This document shows, piece after piece, positions 1-36,771 of a stretch of DNA of 36,771 nucleotides. The DNA comes from Bacillota bacterium. GTDB taxonomy: Bacteria > Bacillota > UBA994. Location: positions 1 to 36,771 of the forward strand of contig WSXW01000031.1 of NCBI GenBank assembly GCA_009773495.1, read 5' to 3'. Numbering within the stretch: the stretch's first letter is position 1; the number at the start of each line of letters is the position of its first letter. Made by a program: the position numbers and the translations under genes. Under the pieces are notes generated by a model. The model saw only the letters and a list, made by a program, of their open reading frames with translations, ran no database searches and was not told the DNA's origin.

Positions 1-167
1 ATTTCAGTAGCACGACCCACCGCTTCCTCAATGGCATCAAGACCAGCAATACGGCGAATTTTAGGTACGAACTTGCCCTGCTTAGCCATAGTTAGTACAC
101 CGATAATAATAGTAGCGCAGATAATCGTAGTCCAAAGTGCGAACAAAGTTCCTGGGATTAGTTTCAT
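1..167 (-). CDS. DUF6754-like membrane protein, N-terminal part
   Basis: This gene runs off the left edge; only its first 55 codons are present. The start is an ATG at 167, nine bases after a strong AAGGAGGTGA site (174-183). The visible protein begins MKLIPGTLFA, has one hydrophobic helix at about residues 5-27, then a basic stretch and the segment GLDAIEEAVGRATE (residues 42-55). That last segment matches my memory of the DUF6754 membrane proteins of Clostridia; this is recall, not a search. Function is unknown. A SigH-type promoter lies just upstream, so expression may rise at the transition to stationary phase. Confidence 0.6.
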   Translation of the reverse strand, partial: MKLIPGTLFALWTTIICATIIIGVLTMAKQGKFVPKIRRIAGLDAIEEAVGRATE

Positions 168-233
168 CAATTTGTCACCTCCTTCCATTAGTTGGAGCGC
201 CGGAAAGTACACCTCCCGTAACACTTGTCTAAG

Positions 234-262
234 GTATTCTTTGTGCCCTGCCACAATCCTGC
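234..262 (-). promoter_or_regulatory. candidate SigH-type promoter for the DUF6754-like gene
   Basis: Read on the minus strand the site is GCAGGATTG, 14 bases, then GAATAC. This has the same elements and spacing as the SigH promoter of Bacillus subtilis spoVG (GCAGGATTT, 14 bases, GAATT). It would give a leader of about 60 bases before the ATG at 167. The match is seen directly; use by SigH is inferred. Confidence 0.55.
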
Positions 263-334
263 TAAGAAATCAGACTTTTTTATTTCTATACGTCAGCTAA
301 TATATATACATCGATTTTGGGGGTATAACACGCC

Positions 335-366
335 AAAGGCTGGCTCACAACGGTAAGCCAGCCTTT
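335..366 (-). terminator. terminator after the SPFH/NfeD operon
   Basis: A perfect 11-bp stem (AAAGGCTGGCT with AGCCAGCCTTT) and a 10-base loop lie 19 bases beyond the end of the SPFH gene. The T-run is short on both strands. A close relative of this hairpin occurs at 18194-18217, also just after a minus-strand gene. Confidence 0.65.
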
Positions 367-384
367 TGAATAGTTTAGCCTATC

Positions 385-1320
385 TTAGTCTTTGGCGATC
401 TCAACTAATGCCTTAAGGGTGCCAGCTAGACCGGCCAGGTCGCTAGGTATGATGATCTTCGTAGCTTGACCATTAGCCACCTCGCGCAGGGCGTCAAACC
501 CTTGGATAGTGAGTAACGCTTGGTCAGGCTGAACTTCCTTAAGCATGGTGAGGCCTCTAGCGCGAGCCTGGTAAACCGTCATGATAGCTTGGGCTTCACC
601 CTCTGCTTCGAGGATCCTCTTCTGTCTGTCTGCTTCAGCTGCTAGGATAGCGCGAGTCCTGTGGCCTTCTGCCTCCAGTATAGTTGCCTGTTTTCTACCC
701 TCTGAGGTCAGGATGTTGGCGGCTCTTTCACCTTCAGCGGAGAGAATTTGCGCACGTTTGTCGCGCTCGGCGCGCATTTGTTTCTCCATTGCGTCTCTTA
801 TATCACGAGGGGGCTCAATAGACTTAAGCTCAATACGAGTGACCTTAACACCCCACTTATCTGTTGCTTCGTCAAGGATGACGCGTAACTGAGTGTTAAC
901 CCGTTCCCGGGAGGTAAGAGTCTCGTCCAAGGACAGATCTCCAATTACATTACGAATGGTGGTCTGTGTAATTTTCTCTATAGCACCACGCAGGTTGCTA
1001 ATCTCGTAGGTAGCTTTGATAGGGTCAGTGACTTGGTAATAGATGACGGTGTCTATTTGCATGGTGACGTTATCCTTGGTGATAACGGGTATGGGTGGGT
1101 AGTCCATCACATGTTCACGCAGGTCAATGAGCGGTAGTACCTTATCGATAAAGGGCATGACAAAATGTAGGCCGTTAGGCATGGTGCGGTGGAAGCTACC
1201 TAGGCGCTCCACTACGCCGACAGTAGATTGCCGGATGACCCTAATAGATGATAGGGCCACGATAAACACTAGGATCGCTACCAAATAGAGAAAAGTAGCT
1301 ACGACATTAATTCCGGGCAT
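385..1320 (-). CDS. SPFH/stomatin-like membrane protein (paraslipin, QmcA type)
   Basis: A 311-residue SPFH (stomatin/prohibitin/flotillin) protein. One N-terminal membrane helix (about residues 7-28) is followed by the SPFH domain (about 30-190), with the typical run VGVVERLGSFHR and LREHVMDYPPIPVITKDN, and then a long charged coiled coil (about 185-260) of repeated AEGER/AEGHR-type units. Such proteins form large membrane-anchored assemblies and are linked to membrane microdomains and protease control. Its start codon lies just after the stop of the NfeD gene and behind AAAGGAGGAG, so the two are translated together. It is of the QmcA/YbbK type rather than FloA, which lacks this sequence pattern. 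Confidence 0.9.
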   Translation of the reverse strand: MPGINVVATFLYLVAILVFIVALSSIRVIRQSTVGVVERLGSFHRTMPNGLHFVMPFIDKVLPLIDLREHVMDYPPIPVITKDNVTMQIDTVIYYQVTDPIKATYEISNLRGAIEKITQTTIRNVIGDLSLDETLTSRERVNTQLRVILDEATDKWGVKVTRIELKSIEPPRDIRDAMEKQMRAERDKRAQILSAEGERAANILTSEGRKQATILEAEGHRTRAILAAEADRQKRILEAEGEAQAIMTVYQARARGLTMLKEVQPDQALLTIQGFDALREVANGQATKIIIPSDLAGLAGTLKALVEIAKD

Positions 1321-1321
1321 T

Positions 1322-1777
1322 TTACTCCTCCTTTATTTCTATAGAATCTTTGAGGGGGCGCACAATTAGGCGCACGCCAGTCACAGCAACGACTACGACT
1401 TTCTCCCCCGGGCCAATATTGCGCTCCGTTTCCGCTATAGCAGACCATTCCTCGCCTAACACCTTTACTAAGCCGATGCCAGTATGAGCAGAGATGCGTT
1501 TTGTGACGATGGCAATCTTTCCTACCAGGGCTGTATAACCAGTCTTGGTATCATGGCCGCCCTGAACTTTGACGGCAAATTTGCGTGTATAAGCGAGTAG
1601 GGTAACGGTACAGACAAGAAACGCTGTTAGCTGCCACACTAAGCTGAACCCAAGCTTAGCTACCAGTGCTGCGGCCAAGGCACCTACGCCAAACCAGATG
1701 ATGAAGAAGCTAGGCGTTATCATCTCAAAGCCAATCAGAGCCAAACCAAGAATAGCCCATGTTAACCAGGCACTCAC
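1322..1777 (-). CDS. NfeD-like membrane protein
   Basis: A 151-residue protein of the short NfeD family (E. coli YbbJ type). Hydrophobic helices fill about residues 5-70, and the C-terminal part (about 80-145) has the small OB-fold beta barrel typical of NfeD, with GYTALVGKIAIVTKRI and PGEKVVVVAV. NfeD proteins are encoded beside SPFH proteins and bind them at the membrane; here the partner gene follows directly. The start is a GTG at 1777, after GGAGGG. No protease domain is present, as expected for the short form. Confidence 0.9.
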   Translation of the reverse strand: MSAWLTWAILGLALIGFEMITPSFFIIWFGVGALAAALVAKLGFSLVWQLTAFLVCTVTLLAYTRKFAVKVQGGHDTKTGYTALVGKIAIVTKRISAHTGIGLVKVLGEEWSAIAETERNIGPGEKVVVVAVTGVRLIVRPLKDSIEIKEE

Positions 1778-1924
1778 GCTCGGTCCCTCCTCTCTTCCCT
1801 TGTCAATTGTTATGTAATACGTATGGAGAGGTAAAGAGTTTCATAATATTCCAAAAACATTTTTAGTGTTATATGTGTAAAGATGCAGCAAATTTTGCTA
1901 AAAGGCAGAATGACCAGAAAAAAG

Positions 1925-1936
1925 TTTTCGACTAAA
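1925..1936 (-). promoter_or_regulatory. Spo0A-box-like site
   Basis: On the minus strand the sequence is TTTAGTCGAAAA, one mismatch from the Spo0A box core TTGTCGAA. It lies about 220 bases before a Spo0F-like gene. In Bacillus subtilis spo0F is controlled by Spo0A boxes, so the position makes sense, but a 7-8 base match can occur by chance. Confidence 0.3.
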
Positions 1937-2098
1937 ACTGTCAACTCAAGTCGTAGAACGCAGTAAGGAGGTTGTATTTCCCGGGAAAAATGTGTCGGAA
2001 CTAGAGGGAGTTTGTATCCCCGTGTCGACGCAAGAGCAATCTACATTCTATGTCAACCACAACTGTTAGTATATTGTGAAAATTCATACCACAAGGTA

Positions 2099-2126
2099 TT
2101 GACAACAACATCAATAATGGTAGGAT
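2099..2126 (+). promoter_or_regulatory. SigA-type promoter for the Spo0F-like gene
   Basis: TTGACA (2099-2104), a 16-base spacer and TAGGAT (2121-2126) form a good housekeeping promoter. Transcription would start about 2132-2134, just before GGAGGT at 2135-2140, giving a very short leader. Confidence 0.6.
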
Positions 2127-2148
2127 TTAGTCATGGAGGTGGCAATTC

Positions 2149-2535
2149 TTGATCGGGAAAAAAGTGCTCATTGTAGATGATCAAGCGGGTATTCGAGCTC
2201 TTCTTAGGGAGGTCTTCTCTGTTTTCGGCTTCGAAGTTATTGAGGCGCAGAACGGGTACGAAGGGCTCGAAAAGTTAGAGAGACGACCTGACATCATTTT
2301 GCTTGACATGAAGATGCCTGGTCTCTCTGGCATAGAGACATTACGCCAATTGCGTATAAGGAATGCTGCAGTCCCAGTTATTCTCGTTACTGCGTATCAA
2401 GAACTAGAAATGATTAATGAAGCGGAGCGATTAGGAGTAGCGGCACGGCTGATTAAACCCTTTGACCTAGATGAATTACAGCGTATTGTTAGGCGGGTGA
2501 CAGAAACTCCAGAGCTTCAGGTTGCAGGGGCGTAA
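2149..2535 (+). CDS. spo0F: single-domain response regulator, Spo0F-like
   Basis: A 128-residue stand-alone receiver domain. Acidic pocket D10-D11, phospho-acceptor D53 in LLDMKMPG, T81 in VTAYQELEMI and K103 in KPFDLDEL are all present. Length and local sequence (VDDQAGIR, LREVF, LLDMK-PG, TAY-EL-MI, KPFD-DE) follow Bacillus Spo0F closely. Spo0F passes phosphate from sensor kinases to Spo0B and on to Spo0A at the start of sporulation. The start is TTG at 2149, eight bases after GGAGGT. It has its own promoter and terminator. Many Clostridia lack a complete phosphorelay, so the partner may differ; the family assignment is firmer than the pathway role. Confidence 0.75.
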   Translation: MIGKKVLIVDDQAGIRALLREVFSVFGFEVIEAQNGYEGLEKLERRPDIILLDMKMPGLSGIETLRQLRIRNAAVPVILVTAYQELEMINEAERLGVAARLIKPFDLDELQRIVRRVTETPELQVAGA

Positions 2536-2570
2536 ATACGTTGGTACAATTGTGTTTGAGGCGATAGTAA

Positions 2571-2605
2571 CCTTCTTGTCAGGCAAGGCCTGCGAGGGGT
2601 TTTTT
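2571..2605 (+). terminator. terminator after the Spo0F-like gene
   Basis: A core stem CAGGC/GCCTG with a three-base loop (2580-2592) sits inside a looser outer helix (CCTT pairing with GGGG), and six T follow at 2600-2605. The core is short, so strength is uncertain. Confidence 0.55.
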
Positions 2606-2632
2606 CTTGTTGGGGATAAGAGATCATGAAAA

Positions 2633-2716
2633 AGAGGTGTGTCCATCCAATCGGGGACATTCCTCTCCTCTGACAACCTGCTGAATAACTTCTCTGCTAG
2701 TCAGAGGTGTGTCCCC
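2633..2716. repeat. REP-like repeat with GGGGACA/TGTCCCC inverted ends
   Basis: AGAGGTGTGTCC occurs twice as a direct repeat (2633-2644 and 2703-2714). In addition GGGGACA (2653-2659) and CCTCTGAC (2667-2674) are mirrored by GTCAGAGG (2700-2707) and TGTCCCC (2710-2716), so the segment can fold into a long imperfect hairpin. Such GGGGACA/TGTCCCC elements resemble the intergenic REPs associated with RAYT-type transposases; no such transposase is in the window. It fills the gap before pcrA. Confidence 0.6.
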
Positions 2717-2741
2717 ATACCTTTATTAAGGAGTGACGTAA

Positions 2742-4919
2742 ATGAGTTTGCTTGATGTATTAAACCCAGTGCAAAGACAGGCGGCAGAGCACTGCAAGGG
2801 ACCTGTGCTAATCTTGGCGGGTGCAGGTAGCGGCAAGACGAGAGTCTTAACGTACCGTATTGCACATCTAGTACAAACACAGGGTGTAAGTCCGTTTCGT
2901 ATTTTGGCCATTACCTTCACTAATAAGGCGGCCCGTGAAATGCAAGAGAGGCTACATAAACTTTTGCCGCAAGCAGAGCAGATGTGGATTTCTACCTTTC
3001 ATTCTGCCTGCCTAAGAATTTTAAAGCGGGATATAGATAAGATTGGTCTACAACGTAATTTCGTGGTTTATGACTCAGCGGATCAACTTACCCTGCTAAA
3101 AGAGTGTCTGTTACAGCTCAATATAGATACCGATAAATTCACACCCCAGGCTATATTGGGGCGAATCAGTATGGCTAAAAACAACCTTCAGGATGCTCAC
3201 AGCTTCGGCTCCCAAAAGTTAGACTACTTTGAGGGCAAGGTATCAGAGGCGTACGACTTGTATGAGAAAAAATTGCGCCAAAATAACGCGCTCGATTTTG
3301 ACGATCTCCTATTGTATACAGTAAAACTGCTCAAGGAGGCTCCAGAGGTATGTCGATATTATCAAGAGCGCTTTGAGCATATCCTAGTTGATGAGTATCA
3401 GGATACTAACTCTGCCCAATACACTATGGTTAAGCTGTTAGCCGCTCAGCATCGCAACCTATGTGTAGTAGGAGATGATGATCAGAGCATTTATAAATGG
3501 CGGGGGGCGGATCTGCGTAATATCCTCGATTTTGAGAAGGACTACAAGGATGCCAAAGTGTTCAAACTTGAGCAGAACTATCGTAGCACCAAGGTTATCT
3601 TAAACGCTGCCAACTGTGTTATCTCCAAAAACGAAGGGCGCAAGGACAAAACACTATGGACCGAAAACAACGAAGGCGAACCTGTTACCGTTTTCACCGC
3701 TACAACCGAACAAGAAGAAGCCTATTATGTAGCTCATATCATAGGGGAAGACCTCACAGCACGAGGGAGCTATGCGTACAATGATTGTGCCGTGCTTTAC
3801 CGCACACACGCGCAATCCCGTGTCTTAGAAGAAGCCTTTGTGCGCATGAATATACCCTACCGTATTATTGGTGGCCCTCGGTTTTACGATCGCAAAGAAG
3901 TGAAGGACCTCCTCTATTACTTGCGACTTATAGTCAACCCGGGTGATGATATTGGCTTTAGGCGCGTAGTCAATGTGCCTCGGCGCGGTATTGGCGAGGC
4001 TAGCATACAGAAGCTTGAGCAGTTTGCGGCAGAGCGCAGTATGTCGCTCCTAGAGGCAGCCAAGGAAGCCGGGTCTTGCCCCGGGCTTAGAATCACGACG
4101 GCTCGTGATCTCGTCGCCTTTGCCGAAATGATCCATAATTCTGCTAGACAGGCAGAATTCATAGAGTTACACGAGCTTGTTGAACAAGTACTTAGCACCA
4201 GCGGTCTTTTGGCTGACCTGCAAAAAGACCGCTCTATAGAGTCGCAAACTCGCGTAGAAAACGTAATGGAAATGGTGTCAGTAGCCCGCGACTTTGTGGA
4301 TAAGAATATGGATAATAGTTTGAGTGATTTTTTGGGGTCAGTGGCGCTCGTCACCCAAGGTGACGACTACGACCAAAACGGTGACAGGTATGTTTCACTC
4401 ATGAGTCTTCATTCGGCCAAGGGGCTGGAATTCCCAGTTGTCTTTCTAGTGGGCCTAGAGGAAGGGGTCTTCCCCCATATGCGAGCAATGTATGAGCCAG
4501 CAGAATTAGAAGAAGAGCGGCGGCTCTGCTATGTTGGCATTACTAGGGCTAGGGAGAAACTGTATTTAACACACGCCATGCAGCGCATGCTATATGGTAA
4601 ATACAACACTAATACGGCTAGTAGGTTTCTAGAAGAAATACCCTCCGAGTACCTCATAATCAAAGGGGGCAAGCAAGAGCCGCCAAGGGTGTCTCTCGCC
4701 ACATGGGCTAGTCCTGCGACCGTCAGGCTCTCCGAGAGCAAACCTAATACTGGAGATTTTAGCCCTGCCGATAAAGTTAAACACCCTAAGTTTGGCGAGG
4801 GCACTGTGGTTAGCGTCATCAAAAATGGTGATGATACTCAGGTCACCATTGCCTTTACTGCGCCCCACGGCATCAAGACGTTATCCCTTCTATACGCTCC
4901 CATACAGAAACTCAGTTAA
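2742..4919 (+). CDS. pcrA: ATP-dependent DNA helicase PcrA
   Basis: A 725-residue superfamily 1A 3'-5' DNA helicase (UvrD/Rep/PcrA group). PcrA unwinds DNA in repair and plasmid replication and clears RecA from DNA. Walker A AGAGSGKT is at residues 26-33, motif Ia ITFTNKAA at 57-64, Walker B VDEYQD at 216-221, motif III GDDDQSIYKWRGA at 244-256, motif V LMSLHSAKGLEF and motif VI VGITRAREKLYLTHA further on. The C-terminal KHPKFGEGTV segment is the RNA-polymerase-binding Tudor-like tail typical of PcrA. Length is normal. The ATG follows AAGGAGTGACGTAA. ligA begins 14 bases later, the usual pcrA-ligA pair; pcrB is not next to it. Confidence 0.97.
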   Translation: MSLLDVLNPVQRQAAEHCKGPVLILAGAGSGKTRVLTYRIAHLVQTQGVSPFRILAITFTNKAAREMQERLHKLLPQAEQMWISTFHSACLRILKRDIDKIGLQRNFVVYDSADQLTLLKECLLQLNIDTDKFTPQAILGRISMAKNNLQDAHSFGSQKLDYFEGKVSEAYDLYEKKLRQNNALDFDDLLLYTVKLLKEAPEVCRYYQERFEHILVDEYQDTNSAQYTMVKLLAAQHRNLCVVGDDDQSIYKWRGADLRNILDFEKDYKDAKVFKLEQNYRSTKVILNAANCVISKNEGRKDKTLWTENNEGEPVTVFTATTEQEEAYYVAHIIGEDLTARGSYAYNDCAVLYRTHAQSRVLEEAFVRMNIPYRIIGGPRFYDRKEVKDLLYYLRLIVNPGDDIGFRRVVNVPRRGIGEASIQKLEQFAAERSMSLLEAAKEAGSCPGLRITTARDLVAFAEMIHNSARQAEFIELHELVEQVLSTSGLLADLQKDRSIESQTRVENVMEMVSVARDFVDKNMDNSLSDFLGSVALVTQGDDYDQNGDRYVSLMSLHSAKGLEFPVVFLVGLEEGVFPHMRAMYEPAELEEERRLCYVGITRAREKLYLTHAMQRMLYGKYNTNTASRFLEEIPSEYLIIKGGKQEPPRVSLATWASPATVRLSESKPNTGDFSPADKVKHPKFGEGTVVSVIKNGDDTQVTIAFTAPHGIKTLSLLYAPIQKLS

Positions 4920-4930
4920 GGAGTTGTTGA

Positions 4931-6919
<1,989 letters not shown>

Positions 6920-7004
6920 ACTAAAGCACCTAAATACAGATAAACATGCCCCAAGAGTATCCTTTCTACGGGCTAGGCCCTTTTATAAACAATTCTTTCC
7001 CTTG

Positions 7005-7040
7005 CTCCGCCTTAGCTTTGTGCTATAAGCTAAGGCGGAG
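7005..7040 (+). promoter_or_regulatory. 14-bp hairpin covering the MFS gene ribosome binding site
   Basis: CTCCGCCTTAGCTT (7005-7018) is perfectly complementary to AAGCTAAGGCGGAG (7027-7040), with an 8-base loop. The 3' arm includes the first half of the ribosome binding site GGAGGAG (7037-7043) of the exporter starting at 7052. The hairpin could hide the site and lower translation. No T-run follows, so it is not a standard terminator. Confidence 0.55.
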
Positions 7041-7051
7041 GAGAGGATTAC

Positions 7052-8293
7052 ATGCAAGCCATCTACGATTACATACATAGTATCAAGTCATTCAGTGCCA
7101 ACGCACGTCTCTTTTTGCTCGCCAGTTTTGCGGGTGCTCTTTACCATAGCGTCTTTAGTGTGCTAGGTAATCTCTACATACTGCGTGCAGGGCTGACGGA
7201 GACCTTTCTAGGTACGATGATTTCAGCTGCATCTTTTGCCAGCGTTCTCTTTGCCTTGCCAGCAGGCTTACTTAGTGACCGCATCGGTAGGCGCAAGGCC
7301 TTAGTTTTGGCAGCAGTCATTGCTGCCGCCATGCAACTGACGATAATTCTCTTTCCTTCAGCAGTCGTCATTCTCGTGGCTACCTTCTTAGGTGGAGCAG
7401 CGAGTGCCGTGATGATGGTGTCCGGCTCTCCGTTTTTAGTTGAAAATAGCACGCGTGAGGAGAGAGCCCATCTTTTTAGCATTAGTTCGGCCTCGTACAC
7501 AATAAGCGGCATAGGGGGTAGTTTTCTCGGTGGTACGCTGCCCCTATGGTGGGCCCGTGCCCTGAGCGCTGCACCTGCATCACTAGTAGTTTACCGCGCT
7601 ACTTTGCTAACGGCCTTTTTTATTTTAGTTTTGGCAGTTATACCGTACTTTCTTATTAAAGAAACGTCAGTCGTTCGAACTAGCGCTAGCCCCCGTTTCA
7701 GTCTGCGTTTGGCTAGACCACGTTTGATTGGGTGCTTTGTTATCCCCGAACTTTTTATGGGGCTGGGTGCAGGCCTAGTTATTCCCTTTCTTAATGTCTA
7801 CTTCTCTAACCATCTCGGAGCAAATGCCACCCAAATTGGTATGATTTTTTCCGTGATGTCATTAATTACAACGATTGGCGTACTAGGGGCTCCCCTCTTA
7901 GGGCGCAAGTATGGGAAAGTGGGCGCAACAGTTCTCACACGTCTATTGTCCGTGCCCTTGCTAATTGTCATCGCTATGGCTAGTAATCTCTGGTTTGCTG
8001 CATCCGCCGCTTGGCTTAGGTCAGCACTGATGAATATGAGTAATCCATTAGTGGGCAGCTTTACTATGGAAGTACTTGAGCCCTCTGAGCGGGCTACCGT
8101 GAGTAGTATTTTAGGCATGACCTGGAATTTAGGTTGGGGAATTAGTGCGCGCCTAGCCGGGCATATTATGAAAACGTATTCCTATAGTCTACCGTACTAC
8201 TTCACCGCAGTGCTCTACACCCTCAGCGCCCTAACCTTCTACTACTTCTTCGCCAGCCGCGAACAGGAACTGACGGCAACCGTTGCAGACTAA
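7052..8293 (+). CDS. MFS transporter (probable drug exporter)
   Basis: A 413-residue major facilitator with about 12 membrane helices in two halves. The diagnostic loop 2-3 motif GLLSDRIGRRK is at residues 72-82, and a weaker second copy (APLLGRKYGK) is in the matching loop of the second half. The family moves drugs, sugars or metabolites using the proton gradient; the substrate cannot be told from sequence. It sits between ligA and gatCAB and is read in the same direction, but has a 132-base leader of its own with an RBS-masking hairpin. The ATG at 7052 follows GGAGGAG at normal spacing. Confidence 0.85.
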   Translation: MQAIYDYIHSIKSFSANARLFLLASFAGALYHSVFSVLGNLYILRAGLTETFLGTMISAASFASVLFALPAGLLSDRIGRRKALVLAAVIAAAMQLTIILFPSAVVILVATFLGGAASAVMMVSGSPFLVENSTREERAHLFSISSASYTISGIGGSFLGGTLPLWWARALSAAPASLVVYRATLLTAFFILVLAVIPYFLIKETSVVRTSASPRFSLRLARPRLIGCFVIPELFMGLGAGLVIPFLNVYFSNHLGANATQIGMIFSVMSLITTIGVLGAPLLGRKYGKVGATVLTRLLSVPLLIVIAMASNLWFAASAAWLRSALMNMSNPLVGSFTMEVLEPSERATVSSILGMTWNLGWGISARLAGHIMKTYSYSLPYYFTAVLYTLSALTFYYFFASREQELTATVAD

Positions 8294-8382
8294 GCGCTTT
8301 CGGCCTTCCGCTCTCCACTTTTGGAACGGCGACAACGAATTATTAGCTGCGTGGCACTAAAGATAAGGTGCCTCCACAGACA

Positions 8383-8408
8383 GAGCGGAAAGCTGAGAGC
8401 GGATAGCG
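8383..8408 (+). repeat. dispersed GCGGAAAGC/GCGGATAGCG repeat, copy 1
   Basis: The sequence GAGCGGAAAGC, five bases, GCGGATAGCG lies in the leader of gatC. A shorter version without the five-base insert is found at 27987-28005. TCCGCTCTC about 80 bases upstream (8308-8316) is the reverse complement of its middle part. Role unknown. Confidence 0.4.
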
Positions 8409-8440
8409 TTTTGCACACAATATACAGGAGCGTGATCCAC

Positions 8441-8731
8441 ATGCGTCTAACACCCGAACAAGTCCAAAAAGTCGCCGAGCTTGCCAGGCTTCAGCTCTCT
8501 CTAGATGAACGAGAGCGCTATGCCGAACAGCTCAGCGCGGTACTAGGGTACTTTAACATGCTGAACTCCCTAGATACCGTCAACGTTTCTCCTACCAGCC
8601 ATGCCCTAATGCTCAAAAACGTCCTCCGCGAAGACCAAGTCCGACCTTCTCTCTCACAACAACAGGTGATGAGTCTAGCCCCGGAGCTTTCCGGCGAACT
8701 AGTGGCTATACCTCGTACATTTGAGGGGTAG
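8441..8731 (+). CDS. gatC: Asp/Glu-tRNA amidotransferase subunit GatC
   Basis: The smallest subunit of the GatCAB complex, which converts Glu-tRNA(Gln) and/or Asp-tRNA(Asn) to the amide forms. The protein is 96 residues, the normal size, starting [19 protein letters not shown] and containing the conserved segment [11 protein letters not shown]. GatC wraps around and stabilises GatA and GatB. The ATG at 8441 is ten bases after AGGAG; the frame is open further upstream to about 8321, but that part is unlike GatC and lacks a ribosome site. gatA starts 11 bases downstream. Confidence 0.95.
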
Positions 8732-8742
8732 GTGTATTAGAT

Positions 8743-10218
8743 ATGAAGATATATGAGCTAAATGCCAGCGAAATACATAAGGGCCTGCGCCATAAAGACT
8801 TCTCGGCCCGAGAGGTAGCGCAGGCTCATCTCTATAGAATTGAGCAAACAGATAAGGATCTAAAAGCCTTTGTTACTGTTACTACGGAGCAGGCCTTGCG
8901 TGCTGCCGATGCAGTAGACGCTAAGATGAGTCGAGGGGAAGAGCTGCACCCCTTAAGCGGTATACCTGTGGCTGTAAAAGACAATATGTGTACCACGGGT
9001 GTTAAAACCACCTGTAGCTCTAAGATGCTAGAGAGCTTTGTGCCGCCCTACACTGCAACCGTAGTGAACAAGCTAGAGCAAGCAGGAGCTGTGGTTTTAG
9101 GCAAAACTAACCTCGACGAATTTGCTATGGGCTCTTCCACCGAAAACTCCGCTTTCTTTACTACCCGTAATCCCTACGATCTCGAGCGGGTGCCGGGCGG
9201 CTCCAGCGGTGGTTCGGCGGTAGCCGTTGCCGCCGGACAAGCAGTTATAGCTTTAGGTTCGGATACCGGCGGCTCCATTCGCCAACCCGCCGCCTTCTGC
9301 GGCATTGTCGGAGTAAAGCCTACCTATAGCCTAGTGTCGCGCTATGGTCTGGTAGCTTTTGCTTCGTCTCTAGATCAGGTCGGCCCCTTTGCACGCACTG
9401 TGAGCGATGCCGCTTGGGCTCTAGAGGCCCTGGCTGGCCACGACCCACTCGATTCGACTTCAGTTCCTAATGCTCCCGTGGATTGGTCCCAACCTCTAGA
9501 TAAGGGCATACGAGGTCTTAAGGTTGGCGTGCCGCGCGAGTACTTTGCCGATGGTATGGAGCCAGCAGTCGTCAAATCGGTAAGAGAAGCAATTAAGGTC
9601 TTTGAGTGCTTGGGCGCAGAGATAAGCGAGATATCACTACCGCACACCAGCTATGCTCTGCCTACCTATTATATAATCGCTCCGGCAGAGGCATCATCTA
9701 ACCTGGCTCGTTTTGACGGTGTGCGTTATGGCTTTAGAGCTGAGGGAGCCACTAACCAAGAAGAGCTCATTAGTCTTAGTCGTAGTCAAGGTTTTGGGCC
9801 GGAAGTAAAACGTCGTATCATGCTGGGTACCTATGCTTTGAGTAACGGTTATTACGACGCCTACTACGGTAAGGCACAAAAGGTGCGCTCCCTGATCAAG
9901 CAAGACTTCGATAACGCCTTTAGCCAAGTCGATATAATCCTGTCTCCCACTAGCCCTACCACTGCCTTCAAGGTAGGGGCCAGAGTCAACGACCCACTCT
10001 CGATGTATATGGCCGATCTCTGCACCTTTGCCGTCAACCTGGCGGGTATCCCGGCGCTATCCCTTAACTGTGGCTTTGTCGAAGGTCTGCCCGTAGGGCT
10101 TCAGCTCATGGGTAAAGCCTTCAGTGAGATGATGTTACTGCAGGCAGCTTTCGCTTATGAGCAGACGGTCAAGTTACCGCAACTCCCAGTGTTTAAAGGG
10201 GGTCTCCCTAATGTATGA
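8743..10218 (+). CDS. gatA: Glu-tRNA(Gln) amidotransferase subunit GatA
   Basis: A 491-residue amidase-signature protein. It releases ammonia from glutamine and channels it to GatB. The Ser-cisSer-Lys triad is complete: K79 in VAVKDN, S154 in GGSSGGS and S178 in [12 protein letters not shown], the same numbers as in Staphylococcus aureus GatA. C-terminal [20 protein letters not shown] is typical. Its last 8 bases overlap the start of gatB, so the three gat genes form one translationally coupled operon. Confidence 0.97.
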
Positions 10219-11647
10219 GACAGCCATTGGTATGGAGGTTCATCTAGAGCTTTGCACTAGGTCGAAAGTCTTTTGCGGCTGTAGCACCAATTACGGTGGA
10301 GCACCTAACTCGCAAGCTTGCCCGGTTTGTTTGGGGCTGCCTGGGTCTCTCCCGGTCCTAAACAAGAGGGCAGTGGAGTTTGCCATTAAGGCCTCCCTAG
10401 CCCTCAATTGCGAAGTGGCACCTGAAACGAAGTTTGACCGCAAGAACTACTTCTACCCCGATCTAGTTAAGGGTTACCAGATCTCGCAGTACGACAAGCC
10501 CATCGGACGCAACGGCTATATTGAGTTTGAGGTCGAGGGAGTAACCCGACGTGTGGGCATTAGGCGTGTGCACCTAGAGGAGGACACAGGTAAGTCTTTT
10601 CACGACGTAGCCGCCGAGCGTACTTACCTAGACTTTAACCGCAGCGGCGTGCCGCTAATTGAGATAGTCACCGAGCCAGATATACGCTCCTCGGCCGAAG
10701 CCAAGTCCTACCTAGAAGCACTGCGTGAGATTATGGAATATATCGAGGTCTCGGACTGCCGCATCGAAGAAGGCTCCATGCGCTGCGAGGCGAATATCAG
10801 TATTCGCCCTACGGGCAGCTCTGATTACGGTATTTTAAATGAAATAAAAAACATTGGCTCCTTGCGCGGCGTGCAGCGGGCCTTGGAGTATGAGATCAAG
10901 CGCCAAACAGAGCTGGTGAGCTCGGGAGGTATAGTCTTACGTCAAACTAGGCGCTGGAACGAGAGCGAGCTCAAAACCGAAGTCATGCGCACAAAAGAAG
11001 AGGCCCACGACTACCGCTACTTCCCTGAACCAGACTTGGTGCAGTTGGTTATAGATAATTCCTGGCTAAACAAATGCCGCAGTGAAATCCCCGAGCTACC
11101 TCGCGCCCGTCGTGAGCGTTATGTACGAGAGCTTGGTATTACCCCTTACGACGCCGAAGAACTGGTAGCAGACAGAGCCTTAGCCCAGTATTTTGAGGGA
11201 GTAGCTAGGCTCGGTACAGAGCCCAAGCTTGCCGCTAATTGGCTACTCTCCGATTTACGTCGCGAACTCAACCAAGCAAGTTTAGCAATAGAGCAGGTTA
11301 AGTTGCGTGAGGCGGGCTTTTCTGAGCTGATGGTGCTTGTATCTAGTGGTGCAATTGGTAGCAAGACAGCTAAGGATATACTTGGCGAGCTAGTGCATTC
11401 TGGCGTATCTCCAGCCGCTTATGTCAAGGAGAAAGGCCTGGCACAGCTTAGCGATACCAGCGAGATTGAGAAGTTCGTAGAGCAGGCCATAGCCGACAGC
11501 CCCAAAATCGTAGCCGACTACCGCGTCGGCAAAGAACGAGCCCTTACTGCCTTAGTGGGGGTTGTCATGAAGCTTTCGCGTGGTAAGGCTAAGCCGGAGC
11601 TAGTCAACGACCTGCTTACGCAGAAGCTGAATAAGGGACGGCTCTAA
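10211..11647 (+). CDS. gatB: Asp/Glu-tRNA amidotransferase subunit GatB
   Basis: A 478-residue GatB, the subunit that binds the mischarged tRNA, phosphorylates its side chain and transfers ammonia. The N-terminal kinase-like cradle begins [13 protein letters not shown] and includes the zinc-site cysteines ([21 protein letters not shown]); [18 protein letters not shown] and MRCEANIS are conserved; the C-terminal YqeY-like tail domain is complete. The ATG at 10211 lies 8 bases inside gatA and is preceded by AAAGGGGG (10195-10202). An in-frame upstream codon at 10157 is rejected because GatB proteins begin at MYETAIG. Confidence 0.97.
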
Positions 11648-11735
11648 AAGGGCTCAATCGGAAAAAGTTACGTGAAAAAGGCTTAATCTCCATCCAGTAG
11701 CAGAGATTAAGCCTCAAGTAAAGACCCTTAAAATT
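11638..11735. repeat. ~95-bp repeat, copy 1
   Basis: This segment is highly similar to 14126-14222. Both contain GGCT, AAAAGGG, a shared CGTGAAAAAGG run, the same terminator hairpin and TTAAAAT at the end, with scattered differences. The two copies lie at the 3' ends of the two minus-strand operons of the accessory block. Confidence 0.85.
11680..11713 (-). terminator. terminator of the secreted-protein/ABC-2 operon
   Basis: A perfect 11-bp stem (GGCTTAATCTC with GAGATTAAGCC) and a 12-base loop. Read on the minus strand it is followed by TTTTT, so it ends transcripts coming from the right. On the plus strand it sits 32 bases after gatB without a T-run and may add weakly to termination there. 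Confidence 0.8.
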
Positions 11736-11792
11736 TTTGATTGCCCAGAAGAATGAAGCCGCGACGAGTAGCTATTTGTCATGTCCTAGAAG

Positions 11793-11939
11793 CTACTTCA
11801 AATAGAGTTTCAACACAAGGCCGATTAGCCCCCCTATGAGAAGTACTATGCCGCTTACAACTTTATCCGCCCGAAACAGTAGTAATGCCATCCCTAAAGC
11901 AATATAAAAAACCGATTCCCATATTCGCCATTTGGCCAT
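11793..11939 (-). CDS. 48-residue two-helix membrane peptide
   Basis: A short gene with a good ribosome site (AAGGGGGTGAAGAGG directly before the ATG at 11939). The peptide starts MAKWRIWESV; two hydrophobic helices, about residues 9-21 and 26-45, are joined by a short charged turn (RADK), and it ends LYLK. I recognise no family. It lies 46 bases after the ABC-2 permease on the same strand and before the operon terminator, so it is likely made with the transporter. Immunity or accessory function is a guess from context only. Confidence 0.6.
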   Translation of the reverse strand: MAKWRIWESVFYIALGMALLLFRADKVVSGIVLLIGGLIGLVLKLYLK

Positions 11940-11985
11940 CCTCTTCACCCCCTTGCATTAATTTGGCAGACCGCTAAGCGTTTCA

Positions 11986-12717
11986 TTAGGCTAGTAGATC
12001 TTTGCGTATAAAAGAACTAATTGACCAATACACCGCAATTCCGAACCAAAGGGCAACTCCCACAATTGCATGCGTGAGCTCGGTGGGGAATTTACCAGTA
12101 GACATATACCTCGCAAGACCGGCAAACATACGGTTTGCCAGAGGCAGTATCCATGCAGGAATCGACCCCGCTTCCTGCATGAACGGTAGCATAGTGCCTA
12201 CGCCAATGTAAACGCTTAAGGCAGCAATCGCTGCACCGCCTACCGGCATAATGCCCATAAATACCAACGTAATGGCCTGGATCAACAGCAGCTGTCCTGT
12301 CAGTATGAGGTAAATAACTACATCCCTTACGAAGAGAGGCCATGCTGGTCTAGCGATGTAAGTGGACAGTGCTAAAACGCTGCCAGTCCATATAAGCAGC
12401 ATTACCACTATAGAAAGAATAGCGGCTCCGAAGATAACTGCGCGCGTAAGTCCTATCGACAACAGCCCGTCCACATTTCTACGGGAGAATACTTCTTCAA
12501 ATACCGATATATTGAGAAAAACTACAAGCCATGTCCCAAAAAAATGTGCCCACGACATATAGTCTGCCCTGCGGTTTTCCATCGCAAAGTTAACAGTATC
12601 TTCATAGACCAAAAAGCGGAATATGAGTAGGGCCATAAATGCGAGATAAACATAGATTGTTCGCTTTCTAATCACATTAGCGAGAAAAAATAGAATCATC
12701 TCACATAATTTTTTCAC
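11986..12717 (-). CDS. ABC-2 type transporter permease
   Basis: A 243-residue integral membrane protein with about six helices, the size of a simple ABC-2 permease. Its start overlaps the end of the ATPase gene by 17 bases, so the two are coupled. The helices alternate with short loops. Proteins like this pair up and export peptides, antibiotics or lipids, or protect the producer from its own peptide. No sequence motif gives the substrate. The next upstream genes are the ATPase and a small secreted protein. Confidence 0.75.
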   Translation of the reverse strand: MKKLCEMILFFLANVIRKRTIYVYLAFMALLIFRFLVYEDTVNFAMENRRADYMSWAHFFGTWLVVFLNISVFEEVFSRRNVDGLLSIGLTRAVIFGAAILSIVVMLLIWTGSVLALSTYIARPAWPLFVRDVVIYLILTGQLLLIQAITLVFMGIMPVGGAAIAALSVYIGVGTMLPFMQEAGSIPAWILPLANRMFAGLARYMSTGKFPTELTHAIVGVALWFGIAVYWSISSFIRKDLLA

Positions 12718-13606
12718 TGTTCACATCCTCCATTATACTGGCTTTAAGAATGTCTTCAAGCGAACGTGGCCTGATTTCGATGATATCGCCGTTTTGAGAT
12801 AGTACAAATCGACAAACATTATTTATCTGATCGCTTGGAATTTCGACTTCGTATTCCGTGCCCCTCACTGATACTTGAGTCCCCGCAAGTTCTTCTGGCA
12901 TCGCAATGCCTTCGGGTGCTCTAAACTTCGCAATGCAGGTGTTAACGGCGACAATCTCCTTATGCAGTTGACCTTTTCGCATGACTAGCACTCGATCGCA
13001 AATCTTGGCCACCTCCTCTAGATTATGAGAGGCATATACTATGGCTGCTCCCTGTTTTTTCAGCATGGAAATAATATCAACTAAATTCCATCGGAAATTG
13101 ACATCAAGGCTCTCCGTAGGCTCATCAAGCAAATATACCTGTCGCGGGAAAGCCAAGCACATAGACAAAGCAAAACGTTGCAACATGCCTCTGGAAAGTT
13201 GTCCGATTCTTTTGTCACCGAAGGTCCCTATCCCCATGGCGTCCGAGACAAAACTATGGACTGGCTTGCTAGGTCTAGCTAAGCTCACGTATGCTTTCCA
13301 ATAATCTTTGACGGGCATCGCTTGCGAAAGCCTTGGCTCCTCAGCTAAAAACCCCACCATCCGCTTTTCTAGGGCTTTTTTAGGGAGCAATCCCCCCACA
13401 CTAATACTGCCGCTGCTAAGACACAAAAACCCTGCTATTGTACGGAATAGCGTTGTTTTTCCAGATCCATTCGGGCCGATTATACCTACTACCTCACCTT
13501 GGTGCCCCTGAAAATTTACATTACGTAATGCTGTGACTTCTATCCCTTGCGATTTTGCGAAGACTTTTCCCACCATCTTGCAGATAACGATTGGCTCATC
13601 GGGCAT
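12701..13606 (-). CDS. ABC transporter ATP-binding protein
   Basis: A 301-residue ABC-2-type ATPase. Walker A GPNGSGKTT is at residues 44-52, the signature is LSRGMLQRFALSM (LSRGM in place of LSGGQ, common in this group), Walker B is VYLLDEPTESLD with catalytic Glu, and the switch His is in ASHNLEEVAKICD. After about residue 215 a C-terminal extension follows, as in bacitracin- or lantibiotic-resistance-type ATPases. The ATG at 13606 follows CGGAGGTG. It forms one transporter with the overlapping permease. Confidence 0.9.
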   Translation of the reverse strand: MPDEPIVICKMVGKVFAKSQGIEVTALRNVNFQGHQGEVVGIIGPNGSGKTTLFRTIAGFLCLSSGSISVGGLLPKKALEKRMVGFLAEEPRLSQAMPVKDYWKAYVSLARPSKPVHSFVSDAMGIGTFGDKRIGQLSRGMLQRFALSMCLAFPRQVYLLDEPTESLDVNFRWNLVDIISMLKKQGAAIVYASHNLEEVAKICDRVLVMRKGQLHKEIVAVNTCIAKFRAPEGIAMPEELAGTQVSVRGTEYEVEIPSDQINNVCRFVLSQNGDIIEIRPRSLEDILKASIMEDVNSEKIM

Positions 13607-13683
13607 AAAGTAGCACCTCCGATTGCATTTTATTGAAGAATATGCGCCTGACTAAAAAGTGAATGAAAAGGGCAAGAATTAAC

Positions 13684-14007
13684 CTATCTCCAGTTAACTA
13701 TTCCAAAAGATATGTCGCAGGCATGTTCGCCCGTAAGCGCCCAATGGCCAATTCCTGTGTTCCCCTGAACGGCAGTGACCCTAGGCTGAAGCTCCTGCCA
13801 CACTTCATTCAGAAACCACAGCCGCATGAACCAATCAATTACTGTCGCGGCAACTTTCCAAGCCTGAGGCCAGGCCTCAATAGACACATCGCCTTCAGAA
13901 TGCGCCTGATTAATAGGTTCCACATCAAATGCCCCTGCGTGGATGGGTGCTATTCCCATAAGGCCTACCGTAAATACCAATAGGGTGCACACCAGTTTAT
14001 TTAGCAT
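13684..14007 (-). CDS. small secreted protein of unknown family
   Basis: A 107-residue protein with a clear Sec signal peptide: MLNKL, a hydrophobic core to about residue 20, and a probable cut after PIHA (residue 24). The mature part of about 83 residues is rich in Trp (AWPQAW, DWFMRLWF, EVWQEL, GHWAL, VNWR) and has one Cys. I recognise no family, and no lactococcin-972, lantibiotic or GG-leader motif. The ATG at 14007 follows CAAGGGGGTTAGATAT. It lies 77 bases upstream of the ABC-2 ATPase and 57 bases downstream of a 17-base homopolymer. A secreted effector, bacteriocin-like peptide or transporter partner is possible, but unproven. Confidence 0.6.
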   Translation of the reverse strand: MLNKLVCTLLVFTVGLMGIAPIHAGAFDVEPINQAHSEGDVSIEAWPQAWKVAATVIDWFMRLWFLNEVWQELQPRVTAVQGNTGIGHWALTGEHACDISFGIVNWR

Positions 14008-14063
14008 ATATCTAACCCCCTTGTATTAGTATAAACCCCGACCCTTTCCATTCTATGCTACTT

Positions 14064-14080
14064 CCCCCCCCCCCCCCCCC
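14064..14080. repeat. 17-base C tract (G tract on the coding strand)
   Basis: Seventeen C in a row, read as 17 G upstream of the minus-strand secreted-protein gene; the near end is 57 bases from its ATG. Homopolymers of this length change length by slippage and are the classic basis of phase-variable promoters. A possible -10 element TATACT lies between the tract and the gene, without a good -35. Confidence 0.85.
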
Positions 14081-14125
14081 GTATACCGCCAAAATATGCA
14101 CCCGAGATGGTTACTTTGCAACTAG

Positions 14126-14222
14126 GGCGGCTTTAAAAGGGGTCAAGCAGAAATTTTGCGTGAAAAAGGCTTAATCTCCATTCGATAGTAGAGATTAAGC
14201 CTCAGGTTAGGATTCTTAAAAT
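14126..14222. repeat. ~95-bp repeat, copy 2
   Basis: The second copy of the element at 11638-11735, in the same orientation. It starts beside the poly-C leader and ends 17 bases before the stop codon of the ABC exporter gene. Segment 11736-14125, the whole secreted-protein/ABC-2 module, is therefore bracketed by direct repeats. Confidence 0.85.
14168..14201 (-). terminator. terminator of the heterodimeric ABC exporter operon
   Basis: The same 11-bp stem as at 11680-11713 with a slightly different 12-base loop, and TTTTT following on the minus strand. It lies about 40 bases after the end of the exporter operon. Confidence 0.8.
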
Positions 14223-14239
14223 ACAAGGCCAAAGGAGTG

Positions 14240-15988
14240 CTATCCATGCCACAAGAGCCGCATCTCCTCGCAGCGCTCCATTAGCTCATCGAGCTTGCCT
14301 GAGTCATGCACTTGGCCATCCTTGAGCACAATGATATGATCAGCCCTTCTCAAAGCGGGGCGGCGATGCGAGACCACTAGGCAGGTGACATTTGGGCGCT
14401 TAAAGACTCTCTCCCACAGTAGTCCTTCGGTCTCAACATCAAGAGCAGAGGACAAATCATCAAAAACGAGCAGTGAGGCGTTGCGTGCTAGCATGCGTGC
14501 AGCTGCTACCCGTTGTACTTGGCCACCACTGAGCTTGACGCCGCGCGAACCAACCAAGGTATCTAGACCGTGTTCCATCTGTCTAAGGTCAGGCTCGAGT
14601 ACAGCACTGTGAATAGCTGAAGAAATATTTACACTCTCTTCTGGTTGCCCTAGTAGAATATTGCCCCGCACTGGGTCACTAAAGAGTATGGGTACCTGGC
14701 TGGCATAGGCTGTACGAGGTGGGACAAAGAAATCGGTGGGATCAGCCACATCTTGGCCGTTCCAGGTAATAGTACCGCTATCCTTCTGCACTAGGCCGAG
14801 GAGTGCCTTGAGGAAGGTGGACTTACCTGACCCAATGCGCCCGGTAATGACCACAAACTCGCCAGCCTTCACTCTCAGGTTAATACCGTTGACTCCTCTA
14901 TCTGCTCCAGGGTAGTGGAAGGAGAGATCCCGTACTTCAAGGCTCTTTAGTTCTGTAGTGCTGTTGTGCAGGGGAACATCAATGGCAGGCAGCTCACCTT
15001 TTAAGTGCAAGGAATTGTGCTCCACCAACACAGCAGGGGGGCTCTTAAAGAGAAATTCTGCCATGCGGTCAAAAGAGACCGAAGTTTGCTTAAAGTGTGC
15101 CAGAAAAAAACCAAAGAACTCGGAGAAACCAGTGACAAAGTCGAGGTAATAGACAAAGAGGGCAAAATCCCCCACCGAGAATGTGCCGGTGCTCATGGCT
15201 TGACTAGCAAGTATGAGGATAAACCCGGTGCCCAAAGACACAGCATTGCTGCTGACTGAGTCGAGCAACAGATTAAAGGCTCGGTCCTTAAGCACGAGTT
15301 TGCGTCGTTCTTCGTTGAGCTGGCTCAAATGCTCGACCATTCTGGCTTCAGCGCCCGCCACCTGTATTGCCAGTACTGCACTGAAGGTTTCCCCTAGAAA
15401 ACCAGTTACTTGAGCTGTCGCTTCACGGCTAGCTTGACGGTACTGCTCAATCTTGTGAGTGGCGCGGTTAAAGATTACCATTACTGCTACCAAAGGCACG
15501 AACACAAAGAATGTAATCCGTGCACTAATGCTTATTAATATCCATAGTGCCACCACTGCAAAGAGCACATTACCGACTATATCTAGTGTCCAACTAATTG
15601 CGTCCTCGGCTTGTTCTGCGTCTTCGCGAAAGTAACTCACGGCCTCACCTGGTGAGCAGGGAATTGCCTGTGCACCAGGGCGTTTGAGTATGTGAGTGAG
15701 CATATTATTTCGCAATAAGGCGCTCATAGAGAAGCGGTGCTGCGAGTCTGCCCACGCGCCAAGCAGGATTACACATATTCTCCCTAAGGCCACGGCAAAT
15801 AACATAGCAATAATAGTCCAAGTGTTTATCCCGGCAGCAGCCTCGCCCGTAAGGTGGTTAAAGAACAAGCGGGTTATGAGACCGGGCAGGAGAGGAAAGG
15901 TATGTACCCCCGTCCAAAAAATGCCGTCAAAGAAATATAACACTGGCCGATAGAGTATCATCCGCCAGATTAGTTTAAAGGCCTTCAT
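14240..15988 (-). CDS. ABC exporter half-transporter, degenerate Walker B subunit
   Basis: A 582-residue type I ABC exporter with a membrane domain (about residues 1-310) and an ATPase domain. Walker A GRIGSGKST is at 383-391 and the signature LSGGQ at 486-490. Walker B reads LLVFDD (506-511), with Asp511 where the catalytic Glu should be; the switch His is present (VVSHRRP). In heterodimeric exporters such as TM287/288 or BmrCD one subunit has exactly this change. Its ATG overlaps the stop of the partner gene (ATGA) behind AAAGGAG, so the two are made together. Substrate unknown, probably drugs or peptides. Confidence 0.9.
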   Translation of the reverse strand: MKAFKLIWRMILYRPVLYFFDGIFWTGVHTFPLLPGLITRLFFNHLTGEAAAGINTWTIIAMLFAVALGRICVILLGAWADSQHRFSMSALLRNNMLTHILKRPGAQAIPCSPGEAVSYFREDAEQAEDAISWTLDIVGNVLFAVVALWILISISARITFFVFVPLVAVMVIFNRATHKIEQYRQASREATAQVTGFLGETFSAVLAIQVAGAEARMVEHLSQLNEERRKLVLKDRAFNLLLDSVSSNAVSLGTGFILILASQAMSTGTFSVGDFALFVYYLDFVTGFSEFFGFFLAHFKQTSVSFDRMAEFLFKSPPAVLVEHNSLHLKGELPAIDVPLHNSTTELKSLEVRDLSFHYPGADRGVNGINLRVKAGEFVVITGRIGSGKSTFLKALLGLVQKDSGTITWNGQDVADPTDFFVPPRTAYASQVPILFSDPVRGNILLGQPEESVNISSAIHSAVLEPDLRQMEHGLDTLVGSRGVKLSGGQVQRVAAARMLARNASLLVFDDLSSALDVETEGLLWERVFKRPNVTCLVVSHRRPALRRADHIIVLKDGQVHDSGKLDELMERCEEMRLLWHG

Positions 15989-17727
15989 GCGAATAACTCC
16001 TTTAGCCCGGTAGTTAGCAGAGTGCTAAAGCGTGAAGATGGGTTTGAACTAAGCTCCAACCTTGCACCATGCTCTACTATCTTGCCGTTTTCAAGAATAA
16101 GAATATCGTCTGCGCGTTCCACGGTGTCAAGCCTGTGGGCGATAATTACTCCCGTGCGGTTATGCAGTAGCTTGGTGATAGCGCGTTCTATCAGTTGCTC
16201 TGTGGCGGGGTCTAGCCTAGATGAGGCTTCGTCCAAGATTACTACCGAGGGCTCGGTTAAAAAGCACCGTGCTAAGGCCAAAAGTTGTGCCTCACCCGCC
16301 GAAAGACCAGCGCTGCCAGAACTAAGCATTGTCTCTAGCCCCTCTGGCAATGTCGTAAGCCAACTATCCAGGCCTAGGTCATGGAGTATCTCCAATATCT
16401 TCGCGTCGGGGATCTCGTTGTTAAAAAAGGTCAGGTTCTCCCGCACTGTGGCCTGAAAAAGCTGCACGTCTTGTGTAACCATGGTCACCTTCTGCCGAAG
16501 GTGAGTGAGTTTTGGGTCACGTATGGATTTACCGCCTAGGCGTATTTCTCCAGTTGCTGGGTCGTACAGCCGTAGCAGCAGTCTAGCTAAAGTCGTCTTA
16601 CCGCTTCCGGTTCTGCCCAATAACCCTAGTACCTTACCTGGCTCAAGGGTGAAGCTGATATCATCTAGCACGGTGTCATCGTCTTCGTAGTTAAAAGTTA
16701 CATTTTCAAACTCTATCGCGAGCGGTCCAGGGGTTAGTTCTACACCATGTCCATCTTGTACCTTAGATTTAATGTTCAGCAGCTCATTAATGCGTGTAAT
16801 TCCAGCGGACGCACGTTGTAGTTCTTGGAGTTGTGTCCTGATTTGGTCAATGGGGCGTCTTAGAAGCTCAGTGTAATGCACTATAAGGTAGACCGTGCCA
16901 ATAGTAATGGCGTGACTTCGCCAGAGATAGGCCCCAAAGCCAAAGGCAATGGCATTTCCGAGAGTGAAGGTAAAGGTGCTGGCCGACCACATGGTAGTGC
17001 CTGCAATGTAAGCCTTCATGCGGGTAGGCAACCACTCCCGGAGCCTAAGGTAAAACCGCTTCATCACGTAGCTCGCCGCGCCATTAGCCCGGATATCTTC
17101 AGTGCCAGCTAAGTGCTCGGTTAGAAATCCAAAGAATAGACCACTCTGCTGGCGGTCTAATGTCCAGTGAGGCACCGCAATGTCTCTGAGTAGGGTAAGC
17201 ACTGCTACGGCAATAATCGCAAAAACGCTTAGTGCTAAGCCCACACGGTAGTCCTCGTGGAATAGGAGAACTAGGACTCCCACCAGCAGCAACACATTCA
17301 CGACAATACCCATGACAAACTGTGAAAAGAACAAAGAGAGTTTGTTTACATCACCGTCGATGCGCTCAATCATCTCACCCGATGTATGCGCCTTTTGAAA
17401 CGACATGTCTAGACTTAGACAGTGTGCCGTGACATCGCGACGCAAGAGGTTGGTGGCAGTCCATCCTACATCCTCGCTTACGTATTTGGAGTAAGCCGTA
17501 ACAGCAGACGACTTAAGGGCCACTATCATAAATAGTAACGCAGTATACCCAAGGTTAGCATGTGAAGTACCATTAGCAGTATCGATAAATATCCTGAGTA
17601 TTTGCGGCTTGGCGAGCTGCAATGTGAGGCTTAAGACGATAAGCAGCCCAAGCAAAGCCACGCGCCGCCATTGCGGACGCACGTATTTAGCTAGTAAGTC
17701 GGTATAGTGTTTAAGGGCAACTTTCAT
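15985..17727 (-). CDS. ABC exporter half-transporter, degenerate signature subunit
   Basis: A 580-residue type I ABC exporter, partner of the next gene. Walker A GRTGSGKTT is at 371-379 and Walker B VVILDE carries the catalytic Glu (E500), but the signature is LSAGE (475-479) rather than LSGGQ. With the partner this makes one full ATP site (this Walker A/B with the partner LSGGQ) and one degenerate site, as in known heterodimeric exporters. The ATG at 17727 is nine bases after GGAGG; an in-frame TTG at 17736 touches the GGAGG and is unlikely to be used. The upstream region is repeat-rich. Confidence 0.9.
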   Translation of the reverse strand: MKVALKHYTDLLAKYVRPQWRRVALLGLLIVLSLTLQLAKPQILRIFIDTANGTSHANLGYTALLFMIVALKSSAVTAYSKYVSEDVGWTATNLLRRDVTAHCLSLDMSFQKAHTSGEMIERIDGDVNKLSLFFSQFVMGIVVNVLLLVGVLVLLFHEDYRVGLALSVFAIIAVAVLTLLRDIAVPHWTLDRQQSGLFFGFLTEHLAGTEDIRANGAASYVMKRFYLRLREWLPTRMKAYIAGTTMWSASTFTFTLGNAIAFGFGAYLWRSHAITIGTVYLIVHYTELLRRPIDQIRTQLQELQRASAGITRINELLNIKSKVQDGHGVELTPGPLAIEFENVTFNYEDDDTVLDDISFTLEPGKVLGLLGRTGSGKTTLARLLLRLYDPATGEIRLGGKSIRDPKLTHLRQKVTMVTQDVQLFQATVRENLTFFNNEIPDAKILEILHDLGLDSWLTTLPEGLETMLSSGSAGLSAGEAQLLALARCFLTEPSVVILDEASSRLDPATEQLIERAITKLLHNRTGVIIAHRLDTVERADDILILENGKIVEHGARLELSSNPSSRFSTLLTTGLKELFA

Positions 17728-17837
17728 CTTTCTCAACCTCCAAATCTACCATACAATTATACGCATAGGCCAACATAGTGTCAGTGTAAAGTATGGGTAG
17801 AATTTGTTGTCAGCCGTCAGCCGTCAGGCAGCATCCT

Positions 17838-17872
17838 GTAAGGTGAGATTAAAGAAATTCAGCGGGATGGGC
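17838..17872 (+). repeat. 35-bp direct repeat, copy 1
   Basis: The sequence beginning GTAAGGTGAGAT and ending CAGCGGGATGGGC matches 18056-18090 at 33 of 35 positions by eye. Confidence 0.85.
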
Positions 17873-17891
17873 GGGGATAAGCGGGATGGGG
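17864..17891 (+). repeat. putative G-quadruplex run
   Basis: Five G-runs (GGG, GGG, GGGG, GGG, GGGG) are separated by loops of 2, 1, 6 and 2 bases, which fits the usual G-quadruplex pattern. It overlaps the end of the first 35-bp repeat. Folding is predicted only. Confidence 0.5.
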
Positions 17892-17925
17892 TTGGATAGG
17901 AAGAGAACCGACTAATAAAAATCGC

Positions 17926-17959
17926 GTTAATCGTGTTAATCGAGTTAATCTGTGTTATC
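17926..17959 (+). repeat. tandem GTTAATC repeats
   Basis: GTTAATC occurs at 17926, 17935 and 17944, then a degenerate GTTATC at 17954. The period is 9-10 bases, about one helical turn. Confidence 0.8.
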
Positions 17960-18055
17960 CGTTACTTCCTTCCTATCCCTCTTATCCCTTCCCGTGCCCC
18001 TGAAATCCCGTATGAAATCTTACATACCGGACATGCAACGGCCCTTTGGGTGCTT

Positions 18056-18090
18056 GTAAGGTGAGATCAAAGAAATTCAGCGGGATAGGC
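18056..18090 (+). repeat. 35-bp direct repeat, copy 2
   Basis: Second copy of the repeat at 17838-17872, 218 bases away, followed by a less regular G-rich run. Confidence 0.85.
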
Positions 18091-18193
18091 CGGATGAACA
18101 GGATGGGGCGGGACAGGCAGAAGACGTAATTAAGCGGGGACATTCGGGACCGAGCGGGACTATCTGGACAGGAGGGGAAAATGTAGACCAAAT

Positions 18194-18217
18194 AAGCTGG
18201 CTCACACGAGCCAGCTT
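18194..18217 (-). terminator. terminator after the zinc-ribbon membrane gene
   Basis: A perfect 10-bp stem (AAGCTGGCTC with GAGCCAGCTT) and a 4-base loop, about 70 bases after the end of the minus-strand gene. It shares GCTGGCTCACA and the mirrored arm with the hairpin at 335-366. Confidence 0.65.
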
Positions 18218-18287
18218 TAACTATTTAGTGAAATGCTGCTACCGGGTAGTGCTGGGATGACTCGTATAGCCACAACATTCAATTAGC

Positions 18288-19193
18288 CTATAACCGCTTC
18301 AGAGTAGGTACTGCGGTAGCCTCCTGTATGTCCAGGATAATCCTTTGGACCCCGAGCCCTGCGGTAAAGAGGCCCATAGCTAGCCCACCCCACACTGCTC
18401 GCGAGAGTTCCGATGTAGTAACTAAGTACCTTGCAAAGCGTAGTGAAAACCAGCTGTAGCCCGGTTGAATCACGACCCCTAGCGCCATTAAGTGGGCAAA
18501 TAGAACCAGTACCCCGGTAATCGCGACAATTATCCGCGGGGTTCGCGGCCCAATCTGGGCTCCAGTCAGTACATAACCTTTGAAGGCGCCTTTGCCAATG
18601 AAGTAAGCCAGAAGAGCACCGATAAACCCCGTTTGCTCAAGCAAAATCCACGGGATTGTAGCAAGTAACGCACCTAAGAGGCCACCCACAGTTCCACGTA
18701 TGTAATGAAAATCTGCCTTAGCTAGGTGCGCCTCGGCCTGTAACAAGTCAACCTGCCCTTGTGCAAAACAAGGCTCACACATGGGGAAAGTCTTTTCGGG
18801 GCCGAGCTCAGATAGTGGAAACTTCCCCGGCTTACCGCACGAGCCACAACAAAGCTGTTGCTCTATGCCAATGGCAGCTAGCTCGGCGGCAAAGTACTTA
18901 AGTACATCTATGACTTCCTCATAAGAGAGAGGTTCCTTCCCCTTGATATAAAGAGCTATGGCACGCTCATTCCCTATTACTTCAGTCTTGCGCTTAGGAA
19001 GTTTAGTTAGTTCTAACCTAAGCGTCAGTGCGCGTAGCTGGTCTGAAGTAAATGGGTACACTGTTTCAAATGAAGTCAGCCGATCTTCTTCCGCTATGTT
19101 AAACCAGTATCCACGGTACTCACCGTGGATGCGTGTTTCTGTTTTTATCCAGTGCTCAGTCAGCACAAAACGCTGTAAACCCTTGGAAAGCAT
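18288..19193 (-). CDS. membrane protein with a zinc-ribbon-like Cys4 site
   Basis: A 301-residue protein I cannot place in a named family. The N-terminal half (about 1-110) is soluble and starts MLSKGLQRFVLTEHW. Then come two CxxC pairs, C116/C119 and C139/C142, a probable zinc ribbon, and about four membrane helices (from about residue 165 to 300). The start is set at the ATG at 19193 because AGGAGGGAG lies just before it; the frame is open to 19316 but that extension has no good ribosome site. It is divergent from the aspartic protease lipoprotein. Confidence 0.7.
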   Translation of the reverse strand: MLSKGLQRFVLTEHWIKTETRIHGEYRGYWFNIAEEDRLTSFETVYPFTSDQLRALTLRLELTKLPKRKTEVIGNERAIALYIKGKEPLSYEEVIDVLKYFAAELAAIGIEQQLCCGSCGKPGKFPLSELGPEKTFPMCEPCFAQGQVDLLQAEAHLAKADFHYIRGTVGGLLGALLATIPWILLEQTGFIGALLAYFIGKGAFKGYVLTGAQIGPRTPRIIVAITGVLVLFAHLMALGVVIQPGYSWFSLRFARYLVTTSELSRAVWGGLAMGLFTAGLGVQRIILDIQEATAVPTLKRL

Positions 19194-19407
19194 AGGGCCA
19201 CTCCCTCCTAGTACCACTCTATTATACCTTAAAGAAAGATGAAAAAGATGGGATGACAGACGGCGCTCCATTGGAACGCCGATAAGGTTATTCAGTGTAA
19301 AGATATGAGATCTCATTTTACAGGAAGCTCCTCAGCGTTAGCAGGACAATGAATCCAATCAAGGGAATATGTATTAAATAACCAATTACGCCATGTGAGG
19401 TGACGTC

Positions 19408-20382
19408 ATGCCAAAAAGGATAGTGTTGTTAATCATACTCCTAGGTGTACTACTCGTAAGTTCTTGCTCAAAGGCACCCGACTTAGGAGTAGCTAACTCG
19501 TTTGCTGATACACTGCAGTGGACTGACTTTGTGTGGCATAGCGCCGCCCTTGGCGACGAGACCTTTGAGAAAGCGGCCATACTTCTACCCCTAAATATGA
19601 ATGGCTTAAGCTCAGGTAAGTTGTGGATGCAGCTAGACACGGGCAAATATGGCACAGTCTTCTACGAGAGACCCTTTCTCGCACTACCTAAGCGTAGCTA
19701 CAGCGTTCTAGAAAGGCTATCTTTTAAACCATCAGTGGTTAGTGTCGATGCTCAGCTTGGATCTCTCCAGGTGAATAACCTGCAGGCTACTATTATGCGA
19801 GGTTTCGGTTCACCTGTCGAGAGTCTAGAGCAGGATGTGAGTTTTGGTACCGTTGGTTTAGATCTGTTCATGGGCCAAGTGCTAGTGCTTGATTTTCCTA
19901 GCAGTCGGCTGGCAGTAGCGCCTTCGATCGAACATATACCAGTTGAGCTTACAGCCAAAGCTAAGTACCAAGATGTTTACATAAGCGGTGGAAAACTAGT
20001 TGTGCCGGTTGCAGGCCAGGAGCAACTGAGCCTATTTTTCGACACAGGCTCTAGCATACACACTATGATGTTTGAGCCGCTTGTGTGGGAGCGGCTTACG
20101 AATAGAGATATGAGTGACCCCACGCTTCAGTCGCTTGCGGGTTCGTCCTGGGGTCAAGAGACAAAGGCGGTATTCGCTGAGGCCATCGGCTCTTACCAGA
20201 TAGCAGGCGAGTGGTTTCACAGCCCCCTTATCAGCGCGACTGACAGCTCAGCTGAGCATTTGCAGTTCAGCAAAAGCTATGGTGTTGCAGGCCTTATCGG
20301 TAATGCTTTATTCTACGACGAATATGTAGTTATACTCGATCTAAAAGCTATGCGGTTTGGATTGGTGCATAAAGGTAAATAG
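19408..20382 (+). CDS. lipoprotein with two retropepsin-like aspartic protease lobes
   Basis: A 324-residue secreted lipoprotein: signal peptide and lipobox LVSSC with lipid-anchored C20. Two similar halves follow. Each has an Asp-Thr-Gly motif (LDTGKYG, D77; FDTGSS, D212) and, 70-85 residues later, a hydrophobic-Gly motif followed by a beta strand ending in Asp (GTVGLDLFMGQVLVLDF, 147-163; GLIGNALFYDEYVVILDL, 295-312). This is the pattern of aspartic proteases, in which two DTG lobes make one active site. Bacterial members usually have one lobe and dimerise. It would act outside the membrane. The ATG follows GAGGTGACGTC. Catalysis is inferred. Confidence 0.75.
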   Translation: MPKRIVLLIILLGVLLVSSCSKAPDLGVANSFADTLQWTDFVWHSAALGDETFEKAAILLPLNMNGLSSGKLWMQLDTGKYGTVFYERPFLALPKRSYSVLERLSFKPSVVSVDAQLGSLQVNNLQATIMRGFGSPVESLEQDVSFGTVGLDLFMGQVLVLDFPSSRLAVAPSIEHIPVELTAKAKYQDVYISGGKLVVPVAGQEQLSLFFDTGSSIHTMMFEPLVWERLTNRDMSDPTLQSLAGSSWGQETKAVFAEAIGSYQIAGEWFHSPLISATDSSAEHLQFSKSYGVAGLIGNALFYDEYVVILDLKAMRFGLVHKGK

Positions 20383-20563
20383 CTGAGAGACTAACGACAA
20401 TTGTCCTTAAGGTCTGGTACATACTCTGTGAAAAGCTCCCAGACTCCTTGAGATTTAAGTTCGGTAACTATTCTTTCTGTCATTTGAGCTTATCTACATA
20501 CGTTGGGCTGAGCCCAGAGGGGCTTTGGGAACGCAACAAAAAGTACAAATGTTCCCTTTACTA

Positions 20564-20593
20564 TTGACTCTACTATTTCCCTGATGGTAAAGT
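20564..20593 (+). promoter_or_regulatory. candidate promoter for the ABC-2 exporter operon
   Basis: TTGACT, an 18-base spacer and TAAAGT lie 30-60 bases before the ATG of the ATPase gene. The match to a SigA promoter is moderate. Confidence 0.4.
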
Positions 20594-20623
20594 AGTCGAA
20601 ATACCTAAAAAGGGGGGCAAAAA

Positions 20624-21625
20624 ATGGCAGCCATAACTGTAAGTAACCTACGTAAAACATTTCAGGTGAGAACTGCAGCCCAAGGTAGAATAAAGGGTTT
20701 GTTTAACCCTATTTTCACCGAGGTAGAGGCAGTAAAGGGAGCAACCTTTTCCGTGGAGCGAGGCGAGATGGTGGCCTTTATTGGCCCCAATGGCGCAGGC
20801 AAGTCTACCACTATTAAGATGCTCACGGGCATACTTCATCCCACAGCTGGTGAGGCCCAGGTCTTAGGGCTCACACCGTGGGTAGAGAGGCAGAAGTTGG
20901 CCATGAAGATTGGGTCTGTCTTTGGCCAAAAGTCGCAGCTATGGTTTCACCTGCCGCCTAAAGATACGTTTCGCTTGTTGTCATATATCTATGAACTGGA
21001 TGAGAGCGTATTTAAGGCGCGCCTTGGCAAGCTTGTAGAGGTATTTGAACTAGACGAGTTGCTGCATATCCCCGTCCGTAAGCTTTCGCTAGGCCAACGT
21101 ATGCGCTGCGAAATCGCAGCCTGCCTCCTGCATAAACCAGAGGTGCTGTTCTTCGATGAACCCACCATAGGCCTGGATGTTGTAGCGAAACGAAAAATAC
21201 GCGAGCTTATAGCTTCTATTAATAAAGAGGATGGGGTGACAGTCTTTCTTACATCCCATGACACTGGTGATATAGAAACCCTATGTAAGCGGGTAATGGT
21301 TATCAATCATGGCGAAGTTATTCTGGATTCTAGCCCACAACTATTGCGCCGCGAATTTCTGCGTATGAAGACAATCGGCGTACGGTTAGAAGAAGAAATA
21401 GAGAGCTTTATACACCCAGGAGTAACTGTCCTCAAGCACAAAGGTCCAGGGCTTAAACTCAGGGTAGACACAGCTGTTACATCAGTGGATGATGTGTATG
21501 CGGCTCTACGTCAACACTCCCGCTTGGCCGATATCTACATTTCGGATCCGACCTTAGACGAAGTGATTGAAGAAATCTACCAGGCGACTGGTTCAATTAC
21601 CCTAGGGGGTGGTGGATATCGTTAG
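20624..21625 (+). CDS. ABC-2 exporter ATPase (viologen-exporter type)
   Basis: A 333-residue ATPase of the COG4586 type. An N-terminal insert (FNPIFTEVEAVKGATF) precedes Walker A GPNGAGKST (54-62); the signature is LSLGQRMRCEIA, Walker B VLFFDEPTIGLD, and the switch His is in TSHDTGDIETLC. The following two permeases are the matching COG4587 and COG3694 types. In Synechocystis the equivalent trio (slr1901, slr1174, slr0610) exports viologen herbicides. The true substrate here is unknown. The ATG follows AAGGGGGG. Its end overlaps the next gene. Confidence 0.9.
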   Translation: MAAITVSNLRKTFQVRTAAQGRIKGLFNPIFTEVEAVKGATFSVERGEMVAFIGPNGAGKSTTIKMLTGILHPTAGEAQVLGLTPWVERQKLAMKIGSVFGQKSQLWFHLPPKDTFRLLSYIYELDESVFKARLGKLVEVFELDELLHIPVRKLSLGQRMRCEIAACLLHKPEVLFFDEPTIGLDVVAKRKIRELIASINKEDGVTVFLTSHDTGDIETLCKRVMVINHGEVILDSSPQLLRREFLRMKTIGVRLEEEIESFIHPGVTVLKHKGPGLKLRVDTAVTSVDDVYAALRQHSRLADIYISDPTLDEVIEEIYQATGSITLGGGGYR

Positions 21626-22418
21626 CACCAAGGCAGTGCGCAAGTATTCCTTCCTCGCCAAGACCAGCTTCGCTAGTAAGATTGCCTATCCCTTAGATGT
21701 CATTTCCCGTACGTTTTTCTTTGCTCTGGTGCTGTTCATCTTCACCCAACTCTGGGGCGCCCTGCTCGGAGCAGACAGTAGTATAGCAGGTTTTAGCCGC
21801 CAGCAGTTGGTGTGGTATCTGATGGCCACCGAGAGCATCATGCTCTCTAATGCCCGCATTGAGCGTCGCATTGAGGATGACGTTAAGAGTGGAGCAGTGG
21901 CCTATATACTCATTCGCCCCTTGCACTTTGTTTGGTACCAATGCGCTATCTACTTTGGCGAGTCAGCTAGTAGTCTAATCTTTAACATCCTCATAGGGTC
22001 GATTATTGCCACCCTTTTAGTTGGCGTACCACCTATCTCAGTAGGCTTTTTGCCACTGATATTAGTGGTTATGACACTAGCCTTTCTGCTACAGTTTCTC
22101 ATTAAGATATTTCTAGCGCTTCTCGCCTTTTGGGTAGAGGACACGGGCCCATTTTTCTGGATTTACTCTAAGGTACTTTTCACCCTGGGTGGGCTTTTTG
22201 TCCCAATAGATATTTATCCAGAGTGGTTAAGGCGGGTTACTGTGGCAATGCCCTTCAACTATATTCTCTACCAACCAGCCCGTCTATTTGTGAACTTTAA
22301 TCTTGCAGCCTTCGTACAAGTACTCGGTATACAAGCAATGTGGTCGGTGCTACTCACGGCCTTGGTGCTATACATCTACAAGCAGGGGGTGAAAAAAGTC
22401 AGTGTCAACGGCGGCTAA
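21609..22418 (+). CDS. ABC-2 exporter permease 1 (COG4587 type)
   Basis: A permease of up to 269 residues with about six membrane helices. Region DDVKSGAVAYILIRPLHFVWYQ is a conserved cytoplasmic segment of this family. The listed start is GTG 21609, overlapping the end of the ATPase gene; GTG 21636, which would give MRKYSFLAKTSF, fits the family N-terminus better but has only a weak AAGG before it. It works with the ATPase and the second permease. Confidence 0.85.
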   Translation: MVDIVSTKAVRKYSFLAKTSFASKIAYPLDVISRTFFFALVLFIFTQLWGALLGADSSIAGFSRQQLVWYLMATESIMLSNARIERRIEDDVKSGAVAYILIRPLHFVWYQCAIYFGESASSLIFNILIGSIIATLLVGVPPISVGFLPLILVVMTLAFLLQFLIKIFLALLAFWVEDTGPFFWIYSKVLFTLGGLFVPIDIYPEWLRRVTVAMPFNYILYQPARLFVNFNLAAFVQVLGIQAMWSVLLTALVLYIYKQGVKKVSVNGG

Positions 22419-23193
22419 ACAATTGCGCTTTGTAGTAGAACAACTGCGGGTCAACATTCTTTCTAATATGGAATACCGCATTTCCTTCCTAGTACAGATG
22501 GTGTTTATGGTCTTAAATGACGTAATGCTCCTGTTCTTCTGGTGGGTAATATTCCAACGTTTCGACAATATAGCAGGATGGGGACAGAAAGACATCTTTC
22601 TGCTCTATGCCCTGTCTGCCGGAACCTATGGCATTGCGTATACTATCTTCGGTAACGCCCTGCGCTTAAGCAGCCTAATTGTAGAGGGCCAACTAGATTA
22701 CTACCTAGCTCTTCCCAAGGATGTCTGGCTCAATGTGCTTATCTCTAAATCCTTGGCATCCACAATAGGGGACTTTGTTTTTGGCGTAGGCATGTGCTTG
22801 GCGATCTTCGGCTTCTCTTACAAAGTACTGCTGGCGATTGTCTTTATGATGGTGGCCTCACTCATTTTGATTTCAGCAGCGACAATCGTACACAGCCTCT
22901 CGTTTTTTATGGGCAATGCTGAACAAATTGCTGCAGTTTTTAGTGAGTCCATGCTCAGCTTCTCTCTATATCCCATCTCCGTCTTCTCGCTAAGCGTCAG
23001 AGCCCTACTCTACACTGCTATTCCTGCGGCTTTCATCAGCTTTGTGCCAGTCAGCCTGTTGCAGGAATTCTCCTTCGGCTTATTCTCCCTATTCCTTGGT
23101 GTAGCTGTCTTTGGCATCTGGCTATCCCGTCGCGTGTTTTACGCTGGTCTTAAGCGCTACGAATCGGGGAACTTGGTGGCACCGAGGATGTGA
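22402..23193 (+). CDS. ABC-2 exporter permease 2 (COG3694 type)
   Basis: A 263-residue membrane protein with about six helices. N-terminal LRVNILSNMEYRISFLVQM and the segment LIVEGQLDYYLALPKDVWLNVLIS are typical of the second permease of this exporter group. The GTG start at 22402 overlaps the end of permease 1 by 17 bases, behind AGGGGGTG, so all three genes are coupled. It probably forms a heterodimer with permease 1. Confidence 0.87.
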   Translation: MSTAAKQLRFVVEQLRVNILSNMEYRISFLVQMVFMVLNDVMLLFFWWVIFQRFDNIAGWGQKDIFLLYALSAGTYGIAYTIFGNALRLSSLIVEGQLDYYLALPKDVWLNVLISKSLASTIGDFVFGVGMCLAIFGFSYKVLLAIVFMMVASLILISAATIVHSLSFFMGNAEQIAAVFSESMLSFSLYPISVFSLSVRALLYTAIPAAFISFVPVSLLQEFSFGLFSLFLGVAVFGIWLSRRVFYAGLKRYESGNLVAPRM

Positions 23194-23205
23194 GGCACGG
23201 TCGGC

Positions 23206-23408
23206 GTTCCTCGTTCTTCGTTCTTGGTTCCTCGTAGAGCCGTCCAGGGAACACAGTACACAGTCATTGTAGAGAGGCACGACACGCAATTCATCGTGAA
23301 TCGCGTGTCGTGCCCTTAAACAGTTCTAGCTGATTGTACACGTTATGAGATAACAAGTAGTTGGCTGAACCGCAGTCTACTAAGAACTAGGAACTAAGAG
23401 CTAGGAAC
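23206..23408. repeat. MITE-like segment with 29-bp imperfect inverted ends
   Basis: The left end (GTTCCTCGTTCTTCG..., 23206-23234) and the reverse complement of the right end (23380-23408) agree at 22 of 29 positions by eye. A 17-bp hairpin lies between. The right end supplies the last four sense codons and the stop codon of the YerB-like gene. The ends are low-complexity, so the mobile origin is a guess. Confidence 0.4.
23276..23314. terminator. long hairpin, probable bidirectional terminator
   Basis: GGCACGACACGC pairs with GCGTGTCGTGCC, then after one mismatch ATTCA pairs with TGAAT around a 3-base loop. It lies between the convergent exporter operon and YerB-like gene. No long T-run follows on either strand, so termination is inferred from position. 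Confidence 0.55.
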
Positions 23409-24419
23409 CACCGCATTCATACTCGGCACCACCTGTATCCAAGTGACCCCTTCTTTAAATTTAAAGAGCTGGCCGTCGACCATGAACTCAAAATGGTCGT
23501 TTGCGCTAGCCTTTTTCCATGTACCGGTAAATTGCTGACCGTCGCGCAGAAACTGAGCTGGGCCATTACCAATAATATCAATGTCGGTGCGCAGAACATC
23601 GGTTACTACATCGCGGTGGGGGGTGGAGATAATCACGATGTTATCGGTGGTCAGCCTAGCCCCATCCTTCATGGTGTGGAGCTTGCCATTAATAGAGCGT
23701 AGATATTTACCGTCTTGCCACTGCCACGTCACCTTGTAGTAAGGGGAGTAGGTGAGGCTGACATTGCTATTAGCGCTTCCTTTAGGCATCTCTCCTTCAG
23801 GAAGCCTAGGCAGGGGGCTTATAGTAAGTCTTTTTCTCTGTGCCTCTGCTAACATTCTCTCTGTACTAGTATAGAGGTTATGGGGCATTTTCCTTGAGTT
23901 ATCGCGCCAGAAGGCCTGCGATGCGTTATGAATTTCATCGAGGTCAGGAATTCTGAGCTCTGCGATTAGGTTCAAGGCTCGCGTACTGCCACCAACGTGA
24001 GCAAATGGCGTGTTGTAGGCTTTAACAATGGAGGCGAAATAATAACGGGCGCTGCGTATCGGTCCCACTAGGGGTGCAGCCTTACTATGAAAAAAAGCCA
24101 TGTATCTGGTAATGCCGGCCTCAGCGATCATTTCAATTACCATATCGGCTCTGTCTAGGCCGCTTTGGGGGCGGGCTTCGGATTTATTATCTATTGAAGC
24201 AATGAACACTCCTGGCAGGTCGGGGGCAGGTAGCTGGACTACTGGTTCGGGTTTAGGTAACACGATGGGAGGGTCGTCACTGGGTACGATTACGGCAGGA
24301 GGTATTTGCTCTAAGAGGTTCTTACAGCCTGGTATCGAGAGAACCGCTACTATAAGCAGGCCAACGACTAACAACAATAAACGGCGCTGCTTTTGCTTGC
24401 TGCGGGCAGCTCTGCTCAT
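23394..24419 (-). CDS. yerB: DUF3048 lipoprotein, YerB-like
   Basis: A 341-residue protein with a basic N-terminus, a hydrophobic helix and a probable lipobox ending SIPGC (about residue 32). A proline-rich linker follows, then the DUF3048 domain (from about residue 68: GVFIASIDNKSEARPQSGLDRADMVIEMIAEAGITRYMAFF) and its C-terminal partner domain (about 225-335, ending WIQVVPSMNAVV). B. subtilis YerB is the known relative and is also encoded near pcrA-ligA; its function is unknown. The last four sense codons and the stop codon fall in a repeat, so the C-terminus may have been altered. Confidence 0.88.
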   Translation of the reverse strand: MSRAARSKQKQRRLLLLVVGLLIVAVLSIPGCKNLLEQIPPAVIVPSDDPPIVLPKPEPVVQLPAPDLPGVFIASIDNKSEARPQSGLDRADMVIEMIAEAGITRYMAFFHSKAAPLVGPIRSARYYFASIVKAYNTPFAHVGGSTRALNLIAELRIPDLDEIHNASQAFWRDNSRKMPHNLYTSTERMLAEAQRKRLTISPLPRLPEGEMPKGSANSNVSLTYSPYYKVTWQWQDGKYLRSINGKLHTMKDGARLTTDNIVIISTPHRDVVTDVLRTDIDIIGNGPAQFLRDGQQFTGTWKKASANDHFEFMVDGQLFKFKEGVTWIQVVPSMNAVVPSS

Positions 24420-24588
24420 ATGTCTACCTACTTTCGTGTAATAGTGGAGGAAATATATCCTCTTAACAGAATATTAAATCTTAGGGCGATGTTCCTGGGT
24501 ATAAAGCAATAACTACATCCCCCCACTTAGACTATCATTCTTAAGTTCTAGTTCCACTGCAAAAACCCTGCGGCTGGGAGGCATTACA

Positions 24589-25368
24589 ATGAAAAGAAAG
24601 CTAGCGCTTGATGGCAAGACGTGGACCAGAAACTCTATCAGCGTATGGAGCGACGTCGAGAAAAACCTGGAAGAAAAACGGCAAAAGCACCCGGCAATGT
24701 TCCCTATGGCTTTGGCGAAGCGGGTTATTGAATGCTTCAGCCATGTTGGGGATGTTGTCTTTGACCCCTTTCTTGGCAGTGGAACTACCATATTAGCAGC
24801 TGCAGCGACTAGCCGCAAGGGCTTAGGCATAGAGCTCTCACCCGAGTATTATGCCTTAGCCTGTAACCGCTTAGGGTACGCCGTCAGTGAACATCGCCTT
24901 ATCAATGGATCGGCCTTTGCTTTAGAGCAGTACGTTCAACCGAGTAGCGTAGACCTATGTTTCACATCTCCTCCCTATTGGGACATACTTAAGCAGAAGC
25001 ACTCTGCCGATCATAGGGAGATCAGGCACTATGGCGAACGCAATGAAGACTTAGGTAGCGTCAGCGACTACGCTAGGTTTGTTGAGCTCCTGGGTCAAGT
25101 ATTTGATAAAGTCTACACCACACTTAAGCCCGGAGGCTTTCTCGTGGCAGTTGTGATGGATTTGCGCAAGAGGAGCGTGTTTTACCCCTTCCACATGGAC
25201 CTCACTCTGCGCTTGAAACAGGGAGGGTTTGTCCTAGATGATATCATTATTTGGGATCGCCACCGAGACTATAACAGCCTGCGACCCCTTGGCTATCCCT
25301 ATGTCTTCCGTGTAAATAAGGTTCACGAGTTCTTGCTTATCTTGCAAAAACCTGTCGCAGCAGAGTAA
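24589..25368 (+). CDS. DNA methyltransferase, N4/N6 type, no visible restriction partner
   Basis: A 259-residue amino-methyltransferase (COG0863). The SAM-binding motif DPFLGSGTT is at residues 59-67 and the catalytic TSPPYW at 126-131; SPPYW is common in N4-cytosine enzymes. Motif I precedes motif IV, and there is little room for a target-recognition domain. No restriction enzyme is nearby, so it may be an orphan enzyme acting on DNA or possibly RNA. The ATG follows GGGAGG. Its last 32 bases overlap the end of the convergent small membrane gene. Confidence 0.85.
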   Translation: MKRKLALDGKTWTRNSISVWSDVEKNLEEKRQKHPAMFPMALAKRVIECFSHVGDVVFDPFLGSGTTILAAAATSRKGLGIELSPEYYALACNRLGYAVSEHRLINGSAFALEQYVQPSSVDLCFTSPPYWDILKQKHSADHREIRHYGERNEDLGSVSDYARFVELLGQVFDKVYTTLKPGGFLVAVVMDLRKRSVFYPFHMDLTLRLKQGGFVLDDIIIWDRHRDYNSLRPLGYPYVFRVNKVHEFLLILQKPVAAE

Positions 25369-25564
25369 CAACGTAGTAGGAAGCGCCATAAAAAAATACC
25401 GCGAAGTAAAAACCCAGCACAAAACGAGCTAGCTTCGACGCCCCGCCTTTAGGGTGCTTAAGCACTAGCTCGTCAGATAAAGCCTTGGCCCCAGCTAGCG
25501 ATGCCAAGCCAAGAAACATTTGCACCCAATACGCCTTTGTGAATTCGATGATGGTAAATAGCAC
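25337..25564 (-). CDS. 75-residue small membrane protein
   Basis: An unrecognised small protein with two hydrophobic helices (about residues 9-27 and 45-68) joined by a basic loop (KHPKGGASK). It is supported by a GTG start at 25564 with an excellent AAGGAGGT seven bases before it. Its 3' end overlaps the methyltransferase gene by 32 bases in the opposite direction. Function unknown. Confidence 0.65.
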   Translation of the reverse strand: MLFTIIEFTKAYWVQMFLGLASLAGAKALSDELVLKHPKGGASKLARFVLGFYFAVFFYGASYYVVTLLRQVFAR

Positions 25565-25710
25565 GGGGTTACCTCCTTGTATGCGAACGTGAACATGACG
25601 GCGAGCCCTTATGATGCGCTATGTGCTATATTCCATGTACCATCTCTTACAATGTATATGCCGTCCACTGCTTTTTCCGAACAGTTGTGACGTAAATGAG
25701 GAGTTCTAGT

Positions 25711-25739
25711 CACGTCTCCCCCTTGTCCTGCATACACTA
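25711..25739 (+). promoter_or_regulatory. candidate SigE/SigK-type sporulation promoter
   Basis: CATACACTA (25731-25739) fits the mother-cell -10 consensus CATANNNTA. CAC at 25711-25713 is spaced 17 bases upstream, fitting the AC core of a SigK -35. Transcription would begin about 20 bases before the ATG of the deacetylase gene. Confidence 0.45.
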
Positions 25740-25767
25740 GAGGTGTGTGGGGAAGGGGGTATTTTGC

Positions 25768-26670
25768 ATGATAAATCGAAAGGGCATATTCTCGTGTTCT
25801 ATAAGCGGAATTCTATTGATAGCGATTGTCGCAAACACAATTATGGCTGGAGTCGTGACGCCAGCCATTCCAGAACCATCGGTAACACTGCTTCGGGCAG
25901 GTTCAGTCATCTATCTCCCCGGTGAAGCACAGTCAAGCGCCCAGCTGGTATATCAAGGCCAAGCCAGTGGGAGTGCGATGCGCATAGCCTTTACCTTTGA
26001 TAGTGGATGGATCTTCGAGTATACACCTGCGTTGCTAGATATTCTGCGTGATCAAGGCGTAGTAGCTACGTTCTTCCATCGCGGCAAATGGGCTGAGGCC
26101 AACCCCGAGCTAGTGACTCGTATAGTAGCGGAAGGCCATCTCACCGGTAATCACTCCTATACCCACCCCGATATGAGTAAACTCTCCCTGGCCCAAGTGG
26201 CTCAGGAAATTACCTTAGCGGATATTGCTTTAGAAAAACTGGTGGGATATAAACCCTGGCTTTACCGTCCACCTTATGGTTTGTGCACATCCACAGTTCG
26301 CCAGGTGCTAGCTAGGGAAGGGTATACCCACAGCATAATGTGGACTATCGATAGCCATGATTGGATGGACCCAGGAGTGCAATACATTGTAGACAGGGTA
26401 ACTAAAAATGCTAAAGATGGTGCTATCGTACTCATGCATGTAGGAGCACCGCAAACAATTCAAGCCCTTCCAGCTATAATCGAGTGGTTAAAGAACAAGG
26501 ACTATGAATTTGTACTTTTGGATGATCTCCTGCCGACCATAGCGCCCGCCGATGGGCCGAGACCGTATCGGGTACGGGAGGGAGATACTCTAGAGAGTGT
26601 CGCATTAAAGTTTGAAATTGGCATCGATAGCATTGTCGTTCTCAATCCGAGCTTATTGCCCAACCCCTAG
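25768..26670 (+). CDS. polysaccharide deacetylase (NodB domain) with C-terminal LysM
   Basis: A 300-residue exported enzyme. After an N-terminal membrane or signal helix (about 9-28) comes a carbohydrate esterase 4 domain: motif 1 TFDSG (76-80), metal-site H129 and H133 in NHSYTH, RPPYG (167-171), DSHDW (195-199) and LMH (H224). The second Asp of the usual TFDDG is Ser here; related sporulation deacetylases also vary at this place. A C-terminal LysM (about 257-298, YRVREGDTLESVA) binds peptidoglycan. The probable substrate is cell wall or spore cortex glycan. The ATG at 25768 follows AAGGGGGT; an upstream in-frame GTG has no ribosome site. Confidence 0.88.
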   Translation: MINRKGIFSCSISGILLIAIVANTIMAGVVTPAIPEPSVTLLRAGSVIYLPGEAQSSAQLVYQGQASGSAMRIAFTFDSGWIFEYTPALLDILRDQGVVATFFHRGKWAEANPELVTRIVAEGHLTGNHSYTHPDMSKLSLAQVAQEITLADIALEKLVGYKPWLYRPPYGLCTSTVRQVLAREGYTHSIMWTIDSHDWMDPGVQYIVDRVTKNAKDGAIVLMHVGAPQTIQALPAIIEWLKNKDYEFVLLDDLLPTIAPADGPRPYRVREGDTLESVALKFEIGIDSIVVLNPSLLPNP

Positions 26671-26692
26671 ATTGTCTTGTACTATCAATTTT

Positions 26693-26727
26693 GAGCAATT
26701 CACGTAAGTGAACGGCTCTTTTCTTTT
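26693..26727 (+). terminator. terminator after the deacetylase gene
   Basis: GAGC and TTCAC pair with GTGAA and GCTC around a 4-base loop, followed by TTTTCTTTT. A strong intrinsic terminator. Confidence 0.85.
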
Positions 26728-26835
26728 GCAGGTAATTTCATCGAGGGAGGCGAAGTGCTAGTAGACGTAAGTCAGCAACTCAGGTCATAACACCCGGTCC
26801 TTTAAGGCCTATACTAGAATCGAGGTGGTAGTAAG

Positions 26836-27774
26836 GTGTTTGAGTGGCACAGAACCATACAGCGGATGGTAAATATTATTGAGCGGCAGATTGGCGGGGG
26901 GAACGACGAACTAATTGCTTTACAGGCTTTGGCGCGGGAGCTAGGGTATTCCCAATTTCATGTGACCAGGCAGTTCAAGAATCTCACCGGAATGACCTTT
27001 CGAAAATACTTGGGGTTAAGACGTCTAGCCCACAGTGTAGTAGAGTTGAGGGACTCTGATAACGGGATAATTGACATTGCCATGAAGTGGGGCTTTTCAT
27101 CACAGGAGGCTTACACCAGAGCATTTAAACGCGACTTTGGCATGACCCCCTCTATCTATCGCCAAAGGAAAATACCATTAGTGCTGCAGTTGCGACCAAT
27201 CACCTTTGATCCATACTCCTTAGGATTGGGGGAAAGCAGTATGAGCAAGCATGAATTGCAGAGTGTGTCCGCAACGGTCGTTACCCTTCCGGCACACAAG
27301 TTCCTACACATCAGGAACCAAGAGGCAGAAGACTACTTTGGGTTCTGGGCCTTACAAGAGAAGATCCCTGGGCAAGACTGTGACACCATCTGTGGCCTAC
27401 TTGATAGCATCAGCGCTAAACTTGATAGGGTAACAGGGAAAATAGGGGAGTTCGATGGTCAAATAGGTGCATGGTTTTTTAGTGAGAGTGGTAAATTGGG
27501 TTACGCCTACGGGATTAGGTTGCCCGCTCATTATGCGGGAGAACTTCCCAAACAGATGTTATGCTTAGACGTGCCTCAGAGGGATTACGTCGTGTTTTCG
27601 CACCCACAGTTTGATTACGAGGTGATTTGGGACTCTGTCTTTGCCGCGGTAAACAAAGCTATGGAGGACTACGATTATGCAGCTTCAGGTAACAGGCAAG
27701 ACAGGGACGCCTTCAGCTATCAGATAGTCAACCCAGAACATCTTGGCTATAGGGTATATGTCCCCATAAAATAG
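26836..27774 (+). CDS. AraC-family regulator with effector-binding domain
   Basis: A 312-residue regulator. The DNA-binding domain is N-terminal (about 8-112): two helix-turn-helix units with LGYSQFHVTRQFKNLTGMTFRKYL and IAMKWGFSSQEAYTRAFKRDFGMTPSIYR. The C-terminal part (about 140-312) resembles the GyrI-like small-ligand binding fold found in SoxS/Rob-like AraC proteins. Such proteins usually switch on detoxification genes; the nitroreductase and methyltransferase downstream are possible targets. The GTG at 26836 follows GAGGTGG. Confidence 0.88.
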   Translation: MFEWHRTIQRMVNIIERQIGGGNDELIALQALARELGYSQFHVTRQFKNLTGMTFRKYLGLRRLAHSVVELRDSDNGIIDIAMKWGFSSQEAYTRAFKRDFGMTPSIYRQRKIPLVLQLRPITFDPYSLGLGESSMSKHELQSVSATVVTLPAHKFLHIRNQEAEDYFGFWALQEKIPGQDCDTICGLLDSISAKLDRVTGKIGEFDGQIGAWFFSESGKLGYAYGIRLPAHYAGELPKQMLCLDVPQRDYVVFSHPQFDYEVIWDSVFAAVNKAMEDYDYAASGNRQDRDAFSYQIVNPEHLGYRVYVPIK

Positions 27775-27986
27775 GCGCAGGATGGCTTTATAGTTGCAGG
27801 GATAGTATGGTAAAGTAATGGCGCAATAGATTACACCGCGAAGGGTGGTAATAAGTCCGGCTCACTGGCGTTAGTAATCATATAACGAAGTGCGCGTGGA
27901 GAACGTTAGGTACAATCTATTAACTGCAAAGGTCAGGCGAGGTCTGAAACACGACCTTAATTTGTTGTTCCCTTTCACGCATAATA

Positions 27987-28005
27987 GGCGGAAAGCGGAT
28001 AGCGG
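27987..28005 (+). repeat. dispersed GCGGAAAGC/GCGGATAGCG repeat, copy 2
   Basis: A shorter version of the repeat at 8383-8408, lacking the 5-base insert. Confidence 0.4.
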
Positions 28006-28072
28006 CAAGCGCCTAACCTACGGTTATTGATTATACTTAACTCTCCGGTCTTGGAAATTTGTCTGTATAGAC

Positions 28073-28108
28073 AAAGCCGTAGAGTGTTTATAACTCTACG
28101 GCTTTTTA
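28073..28108 (+). terminator. strong terminator upstream of the nitroreductase gene
   Basis: A perfect 13-bp stem (AAAGCCGTAGAGT with ACTCTACGGCTTT), a 7-base loop and five T. It lies about 50 bases before the nitroreductase start and about 300 bases after the AraC gene, so it ends either that transcript or an unannotated RNA. Confidence 0.88.
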
Positions 28109-28158
28109 TATTGCGGTGAGACTATTGCCGAAAATTGATAATAAGAGGAGAAATATAT

Positions 28159-28773
28159 ATGAACCTAATGGAAGCGATCACAAAGCGTAGATCTATTAGA
28201 AACTATGCACCTACTCTTATCCCCAGAGAGATACTCGACGAAATCCTTGAGGCGGCGCGCCTAGCACCTTCTGGCGGCAATGGACAGAACTGTTGCTATG
28301 GGGTAGTTACGGATGAGCACATGAAGCGAAAGTTAGCCCAGGCAGCAGGTGGACAGATGTGGATCGCCGAGGCTCCGGTTGTCATAGCGTTCTGTGCTAA
28401 CATTGAGTACAATACCGCTAATTTGCCCGAAGATGACTTTAGCCTAGCGGTGAACCGCCTGCGCTATGGTCGAGAGATGTTGGACTATCTTTCTGGCTGC
28501 AAGGACAAACGGGGCTTAGGTATTATGTGGGCAAACGCTTGCCCCCTTATTCCCGGGACTCATATAACGCTTGCTGCCACTAACCATGGACTAGATACAT
28601 GCTGGATTGGATACTTGGATGTTGCCAAGGCAGGGGAAATCCTAAGCTTGCCTTCTAACATGGCCTGTTTCTATCTGATGCCGCTAGGTTATGCCGCGGT
28701 AGAACCTAAGAAGAAGAGTACACGCAAGCCGGTTGAAGAAGTAGTCTTTTATGATAAATGGGAGGCTAGATAA
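28159..28773 (+). CDS. nitroreductase family protein
   Basis: A 204-residue flavin (FMN) oxidoreductase of the nitroreductase family. N-terminal AITKRRSIRNY and LEAARLAPSGGNGQN form the FMN-phosphate binding region, and the C-terminal MPLGYAAVEPKKKSTRKPVEEVV is the family ending. Substrates are nitro compounds, quinones or flavins. The ATG at 28159 lies nine bases after AAGAGGAG; the in-frame upstream extension is rejected. It overlaps the methyltransferase gene by TAATG. Confidence 0.9.
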   Translation: MNLMEAITKRRSIRNYAPTLIPREILDEILEAARLAPSGGNGQNCCYGVVTDEHMKRKLAQAAGGQMWIAEAPVVIAFCANIEYNTANLPEDDFSLAVNRLRYGREMLDYLSGCKDKRGLGIMWANACPLIPGTHITLAATNHGLDTCWIGYLDVAKAGEILSLPSNMACFYLMPLGYAAVEPKKKSTRKPVEEVVFYDKWEAR

Positions 28774-29603
28774 TGTTTAAAGAATTAATCAAGTATACAG
28801 GTAAGCCCGCGCTCTACGCTAAGGGTACAGCCAACTTCTGGGATGACCAGCATATGTCTAAGCAGCTGCTCAAGGCACATCTTAACCCAAACTGGGATGC
28901 AGCCAGCCGAAAACCGGCGACTATTGATAAGACAGTCGCATGGGTCAACGATAATTACCTCACGGCGGGCTCCCGAGTGCTTGACCTCGGTTGCGGACCG
29001 GGGCTCTATGCAGAGAGGCTTGCTAGGCTTGGGCATAGTGTGACTGGTGTAGATTTCTCTAAGCGGAGTATTGAATACGCTCGGGAGTCTAGCCAGGAGC
29101 AAGGGCTGGCGATTGAGTATGTATATAAGAATTACCTAGAGATCGACTACCACGAACAGTTTGATTTAGTGCTGCTGGTCTATTGTGACTTGGGTGCTTT
29201 AGTAGATGTAGACCGCGATTTACTTCTTCAGAAGATTCATGCCGCGATTAAGCCAGGTGGGGTGTTCATATTTGACGTTTTTACTGATGATTTTAGTGCC
29301 ACAGTCGTGGAAAAACAGTCCTGGGAATTGACTGACGATGGCTTTTGGGCCGAGGGAGCACACTGCGTGCTTGAGCAGAGCTTTCACTACCCAGAAGAGA
29401 AGGTGCTTCTCAGTCAGAGCATCCTCATGCGGGCTGATGGCACCCATGACCTCTATCGGATTTATGACCACTACTATGGTGAGGCCGACTTGACGAAGGT
29501 ACTTAACGCCTCAGGATTCACGGGCCATCGCTTCTTCTACGATGTTATAGGTGAAACTGACTTTGCCTCTCAGAAAGTGGTTTTCACAGCTACACATAAA
29601 TAG
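28773..29603 (+). CDS. class I SAM-dependent methyltransferase
   Basis: A 276-residue methyltransferase. The SAM-binding motif VLDLGCGPGLYAERL is at about residues 70-84, motif II acidic residue is in TGVDFS, and IKPGGVFIFDVF is the later core strand. The substrate is unknown, probably a small molecule. It is translated with the nitroreductase gene (stop and start share bases), and the pair ends in a strong terminator. Confidence 0.88.
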   Translation: MFKELIKYTGKPALYAKGTANFWDDQHMSKQLLKAHLNPNWDAASRKPATIDKTVAWVNDNYLTAGSRVLDLGCGPGLYAERLARLGHSVTGVDFSKRSIEYARESSQEQGLAIEYVYKNYLEIDYHEQFDLVLLVYCDLGALVDVDRDLLLQKIHAAIKPGGVFIFDVFTDDFSATVVEKQSWELTDDGFWAEGAHCVLEQSFHYPEEKVLLSQSILMRADGTHDLYRIYDHYYGEADLTKVLNASGFTGHRFFYDVIGETDFASQKVVFTATHK

Positions 29604-29630
29604 GAAAACGTACTCTTTTATGAGCGAGCA

Positions 29631-29664
29631 GAAGGCAGATGTCCTTAGGGGCATCTGCCTTCTT
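29631..29664 (+). terminator. terminator after the nitroreductase/methyltransferase pair
   Basis: A perfect 11-bp stem (GAAGGCAGATG with CATCTGCCTTC) and a 10-base loop, followed by a short TT. Confidence 0.75.
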
Positions 29665-29697
29665 AAATGGTGGCTTGTATAGTACCCAAAAGTGGGA

Positions 29698-29729
29698 CAC
29701 TAGCGTTGTACACCTCTAGAGGATACAAT
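29698..29729 (+). promoter_or_regulatory. promoter/operator repeat, copy 1
   Basis: CACTAGCG, nine bases, TCTAGAGG, A, TACAAT. TACAAT is a good -10. CCTCTAGAGG (29713-29722) is a perfect palindrome next to it. The same arrangement with identical spacing recurs at 30385-30416. Confidence 0.55.
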
Positions 29730-29775
29730 TACTCTGATATTGTCTCGCAAAGCTGAAATCATGGAGGATATGTTT

Positions 29776-30390
29776 GTGGAGAATCACGAAAGACCTCGCA
29801 AGAGAGAAACCTTTGATTGGATAGCCCCCATTTACAGTTTGTTCTACGCTTATCAGAAAAGGCACTATAGTTCAATTCTAGATAAAATGGAGAAGGCAGT
29901 GGGCCTTAGCGCCTATAAGACCATTGTTGACATAGGATGTGGTACTGGTGCGCTATGCTCGGTGCTTACTCAAAGAGGGTTTGTTGTTACAGGAGTAGAT
30001 TCGGCTATAAAAATGCTTAATGTAGGCGCGGGAAAAAGCGAGAACGCTGCGGTCAAATTTGTACAAGCCAGTGCTTTAGAGACACTACCCTTTGCAGACA
30101 AAAGCTTTGATGCCTGCATTGCGTCTTACGTGGCTCATGGACTGAAGGCACACGAGAGAAAGATTCTCTATGCTGAGATGAACCGAATTACAAAGCATTT
30201 AGTTATAATGCACGATTACAATGAGCACAGGTCAACCCTAACCGATGTCGTCGAATGGCTAGAGCGTGGGGACTACTTCAATTTCATTAGAGTAGCTAAG
30301 TCTGAGGCCGAAGAGAACTTCGCTGATGTTTGGGTAATAGACGTCAGCTTGCGAGCGGCGTGGTATATTGGAGTACCGATACCGCACTAG
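29776..30390 (+). CDS. class I SAM-dependent methyltransferase
   Basis: A 204-residue methyltransferase with VDIGCGTGALCSVL as motif I, VTGVDSAIKML as motif II and LPFADKSFDACIASYVAH as the family core (UbiE/COQ5-like group). The substrate is unknown. The start is placed at GTG 29776 because GGAGG lies 8 bases before it; an ATG six bases upstream is too close to that site, and the frame is open to 29740. It is probably read from the promoter at 29698-29729. Confidence 0.82.
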   Translation: MENHERPRKRETFDWIAPIYSLFYAYQKRHYSSILDKMEKAVGLSAYKTIVDIGCGTGALCSVLTQRGFVVTGVDSAIKMLNVGAGKSENAAVKFVQASALETLPFADKSFDACIASYVAHGLKAHERKILYAEMNRITKHLVIMHDYNEHRSTLTDVVEWLERGDYFNFIRVAKSEAEENFADVWVIDVSLRAAWYIGVPIPH

Positions 30391-30416
30391 CGCACGTAAG
30401 TTCTAGAGGTTACAAT
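30385..30416 (+). promoter_or_regulatory. promoter/operator repeat, copy 2
   Basis: CACTAGCG, nine bases, TCTAGAGG, T, TACAAT: 23 of 32 positions match copy 1. It overlaps the stop codon of the upstream methyltransferase gene and precedes the Ogt-like gene. Confidence 0.55.
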
Positions 30417-30447
30417 ATTGCTGAAATTAGTTTGGAGGGGTGTACTC

Positions 30448-30957
30448 ATGGAGCTTTATTACGGGCAAATAGCTACGCCTGCAGGGCCTGTTCATTATGT
30501 TGTTTCTAGTCAAGGAGCCTTGGCTATTACTACACCAGGACAAAGTGTTGAGGAAATAAAGGCCGTGCTCAAGCGGCGAGGTTTTATTTTTGAAGACTGC
30601 CAGCCAGACGATAATGACTCACATCGCGTAGGTAGCGAGCTTAAGGAATACCTACTTGGTTCACGTACCGATTTTACCTTTCCTCTGGACCTTGAGGGGA
30701 CGGATTTTCAGCGCCAAGTCTGGGGCGCGTTGCAGGATATACCTTACGGTGAGACCCGCACTTACGGCGATATTGCTAATAGCATTAACAACCCCAAGGC
30801 CACGCGGGCTGTAGGTCAGGCCAACCACCGTAACCCCCTGCCGCTGGTCATTCCTTGTCACCGAGTGTGCGGGCATAACGGTGGCTTGACAGGTTTTGCA
30901 GGCGGCCTTACCTGCAAGCAATATCTGCTGGATTTAGAACAGAGGGTAACCAAGTAG
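30448..30957 (+). CDS. ogt: methylated-DNA--protein-cysteine methyltransferase
   Basis: A 169-residue DNA repair protein that takes the alkyl group off O6-methylguanine onto its own cysteine. The active-site motif IPCHRV is at 135-140 (acceptor C137); the helix-turn-helix region QRQVWGALQDIPYGETRTYGDIA and the Asn hinge (QANHRNPLPLVIPCH) are typical. The N-terminal domain is present. The ATG at 30448 follows GGAGGGG. The THUMP methyltransferase gene starts 50 bases later with no terminator between. Confidence 0.95.
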   Translation: MELYYGQIATPAGPVHYVVSSQGALAITTPGQSVEEIKAVLKRRGFIFEDCQPDDNDSHRVGSELKEYLLGSRTDFTFPLDLEGTDFQRQVWGALQDIPYGETRTYGDIANSINNPKATRAVGQANHRNPLPLVIPCHRVCGHNGGLTGFAGGLTCKQYLLDLEQRVTK

Positions 30958-31007
30958 GCGTTCTATTTACCGTTTGGCATTATTCCCAAGCAGGAAGGAC
31001 GACATTT

Positions 31008-32189
31008 ATGGACTTTGATTTGATTGCGACGGCTACATTTGGGTTGGAAAGCGTAGTGGCGGACGAGGTCAAAAAACTCGGCTACGAGGGCGTCAAAATT
31101 GAGAATGGCAAGGTTACTTATAGGGCAGATGCACTTGGCATTTGTCGTTCTAACTTGTGGCTTCGGACTGCTGACCGGGTACGCCTTAAAGTCGGAGAAT
31201 TTCATGTTGAGACCTTTGACAACCTTTTCGAGCAAACCAAGGCCTTGCCGTGGGAACAGTATCTTCCAGAAGACGCAAACTTTCCGGTGGATGGTAAGTC
31301 AATAAAGTCCAAATTGTTTAGTGTTTCTGATTGTCAAGCGTTGGTCAAGAAAGCTATTGTGGAAAGACTTAAGCAAAAATACCAGGTCAACTGGTTTGAA
31401 GAAACCGGACCCCGTTACACCATAGAGGTGGCCCTACTTAATGATATTGCGACACTAACAATAGATACCTCTGGCCCCGGCCTGCATAAAAGAGGTTATC
31501 GACTCCACGCAGTGGGAGCTCCAATAAAGGAGACATTAGCGGCTGCCTTGATCTATCTTTCCAAGTGGTACCCGGATACCCCCCTTGTCGATCCCTGTTG
31601 TGGTTCGGGGACAATTCCCATCGAAGCCGCCATGATAGGACTAAACATAGCACCGGGTTTTAAGCGTGAATTTGTTTCGGAACAATGGCCCTTAATACCT
31701 GAACAATTGTGGTACCATGCGCGTCAGGAAACCCATGATTTAGTCCAGTTTGATAGGAAATTAGAAATAGTAGGCTCAGATCACGACCCCCGAGCCGTGC
31801 ATGCGGCCAAGCATAATGCAATAGTAGCCGGTGTCGGGGATTACACTCATTTTCAGGTTCAGTCACTAACTACGCTCAGCTCTGAAAGAGAGTATGGAAA
31901 AATCATCTGCAACCCCCCTTATGGCGAACGACTAGGGGAGAGGGAGCAGGTGGAGAACTTGTATCAAGAGATGGGCACGGTATTCTCCAAAATGGATACC
32001 TGGTCCTATTACGTTATTACGTCGCACCCTGGTTTTGAAAGATTGTTTGGTACGAGAGCCAGTAAAAAGCGCAAGCTTTACAACGGGGATGTTAAGGTCG
32101 ATTATTTCCAATACTTCGGTCCTCGACCGCCTAGAACATTCTTCCGGCCCGATGGGGATGAGGATTTAAAACGGAGGAGAACAAAATAA
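31008..32189 (+). CDS. THUMP-domain class I RNA methyltransferase
   Basis: A 393-residue RNA methyltransferase of the COG0116 group (RlmL N-terminal half/YpsC type). An N-terminal ferredoxin-like and THUMP region (about 1-160) binds RNA; the Rossmann domain has VDPCCGSGTIPIEAA and the catalytic NPPYGERLG. The expected product is N2-methylguanosine in 23S rRNA or tRNA. It overlaps rlmD by one base (TAATG), so the two RNA methyltransferases are coupled. The ATG follows CAGGAAGGACGACATTT. Confidence 0.92.
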   Translation: MDFDLIATATFGLESVVADEVKKLGYEGVKIENGKVTYRADALGICRSNLWLRTADRVRLKVGEFHVETFDNLFEQTKALPWEQYLPEDANFPVDGKSIKSKLFSVSDCQALVKKAIVERLKQKYQVNWFEETGPRYTIEVALLNDIATLTIDTSGPGLHKRGYRLHAVGAPIKETLAAALIYLSKWYPDTPLVDPCCGSGTIPIEAAMIGLNIAPGFKREFVSEQWPLIPEQLWYHARQETHDLVQFDRKLEIVGSDHDPRAVHAAKHNAIVAGVGDYTHFQVQSLTTLSSEREYGKIICNPPYGERLGEREQVENLYQEMGTVFSKMDTWSYYVITSHPGFERLFGTRASKKRKLYNGDVKVDYFQYFGPRPPRTFFRPDGDEDLKRRRTK

Positions 32190-33559
32190 TGGAAATTCCC
32201 GTTAGAATTGGGCAGCGTGTTACCCTACTAATCCACGGCATAACTCACGACGCCGAAGGCGTAGGTAGGTTGCAGGGCTTCGCAGTCTTTGTACCAGAGG
32301 CAATACCGGGGGATGAGGTAGAAGCTGAGGTCATCTCGGTTAAGAAGCAATATGCCAGAGCCCTGATTTATAGAATTCTTAAGGAGTCGCCTGACCGGGT
32401 GACTCCCCTTTGTAGTCACTACCATGAGTGTGGCGGGTGCCAGCTCATGCACGCGAGCTACCAGGCGCAGCTGCGTTATAAGCGCCAGCAGGTAGAGTCA
32501 GCTCTTAAGCGCATCGGCGGGCTAGAGGGCGTTGTAGTTCACGAAACGCTAGGGATGGCAAACTCGGCAAACTACCGTAACAAAGCTCAATTTCCGGTGG
32601 GTATGCAGGCGGGTAGAATTGCCGCGGGGTGCTTTAAGCCCCGCAGCCACGACATTGTGGATATAGCATCCTGCGGTATTCAGCATGATGCTAACAACAG
32701 AGCTTTAGTATTTGCCAAGGAGCTAGCTCAAAAGTACAAGATCTCAGTCTACGACGAACGCCTCCACGAGGGGCTACTCCGCCATATCTTAGTTAAGCAT
32801 GCCTTCAGTACCAATGAGACAATGGTGGTTTTTGTGATTAATGGCGAAAGCCTACCCCAGGGGGAGAAGATTGCCGAAGAGCTCATGAGCAGGCTTACCA
32901 GCGTTGTATCAGTGCAAATCAATACCAACAAGAGGCCAAGTAACGTAATCCTTGGGCCCGAGACCAAGCTTATCGCTGGCCGCGATTACATAATTGACGA
33001 ACTCGATGGGCTCAAGTTTAAAATCTCCGCTCGTTCCTTTTACCAAGTCAACCCCGCGCAAACCAAGGTACTATATGGTAAGGCACGCGAATACGCTGCA
33101 CTGACAGGCAGAGAGAGCGTCTTTGACCTCTACTGCGGTGTGGGTACCATTGCTCTCTTTATGGCCGCTCATGCTAAACACGTTATAGGTATTGAGATTG
33201 TCCCCGAGGCCATTCGTGATGCTGAGGAAAATGCCCACCTCAACCGCATCACCAATACAGAGTTTATCTGCGGTGCAGCCGAAGACGTTGTTCCCCGCCT
33301 CATAAAACAAGGACAAAGACCCGACGTTTACATCGTGGACCCGCCCCGCACTGGCTGCGACGAAAAACTCTTAGCTACCATTGCCGCAAATAAGCCTGAC
33401 CGTCTGGTCTACGTCTCCTGTAACCCCGCCACTTTGGCCAGAGACCTCAAGTATCTTTCGGAGCGAGGCTTTGCGGTCGTGGAGGTCCAGCCGGTCGACA
33501 TGTTTCCGCATACTAGTCATGTGGAGTGCGTGGTGTTGATGTCAAGGGTAAAAGAGTGA
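32189..33559 (+). CDS. rlmD: 23S rRNA (uracil-5-)-methyltransferase, RlmD/RumA family
   Basis: A 456-residue m5U methyltransferase. An N-terminal TRAM domain (about 6-62) is followed by a 4Fe-4S cluster site (C75, C81, C84 in CGGC, and C162) and the SAM domain (FDLYCGVGTIALFMA), with VDPPRTGC and the nucleophile cysteine in YVSCNPATLARDL. Gram-positive members of this family (RlmCD in Bacillus) methylate U747 and/or U1939 of 23S rRNA, and the position cannot be told here. Length is normal. Confidence 0.94.
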   Translation: MEIPVRIGQRVTLLIHGITHDAEGVGRLQGFAVFVPEAIPGDEVEAEVISVKKQYARALIYRILKESPDRVTPLCSHYHECGGCQLMHASYQAQLRYKRQQVESALKRIGGLEGVVVHETLGMANSANYRNKAQFPVGMQAGRIAAGCFKPRSHDIVDIASCGIQHDANNRALVFAKELAQKYKISVYDERLHEGLLRHILVKHAFSTNETMVVFVINGESLPQGEKIAEELMSRLTSVVSVQINTNKRPSNVILGPETKLIAGRDYIIDELDGLKFKISARSFYQVNPAQTKVLYGKAREYAALTGRESVFDLYCGVGTIALFMAAHAKHVIGIEIVPEAIRDAEENAHLNRITNTEFICGAAEDVVPRLIKQGQRPDVYIVDPPRTGCDEKLLATIAANKPDRLVYVSCNPATLARDLKYLSERGFAVVEVQPVDMFPHTSHVECVVLMSRVKE

Positions 33560-33566
33560 GTGTGCT

Positions 33567-33591
33567 AAAAGTCCATTAGATAAGGGCTTTT
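33567..33591 (+). terminator. weak terminator after rlmD
   Basis: AAAAGTCC pairs with GGGCTTTT (one G-T pair) around a 9-base loop; only four T end the stem. Confidence 0.45.
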
Positions 33592-33681
33592 CAAGGTTCG
33601 GGTGTAATAATCGATTGTGTGAAAATCGTAATAATATCGCTCCGTGGGAACAAGTCAAAGCTGGTATTTTTGAGTGCGACA

Positions 33682-33759
33682 GAGCGATTTAGATGTCGGT
33701 GCTTTACGAGTGGTCAGGATAGATGTTGGGTGTTCGTGAGTGGTCGATTTAGATGTTTT
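33682..33759 (+). repeat. three 30-bp-spaced repeats
   Basis: AGATGT occurs at 33691, 33721 and 33751, exactly 30 bases apart. It is preceded by GAGCGATTT, GAGTGGTCAGGAT and GAGTGGTCGATTT. Arrays of this kind occur at the ends of IS21-type elements and as protein-binding iterons; no transposase of that type remains in the window. Confidence 0.65.
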
Positions 33760-33904
33760 TTAGATTTTGTCGGGGTTGAGAAATGAGTATGGATGTTGTG
33801 AAAATCGACCGCGATTTTATAGGTTAAGACTACATAAGTAGGACATAGAATCAATTTAGTCTACTTATCATTCGCTATAAATGACCTTGGAAAAAGGTGA
33901 AGGT

Positions 33905-34891
33905 ATGGAAAATGAAAAACCGAAAATGACAGTTACAATTATTCCGGCCAAAATCACAGGGATTAAAAATGGTCGCGATATATTGTCGAGTCAGCACGAC
34001 GCATGAAGCACAAGAAGAAAGCTTGGATATCCAAATCAAAACATTAAAGCAGGTTGTGGCGGATAATCCCAAGTGGATGCATTACCATGTCTACAGCGAT
34101 AAAGACTCTGGCGGTAATGTTTTTCGACCTGATTTCCAGAAGCTGATTTTTGACTGCTATGAATATAGAATTGATATAGTTCTTTTAAAAACAATTAGCC
34201 GCTTTGCCCGCAATACTGTAGACTTGCTTGAAACGGTGAGTCGCCTCAAAGGATTGGGAATAGAAGTCATTTCCATCAAGAAAATTTACGCACCAGTGAA
34301 GCAGATAACGATATGCTTATCTCAGCCCTCGGCGCAATCGCTCAGGCTGAAAGTGAGTCAACAGGGGAAGCGATCAAGTGGGGATTGAAGCGGGGGTTCA
34401 TATCTGGAAATTCAAAGCTGTATTCCCGCAAGTGCTTCGGGTATAAACAAAATGAAGATGGTGAGCTCATTATCGATGAGGAACAAGCGGAAATTGTTCG
34501 GACAATATATGATTTATACTTGAGTGGCCTCAGCATCGGACTCATAGCGAAGGAACTTAAGATAAGAGGCATTAATTCGCCACAAGGTAAAGATATTTGG
34601 TCGAAAAAGTCCATTCAAACTGTATTAGGAAATGAAAAGTACATTGGACAGGTATTGTTGGGAAAGACCTATACTGGGAATTTCCCTAACAATAAGCAGT
34701 TCCTAAATGATGGAGAGCATGAGCAGTTTCTAATGAAGGATGCTCACGAACCGATTATTGGGCTTAAAAAATTCGAGCAAGTTCAAGAGGAAATGAAACA
34801 GAGGAGCAACATTGAAATTGTTAACGGAGCATCTAAGAGGAAGAGGACGCATTATAGTACAAAGCGTTTAAAAAATGAAAAGCATGAATAG
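33905..34891 (+). pseudogene. large serine recombinase, broken by two frameshifts
   Basis: Three reading frames together give one recombinase of about 328 residues. Part 1 (33905 to about 33967) reads MENEKPKMTVTIIPAKITGIK; part 2 (to about 34284) has the resolvase catalytic segment VAIYCRVST with the catalytic Ser, then ISRFARNTVDLLETV; part 3 (to 34891) reads ISALGAIAQAESEST and the recombinase DNA-binding domain (CFGYKQNEDGEL to KYIGQVLLGKTYTG). The breaks are one extra A in the run at 33965-33969 and one missing A in the run at 34281-34284. They cancel in frame. Either the gene is decaying or the bases are sequencing errors. Ribosome site AAAAAGGTGAAGGT precedes 33905. It ends KRKRTHYSTKRLKNEKHE with no zinc-ribbon domain. 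Confidence 0.8.
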
Positions 34892-34954
34892 CGTATTATT
34901 TATTTAAACCAGCAATTTGAGAAGCTCGATTTCTTATCGATGGAGGTGTGAATA

Positions 34955-36055
34955 TTGCAAATTGCATTAACTAAAAAACTAGCGGATGCCCTGGGAGTAA
35001 AGCTTCCGGCTACTGACGAAACCATCAATTCTCTGTTCACATGGACAGCAAATTGGACCACGGTATGGGACAATCGAAGAGCAGAGGATATGCTAGTCCT
35101 AGTAAATAACGCAACACGCTTTACAGTGGCGATTTATCAGATCAAACGGAAGGATCTGAAAAATGTTGAGAAAATGATGCAGGCTGCTATTGTAAACACG
35201 CTACTTTCAATGAATCTGAATCCAGAACTTGTAAATGAATATATGCGATTGGCGGGCGAATTGGAGTTTGTGCGAAACAACAGCAGACAAACAGCGGCCT
35301 GGGTGTCAAAGGCAGGATTGGAATGCGCCTTTCATGTTGGACGAGAATATAATGGCATTGCGAAAATATATTGTGATACATTGGGAGCTTCGTCAAATTA
35401 TAGAATCGTCAACTATTCTGGAAACACAGATGATGGTTTCTATCCATATAAAGCGATGGTCGATGCATTGACAGAACTCACGGGTATGGAGGCATATAAA
35501 TGTCGCGCATTTGAACTGATGGTAAGCCTTGATCTGGAAGTATATAAGTCAGAACGGAGGATTATCGTTCCTGCGGACATGAAATTTGCTCAATTACACA
35601 AGGTGTTACAGTATGTTTTCGACTGGAAGAACTGCCATCTTTATGATTTTACTATTATTGATGAAAAGACTAAAAAAGTGGTCGTTAGAATGGTTCCGAC
35701 TGAGGAAGATTTGGAGTATGATGAAAGTGCTGTATTAATGGATGGACATACTCTGGCAGAATTTCTCCCGGAGCATAAGCAAATAATATACACCTATGAC
35801 ATGGGGGATAACTGGGAACATATCCTTCAGCTAGTGCGAGTGATTGAAGAATATGACGGTGAGCTGCCGTATCTACTGGAAGCAAGTGGACAAGCACCGC
35901 CGGAAGATGTTGGCGGTGTAGGTGGTTTTGTAAGCTTCAGGGAGATCATGTTAAATCCTGAACATCCTGAATACGCAGAAATGAAAGAAAGGTCGAGGTA
36001 CTGGACACCGGAACTTAGGGAATGGAAAAGGAAGCCAAAGGTCATTCATATATGA
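34955..36055 (+). CDS. DUF6933/plasmid pRiA4b ORF-3-like protein
   Basis: A 366-residue two-domain protein. The N-terminal part (about 1-150, MQIALTKKLADALGVKLP onward, with WTANWTTVWDNRRAEDMLVLVNN) matches my memory of DUF6933. The C-terminal part (about 190-360) is the pRiA4b ORF-3/IS1096 TnpR-type domain, seen in LYDFTIIDEKT, YTYDMGDNWEHILQL and CP-free EDVGGVGGFVSFREIMLNPEHPEY. Function is unknown; such proteins travel with mobile elements. The TTG at 34955 follows TGGAGGTGTG. It is intact, unlike its neighbours on both sides. Confidence 0.8.
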   Translation: MQIALTKKLADALGVKLPATDETINSLFTWTANWTTVWDNRRAEDMLVLVNNATRFTVAIYQIKRKDLKNVEKMMQAAIVNTLLSMNLNPELVNEYMRLAGELEFVRNNSRQTAAWVSKAGLECAFHVGREYNGIAKIYCDTLGASSNYRIVNYSGNTDDGFYPYKAMVDALTELTGMEAYKCRAFELMVSLDLEVYKSERRIIVPADMKFAQLHKVLQYVFDWKNCHLYDFTIIDEKTKKVVVRMVPTEEDLEYDESAVLMDGHTLAEFLPEHKQIIYTYDMGDNWEHILQLVRVIEEYDGELPYLLEASGQAPPEDVGGVGGFVSFREIMLNPEHPEYAEMKERSRYWTPELREWKRKPKVIHI

Positions 36056-36294
36056 GTTAGATGCGACATCAATATCACCATCCCAACCGTATGACGGAAG
36101 TCCAAGATGGATGTCGAAGTATATTGATTTAGGAAAGTCGTAGAAATGGCTGTTTTGCGGGCTTTGTGAGGATTTTTTTCCCTTCGTTTTGGACAGAGGG
36201 ATTTTGAAAACCCTTAACCTCGGACAAGTAACGGTTTTGACTCCAGTTCAGACAGGTATTAGAATAAAACCGATCTGAAATGGAGGTATTATAC

Positions 36295-36522
36295 ATGGCA
36301 AACAAGAAATTCACTGAAGAAGAGATGAATCATTTACGAGCAAGCCCGCATGTTTTGCATGTAACTCCTAGCATCGTACATTTCTCAGCCAAGTTTAAAG
36401 AACTGTTTTGGAGCTCAATACTGGAAGGGAAACCACTGAAGAAAAATTCTTATTGATCTGGGTATCGACCCGGATATTCTTGGTGACAACCGTCTAAATG
36501 GATTGAAGGCTATGATCAGAGA
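36295..36522 (+). pseudogene. HTH-type ORF of a transposon, frameshifted and truncated
   Basis: A remnant of the small helix-turn-helix protein found with IS3-like elements of Clostridia. It starts at ATG 36295 after GGAGGTATTATAC (MANKKFTEEEMNHLRASPHV, then HFSAKFKELFW). The frame breaks at the A-run 36442-36446, where one extra A is present; in the shifted frame it continues KKILIDLGIDPDILGDNRLNGLKAMIREAV. Near 36520 it changes into an unrelated transposase tail. Confidence 0.65.
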
Positions 36523-36692
36523 AGCTGTTCGACCAACTCAAAGTAGATATGCAAGGCGCACGAATCCGTACACATAACGAGCAAACCACTAATGGCAAAG
36601 CTTTTGTGTTGTTCATCGCACTCGTAATCAGAACCTACATCATGGGCAAACTCAAAAAGCACCTTGCTGAAAAGTCTGTGTTTGGCAAGTAA
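36516..36692 (+). pseudogene. DDE transposase C-terminal remnant (IS1634-like)
   Basis: A 58-codon open frame reads EKLFDQLKVDMQG, then RIRTHNEQTTNGKAFVLFIAL and ends AEKSVFGK. The RTHNEQTTNGK-FV-FIAL pattern is the C-terminal part of DDE transposases of the IS1634/IS4 type, with the catalytic Glu in EKLFDQLK. No start codon; the rest of the gene is gone. It is joined directly to the HTH remnant. Confidence 0.65.
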
Positions 36693-36749
36693 GAATTGCA
36701 TAGAGTGGCAGCTAATTTGTGCATAGCGTCCTGTCGTGTTTCCTTCTCC

Positions 36750-36771
36750 CTTCCCCCCCTAGGGGGGGAAG
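36750..36771. repeat. 22-bp perfect palindrome at the window edge
   Basis: CTTCCCCCCCT is followed directly by its exact reverse complement, AGGGGGGGAAG. The palindrome touches the last base of the window, and TTCTCC just before it suggests it may continue beyond. Confidence 0.85.

Follow-up and report, generated by a model that had tools for sequence, protein, structure and literature searches.

Four consecutive genes on the minus strand of the window (the whole stretch of DNA analysed, 36,771 nt), encoding proteins of 107, 301, 243 and 48 aa and followed by a hairpin terminator, raise the question of whether they form a system for making and protecting against one small exported peptide, and of whether the run of 17 G upstream of them acts as its switch. 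The row of four genes, the terminator, the G17 tract and the 17-base overlap between the frames of the putative permease and the ATPase, all listed in a preliminary description of this DNA, are present as described (Table 1); the overlap in the related genome G002 is 4 bases. In the window the module has gatB on one side and a pair of ABC exporters on the other. This exporter pair (14240-17736) was considered as a part of the module and excluded, as it is not beside the module in G002 and exporters matching it occur without the module in both G005 and G002.

Table 1. Coordinates of the module and its surroundings within the window
Feature	Position	Strand	Basis or remark
107-aa secreted protein	13684..14007	-	ORF and signal peptide
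ABC ATPase, 301 aa	12701..13606	-	Pfam ABC_tran, 5.5e-23
Polytopic membrane protein, 243 aa, putative permease	11986..12717	-	~6 hydrophobic segments; no family match
Cationic protein, 48 aa, mostly hydrophobic, immunity-like	11793..11939	-	Two segments, pI 10
Hairpin terminator of the module	11680..11713	-	11-bp stem, 12-nt loop, T5 tail
G17 homopolymer upstream of the operon	14064..14080	-	G002 counterpart is 8 G, L013:7358-7365
56-nt leader/promoter-like stretch, tract to start codon	14008..14063	-	Conserved with G002
Direct repeat copy 1, ~100 nt, 72-nt core 11663-11734	11635..11734		Spans the terminator and the last gatB codons
Direct repeat copy 2, core 14151-14222 (83% identical)	14125..14222		Behind the upstream ABC exporter

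The hairpin at the end of the module, GGCTTAATCTC-N12-GAGATTAAGCC followed by T5, is terminator-like (folding z -2.7). It is absent from the list of the automatic terminator scan, which was restricted to loops of 3-8 nt, and an Rfam sau-63 match at the same place was discarded with a score far below threshold. Elsewhere in the window, a 39-nt direct repeat (92% identical, spaced 218 nt) lies upstream of the ABC exporter pair at 17837-18093, and a serine recombinase with Resolvase and Recombinase domains, encoded in two overlapping frames at 33969-34891, is probably a broken gene.

A conserved four-gene order in other genomes had been put forward as support for a system, and this order was found once, in G002, a member of the same family and a different genus, which carries all four genes at amino acid identities of 58, 75, 69 and 40 % for the 107-, 301-, 243- and 48-aa proteins, respectively. 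At the protein level the 107- and 48-aa proteins have changed fastest and the transporter slowest. The module is absent from six other genomes of the family and from a 399-genome sample of the phylum, neither the 107-aa protein nor the putative permease matched anything on plasmids, and no relative of the module was found in viral contigs. Weak matches in G142, G023 and G253 were rejected as short and partial or interrupted by internal stops, and a scan of genome contigs with the ATPase returned unrelated ABC ATPases only. The carriers among the searched genomes number two, the window genome and G002.

The loci that hold the module in these two carriers are unrelated and have different neighbours, those in G002 being iorB on one side and a group II intron on the other. 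Matching neighbourhoods without the module are seen in G006, where a different gene comes directly after iorB, and in G005, where a different gene comes after the closest ABC exporter pair. Third-codon divergence between the two carriers was 0.41, 0.49 and 0.44 in the three longer module genes and 0.58 in the 48-aa gene, which is very short, against 0.60-0.675 in five syntenic genes shared by the same two genomes (module versus pcrA, Fisher p 5e-13). Since the divergence of the module is well below that of the syntenic genes, it probably spread horizontally after the two genera split, either by exchange or from a common source. The group II intron of G002 (Rfam RF00029 at 7449-7525; element L013:7449-12133, contig 30) is located upstream of the G tract, at a distance of about 85 nt. 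Three overlapping tyrosine recombinase genes in tandem interrupt its reverse-transcriptase gene, in the manner of a recombinase-in-trio-like element.

Further, the module in the window is bracketed by a direct repeat of ~100 nt; the genome has no further copy of it or of its hairpin. Both copies lie behind operons on the minus strand and resemble terminator hairpins; copy 1 holds the last gatB codons, CGG CTC TAA, and copy 2 has a matching CGG CTT TAA. Such an arrangement would fit insertion by recombination at the end of gatB, and a search for an empty insertion site found none. The gatCAB operon lies at 8432-11647 of the window. A search of seven other genomes of the family detected no counterpart of gatB, which suggests that this genome gained the gene or that its relatives lost it or diverged strongly in it.

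The 107-aa protein had been claimed as a Trp-rich protein with a signal peptide, and it does have an N-terminal signal peptide (about residues 1-26, with an A-G-A cleavage motif also present in the G002 homologue) and seven Trp. The signal peptide is followed by an acidic linker and then by a predicted amphipathic helix at about residues 45-83 (low-confidence model), and the C-terminal motif G-TGI-HWAL-GEHA-DI--G-VNW[RK] is conserved. The mature product is acidic, with pI values of 4.7 and 6.2. There was no match to this protein in Pfam, NCBIfam, PHROG or PADLOC and no significant match in the PDB, and its structure model is of low confidence (pLDDT 54). The frame is under purifying selection, with a dN/dS of 0.32 (bootstrap 0.17-0.54) in a codon analysis of the window against G002, contrary to the lack of selection that the preliminary description named as evidence against its reading. 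In the G002 homologue the ATG of the window is replaced by TTA and the nearest in-frame start, a TTG at L013:7289, lies four codons later, such that translation may begin late or weakly.

In the libraries searched with the module proteins (Pfam, NCBIfam, PHROGs and PADLOC), only the ATPase matched. It is of the DrrA/NosF/ABCA export type with a C-terminal extension, and its best-scoring families include DrrA, GldA, NosF and ABCA, with every score below the equivalog cut-off. Of the ABC-2 ATPase and permease claimed earlier, the ATPase was thus borne out as an export-type protein, and the permease keeps its label by gene pairing: because the 243-aa protein matches no family in Pfam or NCBIfam, ABC-2 families included, both ‘permease’ and ‘ABC-2’ are putative names that come from its position beside the ATPase. 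An hhalign comparison of this protein with two ABC-2 proteins of the window was negative, and its predicted structure was of low confidence and too poor for fold comparison, for which reason fold-search matches were dismissed as meaningless; an SPC12 match (E 0.002-0.02, below cut-off) was regarded as a weak hydrophobic-segment match. Between the window and G002, dN/dS is about 0.08 for the ATPase and about 0.2 for the putative permease. The last protein of the module (48 aa in the window, 53 aa in G002; pI 10.0 and 9.8, GRAVY 1.3 and 1.5) is small, cationic and hydrophobic like the immunity proteins of circular bacteriocins, and is immunity-like by these properties, with no match to any bacteriocin or immunity family in Pfam, NCBIfam, PHROGs or PADLOC. 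A match to phrog_18301 (E 0.008) was rejected as a weak hydrophobic-segment match.

A tentative best explanation, given somewhat less than an even chance, is that the module combines a Sec-exported peptide with a transporter and with an immunity-like protein that is small and cationic, the toxin activity being putative. The horizontally moving and probably single-transcript cassette would make and handle one small exported peptide: the 107-aa protein would exit by Sec with its signal peptide cut after residue 26, the Trp-containing amphipathic helix would act on the membranes of competitor cells, the ATPase and putative permease would clear the peptide from the membrane of the producer itself, and any that remained would be neutralised by the 48-aa protein. 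In the weakest step, the length of the G tract just upstream of the conserved promoter-like block could tune transcription. The cassette reading draws on what was observed: the order of the four genes is conserved, there is purifying selection, carriers are scattered, synonymous divergence is below that of host genes, and repeats bracket the module. The secreted effector with a transporter and immunity set that was claimed initially is partly supported by the first two of these observations and is a reasonable reading. Against a peptide with self-protection are the lack of homology of the 107- and 48-aa proteins to bacteriocin or immunity families, the poor structure model, the TTA in place of ATG in G002, the presence of just two carriers, and the acidity of the mature product, most bacteriocins being cationic.

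The main rival, which is possible but more doubtful, is a four-subunit transporter with nothing toxic about it. This transporter would export a lipid, peptide or antibiotic, with the 107-aa protein as its accessory or sensing subunit outside the cytoplasm and the 48-aa protein as a further, small subunit in the membrane. Four genes kept together in a fixed order, and an exported protein that is conserved at its C-terminal end and acidic rather than cationic, would suit this arrangement, and a lone transferred resistance-type exporter would also fit the patchy distribution. However, the 107- and 48-aa proteins diverge faster than the transporter (58 and 40 % versus 69-75 % identity), which is unexpected for a tightly bound subunit, and no known accessory-subunit family matches. 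A peptide with self-protection is the better fit because a fast-changing exported peptide and small protein are combined with a slow-changing transporter and transferred as a unit. A quorum or developmental signalling peptide, exported and then processed outside the cell, would also be consistent with the dedicated transporter and with the small size and export of the 107-aa protein, whose conserved C-terminal end could be set free to serve as the signal, but no receptor, regulator or protease gene accompanies the module in both genomes, and this explanation is given little weight.

With regard to control, the G17 tract ends 56 nt upstream of the ATG of the 107-aa gene and lies outside every reading frame; 17 is its assembled length, which is uncertain if the assembly was made from short reads. 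G runs of at least nine show no general excess in the genome (11 observed versus about 10 expected), and two runs of at least 14 were observed against 0.008 expected. These two long tracts are the tail of a distribution and not a genome-wide switch system. The second, a G14 at 54212-54225 of G000 contig 44 (L005:1501-1514), is intergenic, and the divergent genes on either side of it encode an S41-type protease and a pyroglutamyl-peptidase-like protein. In G002, 8 G are found at the position matching the G17, such that a comparison of the tract with that of a relative, as proposed in the preliminary description, finds its place kept and its length changed; between two species this distant, 8 versus 17 G is a length difference, not switching. 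The conserved upstream DNA starts at the tract, the 56-nt leader being alike downstream of it in the window and G002, with no convincing similarity between the two upstream of it. The leader contains a candidate -10 element, TATACT, at which a sigma-70 consensus scan found no promoter. In each of the two species TATAC lies 30 nt from the tract, and the tract is followed by a conserved GGGT[CT]GGG and a G-rich ribosome-binding stretch.

These features bear on two readings that concern the control of the operon rather than its function. A phase-variation switch, in which slippage would change tract length and thereby promoter activity, is unlikely, although some probability attaches to it: a run of 17 G is far beyond chance (about 1e-4 expected per genome, assuming independent bases), the tract differs in length between the species while remaining exactly 30 nt from a conserved TATAC, and promoter poly-G tracts control Treponema tprL and Neisseria porA (PMC7864442). 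However, the conserved spacing downstream of the tract means that the -35/-10 spacing of the candidate promoter would be unchanged by tract length, the difference between 8 and 17 G over a genus-level gap can be ordinary drift, and each species is represented by a single assembly. Because the tract is upstream of the promoter-like block, a change in length would be expected to affect upstream contacts or a G-quadruplex. A G-quadruplex, in the DNA or the leader RNA, that controls expression with no switching by length is improbable; G17 by itself is long enough for four G3 runs and the GGG runs behind it are conserved, but the quadruplex is hypothetical, folding shows no ordinary structure, and the program used does not model quadruplexes here. 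The fullest combination is a long shot: antagonistic peptides exported by Sec would form a new family, with a transporter and mini-immunity protein, carried on a mobile cassette, and their production would be turned on or off in single cells by slippage of the promoter-proximal G tract.

If the peptide is antagonistic, the module would represent a compact, undescribed peptide and self-protection family that lacks modification enzymes. Library searches gave nothing useful for the 107-, 243- and 48-aa proteins, so that a profile built on these sequences would give access to the family. Should the G tract prove to switch the module, competition would be under contingency control in a bacterium other than the well-studied pathogens.

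Among known systems, poly-G phase variation of tprL and porA likewise has a long G tract upstream of a gene for an exported protein; tract length in porA is reported to act on the -35/-10 spacing (PMC7864442), whereas the tract of the module is upstream of a conserved promoter-like block and not between -35 and -10, as compared in one assembly per species. As in exporters of the LanFEG/DrrAB type, the ATPase scores with DrrA, GldA and the lantibiotic-protection subfamily and is paired with a polytopic protein of ~240 aa, but its scores are far below curated cut-offs, the permease is without a family and no modification enzymes are present. Circular bacteriocin operons contain a precursor, an ATPase, a membrane protein and a small cationic hydrophobic protein, plus a DUF95 protein (PMC6131525), and descriptions of AS-48 include an immunity protein with two segments and an ABC transporter that acts by expulsion (PMC8538875). 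The module differs from them in that its precursor has a classical signal peptide, an acidic mature part and no sequence homology, and that no protein has a DUF95/SpoIIM-type domain in Pfam or NCBIfam; because it lacks both DUF95 and homology, it is not a member of these operons. It nevertheless has the same kinds of components as the operons of enterocin AS-48, circularin A and uberolysin, with a small precursor gene, an ABC ATPase, a membrane partner and a small cationic hydrophobic protein (PMC6131525, PMC8538875), and by its gene content resembles a bacteriocin self-protection operon in layout while belonging to no described family.
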